In this document: positions 1 through 64,000 of the stretch, one piece after another | Layout of the letters: every line of letters begins with the position of its first letter | Position numbering within the stretch: the first letter of the stretch is position 1 | Assembly (NCBI GenBank): GCA_017634975.1 | Contig: JAGBMJ010000004.1 | Location: forward strand, 52,502-116,501 | Origin: Lachnospiraceae bacterium | Lineage (GTDB): Bacteria > Bacillota > Clostridia > Lachnospirales > Lachnospiraceae | DNA: 64,000 bases | Direction of reading: 5' to 3' | The notes under the pieces: model-generated | Seen by the model: the letters and a program-made list of their open reading frames with translations, nothing else | What the model was told of the DNA's origin: nothing | Databases searched by the model: none | Translations under genes and position numbers: made by a program

Positions 1-267
1 GGACAGCTCGGAAGTATCCTGCATCTGGATGCCGGGACACTGACACCGCTGCTGAAGCATCTCGAAAAAGACGGTTATATCACCAGAGCACGTTCCAAGG
101 AAGATGAGCGTGTGACGATCATAAGTATAACCAAAAAAGGAGAGGCGTTAAAAGAAAAATGCAAAGATATCCCGGCAAAAATGGCAGAGAATGGATCGGT
201 ACTTTCGGAGAAAGATGCTAAAGAACTCTATCGACTGTTGTATAAGTTCCTGGAGGGATCGAAATGA
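1..267 (+). CDS. MarR-family transcriptional regulator, C-terminal part
   Basis: The window opens inside this gene in frame 1; the last 88 codons are present, ending at TGA 265-267. The visible part starts in the recognition region of a MarR winged helix (a Leu-Thr-Pro-Leu-Leu-Lys-x-Leu-Glu stretch) and continues into the wing, with a Ser-Lys-Glu-Asp-Glu-Arg segment. That segment is characteristic of the OhrR/MarR group, including the Asp and Arg that shape the wing. The stop overlaps the ATG of the ZIP transporter by 4 bp (ATGA), so the two are translationally coupled. Whether this is an OhrR-type peroxide sensor cannot be told, because the N-terminal sensing cysteine lies outside the window. 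Confidence 0.85.
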   Translation, partial: GQLGSILHLDAGTLTPLLKHLEKDGYITRARSKEDERVTIISITKKGEALKEKCKDIPAKMAENGSVLSEKDAKELYRLLYKFLEGSK

Positions 268-1043
268 AAAGTGTTGTCCTGGGATTATTGATACCGTTTT
301 TGGGAACCGCAGGGGGAGCCGCCTGTGTATTCTTTCTGAAAAAAGAACTGAAGGCAAATGTACAGAAGGCACTCAGCGGATTTGCTGCAGGAGTGATGGT
401 AGCAGCCTCGATCTGGAGTCTGATCGTACCGGCGATGGAACAGTCGGAACCTATGGGAAAGCTGTCCTTTGTTCCGGCGGTGATCGGTTTCTGGCTGGGA
501 ATATTGTTCCTGCTTTTGCTGGATAACGTGATCCCCCATCTTCATATTCATGCTGAGAAAGCCGAAGGTCCGGGATCGAAGCTGCGCAGAACGACCATGA
601 TGGTACTGGCGGTAACACTGCATAATATCCCGGAGGGAATGGCGGTAGGTGTGGTTTATGCCGGCATGCTTGCGGGAAATGTCAATATTACCGCAGGTGG
701 GGCTATGGCACTGGCTCTTGGTATCGCGATCCAGAACTTTCCGGAAGGTGCGATCGTATCGATGCCGCTGCGGGCCGAAGGCTCGAGCAAAGGCAAAGCC
801 TTCTTAAACGGTGTATTGTCCGGCGCGGTAGAGCCAATCGGAGCGCTGCTTACCATTGTAGCCGCGGGCTTTATCGTACCGGCGATGCCATACCTGTTAA
901 GTTTTGCGGCAGGGGCGATGATGTACGTGGTTGTGGAGGAACTGGTTCCCGAAATGGCGGAAGGCGAGCATTCCAACATCGGTGTGCTGATGTTTTCGGT
1001 CGGATTCACTCTGATGATGGCACTGGATGTAGCTCTTGGGTGA
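264..1043 (+). CDS. ZIP-family divalent metal transporter (ZupT/GufA-like)
   Basis: 259 aa, a usual size for prokaryotic ZIP proteins (zinc/iron/manganese import across the cytoplasmic membrane). It is hydrophobic throughout with about eight membrane segments. The two ZIP metal-site signatures are visible: HNIPEG around residue 119 in TM4 and QNFPEG around residue 157 in TM5. A His-rich loop (HLHIH) near residue 93 follows the third segment, and EPIGALL lies near 190. It begins at ATG 264, overlapping the stop of the MarR gene, with the GGAGG ribosome site inside the upstream gene. The coupling suggests co-regulation by that repressor; the metal is not determinable from sequence. Confidence 0.9.
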   Translation: MKSVVLGLLIPFLGTAGGAACVFFLKKELKANVQKALSGFAAGVMVAASIWSLIVPAMEQSEPMGKLSFVPAVIGFWLGILFLLLLDNVIPHLHIHAEKAEGPGSKLRRTTMMVLAVTLHNIPEGMAVGVVYAGMLAGNVNITAGGAMALALGIAIQNFPEGAIVSMPLRAEGSSKGKAFLNGVLSGAVEPIGALLTIVAAGFIVPAMPYLLSFAAGAMMYVVVEELVPEMAEGEHSNIGVLMFSVGFTLMMALDVALG

Positions 1044-1070
1044 GCAGGAATGGCCGGGACAGGATTTTCT

Positions 1071-1967
1071 TCATACCAGTTTACGGAGAATATCAATATA
1101 CTTTTCGGTGAGCGGTGAGGGCGGGATATTTCCTGGGAGGATATATCCGATCTCCATCCGATCATCCACTTTTAAAGGCTTGGCAACAATGCTCGGACCA
1201 TTGAGTTCTTCACTGATCACACCGCTGCAGATGGTATAGCCGTTTAACCCGATCAGCATATTGAACAGGCTGGCCCGGTCACAGACGATGATTTCCTTGT
1301 CGCAGTCTACGGTGCTGAGGATCTCTTCGGAATAGTAAAAGGAGTTGTGGCTTCCCTGTTCATAGGACAGTCTGGGATAGGGTTTCAGATCGTTGAGTGT
1401 CAGAGACCTTTTCTTTGCCAAAGGGGAATTTTTCCCGATAAAAACATGCGGCTTCGCGGTAAACAGTTTCGTAAAAGTGAGATTGTTATCGCGGAGCGTT
1501 TTTTTAATAATGGTTTCGTTAAAATCGTTCAGATACAGGATCCCGATCTCGCTGCGCAGATGAGCAACATCGTCTATGATGTCATAGGTCTGCGTTTCAC
1601 GCATATGGAATTCATATTTATCACCACCATATTCTTTGAGCAATTCCACAAATGCTTCTACGGCAAAGGAGTAATGCTGGGCAGAAACACAGAAGCGCTG
1701 TTTGCCTTTTCCTTTTCCGGTATAGCGTTCCTCGATCATGCCGGCCTGTTCCAGAACCTGTCTGGCATAGCCGAGAAATTCATCCCCCTCCGGCGTGAGC
1801 TGTACACCTTTGTTTCCGCGAAGAAAGATGGCGATCCCGTATTCTTTTTCGAGATCGTGTATGGAAGCGGTCAGGGAAGGCTGCGCGATAAACAGTTTTT
1901 TGGCAGCTTCCGTGATGTTTCCGGTGTCGGCTACGGTGACGATATACTGCAGTTGTTTCAGAGTCAT
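1071..1967 (-). CDS. LysR-family regulator divergent from metE
   Basis: 298 aa, the normal LysR length. An N-terminal winged helix-turn-helix occupies residues 1-60 (TLKQLQYIVTVADTGNITEAA, then QPSLTASIHDLE), followed by a two-lobed substrate-binding domain at about 90-295. The gene is transcribed away from metE-metF across a 152-bp divergent region that carries two inverted repeats of LysR-box type. That is the classical arrangement of a LysR activator and its target, so a MetR-like control of methionine synthesis is a reasonable inference. The effector is unknown. It ends 27 bp from the convergent ZIP gene with no clear terminator between them. Confidence 0.9.
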   Translation of the reverse strand: MTLKQLQYIVTVADTGNITEAAKKLFIAQPSLTASIHDLEKEYGIAIFLRGNKGVQLTPEGDEFLGYARQVLEQAGMIEERYTGKGKGKQRFCVSAQHYSFAVEAFVELLKEYGGDKYEFHMRETQTYDIIDDVAHLRSEIGILYLNDFNETIIKKTLRDNNLTFTKLFTAKPHVFIGKNSPLAKKRSLTLNDLKPYPRLSYEQGSHNSFYYSEEILSTVDCDKEIIVCDRASLFNMLIGLNGYTICSGVISEELNGPSIVAKPLKVDDRMEIGYILPGNIPPSPLTEKYIDILRKLV

Positions 1968-2011
1968 AAGTAATCTCCATGTAATAGAAATTTATAGTAG
2001 TATACCATAAT

Positions 2012-2072
2012 CCATAGATAAAATCTATGGACAATAAACGCTTTTATATATTTTACCTATTATGACAATAGG
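2012..2072. promoter_or_regulatory. Divergent lysR/metE control region with two LysR-type boxes
   Basis: A perfect 19-bp inverted repeat lies at 2012-2030 (CCATAGAT, three A, ATCTATGG). A second repeat at 2056-2072 (CCTATT, five bases, AATAGG) contains CTAT-N7-ATAG, matching the T-N11-A shape of LysR sites. The second box overlaps a candidate metE -35 (TTTACC 2052-2057) that lies 17 bp from TATACT 2075-2080. The first box is close to the lysR start and may serve autoregulation. The inverted repeats are read directly; assigning them to the adjacent LysR protein is inference. Confidence 0.6.
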
Positions 2073-2119
2073 CTTATACTCGACTCCGAAGTAAACCAAA
2101 AAGCAGGGAGGAAGGAACC

Positions 2120-4390
2120 ATGTTGACATCAGTAGTCGGATATCCGAGGATCGGAGCCGAGAGAGAATTGAAATTTGCCTCGGAGAAATATTTTAAGGGT
2201 GAGATCGGCGAGAAGGAGCTGCTATCTGTTGCAAAGGATCTACGCGCGGAACACATCTGCAGCCAGAAAAATGCAGGTATCGATTTTATCACATCAAATG
2301 ATTTTTCGTTCTATGACGGTCTTTTGGATACGGCAGTGCTGTGCGGGATCGTGCCGGGAAGATATAAGGAACTGGGATTGTCGGAGCAGGACACCTATTT
2401 TGCGATGGCCAGAGGGTATCAGGGAGAAAAAGGTGATGTAAAGGCTCTGGCGATGAAAAAGTGGTTTAATACCAACTATCATTATATCGTTCCGGAAGTA
2501 GAAGATGATACAGTGCTTCGACTTGCCGGAACAAAGATCTTTGATGAGTATCAGGAAGCAAAGGAAAACAATATTGAGACAAAGCCGGTGATCGTCGGAG
2601 CTTACACATTACTGTCACTTTGCCGCTATACCGGATCAAAGAGACGTGAAGATTATCTGGATGCCGCGATCGAAGCATATAAGGCAATTCTGGCCGGACT
2701 GGAAACGCTTGGCGCAAAGTGGATCCAGTTTGACGAGCCGGCGCTGGTGCGGGATCTGGATGATACGGATCAGGTGTTTTTGCAAAAACTCTATCAGGGG
2801 ATCCTGACAGGCAAGGGAAATGTTAGAGTGCTGCTGCAGACCTATTTCGGTGATGTACGCGATGTTTATGATACGATCACAAAACTGGATGTGGACGGGA
2901 TCGGCCTGGATTTCATTGAAGGAAAACAGACGGAGGTTCTGATTGAAAAAAACGGTTTTCCGAAGGATAAGCTGCTGTTTGCCGGACTGGTCAACGGAAA
3001 GAATATCTGGAAAAATCATTATGAGAAAACGCTGGATGTGCTGGAAAAACTGAAAGCACAGGGAATCGATACGGTGCTCTCTACATCATGCTCTCTTCTG
3101 CATGTTCCTTATACACTGGAGGCGGAAACAAAACTGGCAGAGGAATATAAGAAACACTTTGCCTATGCAAAGGAAAAACTGACGGAGCTTCGGACGATTG
3201 CAAACATCGCAGCAAGCGGGGATCGGGATGCATTCGAGGCCTATCGCGAGAATAAGGAATTATTCGAAAAGGGAAGAGACTGTGAAGATAAGGACGTACA
3301 GAAACGTCTTAAAGCGATCCGAGAGGAAGATTATACCAGACTGCCGGAAAGAACAGAACGGGAGCAGATCCAGAAGGAAGCGCTGAAGTTACCGAAGTTC
3401 CCGACCACAACCATCGGATCTTTTCCGCAGACAAAGGATGTAAAGAAGAATCGATCCTCATTCCGTAAGGGTGAGATCAGTGAGACGGAGTACAAAGCGT
3501 TTAACCGCGAAAAGATCAAAAGAGCGATCGAGTGGCAGGAAAGCATTGGGATCGACGTGCTGGTGCACGGCGAATATGAGCGTAATGATATGGTGGAATA
3601 TTTCGGGGAATCGCTTTCCGGGTATCTTTTTACCGAAAAGGCATGGGTACAGTCCTACGGAACGCGCTGTGTGAAGCCGCCTGTCATCTGGGGGGATGTG
3701 AGCCGGAAGAAACCGATCACCGTGGAGTGGTCTGCATATGCACAGTCTCTTTCCGATAAGCCGGTCAAAGGCATGCTGACCGGACCGGTAACGATCCTCA
3801 ACTGGTCTTTCCCCAGAGAGGATATCAGCATCCGGGAATCCATGACACAGATTGCACTGGCCATCCGTGATGAAGTGCTGGATCTGGAGAAAAACGGCAT
3901 CCGTATCATTCAGATCGATGAAGCGGCGCTTCGTGAGAAACTGCCGCTGCGCAGATCGGACTGGTACAGTGAGTATCTGGATTTTGCGATCCCGGCATTC
4001 CGACTGGTACACAGCGGTGTAAAGGCAGAAACACAGATCCATACCCATATGTGTTACAGTGAGTTTACGGATATCATTCCTGCGATCGATAACATGGACG
4101 CAGACGTGATCACGTTTGAAGCCTCCAGATCGGATCTGCTCATTCTGGATGCACTCAAAAAATGCAACTTTGAGACAGAGGCCGGACCGGGAGTCTATGA
4201 CATCCATTCTCCGCGTGTACCGTCGGTAGAAGAGATCGTTACGGCTCTGCGAAAGATGAGAGATAAAGTGGCGGATGAGAAACTGTGGGTCAATCCGGAC
4301 TGTGGACTGAAGACCAGAGGTGAGGAAGAGACCCGGGCAAGTCTGATCAATCTGGTCCATGCAGCGGAACAGATCCGGAAAGAGGCGTAA
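2120..4390 (+). CDS. metE: Cobalamin-independent methionine synthase
   Basis: 756 aa, full length for MetE. It transfers the methyl group of 5-methyltetrahydropteroyl-glutamate to homocysteine, the last step of methionine synthesis. The N-terminal barrel begins with the conserved VVGYPRIG. The C-terminal catalytic barrel starts near residue 430 with [12 protein letters not shown]. It carries the zinc ligands: His and Cys in THMCYSEF near 643-646, Glu in FEASRSD near 668, and Cys in NPDCGLKTR near 728. GGGAGGAAGG lies 7 nt before ATG 2120. metF follows after 4 bp, which makes a two-gene methionine/one-carbon operon. Confidence 0.97.
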
Positions 4391-4394
4391 GAAG

Positions 4395-5255
4395 ATGAAG
4401 GTATCGGATATCTACAGGAATGGCGGGAGATCTCTGTCGTTTGAGATCTTCCCGCCGAAAAAAGATGCGGATCTGCACAATATCGATGATACACTGGATG
4501 TGCTGTGCGAACTGAAGCCGGATTTTATCAGTGTAACCTTTGGTGCAGGCGGAAGCTGCAACTGCAACAAAACGATCGAACTGGCGCATAAGATCAAAGA
4601 AAAATATCATGTGGAACCGGTAGTGCATCTTACCTGCCTGCATTACAGCAAAGGAGAGATCGATGCATTTGCCAAAGTGCTGCAGGAAGCGGGGATTGAG
4701 AATATCCTGGCGCTCCGCGGAGACGTGCGGGAGGATGTACCAAAGAAAGAGGATTTTGCCTATGCATCCGATCTGGTATCGTATCTGAAGAGTAAATATG
4801 ATTTCTGCGTTCTGGGGGCGTGTTATCCGGAACGGCATCCGGAGTCATGCAATATGGTGGATGAGATCAAACATCTGAAAACAAAGGTGAATGCAGGAAC
4901 GGACGTATTGCTGTCACAATTGTTTTTTGATAACAATGTCTTCTATGATTTTAAGGAACGCTGCAGGATCGCGGATATCAATGTGCCGGTGATCCCGGGG
5001 ATCATGCCGGTGGTCAAGGCAGCGCAGATCAAGCGGATGGTATCTATGTGTAATGCCTCATTTCCGTTGCGTTTTCAAAAGATCGTAGACCGTTACGAGG
5101 ATAACAAAGAAGCACTCTTCGATGCGGGAATGGCATACGCATTGAGCCAGATCATCGATCAGCTGGTGAGTGATACGGACGGGATCCATCTGTACACGAT
5201 GAACAATCCGTGCATAGCAAGACGCATCTGTGAAGGCATTAAGAATATCGTGTGA
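4395..5255 (+). CDS. metF: Methylenetetrahydrofolate reductase
   Basis: 286 aa. It reduces 5,10-methylene-THF to the 5-methyl-THF used by MetE next door. The N-terminal LSFEIFPPK signature, the VTFGAGGS motif and LALRGD (near residue 112) are all canonical for the FAD-binding MetF barrel. I chose ATG 4395 rather than an in-frame codon further upstream because AAAGAGG at 4379-4385 is correctly spaced and the metE stop lies only 4 bp before it. It is co-transcribed with metE. The length fits bacterial MetF without the eukaryotic regulatory domain. Confidence 0.95.
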   Translation: MKVSDIYRNGGRSLSFEIFPPKKDADLHNIDDTLDVLCELKPDFISVTFGAGGSCNCNKTIELAHKIKEKYHVEPVVHLTCLHYSKGEIDAFAKVLQEAGIENILALRGDVREDVPKKEDFAYASDLVSYLKSKYDFCVLGACYPERHPESCNMVDEIKHLKTKVNAGTDVLLSQLFFDNNVFYDFKERCRIADINVPVIPGIMPVVKAAQIKRMVSMCNASFPLRFQKIVDRYEDNKEALFDAGMAYALSQIIDQLVSDTDGIHLYTMNNPCIARRICEGIKNIV

Positions 5256-5263
5256 CAAATCAC

Positions 5264-5306
5264 AGTGACGGTTCTCTGACTCATTTTGAGCAGGAGAACC
5301 GTCACT
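5264..5306. terminator. Hairpin between metF and a convergent lysR
   Basis: A perfect 13-bp inverted repeat (AGTGACGGTTCTC / GAGAACCGTCACT) with a 17-nt loop lies between two convergent genes. No strong T-run follows on either strand, so it may act as a weak bidirectional terminator. The core GACGGTTCTC resembles one variant of the dispersed palindrome found at 20-36 kb, but the outer arms differ. Confidence 0.55.
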
Positions 5307-5311
5307 TTGGC

Positions 5312-6193
5312 TCATTTGGTGAAGAAAGAAGAGAGAGCTTTCATAAATAGTTTGGCTTCACTGCTTAGAATGTTCTTTTTGTTGGAAATAAGGTAAAGAT
5401 TTTTAACCAAAAGGTCTTCCTGAAAAGGGAGGATCTTTATTTTTTCAGATCGGATCTTTTTGGCAAGGTACATCAGGCTGATACCCAAGGCATAATTGTC
5501 TTCGGCCATCTGATGGATGAGATGAACGTCGGAAGTTTCCAGGATGACATTTGGGGATTGCCTGGGATCTTTGAAATTGTAGATCTGATGAAGACTGGTA
5601 TAGGACATGGAATCCTTGATCACTATGGATTCGCCTGCGATCTTTGAAAACGGGACGGTGTCGTATTGCGCAAGGGGATGTTGTTTATTTACAACAAGAC
5701 AAAAAGGCTCTGTACACAGGTGTGTGTAATTGATCGTATGCGGCTTGAAGGGACCGGGGACGATGGCAAGCTCCACTTCATTACTCTCGACCTGCTGAAT
5801 GATATATTCGTCCGGGTATTCTTTTATGTTTATGCGGATCTCCGGATATTGTGTATGAAAATCCTGAAAGAATGATGCCGGGATCAGCTGCGGTACATCA
5901 TAGGAACAATAGACCGGGAGTGTTTTGATCGTCATGTTTTCCAGAAAGAGTTTTTCCGTGATAACATCATATTCATCGATGATATGCTGGGCATGGATTG
6001 CAAGACGTGCCGCATCTTCCGTGGGCTGTATGCGGTTTTTCTTATGGACAAAAAGTGAGACTCCCAGTTCATCTTCCAGAGAGGAGATCGTTTTGCTGAT
6101 CCCCTGCGGGGAAATATACAGATTTTTTGCTGCAAGCGTAATGCTGCGCTGTGCATACACTTCCAGAAAATATTTCAGTTGTCTTTGGTTCAT
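5312..6193 (-). CDS. LysR-family regulator divergent from the ridA amino-acid oxidation operon
   Basis: 293 aa with an N-terminal winged HTH (residues 1-60, starting NQRQLKYFLEVYAQRSITLAA) and a C-terminal effector-binding domain. Gene order and the 334-bp divergent spacer make it the likely regulator of the operon beginning at 6528. The inducer is probably the amino acid oxidised there or its imino product, which is an inference from context only. A hairpin with a T-tract on the minus strand precedes this gene at 6238-6270. Confidence 0.88.
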   Translation of the reverse strand: MNQRQLKYFLEVYAQRSITLAAKNLYISPQGISKTISSLEDELGVSLFVHKKNRIQPTEDAARLAIHAQHIIDEYDVITEKLFLENMTIKTLPVYCSYDVPQLIPASFFQDFHTQYPEIRINIKEYPDEYIIQQVESNEVELAIVPGPFKPHTINYTHLCTEPFCLVVNKQHPLAQYDTVPFSKIAGESIVIKDSMSYTSLHQIYNFKDPRQSPNVILETSDVHLIHQMAEDNYALGISLMYLAKKIRSEKIKILPFQEDLLVKNLYLISNKKNILSSEAKLFMKALSSFFTK

Positions 6194-6237
6194 GAGAAGT
6201 CCCCCTTTTCATTAATTATCTGAGTCCGTCTCAGCAG

Positions 6238-6270
6238 AAAAAAAGGTGCACGAATGAATCGTACACCTTT
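6238..6270 (-). terminator. Intrinsic-terminator-like hairpin in the lysR leader
   Basis: Read on the minus strand, AAAGGTGTACGA pairs with TCGTGCACCTTT (one mismatch) around a 5-nt loop and is followed by a run of seven T. It lies 45 nt upstream of the lysR start on the same strand, with no minus-strand gene before it. It is therefore either a leader attenuator or a block to transcription entering from the divergent promoter region. Confidence 0.55.
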
Positions 6271-6343
6271 GTCTGTTCGGATCAATCATACAATGTAAAA
6301 ACAGAATTGTCAAATAAGAAAAAGAAAGGTATCCGTGAAATCA

Positions 6344-6359
6344 TCAACTAATTGGTTGA
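6344..6359. promoter_or_regulatory. Near-perfect 16-bp palindrome in the lysR/ridA divergent spacer
   Basis: TCAACTAA/TTGGTTGA is symmetric except for one base pair and lies midway between the divergent starts. It is a plausible operator for the adjacent LysR protein. This is based on symmetry and position only. Confidence 0.35.
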
Positions 6360-6460
6360 GGTGATAAATCCTTTTTGTGCTGTTCAAAAGAAATGGAGAG
6401 TGATATAACGGGAACATCAAAAGTAATCAAAAAAAACAGAGCAGAAAGCCGGAGAACAAG

Positions 6461-6497
6461 GGCGTTCACATGAGATATGTGAGCGCCTTTTCTTTTA
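6461..6497 (+). terminator. Terminator-like hairpin in the leader of the ridA operon
   Basis: GGCGTTCACAT (6461-6471) pairs with ATGTGAGCGCC (6477-6487) with one G-T pair around a 5-nt loop, followed by TTTTCTTTT. It sits on the coding strand about 30 nt before the ridA ribosome site. There is no plus-strand gene upstream, so it should act within the ridA operon leader (attenuator or basal block). Confidence 0.6.
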
Positions 6498-6527
6498 TGA
6501 AAAACGAGAAAAAAGGAGGGATACATT

Positions 6528-6923
6528 ATGAAACTGGAGAGAACCAATTACAGTTCAGGAGCACCGTTAGAGGAAAAGGTCGGTTATTCGAGGATGGTTA
6601 AGATCGGACCATATATCAAGATCGGAGGAACCACTTCCGTACAGCCGGACGGAAGCGTATATGGAAAGGATGCATATGAACAAACCAAATACGTTTTAGC
6701 AAAACAGATTAAACTGTTGGAACAGGCAGGAGCCAAACAGGAAGATGTCTTTTCGGTATTTATATATACTACGGACATTTCCCAGGGAGCAAAGATCTGT
6801 GAAGCCTATTCGGAATTTTTCCTTGATGTGAAACCGCTCAATACGATGGTAGAGATCGCAAGGCTGAACAGGCCTACACAGTTTGTAGAGATCGTGATGG
6901 AAGCGATGCTTTCGGAAATTTGA
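6528..6923 (+). CDS. Rid (YjgF/UK114) family enamine/imine deaminase
   Basis: 131 aa, the usual size of the trimeric Rid fold. Rid proteins hydrolyse reactive enamines and imines released by PLP or flavin enzymes. The family C-terminal block is present: MVEIARLNRPTQFVEIVMEA, with the Arg that binds the substrate carboxylate, and the Gly-Gly-Thr/Ser segment near residue 32. AAAAGGAGGG precedes ATG 6528. As first gene of an amino-acid oxidase operon, its likely job is hydrolysing the imino acid made downstream. Whether it is RidA proper or another Rid subgroup is not settled by eye. Confidence 0.88.
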   Translation: MKLERTNYSSGAPLEEKVGYSRMVKIGPYIKIGGTTSVQPDGSVYGKDAYEQTKYVLAKQIKLLEQAGAKQEDVFSVFIYTTDISQGAKICEAYSEFFLDVKPLNTMVEIARLNRPTQFVEIVMEAMLSEI

Positions 6924-6942
6924 GAAAGCCGGAGGTATAGAG

Positions 6943-7275
6943 ATGGAAAGAATAGAAGAACATCCGATTTTGGGCACTAAGGAAAAAGGGAAAGAAGTAA
7001 GCTTTACTTTTGACGGAAAGCAGCTGAAAGGATTTGAAGATGAACCGATTGCCATTGCTTTAAAGGCAAACGGAGTGATGATCCACAGATATACAAAAAA
7101 GGAACATAAGCCGAGAGGGATTTTTTGTGCGATTGGTCGTTGTACGGATTGCGTGATGGTAGTAGACGGTAAGCCGAATGTAAGAACCTGTGTGACACCG
7201 CTAAAAGAAGGTATGGATATTCGAACGCAGGATGGCGTGGAAGCGGCAATGATAAAGGAAGGTGAAGGAGCATGA
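6943..7275 (+). CDS. 2Fe-2S subunit of an HcnABC/D-hydroxyproline-dehydrogenase-type oxidoreductase
   Basis: 110 aa. A plant-type 2Fe-2S site is visible: Cys62-x4-Cys67-x2-Cys70-x12-Cys83 (FCAIGRCTDC, then RTC). Small ferredoxin-fold subunits of this kind (HcnA-like, gamma subunit) feed electrons from two FAD subunits that follow in the operon. It overlaps the next gene by 4 bp (ATGA), as expected for subunits of one complex. Confidence 0.88.
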   Translation: MERIEEHPILGTKEKGKEVSFTFDGKQLKGFEDEPIAIALKANGVMIHRYTKKEHKPRGIFCAIGRCTDCVMVVDGKPNVRTCVTPLKEGMDIRTQDGVEAAMIKEGEGA

Positions 7276-8855
7276 AAAGATATGAAGTGATCATCGTCGG
7301 AGCAGGACCTTCCGGATTGTCCGCAGCGATCGAAGCAGCAAAGAAAGGCTTGAAGGTCATCGTATTTGACGAAAACGAAAAACCGGGCGGGCAGTTGTTC
7401 AAGCAGATCCATAAGTTTTTCGGATCGAAAGAGCATCACGCAAAGATCCGTGGATTCAAGATTGGCGAGGAACTGCTGCAGGAAGCCGATGAATTGGGAG
7501 TAGAGGTTATCCTGAATGCAACGGTCATAGGGCTTTATCCGGATAAGGAAGTCAATGTAAGGATCGGAGATCAGATCCGGCATTACAAAGGGGATACCGT
7601 GATCATTGCAACCGGTGCTTCTGAAAATATGGTGACTTTCCCCGGATGGACATTACCCGGTGTGATCGGGGCCGGGGCGGCACAGACTATGATGAACCTG
7701 CACGGGATACAGCCCGGTAAAAAGATCCTGATGCTGGGATCCGGAAATGTAGGACTGGTGGTTTCCTTCCAGCTGCTGCAGGCAGGATGTGAAGTGGTAG
7801 CAATCGTAGATGCGCTTCCCAGAGTCGGTGGTTATGGCGTACACGCTTCCAAGGTGGCAAGATGCGGCGTACCGTTTTATCTCTCGCATACGATCAAGGA
7901 AGTGCAGGGCAGGGATAAAGTGACAGGTGTTACGATCCACCAGATCGATGAACGTTTCATGCCGATCGCGGGAACCGAAAAGCATTTTGAAGCAGATACT
8001 GTTTGTATGGCAGTCGGATTTTCACCGATGTCGCAGCTTTTGAAGATGGCCGGATGTGCAATGGAAGATAATCCGAAGCGCGGCGGGCAGGTACCTTTGG
8101 TAAATGAATACGGAGAAACCTCAGTATCCGGTATCTATGCAGCCGGTGATGTCTCCGGGATTGAGGAAGCTTCTTCCGCAATGATCGAAGGAAAGATGGC
8201 AGGTGTCTGTGTCGCAGAATATCTTGGTTATATAGATGAAGCAGAGCGGGATGCGGAATTGAAGACCTTTGAAAAAGATCTGGACAGCCTGCGTCAGGGC
8301 ATGTTTGCACCAAAGAACCGCGGTAAGAAGATCGAGAAAACGGATGAAGGAATTGATATCTCGACCAACCTGCTGGAAAAGGGATATGTGGCGGATGACG
8401 AGATCGAACGCTTCCCGGGCGTAACACATAAGAGGGGTGTTCATCCGGTGATCGAATGTACACAGAACATTCCGTGTAACCCCTGCCAGGATGCGTGTCC
8501 GAAGAAATGTATCTCCACCGGTGACAATATTACATACCTTCCGTTTGTTAAGGACGATGTGGAATGTATCAACTGCGGTATGTGTGTTGCAAGCTGTTCC
8601 GGTCAGGCAATCTTTCTGGTGGATGAGGATTGCGGAGACGGTACTGCAACGGTGACACTGCCGTACGAGTTCCTTCCGCTTCCGCAGGAAGGAGACAAGG
8701 GATACGGACTTTCCAGAAAAGGTGAAAAGATCTGTGAAGCAACCGTGGTTTCCGTAAAGAGTGTAAAGGCATTTGATCATACCAATCTGTTGACGATGAG
8801 AGTGCCGAAAGAGTACGCGATGAAGGCAAGATTCTTTAAAAAGGCGGAGGTGTGA
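7272..8855 (+). CDS. FAD/NAD(P)-binding oxidoreductase subunit with ferredoxin domain (HcnB-like)
   Basis: 527 aa. The N-terminal FAD dinucleotide fold has GAGPSGLSAA at residues 9-18. A second nucleotide fold (LMLGSGNVGLVV) lies near 155, and the FAD-closing TSVSGIYAAGDVSG near 285. The C-terminal part carries two cysteine clusters (NPCQDACPKKC near 405-420, then CINCGMCVASC near 433-443), enough for ferredoxin-type Fe-S clusters not found in the shortest HcnB proteins. It probably channels electrons between the two 2Fe-2S proteins and the substrate-oxidising FAD subunit. Most of it overlaps no other gene except 4 bp at the start. Confidence 0.88.
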   Translation: MKRYEVIIVGAGPSGLSAAIEAAKKGLKVIVFDENEKPGGQLFKQIHKFFGSKEHHAKIRGFKIGEELLQEADELGVEVILNATVIGLYPDKEVNVRIGDQIRHYKGDTVIIATGASENMVTFPGWTLPGVIGAGAAQTMMNLHGIQPGKKILMLGSGNVGLVVSFQLLQAGCEVVAIVDALPRVGGYGVHASKVARCGVPFYLSHTIKEVQGRDKVTGVTIHQIDERFMPIAGTEKHFEADTVCMAVGFSPMSQLLKMAGCAMEDNPKRGGQVPLVNEYGETSVSGIYAAGDVSGIEEASSAMIEGKMAGVCVAEYLGYIDEAERDAELKTFEKDLDSLRQGMFAPKNRGKKIEKTDEGIDISTNLLEKGYVADDEIERFPGVTHKRGVHPVIECTQNIPCNPCQDACPKKCISTGDNITYLPFVKDDVECINCGMCVASCSGQAIFLVDEDCGDGTATVTLPYEFLPLPQEGDKGYGLSRKGEKICEATVVSVKSVKAFDHTNLLTMRVPKEYAMKARFFKKAEV

Positions 8856-8857
8856 TG

Positions 8858-9175
8858 ATGAATACAGTAGTAGATCGATCGAAAGATATCGGAGAATTTG
8901 TTCCGCAGCCGGATGATGACATGCTGATCTGCAGATGTGAAGAGATCACAAAGGGTGAGATCCGAAAGGCAGTACATGACGGGATGTGGACATTAACGGA
9001 GATCCGAAGATACTTAAGAACCGGTATGGGGCTTTGTCAGGGACAGACTTGTTCACGACTGGTCAAGGGGATTGTAGCCAGGGAACTTGGGGTATCTCCG
9101 GCAGAACTGGAACCGGCGACCTCCAGATCGCCGATGCGACCGGTAGAAATGAAAGTGTTTGGAAGCGAAGCTTGA
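8858..9175 (+). CDS. BFD-like 2Fe-2S protein
   Basis: 105 aa from ATG 8858. In-frame starts at 8852 (GTG) and 8855 exist, but GGCGGAGG at 8843-8850 is best spaced for 8858. The BFD-like 2Fe-2S fold is recognisable by Cys-x-Cys in LICRCEEI followed by Cys-x4-Cys in GLCQGQTC. In related flavoenzymes this domain is fused to the HcnB-type subunit; here it is a separate polypeptide. It follows the alpha subunit immediately. Its 3' end forms part of the structured intercistronic element at 9170-9277. Confidence 0.85.
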   Translation: MNTVVDRSKDIGEFVPQPDDDMLICRCEEITKGEIRKAVHDGMWTLTEIRRYLRTGMGLCQGQTCSRLVKGIVARELGVSPAELEPATSRSPMRPVEMKVFGSEA

Positions 9176-9277
9176 TTATGACGAAGTCATAATTCTGCAT
9201 CAAGCTGAGCGAAATGGCAGGACGCCGAGGAAGTCCTGCCGATACCTTAGAGCGAAGCTTGAGAGGCTTGATAGGTA
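9170..9277 (+). ncRNA. Structured intercistronic RNA element inside the amino-acid oxidation operon
   Basis: The 116-nt gap between the BFD gene and the next start is packed with pairing. Outer stem GCTTGA 9170-9175 / TCAAGC 9200-9205 encloses a perfect TTATGAC-GAA-GTCATAA hairpin (9176-9192). A second perfect 8-bp hairpin GGCAGGAC/GTCCTGCC spans 9216-9240. A third weaker stem TACCT 9243-9247 / AGGTA 9273-9277 encloses AAGC/GCTT. The first stem includes the stop codon of the upstream gene. AGCGAAGCTTGA occurs twice (near 9165 and 9252). Role unknown: mRNA processing, stability or differential expression are possible. I do not recognise a known riboswitch. Confidence 0.5.
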
Positions 9278-9291
9278 CAGGGAGGGATTAT

Positions 9292-10434
9292 ATGGAAGCG
9301 AAAAACAGTGCAGATGTAATAGTGATCGGGGCCGGGATCATCGGATGCGCCATCAGCTATTACCTGAGAAAAAGAGGAAAAAGCGTGATCGTTCTGGAAG
9401 GGAGTGACAACATCGGAAACGGCGGATCTTCCAGAAACGGCGGTGGTGTAAGACAGTCCGGCCGTGATCCCAGGGAACTGCCGCTGGCAATGTACGGGAT
9501 CAAGAATCTGTGGCCGGGACTTTCCGAGGAACTGGGTGTGAACTGTGAGTATCACAAAGAAGGAAACCTGAGACTCGGAAAAACGCCGGAACATTTAAAG
9601 ATCCTGCAGGGATTGACGGACAGAGCAGTAGCATGCGGGCTGGATGTAAAGATGATTGATGCGGCGGAAGTAAAAAAGATCAATCCGCATCTTTCCGATG
9701 AAGTGATCGGAGCCAGCTGGTGTCCGACTGACGGTCATGCAAACCCTCTGGTGACTACATTGGCATTTTATAAAAAAGCCAGAGAGATGGGAGTACGTTT
9801 TATTACCGGAGAAAAGGTGGAAAGATTACGTAAGGTAAAAGGAAGACTGAGGGAAGTATATACCAAGGATAATGTGTATAAGGGCGAGTATGTGGTGGTG
9901 GCAGCCGGATACGAATCCAGAGATATCCTGGCAACCGTCGGTGTGGATGTACCGATGCATAAGGAACTGGTGGAGTGTCTGGTGACCGAAGCGGAACCCC
10001 ATATGTTCAATCAGATGCTCGGTACTGCAGAGGCGGACTTTTACGGACACCAGTCGGATCACGGCTCCTTTGTATTCGGTGGAATGTCCGGACTGGAGCT
10101 GAACAATAAAAACACCGGACCGAAGAATTCGCCGAGTAACGCAGCGATCACAGCCCCTTGTATCTGTCGCGGCATAATGAAATACTTCCCGGCGCTGGAG
10201 GATGCAAAGATCGTAAGAACCTGGGCAGGATACCTGGACATCTGCCAGGATGGTGTTCCGGTTTTGGGATTTGTCGATGAAGTACCTGGACTTGTAGTAG
10301 CCTGTGCCTTTTCCGGACACGGTTTCGGCATCGGACCGGCAGTAGGCGAGCAGATGGCGATGCTGATCTGTGAAGGAAAGACTTCCGTGGATATTTCCGG
10401 ATTACAGTACGGCAGATTCAAGGCAAAGATCTGA
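9292..10434 (+). CDS. FAD-dependent amino-acid oxidoreductase (DAO family, HcnC/beta subunit-like)
   Basis: 380 aa from ATG 9292, chosen because AGGGAGG at 9279-9285 is well placed; an in-frame start 78 bp upstream would run through the structured RNA element. Nucleotide-binding GAGIIGCAISYYL is at residues 13-25, and the C-terminal GHGFGIGPAVG is typical of the DAO/sarcosine-oxidase-beta fold. It is the likely substrate-oxidising subunit, taking a hydride from the alpha carbon of an amino acid (D-proline, D-hydroxyproline or glycine-like) to give an imino acid. Exact substrate unknown. Confidence 0.88.
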   Translation: MEAKNSADVIVIGAGIIGCAISYYLRKRGKSVIVLEGSDNIGNGGSSRNGGGVRQSGRDPRELPLAMYGIKNLWPGLSEELGVNCEYHKEGNLRLGKTPEHLKILQGLTDRAVACGLDVKMIDAAEVKKINPHLSDEVIGASWCPTDGHANPLVTTLAFYKKAREMGVRFITGEKVERLRKVKGRLREVYTKDNVYKGEYVVVAAGYESRDILATVGVDVPMHKELVECLVTEAEPHMFNQMLGTAEADFYGHQSDHGSFVFGGMSGLELNNKNTGPKNSPSNAAITAPCICRGIMKYFPALEDAKIVRTWAGYLDICQDGVPVLGFVDEVPGLVVACAFSGHGFGIGPAVGEQMAMLICEGKTSVDISGLQYGRFKAKI

Positions 10435-10477
10435 TGCCTTGTTCTGAATAAAGAAGAGAGATAAGGGAGGAGAGATT

Positions 10478-10855
10478 ATGAAGGTAGCGATTGAAGAATT
10501 GTCGAAAGTGGAGATCATCACCAAGGAAGCGAAGGTGGCAGAACTGACAAGGGAATTTGGAAAGTTCGGGATCACCGGAATGACCGTATACGATGCTTTG
10601 GGATGCGGTGTACAGCTGGGAACGCAGGAATACGAAGTGGAAAAGAATACACAGCCGCAACTGTTGCCGAAGCAGATCGTGATGGTGGTGCTTCCTTCCA
10701 AAGAAGTGGACGGTTTTCTGGAGTTTGTGGAAAAAGCATTGTACACCGGGCATATCGGAGACGGTAAAATATTTGTTTCTCCGGTGACAAATGCCGTACG
10801 AGTACGAACCGGTGAAGAAGGAATGGATGCCCTGAAAGAAGGAACGCTCGATTAA
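10478..10855 (+). CDS. PII (GlnB/GlnK)-like signal protein
   Basis: 125 aa. PII landmarks are visible: FGITGMTVYD leading to the T-loop, LPKQIVMVVLP after it, the B-loop TGHIGDGKIFVSPV, and the C-loop VRVRTGEEG. These form the nucleotide/2-oxoglutarate binding cleft. The T-loop has the normal length, but the position of the uridylylated Tyr51 is Thr, and Gln39 is kept. The N-terminus is several residues longer than GlnB. PII proteins control transporters and enzymes by T-loop docking; the next gene is an APC permease, an obvious candidate partner. Confidence 0.85.
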   Translation: MKVAIEELSKVEIITKEAKVAELTREFGKFGITGMTVYDALGCGVQLGTQEYEVEKNTQPQLLPKQIVMVVLPSKEVDGFLEFVEKALYTGHIGDGKIFVSPVTNAVRVRTGEEGMDALKEGTLD

Positions 10856-10870
10856 GGAGGTGTGGTGCTT

Positions 10871-12277
10871 ATGGAAGAAAAGAAGATCGGGTTGGCAAGT
10901 GTGGTTGCAACAGGCGTCGGACTGGTCGTGGCATCGAGCTGTTTATTGACTCTGGGAATCGGCGCAGGAAGTATCGGGACAACATTTATTATCACGATGG
11001 TGATCGCTTGTCTGGTCAATATCTTCACACTGTTGTCCATTGCGGAATTAAATGCTCTGATGCCGAATCTGACCGGCGGACTCGCGCAGTTTTCACTGGC
11101 TTGCGTCGGACCTTTTGTAACCATCATATGTATGGTCGGCGGATACATTCTTTGTAACTCGCTGGCAGGATCCGTGGAAGGTGCGGTATTCGGAAATGCT
11201 TTTGCAGAGATGTTTGCGGAATACGGGATCCCGGCCTGGGTATTTACGGTGATCCTGATCGCGTTTCTGGTGATCACTAACTTAAATGGTGTGGATGTAT
11301 TTGTAAAGGTGCAGGATTTTGTGGCGTATGCGTTGATCCTTTCGCTTGTAGCGATGGGGGTACTCGGAGCTCTCGGGATCGGAACCGGCGAGATCGTAGA
11401 ACAGCCGGAAGCTCTGGCAACGGATTTCGGAAGCGTTACAAGTCTTTGTGGTGTAGCATTCTTCCTCTTTGTCGGTGGGGAATATGTCGTACCTTTGAAC
11501 AAAAACTGCAAAAATGCTAAGAGAGATATTCCTCTCGGAATGGTGATCAGTATGTTGATCATTCTCGGTATGCAGACGTTCCTTACGCTTGGATTTAAGA
11601 ACTATACCAACTGGGAAGACCTGGCGGGAAGTACCACACCCCAGATGCTGTACGGACAGGCGCTTTTGGGACCGTTCGGAAGATATTGGATGCTGGTCAT
11701 TACATTGCTGGCAGCGATCAGTTCGGTAAATACGATCCTCGGATCCCTGGCATACATCCTGATGGGAATGTCCAAGATCGGGCTGCTTCCGGAATTTTTT
11801 CAGAAGACGAACAAGAAAGGTGCACCGTATATCGGGATTTTTCTGGAGATGGCAATCTTTGTAGTATTGAATATAACAGGACTCTCCTCGGCAGATTCGA
11901 TCTCCTATATGATCTCGGTACTGGCAGTATTGTGGCTTATCAGCTATATCGTATCGAATATTAATGTGATCCTTCTCCGAAGAAGGCTCCCGGATGCACC
12001 GAGAAACTTTAAGACACCGCTAGGTTATACGGTACCTATTCTCGGGATCCTCGGATCGGCGTATATGATCTACAGCATCGATCCGTCCTGGGAAGTAAAG
12101 CTGTCGCTTTACAAGGTAGTCCTGATTACATTGGTCGTACTCGGAATCTACTCGTTCGTATGGGTTAAGACAAAAGTGAAACGACCGTTATTTAAACCCT
12201 ATGCCATCAAGGAAGTCATGGCAATGGAAAACGAACTGTATCTCAGTTATCACAGCGCAAAAAAGCGTGTGAAATAA
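10871..12277 (+). CDS. APC-superfamily amino acid permease
   Basis: 468 aa with about 12 membrane segments. It starts with GLASVVATGVGLVVASSCLL, where the unwound TM1 glycine-rich motif of amino acid/polyamine permeases is expected. I prefer ATG 10871; AAGGAGG 10854-10860 gives a spacer of 10 nt, while GTG 10865 is also possible. It lies 15 bp after the PII-like gene and before the OCD-family gene. The likely role is import of the amino acid oxidised by this operon. Confidence 0.9.
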   Translation: MEEKKIGLASVVATGVGLVVASSCLLTLGIGAGSIGTTFIITMVIACLVNIFTLLSIAELNALMPNLTGGLAQFSLACVGPFVTIICMVGGYILCNSLAGSVEGAVFGNAFAEMFAEYGIPAWVFTVILIAFLVITNLNGVDVFVKVQDFVAYALILSLVAMGVLGALGIGTGEIVEQPEALATDFGSVTSLCGVAFFLFVGGEYVVPLNKNCKNAKRDIPLGMVISMLIILGMQTFLTLGFKNYTNWEDLAGSTTPQMLYGQALLGPFGRYWMLVITLLAAISSVNTILGSLAYILMGMSKIGLLPEFFQKTNKKGAPYIGIFLEMAIFVVLNITGLSSADSISYMISVLAVLWLISYIVSNINVILLRRRLPDAPRNFKTPLGYTVPILGILGSAYMIYSIDPSWEVKLSLYKVVLITLVVLGIYSFVWVKTKVKRPLFKPYAIKEVMAMENELYLSYHSAKKRVK

Positions 12278-12305
12278 AAAACACAATTCAGGAGGGAAAA
12301 AAATT

Positions 12306-13448
12306 ATGGCAGACACAAGGATCGATCTTCTTTATTTAAGCGAGCCGGATATGTTGAAGGCCGGTGTAAATGATGTGGTAGCTTGTACCGAATGTATGGA
12401 AGAATTACTGATCACTCTGGATAAGGGCGATTACCTGATGGGCGGCGAGAACGGAAACTCTCACGGAACCATGATCACATTTCCGGAAAACCCGCCGTTC
12501 CCGAACATGCCGAAGGCGGGACCGGACAGACGTTTTATGGCGATGCCTGCTTATGTCGGTGGCGAGACGGCAATGGCCGGTATGAAGTGGTATGGATCCA
12601 ACGTAGAGAACCGAGAGAAAGGTCTTCCGAGATCTATCCTGATGGTCATGCTGAATGATAAGGATACCGGAGCACCGCTGGCACTGATGTCAGCCAACCT
12701 GTTATCCGCATATCGTACCTCCGGTATTCCGGGAGCCGGCGTAAAAAATCTGGCAGTAAAGGATGCAAAGGTGCTCGGTATCGTAGGCCCGGGCGTTATC
12801 AATATCACCGCGATCGAAACGTTTGCAGCATTGCGTCCGACTCTGGATACCCTAAAGATCAAGGGCCGTGGCAAGGCATCCATAGACCGTTGTATCAGTT
12901 TTGTAAAGGAACACCTGCCGCAGTTTAAGACCATTACGGTAGTGGATACTCTGGAAGAATGTGTTCGCGATTCCGATATCCTGAGTTTTGCAACCTCTAC
13001 TTCTATGGGGATGGACCGCAGTCAGTATCCGCTGGTCAAGGAAGAGTGGATCAAGCCGGGGGCTCTGTTCTGTGTACCGGGTTCCTGTGACTTTTCGGAT
13101 GAGTATATCTGCAGTGGCAAGGCGAAGCTGGTCTGCGATAATATCAAACTATACGAAGCGTGGGCAGAAGAGTATACTTATCCGACCTATAACATGGTTT
13201 ATATTCCCGGATGTCTGTGGCTGGATCTGGTACATGACGGTAAAATGAGTAAAGACAAGATCATTAACCTTGGAGCAATCCTGGCAGGTAAACAGGAAGG
13301 CAGAAAGTCGGATGATGAAGTTATCATATATTCCGTAGGCGGTATGCCGGTGGAGGATGTCGCATGGGGCAAGAAGTGCTACGAGAAAGCATTGAAGCTT
13401 GGCATCGGTACCAAACTGAACCTTTGGGAACAGCCTTATCTGTTCTAA
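12306..13448 (+). CDS. Ornithine cyclodeaminase/mu-crystallin family protein
   Basis: 380 aa, slightly longer than classical OCD. It has the family core, with SAYRTSGIPGAGVKNLA near 138-154 followed by the NAD-binding LGIVGPGVINITAIETF near 157-174. Members are ornithine cyclodeaminase, alanine dehydrogenase and ketimine/pyrroline-2-carboxylate reductase. In an operon making an imino acid, a ketimine reductase role is plausible: for D-proline oxidation it would yield L-proline. From memory, close clostridial relatives are sometimes labelled tyramine oxidase subunit B, a name I cannot verify. Last gene of the operon; a terminator follows. Confidence 0.85.
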   Translation: MADTRIDLLYLSEPDMLKAGVNDVVACTECMEELLITLDKGDYLMGGENGNSHGTMITFPENPPFPNMPKAGPDRRFMAMPAYVGGETAMAGMKWYGSNVENREKGLPRSILMVMLNDKDTGAPLALMSANLLSAYRTSGIPGAGVKNLAVKDAKVLGIVGPGVINITAIETFAALRPTLDTLKIKGRGKASIDRCISFVKEHLPQFKTITVVDTLEECVRDSDILSFATSTSMGMDRSQYPLVKEEWIKPGALFCVPGSCDFSDEYICSGKAKLVCDNIKLYEAWAEEYTYPTYNMVYIPGCLWLDLVHDGKMSKDKIINLGAILAGKQEGRKSDDEVIIYSVGGMPVEDVAWGKKCYEKALKLGIGTKLNLWEQPYLF

Positions 13449-13480
13449 ATAAATCTCTCCTGTAGTATCTCTAAAGAAGG

Positions 13481-13513
13481 CGCCTCGTCTTACACAGATG
13501 GGGCGTTTTCTGT
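13481..13513 (+). terminator. Terminator of the ridA-OCD operon
   Basis: CGCCTCGTC pairs with GATGGGGCG (with G-T pairs) around a 7-nt loop and is followed by TTTTCTGTT, 32 bp after the stop at 13448. Confidence 0.75.
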
Positions 13514-13540
13514 TGCCGAGACAAACCGGAATTTGAATAA

Positions 13541-13577
13541 ATCTATGATTGCAATAGATGACGGAGTATAGTATAGT
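13541..13577 (+). promoter_or_regulatory. Promoter with an overlapping LysR-like box upstream of the RelA-like gene
   Basis: TTGCAA (13549-13554) and TATAGT (13572-13577) are exactly 17 bp apart, a good vegetative promoter. The -35 lies inside the inverted repeat ATCTAT-N7-ATAGAT (13541-13559). That repeat contains the same CTAT-N7-ATAG pattern as the box in front of metE. Confidence 0.6.
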
Positions 13578-13592
13578 AAAATCAAATGAGGC

Positions 13593-13619
13593 AAAGGCGT
13601 CCGTGAAGGACGCCTTTTT
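13593..13619 (+). terminator. Promoter-proximal terminator in the leader of the RelA-like gene
   Basis: AAAGGCGTCC (13593-13602), a 5-nt loop and GGACGCCTTT form a perfect 10-bp stem ending in five T. It begins about 10 nt after the start expected from the promoter at 13549-13577 and lies 39 nt before the ATG at 13658, so it must be read through for the gene to be expressed. It is either an attenuator or marks a very short RNA. Confidence 0.7.
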
Positions 13620-13657
13620 GCGTTACAGGAACTGCATTACGAGGAGCGATATTTTAT

Positions 13658-14647
13658 ATGATCAGTCTGAATGATTACTTATATTCCGGCAATACTGTGT
13701 TAAAAATCCTGCTGCAGTACTCGGCGGATTTGAAGAAAGAGGCGATCGAGACGGGAAATACGATCGACCTGGCACACAGTAATTTCCTGGTACAGATCAT
13801 AGAACTGCTGGAGCATACGGATTTCCTGACTTCACAGTCCCAGCGGATCAAGGAATTTTATCTGTATATGACGCAGAAGTATCCGTTCCTGGCATTTACA
13901 TTTAAGGGGCGGATCAAGTCGCTGATCCGGGCGGAAGAGAAGTTTAACGCATATGTACTGGAGTATATCTACAATTACTATAAAGCAAACGAACGCTATC
14001 CGTCGGATGCGGAAATCAAGAACAATCTCCACTGTTTCCGCGACCTGATCGCGTACCGGATCGTGATCTCCCTTCCGGTATGCCACATTCAGGAAGGAGA
14101 GAGCCGGGAAGAACAGGAAAAAACCTATCTGTATGAGATCGCGAATGCGCTGCCGGCGTTCCTGGAAGAACGGGGATTTACTTCGGAAATGTCCGGGCAT
14201 ACCGATGCAGACTGTTCGGAGGCGCTGGATGAGAACAACCGGTTCTATTATAGGGATTATGTTCTTTCGCCGCGGCCTTCCGGGTATCAGTCGCTGCATA
14301 TTACTTTTTATGATAATCTGGCCCGCTGCTATACGGAAGTACAGCTTCGTACTAAGGATATGGATGACTTTGCAGAGATCGGGGATGCAAATCATTTCGG
14401 CTACGAAAAGACGCAGGAGGAATCAAGAAGCAAGCGGGATATCATTCCGGAAGGGGAGTGCCGGGTTTTTGATGAAGCATACAGGCGGCTGAAACTGTTG
14501 CAGGAACTGGAACTGGCTGAAGTAGATGTCAATATGTTTAAGGCATTCAACAATCAGCTGATCAACGATGGCTGTGGTCTGTTCCGCGGCCGGCAGATCT
14601 TGCCGTTTGAGCATTTGTCGCGGTTTCAGTATGATGCGATCGGCTGA
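13658..14647 (+). CDS. RelA/SpoT-domain (p)ppGpp synthetase-like protein
   Basis: 329 aa. The RelA_SpoT nucleotidyltransferase core is visible in the middle: FRDLIAYRIVISLP near 127-140, YVLSPRPSGYQSLHITF near 207-223 and EVQLRTKDMDDFAEIG near 232-247. These match the synthetase Gly and substrate loops, including the catalytic Glu of EVQ(L/I)RT. There is no HD hydrolase domain and no TGS/ACT region. The N-terminal 100 residues are helical and not assigned. It is larger than RelP/RelQ small synthetases and could make alarmone or be a toxin-like relative; no antitoxin gene is adjacent. Confidence 0.75.
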   Translation: MISLNDYLYSGNTVLKILLQYSADLKKEAIETGNTIDLAHSNFLVQIIELLEHTDFLTSQSQRIKEFYLYMTQKYPFLAFTFKGRIKSLIRAEEKFNAYVLEYIYNYYKANERYPSDAEIKNNLHCFRDLIAYRIVISLPVCHIQEGESREEQEKTYLYEIANALPAFLEERGFTSEMSGHTDADCSEALDENNRFYYRDYVLSPRPSGYQSLHITFYDNLARCYTEVQLRTKDMDDFAEIGDANHFGYEKTQEESRSKRDIIPEGECRVFDEAYRRLKLLQELELAEVDVNMFKAFNNQLINDGCGLFRGRQILPFEHLSRFQYDAIG

Positions 14648-14703
14648 AATATGTATATGGAAAGTGACTGTGTATAAGCATAATAAGAGAGGGATTAACC
14701 AAA

Positions 14704-16656
14704 ATGAAAAATCGTCTGATCAAGGTAGCGGCGGTCATACCCGGACTGCGGGTCGGAGATGTGACTTATAATGAGCAGGAAATCGTAAAGATGATCCGGG
14801 ACTCTGCAGACTGCGGGCTTCTGGTATTTCCGGAGCTGTGTATCACCGGGTATACTTCGGCGGATCTGTTTCTGAGTGATCTGCTGCTGGAAAAGGCAGA
14901 AGAGGCACTGGTGAGGATCGCAAAGGAAACCGAGGCGTCAAGACAGACGGTGGTTGTGGGCGTGCCCATACGATATGAGAACGGACTGTACAACTGTGGT
15001 GCCATTTTATCAGAAGGGAAAATCAGGGCACTGATCCCGAAAATCTATCTGCCGAACTATTCGGAATTTTATGAATGCCGCTGGTTTGCTTCCGGAAAAG
15101 GTATAGCAGACAAGAATGTCCGTATCGGCGGGGAAGAGATCCCGTTCGGAACGGATCTGCTGGCGGAGGATGCCGTTAGCGGTGCGGTGCTTGGCGTGGA
15201 AATCTGTGAAGATCTGTGGGTGCCGGATAAGCCCAGCACGCATGCAGCGCTGGCGGGAGCCAATATCATTGCAAATCCGTCGGCATCGGATGAACTGATC
15301 GGTAAGCAGGAATACCGCAGGGAACTGGTGAAGCAGCAGAGCGGTTCCTGCTACTGTGCATACGTATATGCTTCTGCAGGGACAAATGAGAGCAGTACGG
15401 ATCTGGTCTTTTCCGGTGCGGCAGTGATCGCGCAGAACGGAAGCGTATTGGCGGAGCAGATCTTTCCGGAGTATCCGAGCAAAAAGACAGCCTTGATCGA
15501 TACGGGCTGTATGATGCATGATCGCAGAAGGCAGAATACCTTTGGGAATGACGCAACGGTAAAGTATCGGAGAGTGTCGGTAAAAATTCCTGCGGTCGGT
15601 ATGGACGCGGTGGGAATCGAAGAACTGGCGAGGATCTTAAAAGAGCATGACTATCCGGTTGCAAGGAATCCCTTTGTGCCGGGAAATGGGGAGATCCTGG
15701 ATGATCGTTGCCGCAAGATCCTGCAGATTCAGGCGAACGGACTGGCGACCAGAGTACGGTCTACCGGCATTCACAATCTGGTGATCGGTATTTCGGGCGG
15801 GCTGGATTCCACGCTGGCATTGCTGGTATGCGCGGAAGCCAAAAAGCTGGTGCCGGAGATCCATATCATCAGCTATACCATGCCGAATGAAGGGAATACT
15901 TCCGGACTTACTTATGAGAATGCGTCGAAACTGATGGAACTGCTTTCGGATGAAGTGCATGAGATACCGATACGGGAAGGCGTGGATCTGCATTTGAAGC
16001 AGCTGGGACATGAACTGACGTACCAGGGTGAGGGAGACAATGCCTACGAAAATGCGCAGGCCAGGATGCGGACCTATCTTCTGATGGATGCAGCGAATAT
16101 GAAAAATGCTCTGGTTGTCGGAACCGGGGATCTGTCGGAACTGGCGCTGGGGTGGTGTACCTATAATGGTGATCATATGTCGATGTACGCGGTGAATGCA
16201 TCTGTACCGAAAACGCTGGTGAAATATATCTGCCGGTCGTATGCGGAAATATGCGGTAATATCGAACTGAAAAAAGTGCTTCTCTCGATCTGCGATACGC
16301 CGATCTCCCCGGAGCTGACACCGAGTGTAGATGGAAAGATCGCGCAGAAGACCGAAGAGAAGATCGGAAAGTACGATCTGAATGATTTCTTTTTGTTCTA
16401 CACACTACGTTATGGGTTCGCACCCGCAAGGACAGCAGCTTATGCGATGCGGGCATATCCGGAACTGCAGGCGGATACTGTACGAGAGGCGGCAAGAAAA
16501 TTCTTTATCCGCTTTTTTTCGCAGCAATTTAAGCGCAGCTGTCTGCCGGACGGACCGAAAGTGGGATCCGTGACGCTGTCGCCCAGAGGGGACTGGAGAA
16601 TGCCAAGTGATGCTTCTGTGAAACTATGGCTGGAGGAATTGACGGAGGAAAAGTAG
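14704..16656 (+). CDS. nadE: Glutamine-dependent NAD+ synthetase
   Basis: 650 aa. The N-terminal glutaminase (nitrilase fold, residues 1-280) has the triad Glu in FPELCITGY, Lys in PKIYLPNYSEF and Cys in VEICEDLWVP. The C-terminal amidotransferase domain (about 330-650) has the PP-loop SGGLDSTLALLV near 363. Ammonia released from glutamine is used to amidate deamido-NAD+. The two-domain length fits the glutamine-dependent class. It is transcribed alone and faces a convergent lipoprotein gene. Confidence 0.96.
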   Translation: MKNRLIKVAAVIPGLRVGDVTYNEQEIVKMIRDSADCGLLVFPELCITGYTSADLFLSDLLLEKAEEALVRIAKETEASRQTVVVGVPIRYENGLYNCGAILSEGKIRALIPKIYLPNYSEFYECRWFASGKGIADKNVRIGGEEIPFGTDLLAEDAVSGAVLGVEICEDLWVPDKPSTHAALAGANIIANPSASDELIGKQEYRRELVKQQSGSCYCAYVYASAGTNESSTDLVFSGAAVIAQNGSVLAEQIFPEYPSKKTALIDTGCMMHDRRRQNTFGNDATVKYRRVSVKIPAVGMDAVGIEELARILKEHDYPVARNPFVPGNGEILDDRCRKILQIQANGLATRVRSTGIHNLVIGISGGLDSTLALLVCAEAKKLVPEIHIISYTMPNEGNTSGLTYENASKLMELLSDEVHEIPIREGVDLHLKQLGHELTYQGEGDNAYENAQARMRTYLLMDAANMKNALVVGTGDLSELALGWCTYNGDHMSMYAVNASVPKTLVKYICRSYAEICGNIELKKVLLSICDTPISPELTPSVDGKIAQKTEEKIGKYDLNDFFLFYTLRYGFAPARTAAYAMRAYPELQADTVREAARKFFIRFFSQQFKRSCLPDGPKVGSVTLSPRGDWRMPSDASVKLWLEELTEEK

Positions 16657-16686
16657 AAATGCAACCGTCCCCTTGGATTGGCGATA

Positions 16687-17508
16687 CTATTCTTCGGGGA
16701 GGGCATAGAATCCTTCTAACAGAGAAGCCGTATCTTCCATTCCGCGGGATCCTGCAACGCCACAGGTGACGATGTAGTTATCGCAGAAAATGATAGCTTG
16801 GGCTTCCTGAAACGGAACGCCGTTGACCGTGCAGGAAATCCAGAGTGTATTGTGTTCTTCACCGAATACATTCATGGGATGTAGCTCCATGCTGATATCC
16901 TCTGCGCTCCAAGCTTCCAGATATTGAGGCAAAGTATCCATAACCTGTTTGAGATAGGCTTCTTCCGAGGGCTTTCTTACGTAAGGAGAGTTTTTTTCAA
17001 CAGTGATCCGTACAGAAGATCTGCCGTCAAGAGGAGTAGCGTTCATAGCAGTAAACACTTTACCGCTATCCAGAGCGGCTGCGATATCCTCCGAGTTCAT
17101 CCATTCTTTGGCTCCTTCCTGGTCCTGCATGATTTCTTCCTCGGAAAGATAATTCCAGGTCGCATCTTTCAGTTCGTAACCGATCCCGAAAAACTCATTT
17201 TCATAGATATCGCCGTCATAGTGACCAAGAAGGGGATTTTCCTCTTTTGTTTCCTCTTCGGTATCTTCGCCGGCATTTCCCTGTGCATCGTTTTCCGACT
17301 GGTCAGGTTCTAAGGTTTCCCTGCTTTCTACGGGCGTTTCTTCCGATTCCGAAACCTCACCGTTATCTTTTATCGCAAAGGTTTTGACAAAAGGCTCTGC
17401 CGGTGCATTGGACACGATCGGAGCATCGGTTTTTCCGCAGGCCACAGTGCCCAGACACAGTATAGAAGCAAAAGCAACGGGGAGTATTTTTTTGTTCAGC
17501 AGATTCAT
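16687..17508 (-). CDS. Putative lipoprotein of unknown function
   Basis: 273 aa. The signal peptide ends in a lipobox (LGTVAC; lipidated Cys24). An acidic Glu/Asp-rich linker runs from about 50 to 95 (many Glu, Asn and Thr), then a globular domain follows. The globular part resembles the general type of clostridial stress or DUF lipoproteins with no enzymatic motif that I can see. AAGGAGGATC is well placed before the ATG. Convergent to nadE with 30 bp between stops. Confidence 0.75.
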   Translation of the reverse strand: MNLLNKKILPVAFASILCLGTVACGKTDAPIVSNAPAEPFVKTFAIKDNGEVSESEETPVESRETLEPDQSENDAQGNAGEDTEEETKEENPLLGHYDGDIYENEFFGIGYELKDATWNYLSEEEIMQDQEGAKEWMNSEDIAAALDSGKVFTAMNATPLDGRSSVRITVEKNSPYVRKPSEEAYLKQVMDTLPQYLEAWSAEDISMELHPMNVFGEEHNTLWISCTVNGVPFQEAQAIIFCDNYIVTCGVAGSRGMEDTASLLEGFYALPEE

Positions 17509-17641
17509 TTTGATCCTCCTTCGGTATAATACTGTATGATATCATGGGAGAATGCGTACAGACAACATAGTGGAGGTTGCAACTATGCTACTGTAAGGTG
17601 CGGTGTTACTTGAAAAGGAATCGGATTTTTTTTGGTTTTAC

Positions 17642-17673
17642 TTGCATTTTGCCTGTATTTGGGAGTATATAAT
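17642..17673 (+). promoter_or_regulatory. Candidate promoter for the small Cys-rich protein / GNAT / DHFR-GNAT run
   Basis: TTGCAT (17642-17647) lies 18 bp before TATATA (17666-17671), which overlaps a TATAAT at 17668-17673. It sits about 120 bp before the first ATG of three closely spaced genes. Assigned by eye only. Confidence 0.4.
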
Positions 17674-17794
17674 AGGAGTGGATAATAAAAGGGTGAGAAA
17701 AAGAGAGCAGGGAAAGCATTAACACTTAAGAAAAAAGTTGTAGGGCTCTCCGGGGGATTCGGGACAGGAGAAACTGACAACGCAGGGGGAAAAA

Positions 17795-17965
17795 ATGGCG
17801 GACAATGAAAAGAAGAAATGCCAGGATTGTTATTACTGGCAGGGGTCTTGTTTGTGTGGTGATTCGAAAAACTACGGGAAGTGGATTTTTGTGAAAGCAT
17901 GTGAGCATTGGTGTTTACATCCGGAAGAGAAGAAGGAAACAGAGCAGGGGCAAGACGAAGAATGA
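17795..17965 (+). CDS. Small Cys/Trp-rich protein (56 aa)
   Basis: ATG 17795 to TGA 17965. It begins MADNEKKKCQDCYYWQGS and contains six cysteines (CxxC near 9-12, CLC near 19-21, then C and C near 36 and 40) with an acidic tail. The spacing suggests a small metal-binding or disulfide-poor zinc-ribbon-like domain. It has a purine-rich ribosome site (CAGGGGGA) and its stop overlaps the ATG of the GNAT gene by 3 bp, which supports real translation. Family not recognised. Confidence 0.6.
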   Translation: MADNEKKKCQDCYYWQGSCLCGDSKNYGKWIFVKACEHWCLHPEEKKETEQGQDEE

Positions 17966-18438
17966 GAGTGTTTCGGAAAATAGAGGCGAAAGATAATGCC
18001 GCAATGGCGGAACTGATCCGAAGTACGCTTAAGAAATGTAAGCTCGATATCCCGGGGACGGCATATTTTGATGAAGGACTGGACCGACTAAGTGAAGTCT
18101 ATGACTGCCCGGGGGCCGGGTATTACGTGCTGGAAGATGCTGAAGGAAGTGTTGTCGGCGGTATCGGGTATGCAAAACTGGATTTTAGGAAGGATACCGC
18201 CGAACTTCAGAAACTTTATCTGGACGAGAGGCAGAGAGGATCGGGATGCGGATATGAAATGATCCGCTTTATTGAGGAACGAATGCGTGAGGATGGCTAC
18301 CGATATGCTTATCTTGAAACGCATGATAATCTTCCGGCGGCGATCCATATCTATGAGAAGTGCGGGTATTCGCAAATAGAAAGGCCGGCAGAAATCGTAC
18401 ACAGCACCATGACCAGGTTCTATTGTAAAAGTCTATAA
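17962..18438 (+). CDS. GNAT-family N-acetyltransferase
   Basis: 158 aa from ATG 17962, coupled to the small Cys-rich gene. The GNAT motif A is visible (LYLDERQRGSGCGYEMIRFIEE, the acetyl-CoA pyrophosphate loop), followed by a C-terminal NLPAAIHIYEKCGY segment typical of motif B. Substrate unknown. The next gene, DHFR-GNAT, begins 20 bp later. Confidence 0.88.
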   Translation: MRVFRKIEAKDNAAMAELIRSTLKKCKLDIPGTAYFDEGLDRLSEVYDCPGAGYYVLEDAEGSVVGGIGYAKLDFRKDTAELQKLYLDERQRGSGCGYEMIRFIEERMREDGYRYAYLETHDNLPAAIHIYEKCGYSQIERPAEIVHSTMTRFYCKSL

Positions 18439-18458
18439 TGAAAAAAGGAGAGTCGTAT

Positions 18459-19463
18459 ATGATAGGTCTGATCGTTGCGCGTTCTCGAAATAACGTGATC
18501 GGAAAAAACGGACAGATCCCATGGAGGATCAAAGGCGAGCAGAAACAGTTTAAGGAACTGACCACGGGGAATGTAGTGGTGATGGGAAGAAAATCCTATG
18601 AGGAGATCGGACATCCGCTGCCGAACCGTCTCAATATCATTGTTTCGCGGACAGCTAAGTATGAAGGGGAGAATTTGCTGACGGCATCTTCCGTGCAGGA
18701 GGCGGTTACCATGGCGGTGGATGCCGATGCACACCGGCGTGCCGGGTTTGTTCCTAAGGGAGAAGTGAACGTCTATATTTCGGGCGGATATGGTCTGTAC
18801 AAAGAGGCGATCCCGTTTGTGGATAAGATGTATATCACGGAAGTGGATACCGTAGTCGAAGATGGTGATGTATTTTTTCCGGAGTTTGATGCAGATGCAT
18901 TTGAGAAAAAGACCGGTGTGAGCGGCGGAGATGAGATACGCTTTACGCGCACGATGTACACCAGACGTGTACAGGTAAAGAAGATCGGAGACAGGGAGAT
19001 CACTTATCGTAAGCTTACGGAAACCGATCTAGAAACGTTTATCCGTATGCGGATCAATCAGCTGACGGAAGAGTATACTTCGGAAGGACGTGAGGTACCG
19101 AAGAATGTGGACCTTGCGGGAGCATTAACGGAATATTATCACCGGCATCTGGCAGATGGCACGTTTGTTTCATGGCTCGCGCTGGACGGAAAGACGATCG
19201 TCGGGACAAGCGGGATGTCCTTTGTAGAGAAACCGCCGTATTTCACTTGCCCTACAGGAAGGCTGGGACTGCTGTCGAGTATGTTTACCGATCCGGATCA
19301 CCGGCGGATGGGGATCGCACAGGATCTGCTGAACCGAGTGGTGGAAGAAGCCAGAGACTATGGCTGCGGTTCGGTGTGGATCACAGCATCCGATATGGGA
19401 GTGAAACTATACACGGCATACGGGTTTGAACACAACGGTAATTTTATGCAGTACCGTTTTTAA
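18459..19463 (+). CDS. Dihydrofolate reductase fused to a GNAT acetyltransferase
   Basis: 334 aa from ATG 18459, chosen because AAAAGGAGA precedes it. Residues 1-170 are a DHFR: MIGLIVARSRNNVIGKNGQIPW, the catalytic acidic residue as Glu in GEQKQFKELT, the NADPH loop VVMGRKSYEEIG, and YISGGYGLYKEAIP. Residues about 180-334 are a GNAT domain with PDHRRMGIAQDLLNRVV and a final AYGFEHNGNFMQY. DHFR reduces dihydrofolate to tetrahydrofolate; the acetyltransferase substrate is unknown. The reading frame is continuous, so this is a genuine fusion unless the assembly has an error. Confidence 0.88.
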   Translation: MIGLIVARSRNNVIGKNGQIPWRIKGEQKQFKELTTGNVVVMGRKSYEEIGHPLPNRLNIIVSRTAKYEGENLLTASSVQEAVTMAVDADAHRRAGFVPKGEVNVYISGGYGLYKEAIPFVDKMYITEVDTVVEDGDVFFPEFDADAFEKKTGVSGGDEIRFTRTMYTRRVQVKKIGDREITYRKLTETDLETFIRMRINQLTEEYTSEGREVPKNVDLAGALTEYYHRHLADGTFVSWLALDGKTIVGTSGMSFVEKPPYFTCPTGRLGLLSSMFTDPDHRRMGIAQDLLNRVVEEARDYGCGSVWITASDMGVKLYTAYGFEHNGNFMQYRF

Positions 19464-19575
19464 CTAAAGGGACAAAATGAAGAAAGCAGTTTTGTATGCT
19501 CCCTATGGCTGCTATGGTATGTAACAATGGCGAAGACACCAACGGGGCAGTGTTCCGGAGGAGAGGAAAAGGTAT

Positions 19576-20322
19576 ATGAAAGAATTCTACATTGATTGTG
19601 ATGGGATCCAATTGCATGCGAAACTGGATATGCCGGAAGGCGCAGAGAAATGTCCGTTGTGCATCCTGATCCACGGGTTTACCGGACATATGGAAGAAGC
19701 ACATCTGATCACGGCACAGAAGGCAATGAACGAAGCCGGTGTGGCAGTGCTGCGTGCGGAGATGTACGGTCACGGCGGCAGTGATGGGGAGTTTCGGAAA
19801 CACACTTTGTATAAATGGGTGACTAATGCGCTGGCTGTGGTGGCGTATGCCCGGAAACTGGATTTTGTGACGGATCTGTATCTGTGCGGTCATTCCCAGG
19901 GAGGACTTCTGACAATGCTGATCGGGGGGATGTGCAGGGATGAGCTTAAGGGAATCCTTCCCTTGTCGCCGGCCTGGATGATCCCGGATTATGCACGGAA
20001 AGGAAATCTGCTTGGTGTGGATTTTGATCCTTTGCATCTTCCGGATAAGCTGCCTGTCTGGGATACCGCACTGGATGCCGATTATATCCGTGTGGCACAG
20101 ACCATCCATGTAGAAGATGAGATCGATCGTTATGACGGGCCGGTACTTTTGATCCATGGAGGAATCGATGATGTGGTGCCGATGGCCTATGTGGAGAAGG
20201 CTGCAAAGCTGTATAAAAACGCAAAACTGGTAGTGATCCCGGGAGCGCACCATTGCTATGACGGTCATCTGGAGGAACTGGCAGATACGATCCGTGCGTT
20301 TTTTAAGGAGCGCACAGAGTGA
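19576..20322 (+). CDS. Alpha/beta hydrolase (feruloyl/cinnamoyl esterase-like)
   Basis: 248 aa. The oxyanion region ILIHGFTGH is near 34-42 and the nucleophile elbow GHSQGG puts Ser near residue 108. The acidic residue is in HGGIDDVVP near 197 and the His in GAHHCYD near 227. Overall it resembles the cytoplasmic cinnamoyl/feruloyl esterases of rumen and gut Firmicutes (Est1E-like), with an inserted lid at 135-175. No signal peptide. Specific substrate uncertain. Confidence 0.85.
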   Translation: MKEFYIDCDGIQLHAKLDMPEGAEKCPLCILIHGFTGHMEEAHLITAQKAMNEAGVAVLRAEMYGHGGSDGEFRKHTLYKWVTNALAVVAYARKLDFVTDLYLCGHSQGGLLTMLIGGMCRDELKGILPLSPAWMIPDYARKGNLLGVDFDPLHLPDKLPVWDTALDADYIRVAQTIHVEDEIDRYDGPVLLIHGGIDDVVPMAYVEKAAKLYKNAKLVVIPGAHHCYDGHLEELADTIRAFFKERTE

Positions 20323-20364
20323 CTGCCGATACCGGCAGGAGGATGTCGGGTCGGAACTTTGTAC

Positions 20365-20393
20365 TTGCAATTGTATTTTTTCTGTGTTACGAT
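20365..20393 (+). promoter_or_regulatory. Promoter of the ABC-F leader transcript
   Basis: TTGCAA (20365-20370) and TACGAT (20388-20393) are 17 bp apart. The predicted start is near 20400, about 325 nt before the ABC-F start codon, leaving a long structured leader. Confidence 0.5.
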
Positions 20394-20444
20394 TCTTTTT
20401 GGAAGTAAAAGAAAGGGCGCGATAGCGCACAGGTGATAGGGATA

Positions 20445-20459
20445 ATGCGTATTAGATAA
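20445..20459 (+). CDS. Candidate leader peptide Met-Arg-Ile-Arg
   Basis: ATG CGT ATT AGA TAA, with AGGTG 9 nt upstream as ribosome site. The peptide fits the Arg/Lys-X-Arg/Lys pattern at which macrolide-bound ribosomes stall (as in ErmDL). It lies inside the 5' strand of the first leader terminator. Too short to be supported by coding statistics; position and motif are the evidence. Confidence 0.45.
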   Translation: MRIR

Positions 20460-20577
20460 TTTGGTTTGAGTTTACACGTTCTGTTAAAGGTTGCGGTTTT
20501 CTGCAGCTTGTTTGTGTACGCTTATCCGGATTATCATGCGGTTATCACCTTTTTTGTATATAGGGTGTTTTATTGTG

Positions 20578-20614
20578 TGAGTCTGTTTTGCGTATGCAAA
20601 GCAGACTCATTTTT
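20578..20614 (+). terminator. Second leader terminator before the ABC-F gene
   Basis: GAGTCTGTTTTGC (20579-20591), a 4-nt loop and GCAAAGCAGACTC (20596-20608) form a 13-bp stem with one G-T pair, followed by TTTTTG. It lies between the leader and the ABC-F gene on the same strand. Confidence 0.75.
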
Positions 20615-20634
20615 GTTTTACCGGGCGAGGACGC

Positions 20635-20706
20635 GTGAGGACGCGGGGACGGTCCTTCTGTCCTCATCCCGTGAGGACGCGGGGACGGTCCTTCTGTCCT
20701 CATCCC
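20635..20706. repeat. Two tandem 36-bp units of the dispersed GGACGGTCC palindrome
   Basis: The 36-bp unit occurs twice without change (20635-20670 and 20671-20706). Each unit contains a palindrome copy, TGAGGAC...GTCCTCA, at 20636-20666 and 20672-20702. A partial copy (GAGGACGCG) precedes them at 20627. They fill the space between the second leader terminator and the ABC-F ribosome site. Confidence 0.9.
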
Positions 20707-20724
20707 GGAAGGAAGGTGATGCAA

Positions 20725-22269
20725 ATGTTTCAGATAAAAAAAGTGACTTTGACACACAGGAAAGATTTAAGAACGATCCTGGAGGATTTCTCTCTGGTAC
20801 TTAACGACGGTGACCGTGTCGTGATGATCGGGGAGGAAGGAAACGGCAAATCCAGTCTGATGAAGTGGATCGTAAATCCGGCGATGGTAGAGGATTATAT
20901 CGAAGCAGAAGGAGAAAAAGCGGATGGTGGTGAAGTTTTGGGCTATCTGCCGCAGGAACTGTCGGAAGAGGATAAGAAAAAAAGTGTTTATGAGTTTTTC
21001 TGTGAAAGTGCTCATTTTGCAGAACAGACACCGAAGGAAATGGCATCGCTGGCAAAGAGATTCGGAGTGGAGAAGGAATTCTGTTATCGAGATCAGAAAA
21101 TGCAGACGCTGTCCGGCGGAGAGCGTGTGAAAGCGCAGATGATGCGGATCCTGATGGGAAGGCCAACGGTATTGCTCTTGGATGAACCGTCCAATGATAT
21201 CGATATCGAAACGCTGGAAGTGATGGAACGCCTGATCAACAGCTGGAAGGGAGCGGTATTGTTTATATCGCATGATGAGACACTGATCGAGCATACTGCA
21301 AACCGTGTGGTGCATTTTGAGCAGATACGCCGTAAAACAAAGTGTCGTCATACCGTGGCGAATATGCCGTACCGTCAGTATGTGGAAGAGCGGTTGCATA
21401 ATTTTGAGAAGCAGGAACAGATGGCGATCACGGACCGCAAGGAAAAGGAGATACGCGAGGCAAAGTACCGTCGTCTGTTGCAGCAGGTAGAACATGCGCA
21501 AGGCGCAGTTTCCAGACAGGCACCATCAGTCGGAAAGAATTTGAAAGACAAAATGCACTCCGTAAAAGCGATGGGCAAACGCTTTGAAAGACTGGATGAG
21601 CAGATGACGGAAATGCCGGAGCAGGAGGAAGCCATCTTCTTTAAGCTGGGCGATAAAGAAAGCACGATCCCGGCCGGCAAATGGGTATTGCAGTATGCGG
21701 CAGATCAGTTGAAAAGTGTGGATGGCAGTCGTGTGCTGGCAGAGAACATAGAACTGAAGATCCGCGGGGCGGAAAAGATCGCAATCGTAGGTACGAACGG
21801 CTGCGGAAAAACTACGCTTCTTAGCATATTGGCAAAAGAACTGCTGGCGAGAGAAGATATCAGAGCGGAATATATGACGCAGGATTATGAAAAACTGCTT
21901 GATATGGATGAGACACCGGTGGATTATCTGGATACTTCCGGAGACAAGGAAGAGCGTACCAGAATACGAACTTATCTTGGAGCATTGAAGTACACCGCTG
22001 ATGAAATGGAGCATCCGATCCGGGAACTATCCGGCGGTCAGAAGGCAAAAGTATTGCTGCTTAAGCTCAGCATGTCGGGAGCAAATGTACTGATCTTGGA
22101 TGAGCCGACACGGAACTTTTCACCTTTGTCCGGTTCGGTGATACGAAAGATGCTTAAGGATTTTCCGGGAGCTGTCATCAGCGTATCGCACGACAGAAAA
22201 TATCTGGAAGAAGTGTGTGATAAGGTCTATCGTCTTACACCGGAGGGATTGCATGAAGACGTGGGGTGA
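20725..22269 (+). CDS. ABC-F family protein, probable ribosomal-protection (antibiotic resistance) type
   Basis: 514 aa from ATG 20725 (AAGGAAGG correctly spaced; ATG 20719 is closer than usual). Two ABC domains in one chain and no membrane segment. Domain 1 has GEEGNGKSS near 31-39, signature LSGGERVKAQ near 131 and DEPSNDIDIE near 153. A basic, helical inter-domain linker lies at about 225-285. Domain 2 has GTNGCGKTT near 355, LSGGQKAKV near 434 and DEPTRNFSPLSG near 457. ARE-ABC-F proteins bind stalled ribosomes and dislodge macrolides, lincosamides, streptogramins or pleuromutilins. The attenuator-like leader supports a resistance role. The stop TGA is the first three bases of a palindrome copy. 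Confidence 0.9.
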   Translation: MFQIKKVTLTHRKDLRTILEDFSLVLNDGDRVVMIGEEGNGKSSLMKWIVNPAMVEDYIEAEGEKADGGEVLGYLPQELSEEDKKKSVYEFFCESAHFAEQTPKEMASLAKRFGVEKEFCYRDQKMQTLSGGERVKAQMMRILMGRPTVLLLDEPSNDIDIETLEVMERLINSWKGAVLFISHDETLIEHTANRVVHFEQIRRKTKCRHTVANMPYRQYVEERLHNFEKQEQMAITDRKEKEIREAKYRRLLQQVEHAQGAVSRQAPSVGKNLKDKMHSVKAMGKRFERLDEQMTEMPEQEEAIFFKLGDKESTIPAGKWVLQYAADQLKSVDGSRVLAENIELKIRGAEKIAIVGTNGCGKTTLLSILAKELLAREDIRAEYMTQDYEKLLDMDETPVDYLDTSGDKEERTRIRTYLGALKYTADEMEHPIRELSGGQKAKVLLLKLSMSGANVLILDEPTRNFSPLSGSVIRKMLKDFPGAVISVSHDRKYLEEVCDKVYRLTPEGLHEDVG

Positions 22270-22297
22270 GGACGTGGGGACAGACCCCGCGTCCTCA
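22267..22297. repeat. Palindrome copy (variant core) at the ABC-F stop codon
   Basis: TGAGGAC...GTCCTCA outer arms with the inner arms GTGGGG and CCCCGC, so this copy is nearly a full palindrome and lacks the GGACGGTCC core. Its first three bases are the ABC-F stop. Confidence 0.85.
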
Positions 22298-22302
22298 CTG
22301 CT

Positions 22303-22605
22303 GAGGTTATCGGAAGCGTCGGCTGTACCTATTACGAGGATACAGGAAAAATAGGGATCTGCTACTTTGTCGGCGCGGATTACCGAAAAAAGGGATATAC
22401 GACAGAAGCAGTTAATGCTTATGTTGATTTCTTCTTTAAACACTATAATGAGAATGATATTATAGCAACGATACTTGCCTCAAACGTTTCGTCCGCCAGG
22501 ACTGCGGAAAAAACAGGCTTCCGGCTTCTAGAGACGAAGATGTATAAGGATATCTTCGATGAGGAGGAACGGCTGTATCACTTTTATGAGTACTCCCGTA
22601 AATAG
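22303..22605 (+). pseudogene. GNAT acetyltransferase, 5'-truncated at a repeat
   Basis: An open frame without a start translates to the C-terminal two thirds of a GNAT protein (begins EVIGSVGCTYYED, has YRKKGYTTEAVNAY as acetyl-CoA loop, then SNVSSARTAEKTGFRLLE) and stops at TAG 22603-22605. The N-terminal third is missing, and the homology begins within 6 bp of the palindrome copy at 22267-22297. The gene was probably cut by insertion or recombination at the repeat. No ribosome site or start codon fits. Confidence 0.8.
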
Positions 22606-22643
22606 AAAACAATTGGGTGATAATACACAGTGGAGGAGACAGA

Positions 22644-23465
22644 ATGAACTTTTTTATAGAAGGAATACAGGGAGCGGGCAAGAGCACATTGACAGGACGC
22701 CTGGCAGAGCTGCTGCCTGATCATAAAGTGTTTCGTGAAGGGGATCATAATCCCGTGGAACTGGCGTGGTGTGCCTATATGACGAAGGAACAATATGAGG
22801 CAGTGCTGGTAAAATATGAACAGATTGCAGAGGAGATCAAAGCAAACACGATCACGGAGCCGGAGTATCAACGCAAAGATCAAGCAGAATGCGGAGAAGA
22901 AGGAATCCGGTATATCGTGACATATACACGTATCATCACCGATATTCCGGGTTTTCATAAGGATCTGGAACAGTATGAGATCTATAACGGAAGGATAGCG
23001 GGAGAGGATTTTGAAAGGATCATTCTGTCCAGATATGCAAGATGGCATGGGGAGAGGCAGATCTTTGAGTGCTCCTTCTTTCAGAATATCGTGGAAGACT
23101 TTATCCTGTATTCTGAGATGCCGGAGGAGGAGATTCTGGAGTTTTACAAGCGCTTGAAACAGGTTTTAAGCGGACGTGAATATAAGATTGTATATCTTGA
23201 TGTGGAGGATGTTGCGGAAGGGATCGATATCATCCGAAAAGAGCGCGTGGATGGAAACGGAAATGAGATGTGGTTTCCGCTTATGATGGAATACCTGAAG
23301 CAGAGCCCGCGGGGATTGCGTCAGGGATGGAAAGATTTTGATGATCTGGTAGGACATCTGGAACACCGGAAATCTGTTGAATTGCGAATACTAAGAGATA
23401 TATTCCCGGAACATGCGCTGATTCTGAGATCAAAAGACTACGATCTCACATCGATCACCGTATGA
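22644..23465 (+). CDS. P-loop nucleotide/small-molecule kinase-like protein
   Basis: 273 aa from ATG 22644, preceded by GGAGGAG. It has an N-terminal Walker A, GIQGAGKST, at residues 6-14, then EGDHNPVELAW near 35-45 and YARWHGERQIFECSFFQN near 135-152, like the substrate-lid region of deoxynucleoside/adenylate-kinase-type folds. Similar proteins occur widely in Clostridia without an established substrate. It stands alone between the GNAT remnant and an esterase. Confidence 0.7.
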   Translation: MNFFIEGIQGAGKSTLTGRLAELLPDHKVFREGDHNPVELAWCAYMTKEQYEAVLVKYEQIAEEIKANTITEPEYQRKDQAECGEEGIRYIVTYTRIITDIPGFHKDLEQYEIYNGRIAGEDFERIILSRYARWHGERQIFECSFFQNIVEDFILYSEMPEEEILEFYKRLKQVLSGREYKIVYLDVEDVAEGIDIIRKERVDGNGNEMWFPLMMEYLKQSPRGLRQGWKDFDDLVGHLEHRKSVELRILRDIFPEHALILRSKDYDLTSITV

Positions 23466-23567
23466 AAGTAATAGGGTGTACAATATGGTATACTTTTAAA
23501 TATCCTCCCAAGAGGGAGGGATGACAATTCAACCGATAAGCAGAGATTGGAGAAACGGAGGAAAACA

Positions 23568-24203
23568 GTGGTACGATATGAGTATGGAAATAAGGATGCA
23601 ACCCATGTTCTGGTGCAAATGGTGGGAGTACACGAAATGTCCGGATTGGAAAATGAGATTGCCCTGATCCGGAAGGAAGCGGGAGATGATTTTTCTTTTG
23701 TTGCTTTTTTGGTGAACGATTGGAACAGAGAATTGTCGCCGTGGACAGCAGCACCGGTATTCGGAAAAGAAGGGTTTGGAGACGGTGCGGCGGATACTCT
23801 TGCCTCGATACTGACAGAGTTGAAAGAGAACGGAAAAAAGTATTATCTTGGCGGGTATTCTTTGGCCGGATTATTCGCGCTTTGGAGCGGATACCAGACG
23901 GATGTCTTTTCCGGGATCGCAGCAGCATCCCCTTCAATATGGTTTCCAGGATTCATCGATTATATGCGAAAAGAAAACTTTCGTCCGGAACTGGTTTATC
24001 TGAGTCTGGGAGACCGGGAGGAGAAGACAAAAAATGCCGTAATGTCAAAAGTGGGTGATGGTATCCGTTTTGCATACGAACATTTTCAAAATTGCGGTAA
24101 AAAAACGGTTCTGGAATGGAATGAAGGAAATCATTTCAAAGATGCCGATGTGCGTACAGCCAAAGCATTTGCGTGGCTGCTGAAGCAGGAAAGAATTCTT
24201 TGA
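23568..24203 (+). CDS. Alpha/beta-hydrolase fold esterase-like protein
   Basis: 211 aa from GTG 23568 with CGGAGG 6 nt upstream; an in-frame TTG lies 21 bp earlier. The nucleophile elbow is GGYSLAG (Ser near 102). It then has FSGIAAASPSIWFPGF and a C-terminal His in GNHFKDAD near 193, which resembles the putative esterase (IroE/enterochelin-esterase-like) group. No signal peptide. The stop TGA is the first three bases of a palindrome copy. Confidence 0.7.
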   Translation: MVRYEYGNKDATHVLVQMVGVHEMSGLENEIALIRKEAGDDFSFVAFLVNDWNRELSPWTAAPVFGKEGFGDGAADTLASILTELKENGKKYYLGGYSLAGLFALWSGYQTDVFSGIAAASPSIWFPGFIDYMRKENFRPELVYLSLGDREEKTKNAVMSKVGDGIRFAYEHFQNCGKKTVLEWNEGNHFKDADVRTAKAFAWLLKQERIL

Positions 24204-24261
24204 GGACGCGGGGACGGTCCTATTGTCCTCAGAGGACAGGGGGACGGTCCTATTGTCCTCA
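24201..24261. repeat. Two adjacent palindrome copies on the 3' side of the RAYT gene
   Basis: Copies at 24201-24231 and 24231-24261 share one base and have the same orientation; both have the core GGGGACGGTCCTATTGTCC. The first starts with the stop codon of the esterase gene. They end 42 bp from the RAYT stop. Confidence 0.9.
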
Positions 24262-24303
24262 ACTTCATTGCGGGGACATATCCCAACGATCAATGATGCC
24301 TGT

Positions 24304-25050
24304 TCATCCGCATTTCAGTATACGTTCAATCGTGATTTTCGGTATATCTGCCAGTCTGGCCAGTTGGCGGATTGATATGCCGCAGTCATGCATGTTGTGC
24401 ACAAAAACAGACAACTCTTTTTTGTTGCCGGGATGATAGTGCTTTTTCCCAATGGAAATAATAGTTTTTGCTTCGCTGTCGGAGATTGTATGGCGCTCAT
24501 CCATATCCACAACATCCGCTGCTTCAATATGATTGAAATATTTCCTGAGATTTTGGCTGCGCAACAGTTCTTTTGCGATAGCCGTATCCGACAAGCCGGA
24601 TTTTGAAGTGCAGTAATCCAAGGCGCTGCTATATGCATAATCTTCAACGCGTTTGCATATGCCGGCAACTACAGGATTCTGAATAATATAGCGAAGTACG
24701 GTCAAAAAATATGCATCATCTTCTACCGGTATGCTTCGAAATCTGTCTTGAAATAAATGACCGCAGCGATTATACTTTTTATTGTACCAAAACACGTAGG
24801 AATCTCCGATTCGTTTTATTGCCTGACCTATTGGTTCGTGGTCCGACCGGATAAGCAAATGAATATGATTTCCCATCAGACAATATGCATATAATTCGAA
24901 TTGCGAAATTTCCTTATAACGTCCAAGTGTAGAGATCAGACGTTCATAATCTCTTGGTTCGTGAAAAATCTGTTGTTTGTTGACGCCTCGCATCATGACG
25001 TGATAAGTGTTAGTGCTACTGATGATCCTTGATTTTCGCCCCATTGGCAT
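24304..25050 (-). CDS. REP-associated tyrosine transposase (RAYT, Y1/HUH family)
   Basis: 248 aa from ATG 25050 with AAAGAAAGGA before it. The Y1 transposase fold is clear: NTYHVMMRGVNKQQIF near 15-30, the HUH motif in GNHIHLLIR near 64-72, the region FQDRFRSIPVEDDAYFLTVL, and the catalytic Tyr in LRYIIQNPVVAG near 122. This FRSIPVEDD...RYIxQNP pattern is diagnostic of TnpA-REP proteins rather than IS200/IS605. A C-terminal helix-turn-helix (SIRQLARLADIPKITIERIL) follows. RAYTs nick single-stranded REP palindromes. Palindrome copies flank this gene on both sides at 24201-24261 and 25198-25228. Confidence 0.93.
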   Translation of the reverse strand: MPMGRKSRIISSTNTYHVMMRGVNKQQIFHEPRDYERLISTLGRYKEISQFELYAYCLMGNHIHLLIRSDHEPIGQAIKRIGDSYVFWYNKKYNRCGHLFQDRFRSIPVEDDAYFLTVLRYIIQNPVVAGICKRVEDYAYSSALDYCTSKSGLSDTAIAKELLRSQNLRKYFNHIEAADVVDMDERHTISDSEAKTIISIGKKHYHPGNKKELSVFVHNMHDCGISIRQLARLADIPKITIERILKCG

Positions 25051-25197
25051 AAGTCCTTTCTTTGAATGTGCTAAAGTGAAAATACCGGATGTGAATACCC
25101 GAAGATGCGATCGCTTCTTAAGACATTCGGATTTCGAAGCTCGCAATATATAGAGAATAAATGTATATACATAAAATGTCAATAGGAATTCCAAAAT

Positions 25198-25228
25198 TGA
25201 GGACGGGGGGACGGTCCTGTTGTCCTCA
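25198..25228. repeat. Palindrome copy on the 5' side of the RAYT gene
   Basis: TGAGGAC...GGGACGGTCCTGTTGTCCTCA. It lies 148 bp upstream of the RAYT start (minus strand) and 25 bp before the next plus-strand gene. Confidence 0.9.
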
Positions 25229-25252
25229 GATTTTATAAAACGGAGGTGTATT

Positions 25253-25660
25253 ATGACAAATGATGAATTAAGAAGGCTTCTTGTTGAGACATTAGAGGAA
25301 ATGAAGAAAAAAGCTCTGGATATGAAAATTCAGGGAGTAGGTGTAGCTGCCATACTGAATAAGAATGAGAGCATTGATTGGATTGGTGAGATGAAAGTGG
25401 TAGAGACGCCATTCAACTTTGCGGAAGGATGGAATCTGATCGCTATCGCCTGGTCTAAATGCGGAGAAGCAATGGCAACACAGGCGGATAGCGGAGATCC
25501 CGGGCATGAAAAGATACTTGGTGAGTGCGGCTTTGTGGGCGGAGCATATGATGAATACAAAGGGTATAAGCTGGCATTTGCTTTTAGCGGAGCACTCTCG
25601 GAAGAGGATCTTGAAGTTGCAAAATATGGTATAGAGTTTATAAAGAGCCGTTTGAAATGA
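25253..25660 (+). CDS. GlcG/HbpS-like domain protein
   Basis: 135 aa from ATG 25253, with CGGAGG 5 nt before. An N-terminal helix is followed by VGVAAILN, a central GWNLIAIAWSKCGEAMATQADSG, and the C-terminal AFAFSGALSEEDLEVAKYGIE. The last resembles the closing strand-helix of GlcG/HbpS (PF03928) proteins, which are heme or small-ligand binders. The match is by eye and moderate. The stop TGA is again the first three bases of a (reverse-oriented) palindrome copy. Confidence 0.55.
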   Translation: MTNDELRRLLVETLEEMKKKALDMKIQGVGVAAILNKNESIDWIGEMKVVETPFNFAEGWNLIAIAWSKCGEAMATQADSGDPGHEKILGECGFVGGAYDEYKGYKLAFAFSGALSEEDLEVAKYGIEFIKSRLK

Positions 25661-25721
25661 GGATAGAAGGACCGTCCCCGTGTATTCAAATGAGGACAGA
25701 AGGACCGTCCCCGCGTCCTCG
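25658..25721. repeat. Two palindrome copies in reverse orientation
   Basis: A degenerate copy at 25658-25688 and a good copy at 25691-25721, both reading GGACCGTCCCC on the plus strand (opposite to the copies at 20.6 and 24.2 kb). The first supplies the stop codon of the upstream gene. Confidence 0.88.
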
Positions 25722-25748
25722 CGTGGTGTAAGAAAGATGAGTTGAGCA

Positions 25749-26612
25749 ATGAAAGAAAGGATCACATTATTACAATATTCCAATACCAATACATATATGA
25801 TTGAAGGAGAAAAGGGAGCAATCCTCTTTGATACCGGTTGGGCCGGAACATTTCCCCTGTTCTGTGCGGAGCTTGGAAGGCAAGGGAAGAAACTGAAAGA
25901 TATCGATTATCTTTTGATATCCCATTTTCATCCCGATCATTACGGTATCGCGCAGGAGATCGCGGATAAGGGCCCTGTGATCTTGGTCTGTGATGTGCAG
26001 AAAGAGTATATACATGCTTCCGACGCGATCTTTGAAAAAGATAAACGGATGCATTTTTATCCGATCCGTGATGACATGGTGAAGATGATATCTCTTTCGG
26101 AAAGCCGCAGTGTACTTGCAGGTCTTGGTATTGACGGAGAATTATTACATACGCCGGGACATACCGATGACAGTGTTTCCTTATGGCTCGATGAAGGCAG
26201 TCTGTTTGTCGGAGATTTGAATCCGCTGTATGAACTGGAACTGCATAAGGGGACGGAGATCGGAAGAAGCTGGGAGAAGCTGTTGGCTTTAGATCCGAAA
26301 ACAGTGTATTACGGGCATGCGAAGACAGCTGTATTGGATATGACGGAAAGTGATGAAGCTTCGCTGGTACAAAAGCAGTCAAAGAATATTGATGTTTCGG
26401 ACAGTACCGGGGAAAGCTACGATCGCTCAAAATGGTATGATCTGGTCGCAGATATCATGAAGTATATTGATAAGGGATGGAGGCTGGAGCGTATCGCGCG
26501 TAAGACCGGAGCGGATCCGGGTTTTGTCGAAGACGTAACGAGGATGTATCTTACACATACAAATGTGGGCGTTCAGGGGGTCCTTGACAGGATAGAGATA
26601 AAGAATAAGTGA
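25749..26612 (+). CDS. MBL-fold metallo-hydrolase
   Basis: 287 aa. The metallo-beta-lactamase motif HFHPDH lies near 58-63, further metal ligands are His in TPGHTDDS near 136 and Asp in FVGDLNP near 156, and YGHAKT near 196 closes the site. The C-terminal ~80 residues are a helical extension. It is a generic hydrolase of the glyoxalase-II-like group; substrate unknown, though its place among modification enzymes is notable. Confidence 0.88.
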   Translation: MKERITLLQYSNTNTYMIEGEKGAILFDTGWAGTFPLFCAELGRQGKKLKDIDYLLISHFHPDHYGIAQEIADKGPVILVCDVQKEYIHASDAIFEKDKRMHFYPIRDDMVKMISLSESRSVLAGLGIDGELLHTPGHTDDSVSLWLDEGSLFVGDLNPLYELELHKGTEIGRSWEKLLALDPKTVYYGHAKTAVLDMTESDEASLVQKQSKNIDVSDSTGESYDRSKWYDLVADIMKYIDKGWRLERIARKTGADPGFVEDVTRMYLTHTNVGVQGVLDRIEIKNK

Positions 26613-26695
26613 GGTTACTATCAGGAGGAAGCCTGCAGGAATGATGTGCAGTTTCTTTGGTATCCGGAGCTGGAAGAATGTCAGAGGAGAATAAA

Positions 26696-27229
26696 ATGGT
26701 TATACTGATCACAGGAGCATCACATACAGGAAAGACAGTCCTGGCACAACGATTGCTGGAAAAGATCCATTTTCCTTATCTGTCCATCGATCATTTAAAA
26801 ATGGGACTGATAAGGAGCGGGAACACCGAATTAACACCGATGGATGATGATAAACTGACGGATTATCTCTGGCCGATCGTGTGTGAGATGATTAAGACCG
26901 CGATCGAGAACCGACAGGATCTGATCGTGGAAGGCTGCTACATTCCGTATGACTGGCGCAAAGACTTTACGCAGGAATATGAATCTCAGATCAGTTTTCT
27001 GTGCCTTGCCCTGTCTGATACTTATATTGATGTACATTTTACGGATATTCTGAAACATGCTTCGGATGTGGAAACAAGACTTGATGATTCAGATTGTACG
27101 GCAGAATGGTTGAAGGAAGAGAATCAAAAGATGATCAGAGGATTTATGGAAGCGGGAGAAAAAGTAAATCTGATCGAAGATGATTATCAGGAAGCGCTTA
27201 AAGCGGCAGCGGACAGTATTTTAATGTGA
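26696..27229 (+). CDS. Small P-loop kinase-like protein
   Basis: 177 aa from ATG 26696, chosen because GAGGAG at 26684-26689 fits; an ATG at 26678 in the same frame is possible. Walker A GASHTGKT is at residues 6-13, then LSIDHLKMGLIRSG near 29-42 and LIVEGCYIPYDW near 84-95, like 2-phosphoglycerate/shikimate kinase-type folds. Substrate unknown. It is followed closely by a GNAT gene. Confidence 0.7.
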   Translation: MVILITGASHTGKTVLAQRLLEKIHFPYLSIDHLKMGLIRSGNTELTPMDDDKLTDYLWPIVCEMIKTAIENRQDLIVEGCYIPYDWRKDFTQEYESQISFLCLALSDTYIDVHFTDILKHASDVETRLDDSDCTAEWLKEENQKMIRGFMEAGEKVNLIEDDYQEALKAAADSILM

Positions 27230-27256
27230 GAGTTGAATAGTTTGTAAGGGGAAAAG

Positions 27257-27991
27257 ATGGACTATATTGAATATGCGAAAAGAACAAACAGTAACCGGGT
27301 ATATCCTTTATCTATAGCGGAAGGATATCAGAGCGGTGATATCATTGCAGATGATGAAGAGGGATCGCAGTGCGTTATGTTCTGGCACTATTGTGGTTTT
27401 GCTTATCTTTCGGGAAACGTAACAGAAGACTTTCTTGATATGATTTACAGAGACTATTTCTGCAAGGAAACGAAGCGGCGTTTTGTTCTGATCACTGATG
27501 ATGAAAAGGTAGAGCAGTACTTTGCCGGAAAAGAGGGCTTGGTCATGGATCAGCGAAAGGAATACCGATACAGTGACGGCATGAATTTTTCCGAAGAAGA
27601 ATTCTATACGGATTTAAAGATCGAAAAGATTGATGCTTCTAATATCAATGCTATACAGGGAAGGATCGTGCCGGCGTTTTCCTGGGAATCAGATGATGCA
27701 TTTCTTAAGAATGGTTTCGGATATGTCGCCATGGACGGCAAAAATTTTTCTGCAATTGCTTTTTCTGCGGCGGTGAGTTCGGAAGAAGTGGATATCGGCG
27801 TAGAAACAAGTGAAGCATACAGAAACCGTGGCCTGGCGAAGATACTTACAAGACATATGATAAAAGAGATTCTGCGCCGCGGAAAAACACCGGTGTGGGC
27901 GCATGCGGCTGCAAATACAGCTTCCGGGAAAACAGCGCTGGGAGTAGGTTTTAAAGAGATCCACTGTAATACGATTATCCGAAAGGGATGA
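27257..27991 (+). CDS. GNAT-family acetyltransferase with N-terminal extension
   Basis: 244 aa. The C-terminal half holds the acetyl-CoA motif (VETSEAYRNRGLAKILTRHM near 177-196) and ends AAANTASGKTALGVGFKEI. The N-terminal 125 residues resemble the extension of the PF12746-type GNATs rather than a separate enzyme. Eight bp separate it from the glycosylase gene, so the two are probably co-transcribed. Confidence 0.82.
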   Translation: MDYIEYAKRTNSNRVYPLSIAEGYQSGDIIADDEEGSQCVMFWHYCGFAYLSGNVTEDFLDMIYRDYFCKETKRRFVLITDDEKVEQYFAGKEGLVMDQRKEYRYSDGMNFSEEEFYTDLKIEKIDASNINAIQGRIVPAFSWESDDAFLKNGFGYVAMDGKNFSAIAFSAAVSSEEVDIGVETSEAYRNRGLAKILTRHMIKEILRRGKTPVWAHAAANTASGKTALGVGFKEIHCNTIIRKG

Positions 27992-27998
27992 TAAGAAT

Positions 27999-28499
27999 AT
28001 GATACAGCATCCGATTCCGCCATTTTTTGATAAGGATTCAACGATACTGATTCTTGGAAGCTTTCCTTCCGTAAAGTCCAGGGAGCAGATGTTTTTCTAT
28101 GGGCATCCACAGAACCGATTCTGGAGAGTGGCCGCGGCTGTGTTTGAACAGGATGTGCCTCAAAGCATAGTGGAGAAGAAAGACTTTCTGAAACGTAATA
28201 AGATTGCTATGTGGGATGTGATAGGTGCTTGTGAGATTGAAGGATCTGCGGATTCTACGATTAAAGACGTGGTGCCAAATGATCTTTCACGCATTTTGAA
28301 CGCTGCGCAGATCAGGGCAATATTTGTTAATGGTAAAACTGCAGAAAAGTATTACAACAGATATACAAAAAATGTGACCGGTCGGACGGCAATATGCCTT
28401 CCGTCTACAAGCCCTGCTAATGCAGCATGGTCATTGGAGAAACTGACAGACGCCTGGAGGATAATAAAGCAATTTGGTGATATGTCAAGAGTGGATTGA
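27999..28499 (+). CDS. DNA-deoxyinosine (hypoxanthine) glycosylase, UDG superfamily
   Basis: 166 aa. The UDG-fold motif I is LILGSFPSVKSRE near 16-28, followed by FYGHPQNRFWRV and ALWDV-like IAMWDVIGACEIEGSADS near 67-84. The C-terminal catalytic loop LPSTSPANA lies near 134-142. The pattern fits family-6 hypoxanthine-DNA glycosylase, which removes deaminated adenine. The IS110 element is inserted just downstream of this gene. Confidence 0.85.
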   Translation: MIQHPIPPFFDKDSTILILGSFPSVKSREQMFFYGHPQNRFWRVAAAVFEQDVPQSIVEKKDFLKRNKIAMWDVIGACEIEGSADSTIKDVVPNDLSRILNAAQIRAIFVNGKTAEKYYNRYTKNVTGRTAICLPSTSPANAAWSLEKLTDAWRIIKQFGDMSRVD

Positions 28500-28539
28500 A
28501 AAATAAATATCGTTAATTCGATGTAAAAAGGGTACGCAA

Positions 28540-28562
28540 AAAAAGCCTGCGATAATTCGCAG
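28540..28562 (-). terminator. Terminator downstream of the IS110 transposase
   Basis: Minus strand: CTGCGA, loop ATTA, TCGCAG, then GCTTTTTTTG. It starts 26 nt after the transposase stop. Confidence 0.75.
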
Positions 28563-28587
28563 AAAGAAAGATGCTTTATGCGAATAT

Positions 28588-29871
28588 CTACCCTTTTGCC
28601 GCAGAGTAGAGCTGATTTTTGTCCAGCAGACCAAAAATCAAACGTATCAATTTACGGGCGGTCAACGCGAGTGCACGCTTGTGCTGATGTTTTGAAACCT
28701 CAGCAAATTTCTTTTCATAAAAAGCAGTGTATTCAGGACAATATGTTGCTACACTGCCTGCTGCTTCAATCAAGTAGTACCTCAAGTAGCGGTTGCCTGC
28801 TTTAATCATTGGCGTGTCGTCAGAATCAAATTCACCTGACTGATTATCACGCCAGACTATGCCACTATACTTGGCAAGTGAATCGTTGCTTGGAAAGCAT
28901 CTGATGGAACCCATTTCAGCCAGTATACCGGCTGCATAAACAGGACCGATGCCGGGAATGGATTTCAGTATCTGGTACTCTACCGGATTGAGGCCTGCGA
29001 CAGTTTCGGCTATAGCTTTATTAAGGACTTTCTGCTCGTGCTCAAATGCGCGTATGCAGTTAAACGAACAGGCTATGGAAGTTGTGATTGGCTCATAAAG
29101 AGATTTATCAAGCCTGTAGGAATCTCTGGCCGCCTTTTGTAACAGTTTGGCAACCTGTTCGGGATCGGAAAACCTGCCACGTCCAGATGAAGAAACAAAT
29201 GCAACGAGATCTTCTAAAGATGCATTGGCAATGTCTTCGGTAGTTTTGTATTCGGTCAGGATAGCTTCTGCTGTAGCGCTGAATTTATTTGTTAGAGGAC
29301 TTTCTTCTCCGCCGAGAAGGGCAAACTCGCTGAACTTCAGAAAAATGTTATTCAGTACGTAGTTCTTCTCGCGGGTAATAGCTTCTGTAACGTGCCTACG
29401 CTGCCTTGTAAGGCGTTGTAAAGCCAGATATTGAGCACCACGCCAAGGGTCGATATCAACACGGCCTACACGGACGTAATCGGCAACGATAAACGAGTCC
29501 AGACCGTCATTCTTACCGAGGCCGGTAAAAGATTTTTTGTAATTGGCAACTTCTTTCGGGTTAAGGCAGAACACTTTAACGTCATAAGGCTTAAGACGGT
29601 CACTTGTTGAAAGATAGTTTGCCACATGGACACCATAGAAACTGGTGGATTCCATAGCTATCAGAAGATATTTGAACTGGGCATTAGCTTCAAGTACAGC
29701 AAGGATCATTGATTCCATTTGTTCTACACCGCTTGCGGCATTGGGAACAGGCTTCATGTTGATAAGCCGATTGGAGTCAAAATCCAGAGCAGTAATGTAG
29801 TTGTTACGTGAACCGATATCAAGCCCTACACACAGCGTTGAAAGATGATCGATTTTTATACGCCTTTTCAC
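28588..29871 (-). CDS. IS110-family transposase
   Basis: 427 aa from GTG 29871, which has a near-perfect ribosome site (AGGAGGTGATACC); an in-frame start 87 bp upstream is less likely. The RuvC-like DEDD domain shows CVGLDIGSRNNY (first Asp), LLIAMESTSFYG (Glu) and GLDSFIVADYVR (Asp). The C-terminal Tnp domain has LKSIPGIGPVYAAGILAEMG and the serine-containing LAKYSGIVW...SGEF region. The frame is intact, so the element may be active or recently active. Confidence 0.93.
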   Translation of the reverse strand: MKRRIKIDHLSTLCVGLDIGSRNNYITALDFDSNRLINMKPVPNAASGVEQMESMILAVLEANAQFKYLLIAMESTSFYGVHVANYLSTSDRLKPYDVKVFCLNPKEVANYKKSFTGLGKNDGLDSFIVADYVRVGRVDIDPWRGAQYLALQRLTRQRRHVTEAITREKNYVLNNIFLKFSEFALLGGEESPLTNKFSATAEAILTEYKTTEDIANASLEDLVAFVSSSGRGRFSDPEQVAKLLQKAARDSYRLDKSLYEPITTSIACSFNCIRAFEHEQKVLNKAIAETVAGLNPVEYQILKSIPGIGPVYAAGILAEMGSIRCFPSNDSLAKYSGIVWRDNQSGEFDSDDTPMIKAGNRYLRYYLIEAAGSVATYCPEYTAFYEKKFAEVSKHQHKRALALTARKLIRLIFGLLDKNQLYSAAKG

Positions 29872-30240
29872 GGTATCACCTCCTCTCTGTAAAGATGGAT
29901 GGAATGCCAAGGGCTGGATCCCGGACCACCACACCATGCAACCTCGCGTAATCAGCATTTACTGTTCCGAAAATACCCTGCTGGAAGCTGACGGATCAGG
30001 TGCAACATTTGTGTAAGCATCTACAGTGTGGAGCCAAGGGCGCAAGCTTTTTAAGCAATGACAACGAATCAGTGCAGCAACACATCATAACGGTCTTGCA
30101 AGGAGACATAGCGGTACCCTTTGGCATAGCCAATGGACTCTATTATACAAGTGTCCGGGGGCTCTTGACTACAGGTAACTATTAACAGTATAGGTGATAG
30201 ATCATGGAGAGACACTCCGGAACTGACTTCTATACTATCA
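29872..30240 (-). ncRNA. IS110 left-end non-coding region, candidate bridge RNA locus
   Basis: A 370-bp stretch upstream of the transposase with no credible gene. Known IS110 elements encode a bridge RNA of under 200 nt here. Local hairpins are visible (for example GCTTTTTAAGC near 30045), but I cannot assign the target- and donor-binding loops by eye. Placement rests on family knowledge. Confidence 0.45.
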
Positions 30241-30303
30241 AAAATGAGTAAGCCAAGACCCTGTAAATCTTGGGTATAGGCTTATTATACGAGGAGATAC
30301 CAC

Positions 30304-31086
30304 ATGATAGAAACTGAAAAGACGATCGAATACCGCAAGGTGTTTGATACTATTCCGGAACAGTTTGACAGATTCAGGCCGCGTTACAGTGCAGACCTGT
30401 TTGCATATTTTATAGAGAAAGCAGGCATCGGAACTGAGACGAAAGTGCTGGAAATCGGTCCGGGGACCGGACAGGCGACAGAACCGATCCTTGATACCGG
30501 CTGCGATTACAATGCAATCGAGCTGGGGGAACACCTTTATGCAAAGATGAAGGAGAAATATGACGGCCGGTCAAACTTCAGTATTGTCAATGATGACTTT
30601 ATTACGCATGATTTCGGAGAGCAGAAGTTTGATGTGATCTATTCCGCAGCGACGATCCAGTGGATCCCGGAGAGGATTGCTTTCCCTAAAACACTGGAAT
30701 TGTTAAAGCCGGGTGGAACACTGGCTATGATGTTTCTGATCGGAGATTATAAAACTCCAAATGAGAAGCTGTACGCTAAAATCCAGAAGGTATATGACGA
30801 ATACTACAAACCGGTCACAGAGTATAAGAATATGAAGGAGCCATTTGACTATCTGCATGCGACTGACTATGGTTATGTGGATATGATACGGCGGGATTTT
30901 TACGGGAAGCGAAGTTTTACGGCAGATGAATATGTGCAGTATTGCGGAACACACAGCGATCATATAGTGATCCCGGAGCCGTATAAGACAAAGTTCTTTG
31001 AGGGGTTAAGACAGGCGGTGCTGGATGCGGGTAATAAGGTGGAGTTTATGGATACCTATGTATTGTATCTGGCGAAGAAACCGTAG
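30304..31086 (+). CDS. Class I SAM-dependent methyltransferase
   Basis: 260 aa. SAM-binding motif I is VLEIGPGTGQATEPIL near 45-60, motif II-like YNAIELGEHL near 67-76, and VIYSAATIQWIPE near 112-124. The N-terminus (FDTIPEQFDRFRPRYS) is typical of the ubiquinone/menaquinone-methyltransferase-like small-molecule methylases. GAGGAG precedes ATG 30304. Followed 18 bp later by the kinase-GNAT gene. Confidence 0.88.
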   Translation: MIETEKTIEYRKVFDTIPEQFDRFRPRYSADLFAYFIEKAGIGTETKVLEIGPGTGQATEPILDTGCDYNAIELGEHLYAKMKEKYDGRSNFSIVNDDFITHDFGEQKFDVIYSAATIQWIPERIAFPKTLELLKPGGTLAMMFLIGDYKTPNEKLYAKIQKVYDEYYKPVTEYKNMKEPFDYLHATDYGYVDMIRRDFYGKRSFTADEYVQYCGTHSDHIVIPEPYKTKFFEGLRQAVLDAGNKVEFMDTYVLYLAKKP

Positions 31087-31104
31087 AAAGAAAAAGGTGT
31101 AAAG

Positions 31105-32337
31105 ATGAATGATATATATTTTTTCTCCGGACCCTGCGGAGTAGGAAAGTCAACGCTCGCAGACGCATACGCAAAGCATCTGACGAATACAGGGATAAGA
31201 AAACAGGTATATGTGATCCATGGTGATGATTTTCATCAGGGTTTTGTGGAGACAGATTACAAAGATTCCTTTTGGAAAGAAGGGCAGGCTGCGGATCAGA
31301 TTGTGTGGACAGAGATCCTTCAGTTCAATTGGGAGTGCATTATCGAAACCGCAGGGAAGGTTCTTGCACGCGGTCTGGATGTGGTGATCGATTATGTGGT
31401 GGAAGAGGAAAAGCCGTTGCTTTTAAAACTTGCGAAGGAGCATGCTGCCAAGCTGTATTATGTAGTGCTTACCGCTTCGGAGGATGTGATCAGGCAGCGT
31501 ATAGAGGAGCGCGGTGATGTGGAAATGGTGGAGCGTGCCATGTTCTTAAAGAAAGAGCTTGAAGAACTTCCGGAGAATCGGGGACATGTCTTTGATAATA
31601 CAGGGAAAGCGGTTTCGGAGGAGGTCGCAGAGCTTTATGAGAATATGGAGAGTTATCTGTGCTGCATAGAGGCGGCAGACGATGACAGTGCAGAGAAGCT
31701 TGAGATGGCTTCGGGCAACAGCAGTAGTGAAGGATATGCTGAGGTTTCCTCCGATAACGGACCGGAGGATAGCGGGAAGGAATTCCGCAATGACATATCC
31801 GTTCAGGAAACAACAGTCTATTATAGGGATGATAAACTTACCATACGCAGTATGGTAGCGGAAGATGCAAAAGTGTATTATGATACTTATATGTCCTACA
31901 ACTGGCATCCGCAGATGGAAACCTATGAGAACTATTACAGGGAGCAGCAAAACGGCGAGAGACTCGTGTTTGTGCCCGAGTATGAGGGGAAAGTGGTCGG
32001 GATCTGCACCCTGGTGCTGCATCCCACGGAGGGACCATGGGGCGGGCAGAACATTCCGGAGATCGTGGATCTTTGTGTCTTCTTCCATATTCACAAGTCC
32101 GGTATAGGAAGTAAATTGCTGGATGTAGCAGAAGCGGAAGCAGCGAAGCGTTCGGATACGGTCTTTCTGGCAGTGGGATGCCATTCCGGCTATGGGCCGG
32201 CGCAGAGGATCTATGTAAAGCGCGGTTATATTCCGGACGGCAGCGGCGTATGGTATCAGAACAGACAGCTGGATCAGTATGCGCCATGCGTGAACGATGA
32301 TGATCTGCTTTTGTTTATGTCAAAGGAACTGAGATAG
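31105..32337 (+). CDS. P-loop kinase fused to GNAT acetyltransferase
   Basis: 410 aa. Residues 1-185 form an AAA_33/phosphotransferase-like kinase: Walker A GPCGVGKST at 9-17, VIHGDDFHQG near 38-47 and the lid Arg cluster RQRIEERGD near 131-139. A low-complexity Ser/Glu/Asp linker runs from about 190 to 235. Residues 238-410 are a GNAT with VDLCVFFHIHKSGIGSKLL near 327-345 and ending AQRIYVKRGY. Such kinase-acetyltransferase pairs recall bifunctional antibiotic-modifying enzymes, but the substrate is unknown. The next fusion gene starts 13 bp later. Confidence 0.82.
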   Translation: MNDIYFFSGPCGVGKSTLADAYAKHLTNTGIRKQVYVIHGDDFHQGFVETDYKDSFWKEGQAADQIVWTEILQFNWECIIETAGKVLARGLDVVIDYVVEEEKPLLLKLAKEHAAKLYYVVLTASEDVIRQRIEERGDVEMVERAMFLKKELEELPENRGHVFDNTGKAVSEEVAELYENMESYLCCIEAADDDSAEKLEMASGNSSSEGYAEVSSDNGPEDSGKEFRNDISVQETTVYYRDDKLTIRSMVAEDAKVYYDTYMSYNWHPQMETYENYYREQQNGERLVFVPEYEGKVVGICTLVLHPTEGPWGGQNIPEIVDLCVFFHIHKSGIGSKLLDVAEAEAAKRSDTVFLAVGCHSGYGPAQRIYVKRGYIPDGSGVWYQNRQLDQYAPCVNDDDLLLFMSKELR

Positions 32338-32349
32338 AGGGGGAGTTTT

Positions 32350-33264
32350 ATGGCGGATAAACTTTTATATGTTTTGGCGGGATATGATGACGATACAGAA
32401 GAGAGACTTTCCGGGATGCAGAATAAACTGTATGAGCTTGGTTTTTCCGGAGTGCAGACGAAAAATATTCCTATGCATTTTACGCTGGGCTCTTTTGAAA
32501 CGGAGCGGGAAGAGGAAATGAAGGAACGACTGATTCGTCTGGCCAAATCCGTAAGGGAGTTTGCAGTTGATCTCAGTAAAATCGAGTTGTTTCAGAATCC
32601 ATCAGAGCATGTTCTGTTTGTGAAGCCGGAAGAAAACAGGGAAATGCATGCACTGAGAGAGCATTTCCAGGATAATGTTGACGTTTTTCCGTGGGAAGCT
32701 CATACAACACTGCTGATCGACAAACCGGAAGTGATACAGATGGCGCAGAAGCATGTCATGGAGGAGTTCTGTCCTTTTTCGGGAAAGGTAACAACCTTGC
32801 ATCTGTATGAGTTTTTCCCGGCAAGGCATATATTATCAGTGCGGCTGATCTCTGCGGAACCGGAGTGGCTTTATTCGGAGGAGGCATTTGCAATATATGC
32901 GGATTGTATGTATAAGCCGGAGCTTGGAAAATATCGGAAGCTGATGAAACAATATATGGATAGTCCGGCAGTGATGATCCTTGTGAACCAGACGGATAGT
33001 GATGTATCGGCGATAATGGTTTCGGAGTTTACGGATGATGATACAAAAATCCTGGGAATCGCCGTTGCAGAAAAATATCGCGGATATGGGATCGGGAGGA
33101 AGATGACAGAGGATCTTTGCCAAATGTCAGCCGGTCGTCCTTTGCTGGCGGAAACAGATGGTGATGCCGTGGGATTTTATCGCAGCTGCGGGTTTAGTGT
33201 GGAAAAGATTCGGAAGCGGTATCCGGACGGCATCGCAGAGCGTTATCTCTGCAGGTTATTATAG
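32350..33264 (+). CDS. 2H phosphoesterase (2'-5' RNA ligase-like) fused to GNAT acetyltransferase
   Basis: 304 aa. The N-terminal 170 residues carry two H-x-T motifs (HFTLGS near 43 and HTTLLI near 119), the catalytic pair of 2H phosphoesterases/LigT proteins, which act on cyclic phosphates or phosphodiester ends. Residues about 180-304 are a GNAT: LGIAVAEKYRGYGIGRKMTED near 236-256 and a final AVGFYRSCGFSV. GGGGGAG precedes ATG 32350. Substrates of both halves are unknown. Confidence 0.8.
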   Translation: MADKLLYVLAGYDDDTEERLSGMQNKLYELGFSGVQTKNIPMHFTLGSFETEREEEMKERLIRLAKSVREFAVDLSKIELFQNPSEHVLFVKPEENREMHALREHFQDNVDVFPWEAHTTLLIDKPEVIQMAQKHVMEEFCPFSGKVTTLHLYEFFPARHILSVRLISAEPEWLYSEEAFAIYADCMYKPELGKYRKLMKQYMDSPAVMILVNQTDSDVSAIMVSEFTDDDTKILGIAVAEKYRGYGIGRKMTEDLCQMSAGRPLLAETDGDAVGFYRSCGFSVEKIRKRYPDGIAERYLCRLL

Positions 33265-33343
33265 AGGGGCGGAACGGCTGAAGAAAAAAAGAGAAATCCT
33301 GTTTTGAAGAGGACAGGACGAGACATGTGGGGAGGAGATATAA

Positions 33344-34324
33344 GTGGGAAATAAGAAAGTTGTAGTTATGCCTTATGATGAGGCATGGGCGGATGATTTT
33401 ATAAAGATACGGGATGAAATAAAAGAAGTGCTTGGGACGCTGGCAATGCGGATCGAGCATGTGGGCAGTACTTCTGTACGGGGACTGTCCGCAAAACCGA
33501 TCATAGACATAGATGTTGTTATCCGGGACAGACAGGCTTTGAAGGAAGTGATAAGCGCGCTTGCTGAAATCGGTTACCGTCACGAAGGAGATCTGGGTAT
33601 TGCAGGACGGGAAGCATTCAAATATGATGGAAAGGAACATTTGAGAAACCATCATCTGTATGTGTGCACGCGGGATTGCGCTGAGCTTAAGAGGCATATC
33701 GCATTCCGGGACTATCTTCGCTCACATCCTGAAGCTGTACGCGAGTACAGCAGGATCAAGGAAGAAGGAGCAAAACTTTATCCTGATGATATGGATAAGT
33801 ATATAGAATATAAGTCACCGCTGATACAGCAGATCTATGAAAAAATGAATACCGCTTTTTTGATAAGAAAAGCAGGTGCAAATGATATACCGGCTCTCCG
33901 CATTCTGTACCGATCGCTGGAAGAGGACGGAGTGCTTTATCAGCCGGAACATTTTGTGATTGGTGAGAGAACGGAAGAATTCTTTCGGGGAATATTTGAC
34001 AGTGATACACAGGATATCCTGGTGGCGGATATCGACGGCGTGGCGATCGGCTTTGTACATTGCATGATCATTCCGCAGAAAAAGGTTTCCTGTTTGAAGC
34101 CGCAGACGGTTGTTTATCTGCAGGATCTGTGTGTGCGCGAAGATCTGCGCGATAAGGGAATAGGAAGCATGCTTATGCGCGCGGCGAAAGATTACGGAAA
34201 AGAAAACGGCGCTGATTTTATACGCACGCAGGTCTTTCCGGGAAATATTGACGGAATGCGGTTCTATGAACGAAACGGTTTCTGTGAGATGATGAAGACG
34301 ATAGAGTGCCAGTCATTGGACTAA
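33344..34324 (+). CDS. GrpB-family (UPF0157) domain fused to GNAT acetyltransferase
   Basis: 326 aa from GTG 33344 with GGAGGAG before it. Residues 1-165 match GrpB: VVVMPYDEAWADDF, IEHVGSTSVRGLSAKPIIDIDV near 35-57 and RNHHLYVC near 99-106. The last two hold the nucleotidyltransferase-like active site. Residues 172-326 are a GNAT with YLQDLCVREDLRDKGIGSML near 264-283 and MRFYERNGF near the end. It is the third consecutive enzyme-GNAT fusion. Confidence 0.85.
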   Translation: MGNKKVVVMPYDEAWADDFIKIRDEIKEVLGTLAMRIEHVGSTSVRGLSAKPIIDIDVVIRDRQALKEVISALAEIGYRHEGDLGIAGREAFKYDGKEHLRNHHLYVCTRDCAELKRHIAFRDYLRSHPEAVREYSRIKEEGAKLYPDDMDKYIEYKSPLIQQIYEKMNTAFLIRKAGANDIPALRILYRSLEEDGVLYQPEHFVIGERTEEFFRGIFDSDTQDILVADIDGVAIGFVHCMIIPQKKVSCLKPQTVVYLQDLCVREDLRDKGIGSMLMRAAKDYGKENGADFIRTQVFPGNIDGMRFYERNGFCEMMKTIECQSLD

Positions 34325-34332
34325 GGGCAGGT

Positions 34333-34454
34333 TGAGGACGCGGGGACGGTCCTGCTGTCCTCAGATAACGGCAGAGAGAGGACAGGGGGACGGTCCTGTT
34401 GTCCTCAGATAGCAGGCGGAAAATGAGGACAGGAGAACCGTCCCCGCGTCCTCA
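34333..34454. repeat. Three palindrome copies between the GrpB-GNAT and SAP-domain genes
   Basis: Copies at 34333-34363 and 34377-34407 (same orientation, GGACGGTCC) and 34424-34454 (opposite orientation, with the variant core GAGAACCGTCCCC). They fill most of the intergenic space. Confidence 0.9.
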
Positions 34455-34467
34455 TTAGGGGGAAGAG

Positions 34468-35079
34468 ATGGACAGACCTGATTTTGACAGTATAAAAACA
34501 TATGAAGAATTCAGCAAATACTACTGGTACAGGGATGAACTGATCGCAATCTGCAAGGCGCACGGACTCAAAACACCCAGTGGAAAGATCGAACTGAATA
34601 AAGTGATCGAGGCTTGGTTTCGTGGTGAAAAAATCTTACCGGAGAAAAAGAAAGCAGGCAGTAAAAAGAAGTTTCAGGGAGAATTGACGACGGAAACCGG
34701 ACTGATCGAATGTGGATTTACCTTTGGACCTAAGTTTCGGGATTTTTTTATCAAGCAGACCGGCGTGGAAAAATTCAAGTTCAATGTTGACATGGTAGCC
34801 ACCGCCAGGGCAGTAAAGGAAAACGGTGATGAGAGTTTTACGCTTGGTGACATGCTTGATATCTATTACGGGAAAAAGACTTATGCGGTCTATGATAAGT
34901 CAGCACTTCAGTGGAATCAGTTTATGCATGACTTTTGTGAGGATGAGGCGACGAAGAAGTATCGCGATAGACGGAAAGCTGCAGCGGCTCTTTGGAAGAT
35001 TGTGCGAGAGTCGGACTGGGAGAAAAAGTATTCGCATGAACTTTTGGAGGAATATGCGGAATGTATGAAGACGTTTTAA
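34468..35079 (+). CDS. SAP-domain / DUF6434-like protein
   Basis: 203 aa. The N-terminal residues 10-50 (YEEFSKYYWYRDELIAICKA, then GLKTPSGKIELNKVIEAWF) look like an atypical SAP helix-extended-helix nucleic-acid-binding domain. A basic linker follows (KKKAGSKKK near 66). The C-terminal 130 residues (GFTFGPKFRDFFIKQTG and DMLDIYYGKK) resemble DUF6434. Function unknown; DNA binding is suggested only by the SAP-like fold. Confidence 0.65.
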   Translation: MDRPDFDSIKTYEEFSKYYWYRDELIAICKAHGLKTPSGKIELNKVIEAWFRGEKILPEKKKAGSKKKFQGELTTETGLIECGFTFGPKFRDFFIKQTGVEKFKFNVDMVATARAVKENGDESFTLGDMLDIYYGKKTYAVYDKSALQWNQFMHDFCEDEATKKYRDRRKAAAALWKIVRESDWEKKYSHELLEEYAECMKTF

Positions 35080-35414
35080 ACAAAGTGCAGACACGTGCAG
35101 CAAAGCTGGATTCTTTGGAAGAGTGGCTATTTGTCGCAGTAAATACCATGAAAGCGATTGTTACGAACAGTGCAAAAGGGCAGGAGCCGGTTGTGTTGAA
35201 AGCAGCGGAGTGTGAAAATACGTCCGAAGTACAGCGGTTCTATGACCGGATCCAGGGAATGTACGGCAGGGAAGGATTTTCCTACAGAAATCATCCGAAG
35301 TACTATTATCTGAGTTCCCTTATTGCAGTTTTTCCGGCAAAAGAATTGTCGGATGACGACAGGGAATTCATCCGAAAATGCTATGAAGCGGAAGAATATC
35401 TGTTATATTCATAA
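35061..35414 (+). CDS. Hypothetical helical protein
   Basis: 117 aa. It overlaps the SAP-domain gene by 19 bp in another frame, so the two are likely translationally coupled. No catalytic motif is recognised; it is helical and rich in Glu, Tyr and Lys, with FYDRIQGMYGREGFSY in the middle. AGGAATATGCGGA inside the upstream gene could serve as ribosome site. Confidence 0.6.
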   Translation: MYEDVLNKVQTRAAKLDSLEEWLFVAVNTMKAIVTNSAKGQEPVVLKAAECENTSEVQRFYDRIQGMYGREGFSYRNHPKYYYLSSLIAVFPAKELSDDDREFIRKCYEAEEYLLYS

Positions 35415-35462
35415 ACGGACAGGATTTTTGTTTACGGGCCTATAACCTATGACGGGGGAATC

Positions 35463-35948
35463 ATGAAAGTAAGTTTAAGAAAAATGGATCAGGAAGAGTA
35501 TGATGTTTTTTATCAAAGAAGTTTTGAACATCATGTCAGGGAATTGATCCTGGAAGAAAAGATGTCCGAGAAAGCAGCGGAAAAAGAGACAACAGAAGAA
35601 TTGAGAGCCATGCTTCCGGAGGGGTTGAATACAGAGAATAATTATTTGATGACGATTCTTGATGAAAAGGAAGAGCCGGTGGGATTTATCTGGACGCTTC
35701 ATGAGTATTCCGAAGATATAAAACAGAGTTTTCTCTGCGATTTTGAAATATATGAGAAAGACCGAAGAAAAGGATATGCATCGGAAAGCCTGAAACAAAT
35801 GGAGAACGATGCAAAGCAAGCAGGCTGTAGGGAAAGTGTACTGTTTGTTGCTGATGAAAATGCAGCGGCTATCGCATTGTATGAAAAATGCGGCTATGTA
35901 TCTTTTCGTGAATTCAATTACGGGAAATATATGAAAAAGTCGCTCTGA
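35463..35948 (+). CDS. GNAT-family N-acetyltransferase
   Basis: 161 aa. Acetyl-CoA motif in CDFEIYEKDRRKGYASESL near 90-108, followed by ENAAAIALYEKCGYVSFREF. GGGGGAA lies before ATG 35463. The stop TGA is the first three bases of a palindrome copy. Confidence 0.88.
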   Translation: MKVSLRKMDQEEYDVFYQRSFEHHVRELILEEKMSEKAAEKETTEELRAMLPEGLNTENNYLMTILDEKEEPVGFIWTLHEYSEDIKQSFLCDFEIYEKDRRKGYASESLKQMENDAKQAGCRESVLFVADENAAAIALYEKCGYVSFREFNYGKYMKKSL

Positions 35949-35976
35949 GGACAGGAGGACCGTCCCCGTGTCCTCT
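35946..35976. repeat. Palindrome copy at a GNAT stop codon
   Basis: TGAGGAC...GGACCGTCCCC...GTCCTCT, reverse orientation. It is the last copy seen; downstream of 36 kb the repeat is absent. Confidence 0.88.
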
Positions 35977-36002
35977 CAAAATGAGAATAGGAGGAAAAGT
36001 AT

Positions 36003-37265
36003 ATGTTCAGACCTAAGATCGCGCCCAGAGGCTGGAACAGCTGGGATTGCTACGGAGCAGCGGTAACGGAGAAAGAAGTAAGGCAGAATGCCGAGTTTAT
36101 GGCAAAGCATTTGAAGAAATACGGCTGGGAGTATGTGGTGGTTGATATACAATGGTATGAGCCCGGAGCTACCAGCCACGAGTATCGGCCGTTTGCGGAT
36201 CTGTGCATGGATGAATACGGCAGACTGCTTCCGGCACCGAACCGGTTTCCTTCTGCGGCAGGCGGAAAAGGATTTGCGCCGCTTGCAGAATATGTACACT
36301 CCCTGGGATTAAAATTCGGTATCCATATCATGCGCGGCATCCCCAGACAGGCTGTTCATAAAAACCTTCCTGTTTATGGGACTGATATAACAGCGCGTGA
36401 TGCAGCGAGATTCAACAGCATATGCATGTGGAATCCCGATATGTACGGCATAACGCCGGATGAAAACGGAAGGGCATACTACGACTCGATCTTTCGGCTG
36501 TACGCTGAGTGGGGCGTGGATTTTATCAAATGCGATGATATCTGCAGGGAACTTCCGCATGAAGAAAAAGAAATGATCATCCTGTCGGAAGCACTGAACA
36601 GCTGCGGAAGAGAAATGGTCCTTTCTCTCTCTCCCGGACCGGCGCTTCTTGAAAAGGCTGAGCTGTATAAGCAGCTTGCCAATATGTGGCGTATTACCGA
36701 TGATTTCTGGGATGACTGGAAACTGCTTTATGCGATGTTTGAACGTGCGGAGAAATGGAGCATACATGCAGGTGCAGGACATTTCCCGGATGCAGATATG
36801 CTGCCGGTCGGACCGATCAGGCAGGATTATGATAAAAATAATAAAACTGCTTTTACGGAAGAAGAGCAGATCACGATGATGACACTCTGGTGCATCATGC
36901 GCTCGCCTCTTATGATCGGTGGGGAGATGACCGGTTTTGACGATTTTACAAGGAAGCTGCTCACAAATGAGGCGGTGCTTAAGATGCATGCGTCTTCCAG
37001 AAATGCGAGACAGATCTTCCGCAGAAAGACAGAAGAAAAAGAATATATACTGTGGACAGCGGATGACTGCGATGGCGGAAAGTATATAGCGGTCTTCAAT
37101 GCCGGTGAAGAAGATGGTGCATTTGATGTTGCAACGGAGGAACTGGAAGGTATTCCGGCAGGCAGTAAAGCGACAGAACTTTGGAGTGGTGAGAGCCTTG
37201 TGCTTGGAGACAGCAATCGTGTGGAAATTCCGGCACATGGGGCGAAAGTATTTTTTGTCGGATGA
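36003..37265 (+). CDS. Glycoside hydrolase family 27 (alpha-galactosidase-type)
   Basis: 420 aa with no signal peptide, so intracellular. It starts with the family signature APRGWNSWDCYGA near 7-19, then VVVDIQWYEP near 46-55. The nucleophile Asp is in VDFIKCDDI near 175-183 and the acid/base Asp in MWRITDDFWDDW near 232-243. A C-terminal beta-sandwich domain covers about 330-420. GH27 enzymes remove terminal alpha-galactose or N-acetylgalactosamine; exact linkage not determinable. AGGAGG precedes the start. Confidence 0.88.
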   Translation: MFRPKIAPRGWNSWDCYGAAVTEKEVRQNAEFMAKHLKKYGWEYVVVDIQWYEPGATSHEYRPFADLCMDEYGRLLPAPNRFPSAAGGKGFAPLAEYVHSLGLKFGIHIMRGIPRQAVHKNLPVYGTDITARDAARFNSICMWNPDMYGITPDENGRAYYDSIFRLYAEWGVDFIKCDDICRELPHEEKEMIILSEALNSCGREMVLSLSPGPALLEKAELYKQLANMWRITDDFWDDWKLLYAMFERAEKWSIHAGAGHFPDADMLPVGPIRQDYDKNNKTAFTEEEQITMMTLWCIMRSPLMIGGEMTGFDDFTRKLLTNEAVLKMHASSRNARQIFRRKTEEKEYILWTADDCDGGKYIAVFNAGEEDGAFDVATEELEGIPAGSKATELWSGESLVLGDSNRVEIPAHGAKVFFVG

Positions 37266-37293
37266 AACATACGCATAGAGGAGTATACGACAG

Positions 37294-37653
37294 ATGAAAA
37301 AGATCTATCTATATGTATCGGATCAGGAAAAGAAAACGGCGATCACGAAGATCTGCAGGGAGCAGGGGATATACCTGCAGGATCTCTCTCAAAAAGATGT
37401 TAACCGCACCGTGGCTGCGATCTGCGGTATGCCGATGAAAACAAACGGATCTCATAAAACGGCGCCGGCAATGTATATGCTGCCGGAACTGCTGTTGTTT
37501 TACGGAATCGATGATCAGGAACTGGATCGTTTTCTGGAGGCCTATCAGGCTGCGGGGATTGCGAAGATCCGGAGAAAGGCGGTCATAACACCAACCAATC
37601 TCGGGTGGACATTGTACGAACTGGCAGAGCAGCTGGAAATCGAAAGCAGATAA
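37294..37653 (+). CDS. DUF3783-like protein
   Basis: 119 aa. It begins KKIYLYVSDQEKKTAITKIC and has a central PELLLFYGIDDQELDRFLEAY followed by a helix, a pattern I associate with clostridial DUF3783 proteins. Function unknown. Confidence 0.6.
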   Translation: MKKIYLYVSDQEKKTAITKICREQGIYLQDLSQKDVNRTVAAICGMPMKTNGSHKTAPAMYMLPELLLFYGIDDQELDRFLEAYQAAGIAKIRRKAVITPTNLGWTLYELAEQLEIESR

Positions 37654-37691
37654 CATTTTAATACTTTTTTAAAGATTCGGATAAGAGAACA

Positions 37692-37700
37692 TGCTACAAT
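37692..37700 (+). promoter_or_regulatory. Extended -10 promoter element of the FtsX-type exporter operon
   Basis: TGCTACAAT is an extended -10 (TGnTACAAT), 30 bp before the start codon; no convincing -35 is seen, as is common for extended -10 and activator-dependent promoters. Confidence 0.45.
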
Positions 37701-37729
37701 CGTATCATTCAGATAGGAGAGATTGTGGC

Positions 37730-40159
37730 ATGTTTTTTAAAATGTTAGTAAATGACCTGAAGGCACATAAGGGTCTGAATATCATTCTTTTTATATTTAT
37801 CATAAGCGCGTCGATCATTTCTGTGGTCGCAGCAAATCTAATGTATACGGAACTGGCAGGAAGAGTCAGAACGGATAAAGTAAGCAATATTGCGAATATC
37901 GTTTTTAATGTAAATACGGGAGCAGGCAGGATCCATGAGAAAGAAGAAGTTTTGAAGAGATGGATGGATGAGAGCCCTATGGTGGAGGAGGGGGAACTAA
38001 AGGAGTATGTCCGCTTGGCTGATGACTGTGTATGCATAAACGGAGCATATACCTGGGAAGATACATTTCCCGGACATAAAAGTTTTCATCTGACGACGGC
38101 ATCCTCGGAAGTAAATCTCTTATATAACGACGCGGATAAACGTTTCGCAATCGGTTCCGGCTGTATAGCCGTAAGTTATAACATTGCGGATATGGCCGGG
38201 ATCAAAAGGGGCGATGAAGTACGTATTACCACACAGTTGGGAACCGTATACCGGTTTAGTGTGTCGGAAATCTATAAAACGCCGTTTGATATGAACTGTG
38301 AGGAACTGATCATATCCGCCGGGGATTTTGAAAGCTTAAAAGAAGAGAATCCTTTCTGGATCTGTAAGCTTTTGCTGCGCGCCGGAAATCTGGCTTATAC
38401 CAATACGATCAGCAATGAACTGTATGAACTTCGCCTGGATGATAAAGAAGTAGTTTCGGCATGCACGTACTATGAATACACGCCGGAGATTGACTCAGAA
38501 TATACGATCATAGCGGTGATATCCTATTTTCTGGTGGCAATGAGTCTGATGATCCTGATCATTATGATGATAATGATACGATATATGATGATCGCAGCGC
38601 TCAAGCAGGAGGAAAAAGAGATCGGCATGATGCGTGCGATCGGAGTGGATTCGTTTCGATATCGCTGGATGTTTGCTGCAACATATATCACATTCGCAGG
38701 ACTCGGAGGACTGGCCAGCATAACGATCGGTGTGCCTGTGGCTCGTTACGTGGTACGGAGATTCTGTAAAAATATCATTCTCAGAGATCCTGCTATCATT
38801 ACCAAGATTGGATTGCTTGTAGCGATAAGTATCGTTTTACTGATCATTCTGTTTGCGGCTGTAATGATGAGACGCATGCAGAAGATTTCAATCATAGATG
38901 CTATGCGGGGAAATGAAGGCGGAGAGCGGTTTGCGAGTGTTAACCGTATGGAACTGTATCGGTCAAAGACTTATAAGGTTCCGGCGTTTCTTGCGGTATC
39001 GGATATCGTTAATCATATGGCCAAATACAGTTTTCTGATCATCAGTTATATGCTGGCAACGGTGATACTGCTTACGGTATTTAATTTGAAAAGCACCTTG
39101 CTTAGCCGGGAATATCAGAAGAGTTTTCTGCAGCTGGAAAGGGATTTCTATTTCTTCTTCTATGATAATGATCTTGCGGATTATTACTACCAGAAGGGCG
39201 GTGATCGTGAAGGCGCAAGCAATCTCTTTGTCGAAGATATGAACAAAGAAGGCGTGCCGGTCAGTATACGTTATATGAGAGGGCAGTCGGTGACGATCCG
39301 CCGTGATAGCAAAGAGAATATCGGTGCGACGCTCTGGTTCGGCGATACCTACAATGAAGACATTCCGCTGCGGGAAGGAAAACTTCCGGTTTATGAAAAT
39401 GAAATTATGATCAGTTATTATACGGCAAAAAAAGAAGGAATGAGGATCGGGGACAGTTTGCAGATAGAACTCCTCGAATACGATGATGACCGGATCGGAA
39501 CACATGAAACGGAGAGAAGTTTTATCATAACCGGATTTATGGATATGATGGAAGAAGGGTGCCCGGAAATGATTGCGGGAGCGGAATATACCGGCGCTTA
39601 TGAAACGAAGTATTGCCTGACCAATATACATCTGGATGCACCAGAGTCGGAACATCCGGAATTGATCCGGCGTCTGCAGGAAAAATTCGGAACTGCGAAC
39701 ATCCGGGAGTTTAATGAATTTATAAGATCGAATTTTTCATATATCGTGGATCCGATCGATGCGTTGAAAGCGGTATTTACAGTAATGGTTGCACTAATGC
39801 TCGCGCTCAATACGCTGCTTTATACAACGGTTGACCTTGTAGGGGAAACTCCGGGCATTGCGGTTTTAAAGTGTGTGGGATTCAGTGAAAAAGACATAAG
39901 AAGATGGCAGATGATACGAATGCTGATCCTTTTGGCAGTGGCGATACTGCTGGGATATCTGGTAGAGTACATTGCGGTCAATCCGATCGCGGAGGCCGTA
40001 TTTGAAACATTTGCAAATACCGGAAAGCATCTGGTGCCGGATCTGATGGAGAATCTTCTGGTGATACCGGGAATCATTGTGATCATCGGAATGGTGGTGA
40101 TGCGGATGTGTGTGATCAGGATCAAAAAGATCAATCTGTGGAACATTCGGGAGGATTAA
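37730..40159 (+). CDS. FtsX-type ABC transporter permease (BceB/MacB-like)
   Basis: 809 aa from ATG 37730 (AGGAGA upstream). There is one N-terminal membrane segment (near 15-40), an extracytoplasmic domain, three segments (about 260-400), a second long extracytoplasmic domain (about 460-670) and a final set of three segments. This duplicated FtsX layout is typical of permeases that remove or sense cell-envelope peptides. It forms an operon with the ATPase, a lipoprotein hydrolase and a two-component system. The likely role is antimicrobial peptide export or sensing. Confidence 0.85.
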   Translation: MFFKMLVNDLKAHKGLNIILFIFIISASIISVVAANLMYTELAGRVRTDKVSNIANIVFNVNTGAGRIHEKEEVLKRWMDESPMVEEGELKEYVRLADDCVCINGAYTWEDTFPGHKSFHLTTASSEVNLLYNDADKRFAIGSGCIAVSYNIADMAGIKRGDEVRITTQLGTVYRFSVSEIYKTPFDMNCEELIISAGDFESLKEENPFWICKLLLRAGNLAYTNTISNELYELRLDDKEVVSACTYYEYTPEIDSEYTIIAVISYFLVAMSLMILIIMMIMIRYMMIAALKQEEKEIGMMRAIGVDSFRYRWMFAATYITFAGLGGLASITIGVPVARYVVRRFCKNIILRDPAIITKIGLLVAISIVLLIILFAAVMMRRMQKISIIDAMRGNEGGERFASVNRMELYRSKTYKVPAFLAVSDIVNHMAKYSFLIISYMLATVILLTVFNLKSTLLSREYQKSFLQLERDFYFFFYDNDLADYYYQKGGDREGASNLFVEDMNKEGVPVSIRYMRGQSVTIRRDSKENIGATLWFGDTYNEDIPLREGKLPVYENEIMISYYTAKKEGMRIGDSLQIELLEYDDDRIGTHETERSFIITGFMDMMEEGCPEMIAGAEYTGAYETKYCLTNIHLDAPESEHPELIRRLQEKFGTANIREFNEFIRSNFSYIVDPIDALKAVFTVMVALMLALNTLLYTTVDLVGETPGIAVLKCVGFSEKDIRRWQMIRMLILLAVAILLGYLVEYIAVNPIAEAVFETFANTGKHLVPDLMENLLVIPGIIVIIGMVVMRMCVIRIKKINLWNIRED

Positions 40160-40162
40160 GCG

Positions 40163-40924
40163 GTGGAAACTGTAATTGATGTAAAAGGACTCTGTAAAAC
40201 CTATATCATTAAAAAGATCAGTAATAATGTGCTTCGAAATATTGATTTTATACTCAGAGAAGGTGAATTCATAACCATCATGGGACCGTCCGGAAGCGGA
40301 AAATCGACCATGCTCTATACCGTGAGCGGAATGGACAGAGCTACGGCGGGGGATATCTGTTTCCTCGGAAAAAACTTTTCGGATATGAATGATAAGGAAC
40401 TGGCTAGGGTAAGACTTGTAAGTATGGGATTTATCTTTCAGCAGATGTATATGATGAGAAAACTCTGCATACTCGATAATATCCTGCTTCCGGGATTTCA
40501 TGCGGGGCTTAAGGATCGAAAGCAGATAAGGGAAGAAGCGGAGATGCTGATGCGAAGGCTGGGGATCATGGATATCGCCGAAAATGAGATCAGCGAGGTG
40601 TCCGGTGGTCAGTTGCAGAGAGCCTGTCTTTGCAGGGCACTGATCAATCACCCTAAAGTACTGTTTGCAGACGAGCCTACGGGTGCGCTCAACTCCAAAG
40701 CGGCAGGAGAAGTGGTGAATGAACTTGTCAAAGTGAACCGGGATGGGACAGCGATCATGATGGTCACGCACAGTGCCAGAGTCGCTGCAGCAAGTGATCG
40801 GGTAATCTATCTGATCGACGGGCATATTGAAGGAAGTATAGAACTCGGAAAGCTTGAGGATGAAGCGGATCTTCTGCAGAGAGAGAGACAGATCAACAAA
40901 TGGCTGATGGACCAGGGGTGGTAG
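40163..40924 (+). CDS. ABC transporter ATP-binding protein (BceA/MacB-like)
   Basis: 253 aa from GTG 40163, 3 bp after the permease stop. Walker A GPSGSGKST near 39-47, Q-loop GFIFQQMYMM near 90, signature VSGGQLQRA near 147 and Walker B VLFADEPTGALN near 167. It drives the adjacent FtsX-type permease. Confidence 0.95.
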   Translation: METVIDVKGLCKTYIIKKISNNVLRNIDFILREGEFITIMGPSGSGKSTMLYTVSGMDRATAGDICFLGKNFSDMNDKELARVRLVSMGFIFQQMYMMRKLCILDNILLPGFHAGLKDRKQIREEAEMLMRRLGIMDIAENEISEVSGGQLQRACLCRALINHPKVLFADEPTGALNSKAAGEVVNELVKVNRDGTAIMMVTHSARVAAASDRVIYLIDGHIEGSIELGKLEDEADLLQRERQINKWLMDQGW

Positions 40925-40968
40925 AACAGTTATATTTCGTGATCCGCGTTTGGAAGGAGAAAAATGGC

Positions 40969-42357
40969 ATGAGAAAATGCATTTTATTACTGTGCGTATC
41001 ACTGCTGCTGACGGCTTGCAGTGCGGATGAACCGGACTACAATGTTCCGCCTGCTGCGAATACGGGAACGGAGCTTAAGGCGGTAGATACAGTTTGGGTG
41101 ATGGAAAGCTACGTTGGAGAAGAAGCTAAAACGGAAGAGACGTTGGAAACGTATTCGTCTAAAGACGGGCTGTGTGTGATCGAAAAAAAGCCGTCGTATT
41201 ATGAGGTGTGGCTGTATCATGACCGGGGGGAACCATACGCGGTGGGCAGAGCGTATGCTGAAACGATCCTGGAAGCGGGAAGGGATTATGCAACGGTATT
41301 GGAACCATATCTTTATGAAAATATTGACTGTGCATTTCCGAACCTCGATGGGGAATACACACCGGTCGTAGATCGTATCAATTTATTAAAAGGCCAGATC
41401 CCGGAAGCTTATCTGCAGGAACTGGAAGGCTTTGCTGAGGGATTATCCGGCGGCATAAAGGGAATGGAATGTGATGGAAGGTTAAGCTACGAGGAAGTAC
41501 TACTGGCCAGTATGGTGCCGGATTGTTTAAGAGGGACAAACTGCAGTGCTTTGTCGGTATGGGGGGAAAAGAGTGTGAGCGGTGAGCGTATCATCAGCAG
41601 GACGATGGACTGGCCGATGGGAAGCGTAAACCAGATGTGCACCGCACAGGCGGTTACGCATTACGTAATGGGAGATGGGAAGAACAGCTATACATCAGTT
41701 TCGGTACTGGGTATGCTGGATGTGCTTACCGGAATTAATGAGAAGGGTGTATTTGCTGCTATGCTGGATGCCGGAAGCGGTAATGATTATGTGTGTGAAG
41801 GAAAGAAGTGCTACAGCTTTGCGCTGCGTTATGCGTTGGAGAATATGAATGATGCCCGCAGTCTGGGAGAGTACATGGTTGCGGAGAGTAAGAATTTTAC
41901 ATTTTCACACAATATTATCGTTACAGATGAAAAGGATTGTTTTGTCGCCGAGGATTGCGCGGATGAATCGGAATTCAGTACAGGCCAGTCGCTGCTTCGG
42001 GATAAGGATACACAGCTTATGGACGGGATCAGCTGGGATCAGCCGGATAGTCTGTGTGTGGTAAATGCTTTTCAGGCAGAGGGCGCCGACGATTATCTCA
42101 CGGTGAATGGAGATAACTATATACGATTCTGTAAATATAATACATGGGTAGGGGAAAAGGAAAGACTGTCAGTTGCGGATGTAAAGAGTATTGTTACCAG
42201 AGAAAGTACGCAGAGGTATTCCGGATATCACGATATTTATTCATATCTCACCTACCATATTATCATTTTCGATTATGCTACAGGGGAGCTGGACATCGCA
42301 TTTACAGGACCGGAAGGCGTTGTGGATCATCCGGCATTTACAAAGGTTTCGTACTGA
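40969..42357 (+). CDS. Lipoprotein of the C45/acyltransferase (Ntn-hydrolase) family
   Basis: 462 aa from ATG 40969, 11 nt after AAGGAG. The signal peptide ends with LLLTAC (lipidated Cys17). The catalytic Ntn domain has GRAYAETI near 87-94 and the probable autoprocessed nucleophile Cys in GTNCSALSVWG near 190. RTMDWPMG and TGINEKGVFAAMLDAG follow. Relatives are linear amide C-N hydrolases (penicillin acylase V-type, acyl-6-APA acyltransferase). Membrane-anchored on the outside next to a peptide-export ABC pair, it could cleave an amide in a peptide or lipopeptide; inference only. Confidence 0.8.
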   Translation: MRKCILLLCVSLLLTACSADEPDYNVPPAANTGTELKAVDTVWVMESYVGEEAKTEETLETYSSKDGLCVIEKKPSYYEVWLYHDRGEPYAVGRAYAETILEAGRDYATVLEPYLYENIDCAFPNLDGEYTPVVDRINLLKGQIPEAYLQELEGFAEGLSGGIKGMECDGRLSYEEVLLASMVPDCLRGTNCSALSVWGEKSVSGERIISRTMDWPMGSVNQMCTAQAVTHYVMGDGKNSYTSVSVLGMLDVLTGINEKGVFAAMLDAGSGNDYVCEGKKCYSFALRYALENMNDARSLGEYMVAESKNFTFSHNIIVTDEKDCFVAEDCADESEFSTGQSLLRDKDTQLMDGISWDQPDSLCVVNAFQAEGADDYLTVNGDNYIRFCKYNTWVGEKERLSVADVKSIVTRESTQRYSGYHDIYSYLTYHIIIFDYATGELDIAFTGPEGVVDHPAFTKVSY

Positions 42358-42432
42358 GTTGAAAAAAGCGTATCGTGGTGATATGCTAATAGAGATTATA
42401 GACATTATTGATGATGAAGGATAAGTCACAGT

Positions 42433-43113
42433 ATGACAGATGTTCTTATTATAGAAGATGATGATGAACTGCGTGGCCTGCTTTCGGATTTCCTGCAGGC
42501 AGAGGCGTATACCTGTTCTGCGGTAGCGACCGCGGAAGAAGGAATGGCTTTCCTGGCGGAGCATTCCGTAAGGATCCTTCTTCTGGATCTTATGCTGCCG
42601 GGGATAGACGGTTTTGCTGCGTGCAGTGCGATCCGGGAGCATAAGGATATCCCGATCATTATGATGAGTGCGAGAGATGATGATGAAAGCAAGCTTGCCG
42701 GTTACCGGCTTGGCGCGGATGATTATATCGCAAAACCACTTTCGATGGCGGTACTGACTGCAAAAATAAAGGCACTTTTACGCCGGAGTGAGAAGAACAG
42801 CAACGGAGGAAAGCAGCTTGTCTGCGGAACAATATCGATCGATCCGACGAAGCGGCAGGTCTATAAGAATGGTGAGCCCTGTGAGATCCGGGGGAAGATG
42901 TATGATCTGCTCCTGTTTATGATGCAGAACAGCGGACGGCTTTTGCTCAAGGATGAACTGTACGATGCTGTGTGGGGAGATGCATATGTGGAACCATCTA
43001 CTCTTAACGTCCATATTCGATGGCTTCGTGAACGGATCGAAGATGATGTGAATGCCCCGCGTATCATAAAAACCGTATGGCGTAAGGGTTATATATTTGG
43101 TGACGTTGATTGA
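42433..43113 (+). CDS. OmpR-family response regulator
   Basis: 226 aa. Receiver domain 1-115 with the acidic pocket IIEDDDE near 5-11, phospho-acceptor Asp near 51 in LLLDLMLPG and Lys in YIAKPLS near 101. Winged HTH in the C-terminal 100 residues (PSTLNVHIRWLRERIE). It overlaps the kinase gene by 4 bp and should control the preceding ABC/lipoprotein operon. Confidence 0.93.
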   Translation: MTDVLIIEDDDELRGLLSDFLQAEAYTCSAVATAEEGMAFLAEHSVRILLLDLMLPGIDGFAACSAIREHKDIPIIMMSARDDDESKLAGYRLGADDYIAKPLSMAVLTAKIKALLRRSEKNSNGGKQLVCGTISIDPTKRQVYKNGEPCEIRGKMYDLLLFMMQNSGRLLLKDELYDAVWGDAYVEPSTLNVHIRWLRERIEDDVNAPRIIKTVWRKGYIFGDVD

Positions 43114-44468
43114 AGAATACGATAAAGATACTTCTATTTTTATCTCTTTTTTTTCTGGCAGCATCGCTGCTTATTTTTCCTGCGATAAACAAACATTACG
43201 ATAACGAAAACGGTATGAGGAATGTTGTCATCAACCGTCTTGTTATAGAGGCGGAAAGAACGGTTGGCGAAGGAGAACCCTATGCGCCGGATCTGACAGA
43301 ACTGCAAGGAACCTATGGGGAGAGATACACACCGGACAGGGTGGAGTATCTGGATGCAGGGGCGCTTGTGGATACCGGGGAAGATTATGTGTGGGATGCA
43401 TTCGGAACGGAGATGATCTGCTCGGTCAAAGGGGCGGAAGGACAGATCTGCGGTTTTCTGCGGATTACGTATTTATCGGGCGACAGAGAGTTTACGGTTT
43501 GTGTGGTGGCTGCAATCATGCTGTTATCTTACATTGCGGCGGTATTTGTAGTGATCGCATTATACCGCCTGATGGTAAGACCTTTTTATATCCTGTCCGA
43601 GTATCCGGAGAAAATAGCAAAGGGAAGACTTTCGGAAGGGATACCGCAGAGTCGGTCCGGGCTGTTTAAAAAATTTATCTGGGGAATGAACATGCTGAAA
43701 GATGAGATCAGCCTGAAGGATAAGAATATAAACAGGATGGAAAAAGAAAAGCAGACCCTGATCATTTCCATCGCTCATGGAATAAAGACGCCCCTTTCCA
43801 ATATCAGGCTCTACGCAGAAGCGATCGAGAGGGGAATTTATCACGAGGATAAAAAGCCGGATGAAAAGGATGCGGTAACGGCGGCAAAGATAACGAAAAA
43901 TGTTGAAAAAGCTGAGCAGCTGGTGAGAGAGATCATGAACAGCAGCGCCGATATTCCGGATGTGCATAACCGGGCAGTAACTGCTTTTTATCTTGAAGAA
44001 CTGATGGATATCGTAAAGGCAGAGTATTGCGGACGAATGGAGCTGCTACATATTCCGTTTGAAACAGTATGTGACAATAATCCGCTGCTTTGCAGCGATA
44101 AAGACGGATTGTATAAGGTGATATCCCAGCTTTTGGATAATGCGGTAAAATACGGTTCGGGTCAGGAAATCATCCTGCGCATGGGAAGGCAGGATGAGGA
44201 TGTGATCATCAGTGTAAAAAACAAAGGAAACATATTGTCGGAAGAAGAAACGGCATACGTATTTAAGAGCTTTTGGCGCGGATCCAATGCAAACGGCCAT
44301 GAGGGTCAGGGGATAGGACTTTATGTCTCGAAAAAGATCGCGGAAAGGCTGGGCGGGGATATTTTTATGAAGAGTTATGCCGAAGAAGATATCACCGAAG
44401 TGACATTGATCGTACCGGTAGATGATAACAGCCGATACGGATCAAGGTCCTTCGATGGTGAACCGTAA
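43110..44468 (+). CDS. Sensor histidine kinase
   Basis: 452 aa starting at TTG 43110, overlapping the response regulator stop. A membrane segment lies at 5-27, an extracytoplasmic sensor at about 30-125 and a second segment at 130-155. A HAMP-like stretch follows, then the phosphorylation box SIAHGIKTPLSNIR near 225-238 and the ATPase N- and G-boxes (LLDNAVKYGSG, HEGQGIGLYVSKKIAERLGG). Partner of the upstream regulator. Confidence 0.93.
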   Translation: MKNTIKILLFLSLFFLAASLLIFPAINKHYDNENGMRNVVINRLVIEAERTVGEGEPYAPDLTELQGTYGERYTPDRVEYLDAGALVDTGEDYVWDAFGTEMICSVKGAEGQICGFLRITYLSGDREFTVCVVAAIMLLSYIAAVFVVIALYRLMVRPFYILSEYPEKIAKGRLSEGIPQSRSGLFKKFIWGMNMLKDEISLKDKNINRMEKEKQTLIISIAHGIKTPLSNIRLYAEAIERGIYHEDKKPDEKDAVTAAKITKNVEKAEQLVREIMNSSADIPDVHNRAVTAFYLEELMDIVKAEYCGRMELLHIPFETVCDNNPLLCSDKDGLYKVISQLLDNAVKYGSGQEIILRMGRQDEDVIISVKNKGNILSEEETAYVFKSFWRGSNANGHEGQGIGLYVSKKIAERLGGDIFMKSYAEEDITEVTLIVPVDDNSRYGSRSFDGEP

Positions 44469-44470
44469 CC

Positions 44471-44570
44471 TTTATTGTGCTTACTATATATACTGATTCT
44501 AGCATCCGGTGGTCAATTCGGCAAGAATATGCTAATATAGTAAGCGCGATTTTTTATTGTGCTTACTATA
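44471..44570. promoter_or_regulatory. Triplicated GCTTACTATA element
   Basis: An 18-bp sequence, TTTATTGTGCTTACTATA, occurs at 44471-44488 and again at 44553-44570. An inverted 10-bp copy TATAGTAAGC at 44536-44545 forms a perfect inverted repeat with the second. It lies in the 182-bp gap before a methyltransferase gene and overlaps -10-like sequences (TATACT, TATAGT), so it may be an operator. The cognate protein is not known. Confidence 0.5.
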
Positions 44571-44650
44571 AAATTTTGTTCAAAGAAGGATCGCGCATTT
44601 GCGGCGTGATCAGGAAATGAAAACATCAGGAGTAAGAGGGGGATATCACA

Positions 44651-45355
44651 ATGCGGAGTTTATCGGAACTGCCTGCGTGGGAACGATTGTTTAAAGAGAT
44701 CATATGGAAACAGCTGGGGGAGATCAAAGATCAGTGTATTCTGGATTTTGGCAGCGGGGAAGGGATCACCGCGGATCATTTTGCCGGGGATAATACCGTG
44801 ACAGCTGTAGAACCCTGGGAGGAAATGCTGAAGAATGCATGGCGGGATCATGAATACAGACAGATTGTGGGCGGTGTGGAAACATTGTCGGCGTTTTCGG
44901 AGAATACCTTTGATGTGATCCTGTGTCATAATGTTTTGGAATATGCGGATAACAAAGTCGAAATCTTAAGAGAACTTTCGAGAGTCCTGAAACCATCGGG
45001 ATTTCTATCCATTGCGAAACATAACCGTTATGGAAGGGTTATGCAAATGGCAGTCCTGCTGGATGATTTTGAAAAGGCAAATGCGCTTTTGGACGGAGCA
45101 GACTCTACGGCTTCGAAATTCGGTGCGATCCGCTATTATGAAGATGAAGATATAACGGAATGGGGTCCGGAACTGACTATGGAAAAGAGTTATGGGATAC
45201 GCACCTTTTGGGATCTGCAGCAAAACCAGGAAAAACACTCGGATGAAAACTGGCAGAAGGAAATGATAAAGCTGGATATGCGTGTTTCGGAGACCGAAGC
45301 GTTCCGGCAGATCGCCTTTTTTCATCATTTGATTTTGAAAAAGAACAGCAGATAA
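44651..45355 (+). CDS. Class I SAM-dependent methyltransferase
   Basis: 234 aa. SAM motif I ILDFGSGEGITADHFAG near 30-46, TAVEPWEEML near 51-60, then VILCHNVLEYAD near 92-103. Small-molecule or protein methylase of unknown target. GTAAGAGGGGG is the ribosome site. It lies 6 bp before the YlmH gene and is probably co-transcribed with it. Confidence 0.87.
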   Translation: MRSLSELPAWERLFKEIIWKQLGEIKDQCILDFGSGEGITADHFAGDNTVTAVEPWEEMLKNAWRDHEYRQIVGGVETLSAFSENTFDVILCHNVLEYADNKVEILRELSRVLKPSGFLSIAKHNRYGRVMQMAVLLDDFEKANALLDGADSTASKFGAIRYYEDEDITEWGPELTMEKSYGIRTFWDLQQNQEKHSDENWQKEMIKLDMRVSETEAFRQIAFFHHLILKKNSR

Positions 45356-45361
45356 AATACC

Positions 45362-46111
45362 ATGAACGAACATGATCAGAAAAACCGAAAACGTTATGAA
45401 GAACTGGCGGACCGGGCAAGGCAGAGCAGTATATATACCTACTCGAGTTTTCATTCGCCGGAAACAGCAGGCCTGGCATATGAGGCGGCAGAGGAACGGG
45501 AGATCACGATGTGGGGCGGAGCGGAAAATACCGAACGCGTGGTGGTCCGTTTCGGAGATCCAAAGGAGATCGGGTATGAAGAGGACTTTCCGATCCATAT
45601 TCTGTATGTCCGTCCAAAACAGGAAAAGTTTGCGGATCATCTGACACATAGGGATTTTCTCGGCGCAATACTGAATCTGGGAATTGAACGGGATGTGATC
45701 GGGGATATCATTGTGACGGAACGGTCGGCCTATTTTTTTGTGCTCGAGGAGATGGCGGAATATATATGTTCCGGTTTGGAAAGGATCAAACATACCGCAG
45801 TACGGTGCAGTATCGTCGAGGCGGTACCGGAAAACTGCCTTCCGAAACTCTGTGAAGAAAACGTAACGGTCACTTCACCGCGACTGGATGCGATCCTGGC
45901 GAAGCTTTATCATCTTTCGCGCGGGGAAGCAAAGAAACTGTTTGATGCCGAGAAGATAACCGTGAACGGCAGACTGTGCAAAAATCCCGAGACGATCCTG
46001 AAAGAGAACAGCAGGGTGTCGGTGAGAGGCTATGGCAAGCTGGAGTATCGCGGCGAAGAATATACTACGAAAAAAGGAAAGACGGGAATCACCATATGGC
46101 GTTATGTATAG
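45362..46111 (+). CDS. YlmH-like S4-domain RNA-binding protein
   Basis: 249 aa. It has the conserved N-terminal YlmH region (FHSPETAGLAYEA near 37-49, FPIHILYVRPKQEKFADHLTHRDFLGAI, LGIERDVIGDI) and a C-terminal S4 domain (SPRLDAILAKLYHLSRGEA, then VNGR). YlmH normally sits in the division cluster next to sepF/divIVA; here it stands with a methyltransferase, so it may be a second copy. YlmH has been linked to ribosome-associated quality control through binding obstructed 50S subunits. Stop at 46111. Confidence 0.88.
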   Translation: MNEHDQKNRKRYEELADRARQSSIYTYSSFHSPETAGLAYEAAEEREITMWGGAENTERVVVRFGDPKEIGYEEDFPIHILYVRPKQEKFADHLTHRDFLGAILNLGIERDVIGDIIVTERSAYFFVLEEMAEYICSGLERIKHTAVRCSIVEAVPENCLPKLCEENVTVTSPRLDAILAKLYHLSRGEAKKLFDAEKITVNGRLCKNPETILKENSRVSVRGYGKLEYRGEEYTTKKGKTGITIWRYV

Positions 46112-46187
46112 ATATAGTCATAAACGAAATGGATCGCCGTTTTGTTTATGAGTCTCGCCGGACGTAACACGGAGGAAATCGGACAAA

Positions 46188-46853
46188 ATGAAGATAATGA
46201 TTGTAGATGATGATGTTCATATCAGCGAGATGCTTTGTGAAAACCTCCATATGGAGGGCTATGAGGTGATCGTGGCGTATTCTGGGACGGAAGCAAAGAT
46301 GCTGCTGGAGAAGGAACGGCCGGATCTGATCCTGCTGGATTTGATGCTTCCCGGGATGAGTGGCGAAGAACTGATCACGCGGATCACGGGAATACCGGTG
46401 ATCGTACTCAGTGCAAAAGCGGATATCGCAGATAAGGTGGGACTCTTACGCAGCGGTGCGGTCGATTATATGACCAAGCCTTTTGAGATACAGGAATTGC
46501 TGGCACGCATTGATGTGCAGCTTCGAAGGACAAGCACTGATGCAGATAAAAATCTGCTGCAGTATCATGGGATATCTCTTGATCAGGATATGCATACCGT
46601 TTTCTGTAACGGCAGTGAGATCCGGCTGACAAGAACGGAGTATGCAATACTCCGGCTCCTGATGCTGAAACAGGAACAGGTGGTGGCAAAGCTGACGATC
46701 CTGGAGAACATAAGCGAGGATACTCCGGATTGTACGGAGGATTCGCTAAAGATACATATCCATAACCTGAGGCGCAAACTGAAGGCAACTGCGGGGAAAG
46801 AGTATATCTCAGCGGTATGGGGCATTGGTTTTATGCTGAAGGATCCTTCTTAA
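46188..46853 (+). CDS. OmpR-family response regulator
   Basis: 221 aa. Receiver with MIVDDDVHISEM at the start, phospho-Asp near 52 in LILLDLMLPGMSG and Lys in YMTKPFEIQE near 100; C-terminal winged HTH (DSLKIHIHNLRRKL). First gene of a regulator-ATPase-permease-kinase set. TTAAC direct repeats overlap its 3' end and lead into the ATPase gene. Confidence 0.93.
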   Translation: MKIMIVDDDVHISEMLCENLHMEGYEVIVAYSGTEAKMLLEKERPDLILLDLMLPGMSGEELITRITGIPVIVLSAKADIADKVGLLRSGAVDYMTKPFEIQELLARIDVQLRRTSTDADKNLLQYHGISLDQDMHTVFCNGSEIRLTRTEYAILRLLMLKQEQVVAKLTILENISEDTPDCTEDSLKIHIHNLRRKLKATAGKEYISAVWGIGFMLKDPS

Positions 46854-46889
46854 CCAAATCTTAACTTTTCTCTTAACTGTTTTCTTAAC
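46850..46889 (+). promoter_or_regulatory. Four TTAAC direct repeats before the ATPase gene
   Basis: TTAAC starts at 46850, 46861, 46873 and 46885, i.e. once per helical turn, followed by a TATCCT -10-like sequence at 46900. Regularly spaced direct repeats of this kind are the usual binding sites of OmpR/PhoB-type regulators, so the upstream response regulator is the likely ligand. Confidence 0.55.
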
Positions 46890-46931
46890 GATTGCATGGT
46901 ATCCTGTTTTCAGAAAGGAAGGAGACTTACG

Positions 46932-47846
46932 ATGGAATACATTCTGAAAACAAATTGCCTCGAAAAAAGGTATCACGATTTTACGGCGCTGAACGGTCTG
47001 ACTATGAGTGTTCCCAAAGGTTCGATCTATGGCTTTGTAGGGAAGAACGGTGCGGGAAAGACCACGCTGATCCGCCTGATCTGCGGATTGCAGCATGCGG
47101 ATGGCGGTGATTTTGAACTGTATGGTGAAAAAAATACAAGCAGGGCGATTTTTGCTGCCAGACGCCGGATGGGGGCGGTTATAGAAACGCCGTCGATCTA
47201 TCTGGATATGACGGCAGAAGATAATCTGAAACAACAGTATGATGTGCTTGGGGTACCGGCTTATGAAGGAATGGATGATCTTTTGAAGCTGGTAGGATTA
47301 TCGGATACCGGAAAGAAAAAGGCAAAGAATTTTTCACTTGGGATGCGGCAGCGACTGGGGATCGCAGTGGCGCTTTGCGGTGATCCGGATTTTCTGGTAT
47401 TGGATGAGCCGATCAACGGTCTGGATCCGCAGGGAATCATAGAAATACGGGAACTGATACTGAAGCTCAACCGGGAACGAAAGATCACGGTGCTCATATC
47501 CTCCCATATACTGGATGAACTTTCCAGACTCGCAACACATTATGGCTTTATCGATCACGGCCGTATCGTGCGGGAGATGAGTGCCGCGGAACTGGAAAAA
47601 GTATGCCGGAAGTGCATCCGCCTGACGGTTACGGATGTGAAGGCGCTGGCCATGGTTTTGGACGATATGGGAATGGAATATAAGATAACGGACGATCAGA
47701 ATGCGGATGTCTATGCAAAGCCGGTTCTGTCAGAGATTGTGAGAAAACTGGATCCGTACGGATGCGAGCTGATCACGGCCTCCGAACGTGATGAGAGTCT
47801 GGAAGGCTACTATATCTCACTGGTGGGAGGTGGGAGCCATGAATAA
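46932..47846 (+). CDS. ABC transporter ATP-binding protein (bacitracin/lantibiotic type)
   Basis: 304 aa from ATG 46932, with GGAAGGAG upstream. Walker A GKNGAGKTT near 38-46, signature FSLGMRQRL near 135 and Walker B FLVLDEPINGLDPQG near 155-169. The long C-terminal part fits BcrA/SpaF-type ATPases that export or immunise against peptide antibiotics. It overlaps the permease by 8 bp. Confidence 0.93.
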   Translation: MEYILKTNCLEKRYHDFTALNGLTMSVPKGSIYGFVGKNGAGKTTLIRLICGLQHADGGDFELYGEKNTSRAIFAARRRMGAVIETPSIYLDMTAEDNLKQQYDVLGVPAYEGMDDLLKLVGLSDTGKKKAKNFSLGMRQRLGIAVALCGDPDFLVLDEPINGLDPQGIIEIRELILKLNRERKITVLISSHILDELSRLATHYGFIDHGRIVREMSAAELEKVCRKCIRLTVTDVKALAMVLDDMGMEYKITDDQNADVYAKPVLSEIVRKLDPYGCELITASERDESLEGYYISLVGGGSHE

Positions 47847-48678
47847 ACTGATACGTGCGGGGCTGAAAAGAGTATTCCGGATCAAAACGATATACCTGTG
47901 CCTGGCGGTACTTTTTCTGATCGATGGTTTTGATATCATGAAAGAATCCTTATTTCCGGAGCCGGGCAGGAGCCTTCCGGATCCGGAGGGGTATCTTATG
48001 TCTGCGTTTTTGACAATGATACTTCTGACGGCTGTTTTTATCACCTCTTTCCTGGGAAGTGAATATCAATACGGAACGTTGAGAAATAAAATCGCGGTAG
48101 GGCATGAACGGTGGAAGCTGTATGTGGGAAGCTTTGTCGTATGTTATAGTGCAGTTTTGATCATGTATGTTTTCGTATGGGGGATGACAGCTGTTTTCGG
48201 AACTCTTTTTCTGGGCGGATTCAAAAGTGATATAAAAGAACTGGCTGCTACGGGACTGGTATCGTTTCTGGCATTTACCCTGCTGACAGCGCTGTTTGTT
48301 CTGGTGGGATTGTGTATCCAAAGCAAGAGTGCCGGTTCCGTGGCTGCGGTGATCCTCGCGTTTCTGTGTATGATCGCCGGCGTAATGACGGTACAGATCC
48401 TTTCCGCACCGCAGTTTATTCCGGCAGACAGCATTCCGGCACAGTTCATTTCGGAATACAAGCCGGTTCCGGGGGATCCGACTCTTTTGATCAATCCGGA
48501 CTATGTGGAGGGGAACCGGAGAAAGATGTTTGAGATGGTACACAAACTCTGTCCGGCTTCACAGATGCTGACTGCAGAGGAAGGGATCGATGCGGAACGT
48601 GTTTTGATCCCCATTACGGAAACAGTGGTATTGTTTGCGGCAGGAATGCTGGTGTTTCAAAAGCGTGATCTGAAATAA
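47839..48678 (+). CDS. ABC-2 type membrane permease
   Basis: 279 aa from ATG 47839. Six predicted membrane segments (near 15-35, 55-75, 105-130, 145-175, 180-200 and 255-275) with TSFLGSEYQYGTLRNKI, the ABC-2 hallmark after TM2. Partner of the preceding ATPase in a BcrAB-like exporter. Confidence 0.88.
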   Translation: MNKLIRAGLKRVFRIKTIYLCLAVLFLIDGFDIMKESLFPEPGRSLPDPEGYLMSAFLTMILLTAVFITSFLGSEYQYGTLRNKIAVGHERWKLYVGSFVVCYSAVLIMYVFVWGMTAVFGTLFLGGFKSDIKELAATGLVSFLAFTLLTALFVLVGLCIQSKSAGSVAAVILAFLCMIAGVMTVQILSAPQFIPADSIPAQFISEYKPVPGDPTLLINPDYVEGNRRKMFEMVHKLCPASQMLTAEEGIDAERVLIPITETVVLFAAGMLVFQKRDLK

Positions 48679-48689
48679 AGGAGTGACCT

Positions 48690-49565
48690 ATGATCAATTT
48701 ACCGGTCGGCATGTGTATAATTATCATTCTGCTGTTGTGCGCAAAGATCGTTTTGATGAAAAAAGCGATACGGGAGGTTACGGATGAGTTTTCCGACAGA
48801 GTGGAAAGCGATACCAATACCCTCATAGATGTTTCTACCGGAGATAAAGATATTGTCCGGCTGGCGGAAACACTGAATTCCAGGCTGCGGGTGCTTCGGG
48901 CGGAGCACCTGCAGTATCATCAGGGAAATGCGGAACTGAAGGCAGCGATCACGAATATCTCCCACGATCTCCGTACACCGCTTACAGCGATCTGTGGCTA
49001 TATCGATATGCTGCAAAATACCGGGGACAAAGAAAAACAGGTTCACTATCTTGCAATCATGAAGGAACGGGCGGGAATGATGAAACAGCTCACGGAAGAA
49101 CTGTTTAAATATTCGGTCATATTGTCGGAAGAAGAGGAACTTGAAGTGGAAAACGTCTTTATCAATCAGCTGCTTGCGGAAAGCATCAGCGGATTTTATC
49201 CTGCGCTTTCGGAAAGGGGGATCACACCGGATATTCGGCTTACGGAGCACCGGATCGAACGCAGGGTAAATAAAGCGGCGCTGACAAGGGTGTTCTCAAA
49301 TCTGCTTAATAATGCAGTGAAATACAGTGACGGAGATCTTTCGATTACACTTGGTGATACCGGAGAGATACTGTTTAAAAATCATGCAAAAGGGCTGTCT
49401 ACCGTGGAGGTGGAGCAGCTCTTTCACCGTTTTTATACGGTGGAAGCAGGACATTATTCTACGGGAATCGGACTGTCAATCGCAAAGACGCTGATCGAAA
49501 GGATGCATGGCAGTATTATGGCGGCTTATGAAAATGAGAAATTAACGATACGGATCATGTTGTGA
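48690..49565 (+). CDS. Sensor histidine kinase (intramembrane-sensing type)
   Basis: 291 aa. One short N-terminal membrane segment (5-22) and almost no extracellular part, then a phosphorylation box NISHDLRTPLTAICGYIDML near 91-110 and ATPase boxes NLLNNAVKYSDG and STGIGLSIAKTLIERMHG. Such short kinases often sense peptide antibiotics together with their ABC transporter. Last gene of the set. Confidence 0.92.
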   Translation: MINLPVGMCIIIILLLCAKIVLMKKAIREVTDEFSDRVESDTNTLIDVSTGDKDIVRLAETLNSRLRVLRAEHLQYHQGNAELKAAITNISHDLRTPLTAICGYIDMLQNTGDKEKQVHYLAIMKERAGMMKQLTEELFKYSVILSEEEELEVENVFINQLLAESISGFYPALSERGITPDIRLTEHRIERRVNKAALTRVFSNLLNNAVKYSDGDLSITLGDTGEILFKNHAKGLSTVEVEQLFHRFYTVEAGHYSTGIGLSIAKTLIERMHGSIMAAYENEKLTIRIML

Positions 49566-49586
49566 AACAACAGATGGATTAAAGCC

Positions 49587-49621
49587 GTTCCTATCACAGC
49601 AGGAATGGCTGTGATAGGAAC
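49587..49621. terminator. 14-bp perfect hairpin after the kinase gene
   Basis: GTTCCTATCACAGC and GCTGTGATAGGAAC separated by 7 nt. The stem is strong but no T-run follows on the plus strand; probable terminator or stem-loop between operons. Confidence 0.5.
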
Positions 49622-49625
49622 AAAA

Positions 49626-49725
49626 TACCCATTGACAATCCGACTGGAAAGACTTAAAATGACACCAGGTCAATAAATGACAAGGTGTCATTTTAATTTT
49701 GAGATAACAGATAAGGGGAAAATAT
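49626..49725 (+). repeat. 100-bp direct repeat, copy A: duplicated tetR promoter/operator
   Basis: Nearly identical to 50856-50955. It contains a consensus promoter TTGACA (49632-49637)-N17-TAAAAT (49655-49660) and an operator of perfect 11-bp arms AAAATGACACC / GGTGTCATTTT (49656-49694). Here it is followed by a decayed tetR remnant instead of an intact gene and may drive the hydrolase at 49877. Confidence 0.85.
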
Positions 49726-49775
49726 AAGCCGGAACTTATGTTTTCGTGTCTGGCGGATTCTGTTATTGCTATATG
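49717..49775 (+). pseudogene. tetR remnant with internal deletion
   Basis: Bases 49717-49773 match the 3' end of the intact tetR gene (51551-51606): KYKPELMFSC, then LADSVIAI. They are fused directly to the tetR leader, so nearly the whole coding region is missing. The join falls in GGAAAATAT, which occurs in the intact copy both just before the start codon (50947-50955) and inside the 3' part (51551-51559). The deletion can thus be explained by recombination between two 9-bp identities. Confidence 0.8.
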
Positions 49776-49889
49776 AAAGCGGTGAATCCGCAGACGCAGA
49801 TCAATTGCTATAGAGGGTATAACCATGCTCAGCTGGCATGTTTCGAGCCGGAGAAATGGGTGGAGGAAGTAGAACGATGGCTGAAATAA
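49776..49889 (+). pseudogene. C-terminal fragment of an alpha/beta-hydrolase-like gene
   Basis: A 37-codon open frame with no start reads KAVNPQTQINCYRGYNHAQL, then ACFEPEKWVEEVERWLK and stop. The Gly-Tyr-Asn-His-Ala-Gln segment looks like the catalytic-His region at the end of an alpha/beta hydrolase. It overlaps the start of the intact hydrolase by 13 bp. Confidence 0.6.
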
Positions 49890-50713
49890 AAAGAAACGGG
49901 GAAGTGCGGATCGACAATACGGAAATGTACTACGCGTCCTTTGGCAGGGGAGAGAATAAACTGGTCGTACTGCCCGGATTGTCGGATGGACTGGCAACGG
50001 TGAAGGGGAAGGCGCTTCTTTTGGCGGCACCATACAAACGTTTTTTGCAAGACTATACGGTATTTATGTTCAGCAGAAAAAACCGGATGCCGGAGGGATA
50101 CTTGATCCGGGATATGGCGAAAGACCAGGCTATGGCAATGAACGAACTCGGGATCTCAAAAGCTGCAGTGATGGGCGTATCCCAGGGAGGCATGATTGCG
50201 CAGTATCTGGCAATCGATCATCCGGAAATGGTGGAGAGGCTGATCCTGGCGGTGACTGCACCGTATGCAAACGAGGTGGTGCGGGATGCTGTGGAAAGCT
50301 GGATCCAAATGGCAAAGGTGCATGATCACATTTCCCTTATGTGTGATACGGCGGAGAGAATGTATTCCGAAGCTTATCTTAAGAAAAACAGGAAAATTTT
50401 TCCTTTGATCGCACGGCTGACCAAACCGAAAAGTTATGAACGCTTTTTCAGAAATGCATATGCCATTTTGCAATTTGATGCACGGAAAGAACTGGAGAAG
50501 ATCAAATGTCCTACTCTTATCATTGCCGGGGATGATGATAAGACCGTGGGAAATGAAGGCTGTTATGAACTGCACCGTAACATTGCGGGGAGCGATATTT
50601 ATATATATGAAGGCCTGGGGCATGGAACATTTGAGGAAGCGAAAGATTTTTATGACCGGGTATACGAATTCTGCAGGATGCCGGCAGCGACGGATGGCGG
50701 AATTTATGATTGA
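49877..50713 (+). CDS. Alpha/beta-hydrolase fold protein
   Basis: 278 aa from ATG 49877, with GGAGGAAG before it. The nucleophile elbow is GVSQGG (Ser near 103), then a helical lid at 140-195, the acidic residue in IAGDDDKTVG near 222 and the His in GLGHGTFEE near 252. Related to ordinary serine hydrolases of unknown substrate. The upstream TetR-type operator suggests control by the regulator at 50954. Its 3' end runs into a fragment homologous to the sequence after tetR. Confidence 0.83.
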   Translation: MAEIKRNGEVRIDNTEMYYASFGRGENKLVVLPGLSDGLATVKGKALLLAAPYKRFLQDYTVFMFSRKNRMPEGYLIRDMAKDQAMAMNELGISKAAVMGVSQGGMIAQYLAIDHPEMVERLILAVTAPYANEVVRDAVESWIQMAKVHDHISLMCDTAERMYSEAYLKKNRKIFPLIARLTKPKSYERFFRNAYAILQFDARKELEKIKCPTLIIAGDDDKTVGNEGCYELHRNIAGSDIYIYEGLGHGTFEEAKDFYDRVYEFCRMPAATDGGIYD

Positions 50714-50855
50714 ATTTGCTTTAGCTGGCTGTTGCTGCCAAGATAGCCCTTGTCACGCCTGAGGATCAGGAATATAATACAGACAAGCAGGCGGGACGGT
50801 TCAAGGCAAAAAGTCGGGAGGATATCAGGAGGGCAGCTGCAAAGGATCATAACAT

Positions 50856-50955
50856 TACCCATTGACAATCCGACTGGAAAGACTTAAAATGACACCAGGT
50901 CAATAAATGACAGGGCGTCATTTTAATTTTGAGATAACAAATAAGGGGAAAATAT
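50856..50955 (+). promoter_or_regulatory. 100-bp direct repeat, copy B: tetR promoter and operator
   Basis: TTGACA (50862-50867)-N17-TAAAAT (50885-50890), with the operator overlapping and following the -10: AAAATGAC and GTCATTTT arms at 50886-50924, and an inner GGTCA-ATAAA-TGAC pair. A repressor bound here would block its own promoter, so autorepression by the TetR protein is likely. Confidence 0.8.
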
Positions 50956-51622
50956 GCCGAAAGTCAGTGAAGAGTATTACGAGAAGAAAAGAAGAGAGAT
51001 CATAGATGCGGCGTACCGTGTGTGCATACGGAAACCGGTTTCGGCAGTGGAAATGAAGGATATCATTGCAGAAACCGGGTATTCCCATGGAGCGATCTAC
51101 CGCTACTATGACAATATGGATGAGATCCTGCACGATCTGGTGGTTACGGTGAACTCCGAAAACAGCATTAAGGAACGGCTGGATGCAATAATACAGAATG
51201 CGGATACGGAAAAGTGGGAGCAAACGATATACCGGATCTTTGAAATGCTTGCAAAGCAGATGAGAGAGGTGGGGACGGATGTTTTAAAACTCTCCATATA
51301 CAGTGATGTACTGGCAATGAGTGATCCGGAGAGAACCGAACGCATCGTGCAAAAACTGGGGAAAGACGAGCAGAGTCCGTTGCTCTATCTTGTACAATCC
51401 ATGAATGTATTCCTGAAGAAAACCGTGAAAGAATACAAGCTGAAGCCAAAGAGAAAGACGGATGAGATCATTCAATTTATTATTGCATCTTATCACGGCA
51501 TCTCTAACGGATATGTGCTTTCCGAATGTTTTCGGGCGGATCATGTGAAAGGAAAATATAAGCCGGAACTTATGTTTTCGTGTCTGGCGGATTCTGTTAT
51601 TGCTATACTTAAAGGAGAATAA
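50954..51622 (+). CDS. TetR/AcrR-family transcriptional regulator
   Basis: 222 aa. N-terminal HTH (RREIIDAAYRVCIRKPVSAV, then TGYSHGAIYRYYDNMDEIL at about 33-51) and a variable ligand-binding domain. AAGGGGAAAAT precedes ATG 50954. It should bind the AAAATGACACC operator present before its own gene and before the hydrolase gene. Ligand unknown. Confidence 0.9.
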   Translation: MPKVSEEYYEKKRREIIDAAYRVCIRKPVSAVEMKDIIAETGYSHGAIYRYYDNMDEILHDLVVTVNSENSIKERLDAIIQNADTEKWEQTIYRIFEMLAKQMREVGTDVLKLSIYSDVLAMSDPERTERIVQKLGKDEQSPLLYLVQSMNVFLKKTVKEYKLKPKRKTDEIIQFIIASYHGISNGYVLSECFRADHVKGKYKPELMFSCLADSVIAILKGE

Positions 51623-51739
51623 GAATATATGATTGAAATTGCTTTAGCTGTATGTTGCTTTCGTTGAAAATATAAGCCATCCATGATAGAATATAGTCGC
51701 GAAATCAAAGGATAGAACCATATAACAAGGAAAAACAGG

Positions 51740-52717
51740 ATGGATAAAGGGATCGGACAGATGGAACCGGTAGAGGAGATATGCCGTGAATTTATACAGG
51801 GCAGGATAAGCCGGGCATCTTTGATCGGAGACGGACGCATCAATGATACCTTTTGCGTGAAGGCGGGGGAGGAGAGTTTTATCTGCCAACGCATCCAAAG
51901 GAAGATGGATACCGATATTCTGGAACATAATTATCTTTTGTACTCCGCTACGCTCGACAGTGTAAAACTGGCTTATCCAAAATGGTTGCGAGATCGTGAC
52001 GGCCGTTTTTTTTATACGGACAGCAGAGGGGATCGCTGGAGAATGTATCCCATGATCGGAGGAACGGTGCTGCAGGCACCGCTTCCGGAAGAGACATTGT
52101 TTGCCTGCGGACGGGCACTTGCAGGAATCCACGCGGCGCTGCAGAGAATGACGGAAAAACCGAAAGCTGTGTTTCCGATGCTTCACGATCTGAGGTATTA
52201 TTATAAGAAGTATTTATGGGTGCTGGAACACGATCTGTCCGGCGAAGAAAGGGATCCGGAGCTGGAACAGTATTTTGCTTCCGGGATAGAAGAATTTCGG
52301 AACCTGCAGACAGACCGGACGGCAGTGATCCATGGCGATCCGAAACTGGCGAATATACTGTTTTCGGAGGGAAGAGTCAGAGCATTTATTGATTTGGATA
52401 CGGTCATGCCGGGGGCGGTGATCGAAGATATTGCCGATTGCATCCGTTCGTGCTGCGTCCGAAAAGGAAAGCTCGATACCGGCGCTCAGCAGATCTTTTT
52501 GCAAGGATATCAAAGTGGAGATAACGGACTTTTGACCGGGAAAGATCTGAAATGCTTACCGCAGGTGATCCGGAAGATCCGCTTTGAACTGGGACTCCGA
52601 TACTATACGGATGCGATAGCGAAAGAGAAAAACTTCAGGGAAAAGTACCCGGGATACCTGCTGGAGAAAGCAAAGGAAAACTGTTCAGGAGCTTTGGAAG
52701 GCAATATTTACTTGTGA
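51740..52717 (+). CDS. Aminoglycoside-phosphotransferase-fold kinase
   Basis: 325 aa. The APH/choline-kinase-like catalytic site is clear: VIHGDPKLANILF near 197-209 (catalytic Asp) and FIDLDTVMPG near 217-226 (metal-binding Asp). The N-lobe begins near residue 30 (GRINDTFCVKAGEESFICQ). The closest functional group by pattern is the sugar/N-acetylhexosamine or homoserine kinase-like APH proteins rather than true aminoglycoside enzymes. Substrate unknown. Confidence 0.82.
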   Translation: MDKGIGQMEPVEEICREFIQGRISRASLIGDGRINDTFCVKAGEESFICQRIQRKMDTDILEHNYLLYSATLDSVKLAYPKWLRDRDGRFFYTDSRGDRWRMYPMIGGTVLQAPLPEETLFACGRALAGIHAALQRMTEKPKAVFPMLHDLRYYYKKYLWVLEHDLSGEERDPELEQYFASGIEEFRNLQTDRTAVIHGDPKLANILFSEGRVRAFIDLDTVMPGAVIEDIADCIRSCCVRKGKLDTGAQQIFLQGYQSGDNGLLTGKDLKCLPQVIRKIRFELGLRYYTDAIAKEKNFREKYPGYLLEKAKENCSGALEGNIYL

Positions 52718-52977
52718 GGGGACGGGGAAATGGTAATCGAAGTAGGAATTTGACCATGCACTACAGAAACCTGTTCCTCGGCGTCTGCACGGGCGTTTGT
52801 GTGTTTTGTTTTGCCAGAGGCTATGGCTATATCTTCGCCACCGGGAAGATCATGAAACAGAGGATGTGAGAAAGTTTCTGGACGAGAATCATATCGAACT
52901 TGATATATATGCCTGGTGAGAACACCGGAGCAGATATGTCGGAGAAAAGGGTATGGCACCATGGGAGGAGTATGGAT
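52718..52977 (+). other. 260-bp gap with degenerate coding remnants
   Basis: No complete gene is supported. Short frames without ribosome sites include one ending DENHIELDIYAW and stop at about 52916, which looks like the C-terminus of a lost protein. A partial GGGGACGGGG resembles the edge of the dispersed palindrome but lacks its arms. Confidence 0.5.
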
Positions 52978-53457
52978 ATGGACGAGGAAGAAAGAAAACG
53001 GATCCGGGAAGAATGTAATCGTATGGCAGAAGGGGAGAATCTACCTTCCGGGTTAAACGAGATCAATATGATGGCGGTTTATGCCGGACCGACGCAGATG
53101 GAGAATATCGGAAGTATGATGATGGTCTATGCCGGACCGGTGCCGATGGATAAAAATCCGATCGGTTTTATGAAAATGGCAGAGATGATGAAGGCACAGA
53201 GTCCGGATGAGGGAAAAGAAAATCCAGGAAACGGTGCAGCGGCGGAGAAAAAGCAGATCCGAAAGGGAATCTATTGTGTGTGTCACGGATGCGGGGCCTG
53301 TGTTTCGACAAAGTTTTGCCCGGAATGCGGAACGCCTCTTGCGAATGCAGAGAAATACAAGGACTGCCTGATGTGCGGGACACGTCTATCTGCCACGGAT
53401 AAGTTTTGCAGGGAATGCGGCGCACTGCAGGATGCGGAAGGAGCCATAAAGGTGTGA
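52978..53457 (+). CDS. Zinc-ribbon protein with two VYAGP motifs (possible radical-SAM substrate)
   Basis: 159 aa from ATG 52978, the start best spaced from GGGAGGAG 52963-52970; in-frame ATGs at 52972 and further up exist. Residues 1-28 are an acidic leader-like helix. MMAVYAGPTQM (31-41) and MMMVYAGPVPM (47-57) are two similar segments 16 residues apart. After a Glu/Gly/Asn linker come Cys-rich zinc ribbons (CVCHGCGAC, KFCPECGTPL, CLMCGTRL, KFCRECGAL). It lies 4 bp before a SPASM radical SAM gene, so the repeats may be modified by that enzyme. Function unknown. Confidence 0.65.
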   Translation: MDEEERKRIREECNRMAEGENLPSGLNEINMMAVYAGPTQMENIGSMMMVYAGPVPMDKNPIGFMKMAEMMKAQSPDEGKENPGNGAAAEKKQIRKGIYCVCHGCGACVSTKFCPECGTPLANAEKYKDCLMCGTRLSATDKFCRECGALQDAEGAIKV

Positions 53458-53461
53458 TGGG

Positions 53462-54472
53462 ATGACAGAGTACAGATTGCGCAGTGCGGTGTGGGAGATC
53501 ACGCTGGCGTGCTGTTTTTCTTGTGAGTATTGCGGCAGCGGTGGCGGAAAGGCACGGGAAAATGAGCTGCGTACAGAGGAATGTCTGGAACTGGCAGATG
53601 CGCTGGCTGCGCTGGGATGCAGACGGGTCTCTCTGATCGGAGGAGAGGTTTTTATGCGACCGGACTGGAAAAGTATCGTAAAGCGGCTGATCGAAAACGG
53701 GATCGCAGTATGTATCATCAGTAACGGATATATGATCGATCAGGCGCTGGCTGCGGAGTTGAAACAGCTTGGTATCGAGTCTCTGGCGCTTTCACTGGAT
53801 GGGTCGGAAGCGATCCATGACCGTTATCGTCAGACCGGAAGTTTTAAGTATGTAAAGAGAGCATTGGGCGTGTTGGCGAATGCCGGTGTACTGACCTCCG
53901 TGATCAGTACTCTGAATGCGGAGAATGAAAAGACACTGGAAGAACTCTACGGATTTCTGCTCGATTATCCGATCTTTGCCTGGCAGCTGCAGGCGTGTCT
54001 GCCGATGGGAAATGCGGCCAGGCGTGGCGTGGACCATCGTTTCGATGTGAATCGTGTGATACGATTTGTGGACGAACATGCGGATGCGCCGTTTGCGCTG
54101 GGCATTGCTGATAATATAGGTTACTTTACGCCGGAAGAAGGATCGCTTCGCGGAAACCGAAGCGGCAAGGCTTTTTTTATCGGCTGCCAGGCCGGGATCA
54201 GTCAGCTCGGGATCGACAGTGTGGGAAATGTTAAGGGGTGTGAATCTCTCTATGACGAACGCTTCCTGGAGGGAAATGTCCGGGAGCGCAGTTTAAGTGA
54301 GATCTGGAAGGATCCGGAAGCCTTTGCTTACAACCGGAAATTTCGTGAAGAGATGCTCACGGGGAAGTGCGCTGTTTGTGAAAAAAAAGGGGCATGCCGG
54401 GGTGGATGCCGGTCTATGGCTTTTTTTGCCGGCGGCAGAATGTACGAAGCGCCCTACTGCGCCCGTTCTTAA
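53462..54472 (+). CDS. Radical SAM/SPASM domain enzyme
   Basis: 336 aa. The radical SAM Cys-x3-Cys-x2-Cys motif is at 17-24 (CCFSCEYC), which binds the 4Fe-4S cluster that cleaves SAM. SLIGGEVFMRPDW near 58-70 is the Gly-Gly-Glu motif. The C-terminal SPASM/twitch part holds further cysteines: FIGCQAG near 240, GCESLYDE near 258, and CAVCEKKGACRGGCRS near 305-320. SPASM enzymes modify peptides or proteins, which fits the VYAGP protein directly upstream. Confidence 0.92.
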   Translation: MTEYRLRSAVWEITLACCFSCEYCGSGGGKARENELRTEECLELADALAALGCRRVSLIGGEVFMRPDWKSIVKRLIENGIAVCIISNGYMIDQALAAELKQLGIESLALSLDGSEAIHDRYRQTGSFKYVKRALGVLANAGVLTSVISTLNAENEKTLEELYGFLLDYPIFAWQLQACLPMGNAARRGVDHRFDVNRVIRFVDEHADAPFALGIADNIGYFTPEEGSLRGNRSGKAFFIGCQAGISQLGIDSVGNVKGCESLYDERFLEGNVRERSLSEIWKDPEAFAYNRKFREEMLTGKCAVCEKKGACRGGCRSMAFFAGGRMYEAPYCARS

Positions 54473-54529
54473 GGAGAACGTGGGGACGAGTCATGTGTTT
54501 TTTGAAAAAAGCAGGAAGGAGTGAAGATT

Positions 54530-55114
54530 GTGACAAAACTGGCGGTATTGTTTCCGGGAATCGGCTATAACGGTGACCGGCCGCTGTTATATTATGGAAG
54601 AAAGCTGGCGGAGAAGAACGGATATGCGTGTAAAGTACTTCCCTACGTGTATAAAGGAGATCGTCACATTCGCGGGAATGTACAGAAAATGGAAGAAGCT
54701 TTTCAGAAACTGTATGAACAGGCACGGGAGTATCTTGCAGATGTGGATTATGAATCTTATGATGAAGTACTCTTTGTATCCAAGAGCGTCGGAACGGTGA
54801 TCGCAGCATCGTATGCAAAGAAACTGCAGGAGAATGGGATCATGTATGGGACCGGAGAGAAGGCAAAGCTTCGGCACATTTTCTATACACCCCTGGAGTA
54901 TACGTTCCGATATGAGCCGGAAAACGCGGTCGGATTTTTGGGAACAGCCGATCCATGGTGTGTTCCGGAGAATGTGATCAGGATCGCGAAAGAAAGGAAT
55001 GTGCCGATGCATGTGTATGAAGGAGCAGACCATTCTCTGGAGACAGGTGATCTTTCGGCAGATCTGATGATCTTAAAAGATGTGATGGAAAAGACCGCTG
55101 TGTTTATCGGATAA
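54530..55114 (+). CDS. Alpha/beta-hydrolase superfamily protein
   Basis: 194 aa from GTG 54530 with AAGGAG 8 nt upstream. AVLFPGIGYNGDRPLLYY is at the start, a serine elbow-like VSKSVGTVIAASYA near 84-97 (Ser in SKSVG), and the His in GADHSLE near 170. Follows the radical SAM gene after 57 bp in the same direction and may belong to the same unit. Confidence 0.7.
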   Translation: MTKLAVLFPGIGYNGDRPLLYYGRKLAEKNGYACKVLPYVYKGDRHIRGNVQKMEEAFQKLYEQAREYLADVDYESYDEVLFVSKSVGTVIAASYAKKLQENGIMYGTGEKAKLRHIFYTPLEYTFRYEPENAVGFLGTADPWCVPENVIRIAKERNVPMHVYEGADHSLETGDLSADLMILKDVMEKTAVFIG

Positions 55115-55129
55115 CAGGAGGCATATATC

Positions 55130-56821
55130 GTGAATCGTTTGGAGCAGCTGTTGCGGGAGACGGATCATAAGAGTTATCCCGCATACAAATCCCTGAAGGG
55201 AAAATATACGTTTGCAGGGTATGTCCTGTCGGTCGATCATGTACAGGGGGATCCCTTTGCGGCGCCGTCCTCTTTGAGCATCCATTGCAAGGCGGCACAG
55301 CACGGATTTCCGGAGGAATATTATCTTAAGCCGCATCGCTGCGTGATGCTGTGCGATTATCTGCTGCGCGGTTTCGGACGCATTCTGCGGTCCTATTCCG
55401 GAAAAGCCGGTGGTTCCGGCAAGAGCGGCAGTCTGTTTGTGAGTATCCCCGGGCAGGAAGTGCTGAAACGCTCGGCACTTACCATAGATCCCAAAAGCGG
55501 GGAGCTGGTGCTGCGCTTTTCAGCAGGTTTTCCGGCAGCAGGGCGGACAACGCTTTCTATGGAGCTGCGCAAGATGCTGATGGAATATGTTCCGGCCTGC
55601 GTGGAAAAAAGCCTGCGCTTTACGGCAGTAAACAGGGAAGAACTGAAGCACTGGATCACGCTGGCGGATGAACAAAAAGCGATCCGGGAGCAGTTATCGG
55701 AAAAGGGACTTGTTGCCTTTGTAGCAGATGGTGCCATACTGCCGAGATCTTCCGGCGTGGACGACAGGCCTATGAAGGGAGCGGTTGTTTTTGAGAGTCC
55801 CGGAGAAGACCGGGTAGAGCTTGCACTTCCGGGAGGAGGGACGATCAAAGGCATGGGGATCCGTCAGGGGATAAGCCTGATCGTCGGCGGCGGTTACCAT
55901 GGAAAATCCACATTGCTCAAAGCGCTGGAGCGGGGTGTCTATGACCATATCCCGGGAGACGGGCGGGAGTATGTCATCACCGAGAGCAGTGCGATGAAGA
56001 TCCGTTCCGAGGACGGACGCAGTGTAAAACAGCTGGATATCAGTCCGTTTATCCGGAATCTGCCGAACAAAAAGGATACGCGGAATTTCAGTACGGAAGA
56101 TGCCAGCGGCTCGACCTCTCAGGCAGCGGCTACGGTGGAAGCGGTGCTTTCCGGCAGTCATACGCTGCTGATCGACGAGGATACTAGTGCGACCAACTTT
56201 ATGGTGCGGGATAGCCTGATGCAGAGCGTGATCCATCCGGAGCAGGAGCCGATCCTTCCGTTCCTGGCGAGGATGCGGCAGCTCTACGAGCAGTTCGGAG
56301 TATCGACGATCCTGGTGGCGGGATCGTCCGGGGCATTCTTTTCCGTGGCGGATGCCATCGTGCAGATGAAGGAATATCTGCCGGTCAATATCACGGCGCG
56401 GGCAAAAGAAGCCGCCGGAGCGGAGAGGGCGTGTGAGACGCCGCCGGAACCGCTGGGGAAATGGGAGGATCATCGCATTCCGAGGCAGAATAAGGAGATT
56501 ACCGAAAGCCGCCGGATCAAGACCAGAGGAAACGGAACGGATCACGTATCCCTGAATCACGAATCCGTGGAACTGCGTTTTGTGGAGCAGGTGGTGGATC
56601 ACGAGCAGACCAATCTGCTGGCAGCTATGCTTCGTACGCTGGAAGAACAGTATTTTGACGGGCGAAGACCGCTTCCGGAATGTGTGGATGCTCTGTATCG
56701 GCGGCTGCAGACGGAAGGGTTTACGGCGGCATCCACAGGCAGTATTCCCGGTAATCTGGCAATGGTGCGTCTGCAGGAATTGTGGGCCATGGTGAACCGG
56801 TACCGATCTCTGAAAGTGTGA
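55130..56821 (+). CDS. ABC-class ATPase of the PF09818 type
   Basis: 563 aa from GTG 55130, AGGAGG 8 nt before. The N-terminal ~240 residues include YAGYVLSVDHVQGDPFA-like sequence typical of the family. The P-loop is GGGYHGKSTLLKALERGVYDH near 254-274, with DISPFIRNLPNKKDT and EDASGSTSQAAATVEAV near 305-345 and a Walker B LLIDEDTSATNFM near 345-357. The C-terminal part is basic and helical. These proteins are soluble predicted ATPases of unknown role. It starts 15 bp after the hydrolase, so the run 52978-56821 may be one operon. Confidence 0.85.
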   Translation: MNRLEQLLRETDHKSYPAYKSLKGKYTFAGYVLSVDHVQGDPFAAPSSLSIHCKAAQHGFPEEYYLKPHRCVMLCDYLLRGFGRILRSYSGKAGGSGKSGSLFVSIPGQEVLKRSALTIDPKSGELVLRFSAGFPAAGRTTLSMELRKMLMEYVPACVEKSLRFTAVNREELKHWITLADEQKAIREQLSEKGLVAFVADGAILPRSSGVDDRPMKGAVVFESPGEDRVELALPGGGTIKGMGIRQGISLIVGGGYHGKSTLLKALERGVYDHIPGDGREYVITESSAMKIRSEDGRSVKQLDISPFIRNLPNKKDTRNFSTEDASGSTSQAAATVEAVLSGSHTLLIDEDTSATNFMVRDSLMQSVIHPEQEPILPFLARMRQLYEQFGVSTILVAGSSGAFFSVADAIVQMKEYLPVNITARAKEAAGAERACETPPEPLGKWEDHRIPRQNKEITESRRIKTRGNGTDHVSLNHESVELRFVEQVVDHEQTNLLAAMLRTLEEQYFDGRRPLPECVDALYRRLQTEGFTAASTGSIPGNLAMVRLQELWAMVNRYRSLKV

Positions 56822-56843
56822 GGTGTGGCAAAAAAAGAAGCAG

Positions 56844-56871
56844 AACCATGAGGTACGTCCCCATGGTTTTT
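56844..56871 (+). terminator. Terminator after the PF09818-type ATPase gene
   Basis: AACCATG and CATGGTT arms with an 11-nt loop, followed by TTTTT, 22 bp after the stop codon. Confidence 0.6.
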
Positions 56872-56897
56872 ACGGAAAGAAAGGATGGAAGGCGGGT

Positions 56898-57548
56898 ATG
56901 GAGGAATACATTTGCAAATCATGTGGAGCACCGATCAGGCTGCGGAAGGGTGTGAAGGACGTGGTCTGTGATTATTGCGGGTTTGTCCAGACCATTGATC
57001 AGGAAAGTATTCAAAAAGCAGAAGAAGACAGGAAGCTGCAGATCTACGAAACGGTTTTAGCGGAGAATACAAAGACCGCTATATGGGTGGAGCGGGCAAA
57101 GCGACTGATCGATGAGGTGAATCAGGAGTATGCGGCTTCCAAAAATGAGGGAGCGGGGCTGGACAGATTTCACGAGATTTTGGAATATATTGTGGAGAGC
57201 GGCGATGATAGCGGATATATTCCGCTGATCGTATACATAGTCCATTCGAAACACCCGCTGTCGGTTGCGGAGGGGACGGTCTATAAAGTGGTTGTCAGCG
57301 ATCCGCATGGGCGTATGGCGGAGAAGTTTGTTTATGATGCCAAGAAGCCGTTTGGTATGATGATCTGCAAACGCGACACGCCGTTTGTGAAGATCCTCGA
57401 ATACCCGTTCAGCGATCCGGAATGCCAAAAAGCGCCGATGCAGGAAGAAGAGGTTTCGATCTATACGGATGGAACGAAAATCCCGGTGGTGGAGATCAAA
57501 GAAAAAGCATTGCGGCATGAAGTCATCGTAGATTATCTGTGGCAGTGA
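56898..57548 (+). CDS. Zinc-ribbon protein of unknown function
   Basis: 216 aa from ATG 56898. N-terminal zinc ribbon YICKSCGAPI...VVCDYCGFVQ (two CxxC, residues 5-28), then a coiled-coil-like helical stretch (about 35-85) and a C-terminal beta-rich domain (about 105-216) with no recognised motif. The start is placed at the beginning of the zinc ribbon; the frame is open further upstream but contains the terminator hairpin. Confidence 0.65.
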   Translation: MEEYICKSCGAPIRLRKGVKDVVCDYCGFVQTIDQESIQKAEEDRKLQIYETVLAENTKTAIWVERAKRLIDEVNQEYAASKNEGAGLDRFHEILEYIVESGDDSGYIPLIVYIVHSKHPLSVAEGTVYKVVVSDPHGRMAEKFVYDAKKPFGMMICKRDTPFVKILEYPFSDPECQKAPMQEEEVSIYTDGTKIPVVEIKEKALRHEVIVDYLWQ

Positions 57549-57683
57549 GGATCCGGGAAAACATAGGAAGGCTCGTGGCAGTGGTCTCTTTATTTTGGGT
57601 GGCATTTTTACGCTATTTGTGCTATTGTAAAATTATTGTAAGTTGTTTTAGGGGGATTTAGTTAAGCCGGAGGTGATTGCCAA

Positions 57684-57911
57684 ATGAGTACCAAGGAACG
57701 AGCATATGAAATATTTTCAAAAATGGATGAAAAACAGTTAGAAGGCTTTGTTACTATGTTCGGAATCTATTTTCCTGAAACGACAGAAGAGAAAGAAATT
57801 GATGAAAGAACCAAAGCATTTCGTGAACTTGAACAGATGACACATCCAATATTGGATTTGGATTATGATAAGGAATTGGCTGAGTATAGAAATGCGAGGT
57901 ATAGGGTATGA
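57684..57911 (+). CDS. Antitoxin-like protein of a PIN toxin pair
   Basis: 75 aa with GGAGGTG 8 nt before ATG 57684. It begins MSTKERAYEIFSKMDEKQLE and has an acidic, probably disordered C-terminus that could wrap the toxin. The last 4 bp overlap the PIN gene (ATGA), the usual antitoxin-first arrangement. No HTH or AbrB fold is obvious; antitoxin identity is from context. Confidence 0.7.
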   Translation: MSTKERAYEIFSKMDEKQLEGFVTMFGIYFPETTEEKEIDERTKAFRELEQMTHPILDLDYDKELAEYRNARYRV

Positions 57912-58333
57912 AAGTATTGATCGATACAAATATAATACTCGATTATCTCACGAAAAGGACACCGTTTTATGATCCGGCATATGCTCTTATGGAAATGTGC
58001 AGATCAGGGGAAGTGGTAGGATACATTGCTGCACATTCTGTGATGAATTGCTTCTATATTCTGAGAAAGGAATATACAGAGGAGGAAAGAAGAGAAATCC
58101 TGATCAGGTTTTTAAAACTGGTTTCAGTGGTAGGAATTGACAGAAGTAAGATATCATCGGCATTAAGAAGAAAAGAATTCAGCGATATGGAAGATTGCTT
58201 GCAGGATGAGTGCGCTGATACTTGTGGAGCGGAGTATATCATTACAAGAAACATTAAAGATTTTGATCAAAGTACGGTTAAGGCGATTTTGCCGGAAGAT
58301 TTTGTCAAGATGATGAAAAAACAGAAACCATAG
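57908..58333 (+). CDS. PIN-domain ribonuclease toxin (VapC-like)
   Basis: 141 aa. PIN acidic residues are visible: Asp6 in VLIDTNIILDYL, Glu near 29 region (ALMEMC), Asp in FSDMEDCLQDECA near 93-105, and the closing Asp in IITRNIKDFD near 112-121. PIN proteins cleave RNA (often tRNA or rRNA) with Mg2+. Coupled to the upstream antitoxin-like gene. Confidence 0.88.
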   Translation: MKVLIDTNIILDYLTKRTPFYDPAYALMEMCRSGEVVGYIAAHSVMNCFYILRKEYTEEERREILIRFLKLVSVVGIDRSKISSALRRKEFSDMEDCLQDECADTCGAEYIITRNIKDFDQSTVKAILPEDFVKMMKKQKP

Positions 58334-58481
58334 AGATAGAGGCAAAGGAGTCTATATTGGATTTGTTTGCCTTTTTTGTTTTTGGAAGGCGGCGGGGGGA
58401 TCCCGGTGGATATTGCGGATGAAGATATTCTGCTGGAGAGTATAGGTGCCTCTATGGGGATCGCAAAGATGACGGGATATT

Positions 58482-58685
58482 TTGAAGAATAAAATGGATG
58501 AATATCCGACGGAGAGTGAGATCAAAACCGTAAAATCACTGATCACGTACTGCAAGAACACGATGCTGAATCCGGAAGAGATCGAGGCACTCGGAGAGAA
58601 GGAAAAGCTTCCGCTACTGGAAACGTATAAAGAATACAATGCCTGTCTGCGTTCCAATCAGCAGATGGATTACGATGATCAGCGG
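58482..58685 (+). pseudogene. UvrD/Rep-type helicase fragment
   Basis: An open frame encodes DEYPTESEIKTVKSLITYCK, then NTMLNPEEIEALG and ending LRSNQQMDYDDQ. This is recognisable as the internal region of an AddA/UvrD-like helicase just up to its DYDDQ motif. After this the frame continues into unrelated sequence and overlaps the start of the MutS-like gene. The rest of the helicase is absent, so this is a remnant. Confidence 0.65.
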
Positions 58686-58750
58686 ATATCCCGGAGGATA
58701 TGTCGCAGAGGAATGAGAACCGGTGTAAAGAAAAGTAATGGAGCATATCT

Positions 58751-60259
58751 ATGGCTTATGAAGAATTCAGTCTGCTGGATCTGGAACCGAAAGCAGGAGA
58801 ACCCGGACAATTCCGGCTCTTTTATCAGGATCTGAATCTGGACCGGGTGATCGAGAGACTGACGAGAGACTGGGGAAAAGGGATCCGAAAATACTACGGA
58901 TATCTGCCGGTGACGCCGAAGGAGGTGGCTTACCGGCAGGCGGTATATTCCGATGTAAAAAAGCCTGCGGTACAAGATGCGTTGAAGCAATATGTGGAAG
59001 ATATGACCGGCGCCGAGCGGATGCGGGAGAAAAAAGGCAAGGTCTATGAAGACGCGCAGAAGGCGGTCTGGCATCTGCGGGAGATCATTTCGTATTGTCT
59101 TGCTTATGAAAGACTCTGTGAAGGTCTTGCGAAGTGCAGTCTGTCTTCCGATGGGATGCAGGACTTTTGGCGGATCCTGAAAGAGATACTGGAAGAGGGC
59201 GGCTACCGTAAGCTCCGGGAAGAGGCGCAGGCACTTCTGCAGAGACTGAAAGAACTGCGTTTTATCATTACCTATGAAAAAGACCGGATCTCGGTAACCT
59301 GCGGAGAACTGCCGGGGGACGGCGCATATGCGGAGATGCTGCGGAATAAGACCGGAGGAGAACTGCACCGTCCGGTCAATCCGTTTCGTTCCGAACCGGC
59401 CATCTGTGAACTGGAGAAGGCATGTATCGAGATCCTGGAAAAGAAACGTCCGGATATCTTCCGGGAGATGAAGGACCTGGCATACAAATGGTGGGAGTAT
59501 GAAGTGCCGGTACTGAAGCGCTTTGATGAGGAGATCCGTTTTTATCTGTCTTATCATGATCTGCAGCAGGAAATGCAGGAAAAAGGATTTTCTTTTGCGA
59601 CACCGGAACTTTCGGAGGATCGGACCATGGAGGCGCATGATCTATACGACATCGCGCTTGCCGTGGCGTCACTTTACAGCGACCGTAAGATCGTGTGCAA
59701 CGATCTTACGTATCAACCGGGAGAACAGTTCTTTGTTCTTACGGGACCCAATCAGGGTGGAAAAACAACCTTTGCAAGATCTCTCGGACAGCTCGTTTAT
59801 TTTACACGCATGGGATTGGATGTGCCGGCAGCTTCTGCGCGGCTTCCGTTTTTTCCGGATATCCAGACACATTTTTCCGTGGAGGAAAGTGTAGAGACGG
59901 GGAAAGGAAAACTCAAGGAAGAGCTGACCAGACTGGCCCCGATGATGGAGTCACAGAAAAAGGGAACGTTTATCATCATTAATGAACTGTTTACCACAGC
60001 GGCCAGTTATGACGCACAGATCATGGGACGGCGTGTAATGAAGCACTTTATCGATCTTGGATGTATGGGGATCTATGTGACGCACATTGCGGAACTGGCG
60101 GCGGAAGATGATGGCGTGGTAAGTCTGCGGGCGATGCTCAATGACCAAAAGATCCAGACTTATAAGATAAGGCGCGGGGAACCGGACGATACGGCATGCG
60201 CAGAAAATCTGGTGAGCAAATACGCTCTGACCTATGAGCAGTTAAAGGAGCGCTTATGA
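58751..60259 (+). CDS. MutS-like ATPase, first of a tandem pair
   Basis: 502 aa. The N-terminal ~290 residues are helical (lever/clamp-like) and there is no mismatch-recognition domain. The MutS-type ATPase is at about 310-480, with Walker A TGPNQGGKTTFARSLG near 332-347, HFSVEESVETGKGKLKEEL (the D-loop region), Walker B FIIINELF and VTHIAEL. The Walker B Asp is Asn. It overlaps the next MutS-like gene by 4 bp. Role uncertain: possibly recombination or stalled-fork/ribosome work like MutS2 relatives rather than mismatch repair. Confidence 0.82.
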   Translation: MAYEEFSLLDLEPKAGEPGQFRLFYQDLNLDRVIERLTRDWGKGIRKYYGYLPVTPKEVAYRQAVYSDVKKPAVQDALKQYVEDMTGAERMREKKGKVYEDAQKAVWHLREIISYCLAYERLCEGLAKCSLSSDGMQDFWRILKEILEEGGYRKLREEAQALLQRLKELRFIITYEKDRISVTCGELPGDGAYAEMLRNKTGGELHRPVNPFRSEPAICELEKACIEILEKKRPDIFREMKDLAYKWWEYEVPVLKRFDEEIRFYLSYHDLQQEMQEKGFSFATPELSEDRTMEAHDLYDIALAVASLYSDRKIVCNDLTYQPGEQFFVLTGPNQGGKTTFARSLGQLVYFTRMGLDVPAASARLPFFPDIQTHFSVEESVETGKGKLKEELTRLAPMMESQKKGTFIIINELFTTAASYDAQIMGRRVMKHFIDLGCMGIYVTHIAELAAEDDGVVSLRAMLNDQKIQTYKIRRGEPDDTACAENLVSKYALTYEQLKERL

Positions 60260-61911
60260 AAGTATGCCTCTTATACAAAGACAGAGAAAAAGCAGACGGT
60301 GCGGCCTATTACGATACCGTAAGTATCGTAAAGGATCTCGGCCTGAAAACAATCTTTCTGAATGCGGCCAAACGGCTGGTGTATGAAGGCAAAAAAATCA
60401 AAAATCTGGAGCAGGAAGATCCGTTTCTGATGGATACGCTGAAGACGGTTATGATGACGCCGCTGGCGAATGCGGAAGAGATCTGCTACCGGCAGGAGAT
60501 CATCAATGACTGTATCTTCCATGAAGAACTGATCCGTTCCCTGTATGAGACCGGCAAAAATGTACAGTTAAAGAGCGACGAGCTGATCCGGGAATACAAG
60601 GATAAGAGTATCAAAGGGAATCCGGTCACGAAACTGATCAACGAGATCCGGATCCTGCATCTGCTGCAGGATTCCCTTGCGGCAATACGTCAGCTTCTGG
60701 AAAAACAGAAGGAACGTTTTACATCCGAAGGGCTGCTGCGTTTTCAGGAGGATTTTTTTGCGGCATGGCCAAAGGAAAGAGAGGAGTTTGTCGGATCGGT
60801 GCTGGCGGATCTGTCTTTTTATACCGGTGGTGTGGATGATGCGGATCAGGGACGTAACCGGCTGGTACGGCCTAGGATCGTTTTGGAATGCGGTCTGGAA
60901 GACGGTCTGAAATTCAGCACGATGAAACTGGAAGAACTGTCCTCGGGCAGCACGAGGTTTGTAAAGCCCGGCGGCACGCTGTTTAAAATACAGGAGTATT
61001 TTAACAGCCGCGTGCAGGATTCTTTTTCCACGCTGGAGGATGAGCGGATCAACGAGCAGGCGCATCAGCTCGAATACGGGATCGTGAATTATGTAGTGGA
61101 GCAGCTGAAGGACGAACTGATGGAATTTAAGCCGTTCTTTGACAAGCTGCGCTATCAGACTGCGTTTTATCTGGCAGCCGTACAGCTGGCGCGTCATTTC
61201 GAACGCATCCATATGCAATGGTGTTTTCCGAAGGTATGTGACAGGCGGGATCTGAAATTTGCGGAACTGAAAGAATCGGTCCTCGGATTGAGCCGGCTGG
61301 AGGATGTGGTCGGCAATGACTGCGAACTGAATCAGAAGGATATGGTGATCATCACGGGAGCGAATCAGGGCGGGAAATCCACATTTTTGCGCAGCATCGG
61401 GATCGCCCAGGTGATGATGCAATGCGGACTTATGGTAACGGCAACAACCTATCACAGCGGGATCTTCCCTCGGATCTTTGTGCATTTTACGCGAAGGGAA
61501 GACAGTCAGATGAACAGCGGGCGTCTGGATGAAGAACTGAAACGTATGAATAAGATCGTTGAGCAGATCGGAGACGGAAGTCTTCTGTTCCTGAATGAAT
61601 CGTTTGCGACGACAACCGAGAAGGAAGGGGCCGGGATCGCTTATGATATCGCAAAGGCGCTTTGTAAAGCAGGCGTAAGGATCATGACGGTCACACACAT
61701 TCTTGCGTTTGCACGGCGCGTATATAAAGAAAATAAGGAAGAGCCGCTATCTGCGGTGGAATTCCTGACCGCGGAACGTACGGAGGACGGAAGCCGTACG
61801 TTCCGTATGATACGGCATGAGCCGGAAGAGACCAGTTTCGGACTGGATCTGTATGATGAGATCGTGGGGCAGAAACTGCGAAAGGATGCAGAAGGGCATC
61901 ACCGAAGATAG
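60256..61911 (+). CDS. MutS-like ATPase, second of a tandem pair
   Basis: 551 aa. Same architecture as its neighbour but clearly diverged: helical N-terminal half, then Walker A TGANQGGKSTFLRSIG near 372-387, FTRREDSQMNSGRLDEEL near 412-429, Walker B SLLFLNESFATTTEKEG near 439-455 (Asp again replaced by Asn) and VTHILAFA. The overlapping start (ATGA) and parallel layout suggest the two proteins form a heterodimer. Confidence 0.82.
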   Translation: MKVCLLYKDREKADGAAYYDTVSIVKDLGLKTIFLNAAKRLVYEGKKIKNLEQEDPFLMDTLKTVMMTPLANAEEICYRQEIINDCIFHEELIRSLYETGKNVQLKSDELIREYKDKSIKGNPVTKLINEIRILHLLQDSLAAIRQLLEKQKERFTSEGLLRFQEDFFAAWPKEREEFVGSVLADLSFYTGGVDDADQGRNRLVRPRIVLECGLEDGLKFSTMKLEELSSGSTRFVKPGGTLFKIQEYFNSRVQDSFSTLEDERINEQAHQLEYGIVNYVVEQLKDELMEFKPFFDKLRYQTAFYLAAVQLARHFERIHMQWCFPKVCDRRDLKFAELKESVLGLSRLEDVVGNDCELNQKDMVIITGANQGGKSTFLRSIGIAQVMMQCGLMVTATTYHSGIFPRIFVHFTRREDSQMNSGRLDEELKRMNKIVEQIGDGSLLFLNESFATTTEKEGAGIAYDIAKALCKAGVRIMTVTHILAFARRVYKENKEEPLSAVEFLTAERTEDGSRTFRMIRHEPEETSFGLDLYDEIVGQKLRKDAEGHHRR

Positions 61912-61938
61912 TATCTACATTCCCGGTGGAGTTGAACA

Positions 61939-63033
61939 ATGAAGATCAAATATTCTGAATATCAAAGTGAAGAGATGACGAATGTTTTGGACAATATCCT
62001 GGATTATCGGGATGAATTGTGCGTTAATACGATGCTGAAAGGATGCCAAAACGGCTATATTGCAGATGCTGGTGACCGCCGTAAAGGACAGCTGTTTATC
62101 AAGGGGGCTGCTGTAATAGCAACGCTTATAATAGCGCGGGTGTGGTTTGGATGGCTTTTCTCATCCGGAATTATAGGTATTACGATCGGAGCGATACTAT
62201 TTGTTTTAATATCAAAAAGTATGGCAGACCCGATGAATAGACTTTTCGGACCGGAGAAAATCCGGCTTGGGAATCCCGCAATCCAAAACCATCTGAATCA
62301 ATACCGGGTATGGGATGATCGGAAAGGGCAGCTGCATATCACGGATGAACCGGAGTTTTACGGACTCAGTAAGTTCAAAGTCAGAAAAAACCTGGCAGAA
62401 GGTGATATGTCATTTATCGTGCTTGCAGATGCTCTTCTTGGGGCGGCGAACAGAATATCCTGTTTACGCAGTCTGGCCATTGCTTCCGAAGAGATAAAAG
62501 CGTTTGTTGACAGGTATGGAGAAGAGAACGTAGAGATCGATATGAAATTAACCCCGATCAATTCGATACAGGAGCCGGAAGACAAGACGTATTCCGTCAG
62601 CAATATGTATACCATTACATTGCGTGAAAAAAGCGGAATGGGCGGAGATACAATCGTACCGACGGAGTATGAAGAAAAGACAGTCCACATCCCTGTAGAA
62701 AGCGGCGAAGGGGTTTATACAAAATGGAGGGAGCACGGGATATTGGATCTTGCGTATTTTGATCGGGAATACGCTAATGCGAAGAAGACTTGTGAGACCT
62801 GTAAAGAAGAGATTCCGAAGAGATGGCTGGAACCGTTGTTTTCGCAGGATTCCAATGTGATCCGCGATCTGGATAAACTCTCGGTATTTGCAGAACCGTC
62901 GAAAGGTATTTCAGGCGATCCTATGGAGAAGGAAGAGGAGTCGGTGTTCCGGTTCCCGGAATTTGCGGGGAACGGAAATGACGGAGCAAAGATGATAGAA
63001 GAGCTGAAAAACAGGATGAAGCCGGAGGAATAA
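61939..63033 (+). CDS. Membrane protein of unknown function
   Basis: 364 aa. Two adjacent membrane segments (about 52-68 and 74-92) are followed by a large cytoplasmic domain with no recognised motif. Acidic near the C-terminus. It lies 28 bp after the second MutS-like gene and could be part of the same operon. Confidence 0.65.
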   Translation: MKIKYSEYQSEEMTNVLDNILDYRDELCVNTMLKGCQNGYIADAGDRRKGQLFIKGAAVIATLIIARVWFGWLFSSGIIGITIGAILFVLISKSMADPMNRLFGPEKIRLGNPAIQNHLNQYRVWDDRKGQLHITDEPEFYGLSKFKVRKNLAEGDMSFIVLADALLGAANRISCLRSLAIASEEIKAFVDRYGEENVEIDMKLTPINSIQEPEDKTYSVSNMYTITLREKSGMGGDTIVPTEYEEKTVHIPVESGEGVYTKWREHGILDLAYFDREYANAKKTCETCKEEIPKRWLEPLFSQDSNVIRDLDKLSVFAEPSKGISGDPMEKEEESVFRFPEFAGNGNDGAKMIEELKNRMKPEE

Positions 63034-63154
63034 TCGTAGTTGTGACAGGGAATAGAGACAGTGAATGGATCGGATTATGATGATCCGTCACATCTCACCT
63101 ATAACACAATAGGGGAAGGGTAATAGCTGATTTGCTGTTTTTGTAAAGTTTCAA

Positions 63155-63182
63155 AAAAGAGCATTATCAGATGTTCTTTTTT
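63155..63182 (+). terminator. Terminator after the membrane protein gene
   Basis: AAAAGAGCAT and ATGTTCTTTT arms (one G-T pair) with a 6-nt loop, extending into TTTTTTG. Confidence 0.7.
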
Positions 63183-63230
63183 GTAGATAATGACTAATTG
63201 AAATGTGTATCGCTGCGTGATATAGTTCTA

Positions 63231-63265
63231 TGTGTTCGTCAGACGATTATTGTCGTCGGAACACA
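63231..63265. repeat. Nested hairpin in the 63.0-63.4 kb gap
   Basis: TGTGTTC 63231-63237 pairs with GAACACA 63259-63265, and the inner GACGA with TCGTC. Together with the terminator at 63155-63182 this is all I see in the 347-bp gap before the last gene. Confidence 0.45.
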
Positions 63266-63380
63266 TTTCTTATATTCGGAAGCAGCCGTTCGCTGTGTTT
63301 TCCAGAAGAAGGAAGTAACTGATAAATGAGGCACATGCCACATGTAAATCCGTATATTATGCGGTAGAAAAGAGGTAGAG

Positions 63381-64000
63381 TTGAAGAAGACACGCGATTA
63401 TGACGGCACATTTCAAACCATCAAGACCAGGCACAAACGGCTCTTGATCGGAATCATTAACGAATGCTTTCATAAACACTATCCTATGGATTCTGTTGTT
63501 GAACTGCTTCCGGCAAGAAGTCCATTGGTTTCAGAAGGAGAAAATGGTGAAGCAGAGATTGAAGACAGGGAAAGCGATTGTGTTCTAAAGATAGGGGCTG
63601 ACTATTATCTGATTGAAGTGCAGTCAAATGATGCTGAAAATATGGCTATCCGTATTGCGGAGTATACTTTTATTTTCGCAAGAGACATAGCACAGGGAGA
63701 CCAGGGGCATGTAAGATTGAAGATTCCGCATTATACAGTGATCTATATCAAGCCAACCAAGGAAACACCGCGCTATACCAGGATTACCTATGCGTTTCCC
63801 GATGGATGGGAAATTACATGTTCTGAAAGAAATGTTTTTTTGTCGGATCTATCCAAAGAGGAGATTATTGAAAAGAAACTATATGCTTACATACCATTTT
63901 ATATCGCCAGATATGAAATGGAATTGTCTACAGAGAAAAACTATCAAAAGGCATTAGAAGACCTTGCTTTTTTTCGTGATAAAATGGTAGAATTACATCA
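63381..64000 (+). CDS. PD-(D/E)XK nuclease-family protein (Rpn/transposase-associated), 3'-truncated by window edge
   Basis: 206 codons from TTG 63381 (AGAGG 5 nt upstream) run off the window. LKKTRDYDGTFQTIKTRHKR is at the start. The catalytic core is DCVLKIGADYYLIEVQSND near 72-90 (Asp and Glu-x-Gln), followed by RIAEYTFIFARDIAQ and YIKPT. This is the pattern of PD-(D/E)XK proteins abundant in Lachnospiraceae and annotated as Rpn-family or nuclease-family transposases, which can promote recombination. Confidence 0.75.
   Translation, partial: MKKTRDYDGTFQTIKTRHKRLLIGIINECFHKHYPMDSVVELLPARSPLVSEGENGEAEIEDRESDCVLKIGADYYLIEVQSNDAENMAIRIAEYTFIFARDIAQGDQGHVRLKIPHYTVIYIKPTKETPRYTRITYAFPDGWEITCSERNVFLSDLSKEEIIEKKLYAYIPFYIARYEMELSTEKNYQKALEDLAFFRDKMVELH

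Follow-up and report, generated by a model that had tools for sequence, protein, structure and literature searches.

The window analysed here, a 64,000-nt stretch of Lachnospiraceae DNA, carries on its forward strand two adjoining genes, one for a small protein with repeated VYAGP tags (52978..53457) and one for a radical SAM/SPASM enzyme (53462..54472). Translation of 52978–53454 gives 159 aa with two MMxVYAGPxxM segments followed by Cys-rich ribbons, just as the initial annotation described: tag 1, MMAVYAGPTQM (residues 31–41; 53068..53100), and tag 2, MMMVYAGPVPM (residues 47–57; 53116..53148). The double zinc ribbon (residues 102–148; 53281..53421) scores above cut-off with Pfam Zn_Ribbon_1 (5.1e-7) and just under it with DZR (5.4e-6; 26.9 bits, cut-off 27.3). 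A Shine-Dalgarno-like GGGAGGAG can be read at 52963..52970, 7 nt upstream of the ATG at 52978. No signal sequence was seen by eye. An ‘acidic leader-like helix’ had been proposed ahead of the tags; it is not a conserved leader, N-termini varying among the 11 tag proteins aligned. A Nif11/NHLP leader is likewise absent, the NCBIfam and Pfam profile matches being only of zinc ribbon or zinc finger type. Tags aside, this predicted substrate is apparently an ordinary, unexported protein. Between tags, the tag proteins of this genus are rich in Met and Pro.

The enzyme (336 aa) starts at ATG 53462, and the tag gene stop occupies 53455–53457, so the 4-nt spacing reported earlier is correct. Pfam Radical_SAM (1.9e-25) and SPASM (1.6e-7) both match. 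The CX3CX2C radical SAM cluster motif, CCFSCEYC, lies at 53510..53533, and the SPASM region with its seven Cys (C242, C260, C303, C306, C312, C316 and C333) at 54185..54460; all ten Cys are invariant, where covered, in the 21 of 32 related enzymes that were aligned. These relatives form what we call the YA clade. Cys 18 (within the cluster motif), 41, 53 and 179 are conserved in that clade only; none of the 21 deviates at C18, C41 or C179, where Cys is not the usual residue in other groups. The four clade-specific Cys are a hint, from the alignment, of chemistry that may differ from that of known spliceases.

Two further genes had been taken as parts of the locus, a hydrolase (54521–55114; Pfam Abhydrolase_11 exactly at its cut-off of 27 bits) and an ATPase (55130–56821; ABC_ATPase PF09818, 3e-119). 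A blastp comparison with 13 longer stretches gave no match to either, and with loci of short flank read by eye as well, we rejected both as conserved neighbours. The leader-core RiPP layout also fails to appear: reading the loci by eye revealed no leader, exporter, peptidase or other protease gene common to them, no further candidate substrate common to them, and beside the enzyme no recognisable RRE-like (PlpY-type) partner. L107, L108 and L111, which all come from one genus, have transporter genes in common; other loci are without them. A thioether (sacti/ranthi) reading was dropped, since the Cys sit in zinc ribbons and the tag core has none.

Using the enzyme alone as query, 32 loci were recovered, which form one well-separated clade (57–100% identity). 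In 30 of these an ORF bearing the tag pattern, [VAILMT]Y[AG][AGPS]P, lies within 100 nt of the enzyme gene; we settled on this pattern once the loci had been inspected, and without T, added for locus L164, the count is 29/32. The same rule applied to other anchor genes gave 0/53, and only 1 of 205 background ORFs of at least 80 aa had the pattern, that one being a clade enzyme. Shuffling 34 tag proteins left 0.445 copies in total against 101 observed, a control that is circular because the proteins were picked by the motif. Among 60 relatives searched, ten genomes of the same genus have homologues with two to six YAGP copies; a tag protein in genome G024 and two second tag genes (G001:C257 and G029:C43) were added later. 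Across 35 genus genomes, 11 have enzyme and tag protein, one the tag protein only, none the enzyme only and 23 neither. On contigs of named relatives the matches were three zinc ribbons only. The initial annotation had held that tag proteins commonly lacking a radical SAM neighbour would count against it. The pairing in 30/32 enzyme loci favours the proposal, but the objection partly holds: 4 of 14 genus tag genes (G025, G021, G019 and G001:C257) have no adjacent enzyme. In three of these cases the genome encodes the enzyme at another site, and in G019 no close enzyme was found. At the sequence level, pairing, motif and clade can all be read directly. Since the VYAGP segment travels with the enzyme, by adjacency and by co-occurrence in the genus, the earlier suggestion that the duplicated Tyr motif is the likely modification site is strengthened.

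In the 34 tag proteins the xYxxP strings are VYAGP (57 copies), AYAGP (15), VYAAP (8), VYAPP (6), VYGGP (4), LYAAP (4), VYNGP (3) and others (two or fewer each). Ala follows Tyr in 97 of the 101 pattern-matching copies, and N or M does so in four further copies. The X-Y-G splice motif is not found in the window tags (V-Y-A); among relatives it occurs literally in the four VYGGP copies, which stand amid VYAGP copies in three proteins (of G028, G146 and G001:C257). One to six copies are carried by zinc ribbon proteins, a kinase-FHA protein, a flavodoxin-like protein, an Mbeg1-like hydrolase and a CobB open frame. Zinc ribbons (strict Cys pattern) are present in 24/34, common but not required. 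Judged by the zinc ribbon, kinase-FHA, flavodoxin-like and Mbeg1-like carriers adjoining a single enzyme clade, the tag is portable.

The YA clade is supported at 100/99 in our tree and is sister to the TIGR04103 and GDL maturase rows at 93/83, a moderate value under the starred support level. NCBIfam ranks TIGR04103 first for the window enzyme (231.3 bits, cut-off 725), then TIGR03913 (203, cut-off 591.75) and the mycofactocin maturase (138, cut-off 265), each score under its cut-off; TIGR04133 gives 124 bits. From the best model and the moderate tree placement, TIGR04103 would be the closest described family. We take TIGR04103 to be IPR026482, hence the PlpX family; PlpX itself is absent from the tree. 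PlpX belongs to IPR026482 (PMC11002830), and PlpXY cuts tyramine out at X-Y-G; some foreign proteins are likewise processed once they bear a short tag (PMC10533398, PMC11002830). The window system resembles PlpA/PlpX/PlpY in having a SPASM enzyme from the same part of the tree, an adjoining small protein gene and X-Y-small-x-P tags. It differs in having Y-A where Plp has Y-G, zinc ribbon or unrelated domains where the Plp precursor has its Nif11/NHLP leader, clade-specific Cys, and no PlpY-like RRE recognised by eye. GDL/DUF1843 (TIGR03913) is the second-best model, and Y-A is known from that system too, whose peptides have LYAAG, MYAAS and PYGAG close to the N-terminus; however, these are short peptides, found here in Pseudomonadota and Bacteroidota plasmids, with one such string each and no zinc ribbon, and the window tag protein has no DUF1843 domain.

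Our preferred reading, given a probability of about 0.52, is that the two genes encode an enzyme-substrate pair, in which the SPASM enzyme would recognise V-Y-A-G-P tags and act on the tag Tyr by splicease-like editing. That VYAGP is modified at all is very probable. The reaction would probably be excision of tyramine to leave alpha-keto-beta-amino residues, for which we see about an even chance; Tyr-directed backbone chemistry is suggested by the sister position to the TIGR04103/GDL maturases. Identity with known spliceases is argued against by the Ala after Tyr, the missing leader, the lack of an RRE recognised by eye, the low TIGR04103 score, the clade-specific Cys and the occurrence of VYGPP proteins next to a distant SPASM family as well. 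Docking of the enzyme through the zinc ribbon or through a YPxN motif, which the relatives L170 and L106 bear, is conceivable but doubtful. More tentatively, and with the odds somewhat against it, the tag might be a portable backbone-editing element: a splicease-related clade, with a Y-A specificity and extra Cys unseen in the related enzymes compared, would place a beta-amino or otherwise rebuilt backbone at V-Y-A-G-P in resident proteins (zinc ribbons, kinase-FHA, flavodoxin-like, Mbeg1-like hydrolase, CobB fusion) for cell physiology, not for a secreted peptide. Going by the scaffolds only, we would guess that the cellular role is to give resident proteins a joint that is reactive or resists proteases.

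The main competitor, credible though distinctly less probable than splicing, is another radical reaction at the tag Tyr: a Val-Tyr C-C bond as in mycofactocin, side-chain loss, an inter-tag crosslink or epimerisation, with participation of the clade-specific Cys. The invariant C18, C41 and C179 fit it, as do the Ala in place of Gly after Tyr and the third-ranked mycofactocin maturase, also a SPASM enzyme, which acts on Tyr and the adjacent Val (PMC8326336). But MftC has an MftB partner and is distant in the tree, the window enzyme being closer to TIGR04103/GDL by both NCBIfam and tree; Val-Tyr forms the C-terminus of the MftC substrate (MftA ...GVY), whereas Tyr is internal in the tags here; and the residue at Tyr+2 is Gly, which lacks the side chain that a short crosslink would need.

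Improbable by comparison is a chemically unchanged tag serving as docking peptide, the zinc ribbon protein then being the enzyme's partner (in delivery, assembly or electron transfer) and the real substrate lying elsewhere. The tag genes apart from an enzyme, the G019 case and the frequency of ribbons would suit this, and several clade enzymes have a tag-like [LM]YE[AS]P string as their C-terminal end. Yet one to six copies on unrelated scaffolds, kinase-FHA and Mbeg1-like included, resemble sites rather than a dedicated partner, and the alternative substrate common to loci that it calls for was not seen in the loci read. Accidental adjacency, with repeats arising as low-complexity drift, would draw on the Met/Pro-rich stretches between tags; it is contradicted by 30/32 against 0/53, less so by the circular shuffle, and we consider it very improbable.

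Literature searches on YAGP gave, among the matches listed, only unrelated reports; none was found for zinc ribbon and radical SAM with precursor or RiPP, nor for TIGR04133/TIGR04134/VYGPP, and spliceotide with Lachnospiraceae and radical SAM returned only a review on proteases. The reports consulted on DUF1843 or the GDL motif were not informative on chemistry. The YA clade may in part be in print already, the spliceotide survey of Scott et al. 2022 (Chem) being outside the literature compared. Few enzymes are known to form beta-residues within a translated protein, and spliceases belong to them (reviewed in PMC10373908). If the splicease-like reading is true, a clade with another recognition sequence and with tags on signalling- and housekeeping-like domains would extend backbone editing to the inside of ordinary cells and provide a new tag for labelling, its core only five residues long. 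It would also raise the question of what use an alpha-ketoamide is to a zinc ribbon or kinase-FHA protein. Two small genes suffice to test the prediction directly.

Tyr motifs also occur beside enzymes outside the clade. Neighbours of related enzymes include a Nostoc Nif11 precursor ending in ALYGLPPELF and DUF1843 peptides with LYGGA, PYGVA, LYAAG or MYAAS. A Firmicute group (L112–L121, L173 and the Agathobacter plasmid NZ_CP143948), partly adjoining XYG-repeat proteins, falls outside the YA clade and TIGR04103/GDL; its enzymes share 35–39% identity with the YA enzyme, and TIGR04103 and TIGR03913 are the top models in all eight scanned (order swapped in one). Carriers of its tags include SLH and dockerin proteins, but the tags are X-Y-G, the enzymes are longer (384–516 aa, with a longer C-terminus), and a clear repeat neighbour by pattern is found in 6/12 loci, the other six being without. 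Under the 100-nt rule, the YA tag pattern turned up in 1/12 loci of this group (L113, opposite strand) and in 2/9 loci (L064 and L068) of TIGR04133-like enzymes. The latter had been chosen as neutral outgroup and control, and the control failed: in 4/9 loci these distant enzymes adjoin VYGPP, VYGIP or EYGV proteins, so the Tyr motif alone does not indicate a splicease. Their neighbours begin with a lipoprotein-like signal (by eye), and the string VYGPPEYFDE in them resembles VYAGPEYFEKK of the YA system.

At 52978-53457, the window encodes the 159-aa tag protein. It contains two tags of 11 residues each, MMAVYAGPTQM and MMMVYAGPVPM, and has a double zinc ribbon at its C-terminus. The gene for the radical SAM/SPASM enzyme (336 aa, 53462-54472) begins 4 nt later, as the initial annotation had described. 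In an alignment the enzyme shows a CX3CX2C motif and, by their spacing, the seven cysteines of the SPASM set. On its 3′ side follow genes for an alpha/beta hydrolase (Pfam score at the cut-off) and a PF09818 ATPase. Completeness of the window's assembly is 99.13% and contamination 7.46%.

Enzyme searches that made no selection for tags covered the genus, 392 order genomes, 397 family genomes (cut-off 1e-100), 19 from another family and 398 phylum genomes (cut-off 1e-60). Enzymes grouping with that of the window, here the YA clade, are 57-81% identical to it, the next matches in the order sample being at 39% and the sole further match in the phylum sample at 37%. The clade comprises 32 loci (12 from the genus, nine from the order sample and 11 from the family sample). 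Adjacency was scored as [VAILMT]Y[AG][AGPS]P in an ORF of at least 30 aa within 400 nt of the enzyme, a pattern set post hoc on loci already inspected. A tag adjoins the enzyme in 30 of the 32 loci (29 without T, which was included for L164), always within 100 nt or overlapping, and on the same strand in 29 (L172 has opposite strands). The tag gene follows the enzyme in L169 and L105 and is truncated by the contig end in L103 and L072; the two remaining genomes, G025 and G021, carry tag genes on other contigs. The same rule found none beside 53 anchor genes (250-420 aa, from the window and 15 fetched stretches), and the pattern occurred once in 205 background ORFs of at least 80 aa, in a clade enzyme (L045). 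The clade enzyme of G353 (L104) has its reading frame interrupted by a stop codon. Many YA-clade enzymes themselves have a tag-like [LM]YE[AS]P string in their C-terminus (54440-54454 in the window), which in the L045 enzyme is LYGSP.

The initial annotation had also proposed searching genomes for VYAGP proteins beside radical SAM genes and aligning them. Among 60 relatives searched with the 159-aa protein, ten genomes of the same genus held homologues with 2-6 YAGP copies. The tags and ribbon cysteines are the conserved part of the alignment; spacing and N-termini vary. Tag proteins occur in 12 of 35 genus genomes, 11 of which also have the clade enzyme (G019 has the tag protein only); 23 have neither, and in none of the 35 does the enzyme occur alone. 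These counts were concordant among a tag-protein profile search, the enzyme search and a DNA pattern search for M-x-[VA]-Y-A-G-P; among lower-scoring profile matches, L083 (G024, tagged) and L084 (untagged) were read individually. In the other genomes the pattern matched either MEAYAGP or MVAYAGP, present once in a protein that we read as FkbH-like (six genomes), or short stray ORFs (two). Many of the relatives' assemblies are split into hundreds of contigs. Two tag-bearing genomes have a second tag gene, at G001:C257 (L154) and, in G029, for an Mbeg1-like protein whose repeat tail leaves its contig (L155); the same repeats open contig L072, which bears a second enzyme, and the two pieces are probably one gene.

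A strict CxxC...CxxC ribbon is present in 24 of 34 tag proteins (L103 being a fragment and L155 cut), and by eye a variant in three more (G024, G486, G453). The scaffolds otherwise include a protein kinase and FHA with one VYAAP between them (L110), an FMN_red flavodoxin-like protein (L102), the Mbeg1-like protein (L155), CobB/CbiA-type domains in a single open frame with tags and ribbon (L047) and, by eye, a common N-terminal domain of no known type (L041, L042, L154). As far as could be checked, tag and scaffolds are new relative to NCBIfam, Pfam and the open literature searched. A second motif, YPx[NS][YFHLAE], occurs in 17 of the 34 (for example L106, L107, L167, L168 and L170) versus 0.575 expected from shuffles and two of 205 background ORFs, and is absent from the window tag protein and most others of its genus; we would guess that it may be a recognition element. 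By eye, flanking genes are largely unlike from locus to locus, except for a ribosomal-gene neighbourhood at L040, L043 and L047, one gene common to L041 and L042, and transporter genes at L107, L108 and L111. Genes downstream of the second enzyme of G029 encode a ThrGluValLeu-rich repeat protein, a Ser/Thr kinase that carries a ribbon, and proteins of PASTA and TPR type.

The best NCBIfam models for the window enzyme, all below cut-off, were TIGR04103 (231 bits), TIGR03913 (the GDL maturase, 203) and mycofactocin (138). Named anchors came from tblastn of plasmid records (10 records). The Nostoc sp. C057 enzyme (853 bits, above the TIGR04103 cut-off) adjoins a Nif11 precursor ending in ALYGLPPELF and a downstream 71-aa gene; the Azospirillum and Aureibacter enzymes adjoin DUF1843 peptides with LYGGA, PYGVA, MYMAT and LYAAG, MYAAS, PYGAG. 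The tree had 42 rows, with 20 of the 32 clade enzymes (half-length L111 and 11 from the family search were left out), and was rooted on TIGR04133-like enzymes; long branches lead to the MftC and Tropicibacter rows. The window clade (100/99) is sister to the TIGR04103/GDL rows (93/83), and the Firmicute XYG group (97/94) falls outside. W11, Q175, Q177, M182, Y221, G241 and G259 are at least 90% conserved in all three groups and appear in no more than one of seven further rows. In the part of the clade aligned, three of C18 (within the CX3CX2C motif), C41, C53 and C179 are conserved in 21/21 enzymes and one in 95%; these are not the usual residues in the sister groups. No close solved structure was found, the nearest by sequence being SkfB (6efn, 1.7e-13). 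The TIGR04103/GDL-part enzyme on a Tropicibacter oceani plasmid (L160, 2677-4296) has its own zinc-ribbon-like N-terminus (Pfam weak, E 0.0075).

XYG-repeat neighbours are clear in six of 12 XYG-group loci (L112, L113, L116, L118, L120, L121) and doubtful in L119; the pattern found none at L114, L115, L117, L156 (MYG without Pro) and L173, and the YA-clade adjacency rule one among the 12. Agathobacter rectalis has a 68-aa ORF without annotation that ends in VMYGTGVRM. At L116, a 315-aa protein (491-1438) with ten KYGYP strings adjoins an XYG-group enzyme.

According to PMC10533398 and PMC11002830 (reviewed in PMC10373908), PlpXY takes tyramine out of X-Y-G and reseals the chain to give an alpha-ketoamide; the first two describe splicing also of some foreign proteins given a short tag. 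The initial annotation had correctly picked out the gene pair and the tyrosine tag. A classical RiPP layout was rejected, and we regard the locus as a splicease-related tag-and-enzyme module. Tyramine-type splicing at V-Y-A-G-P would be the most likely reaction, with a probability of about 0.5, because the neighbouring enzyme groups adjoin X-Y-G or X-Y-A proteins where a motif is seen and because VYGGP occurs amid VYAGP copies (four copies in three tag proteins). We lowered this estimate because Ala (rarely N or M) follows Tyr, four cysteines are found only in the clade, and the Nif11 leader is absent with no partner protein recognised. A further reason was that TIGR04133-like enzymes also stand beside VYGPP-type proteins. 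The genus thereby has a further kind of SPASM enzyme; the two such proteins scanned score 262 and 270 bits (cut-off 425). Lipoprotein-like neighbours with VYGPPE, VYGIP or EYGV repeats occur in four of nine loci (L064, L066, L068 and L065, the last at G000:C127:8664-9602), and the adjacency rule found two of nine. Their C-terminus is M15 peptidase-like in three by eye, one confirmed by Pfam. VYGPPEYFDE (L068) is nearly identical to VYAGPEYFEKK of the YA clade (L167). Since so distant a family adjoins VYGPP-type proteins in the same genus, the tyrosine motif is wider than spliceases.

Elsewhere in the window, an APH-like kinase (51740-52717) has a 58% homologue (L070, 2397-3422) near the enzyme of G025, the closest relative, in a different gene order. 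At 57684-58333 a small gene and a PIN-domain-like gene resemble, by eye, a toxin-antitoxin pair. Two neighbouring genes at 58751-61911 resemble MutS-like ATPases, the second as judged by eye; the first matches Pfam MutS_V (8.9e-17) and reaches 61 bits, below the cut-off of 300, with the model for the aminomutase reactivase KamC.
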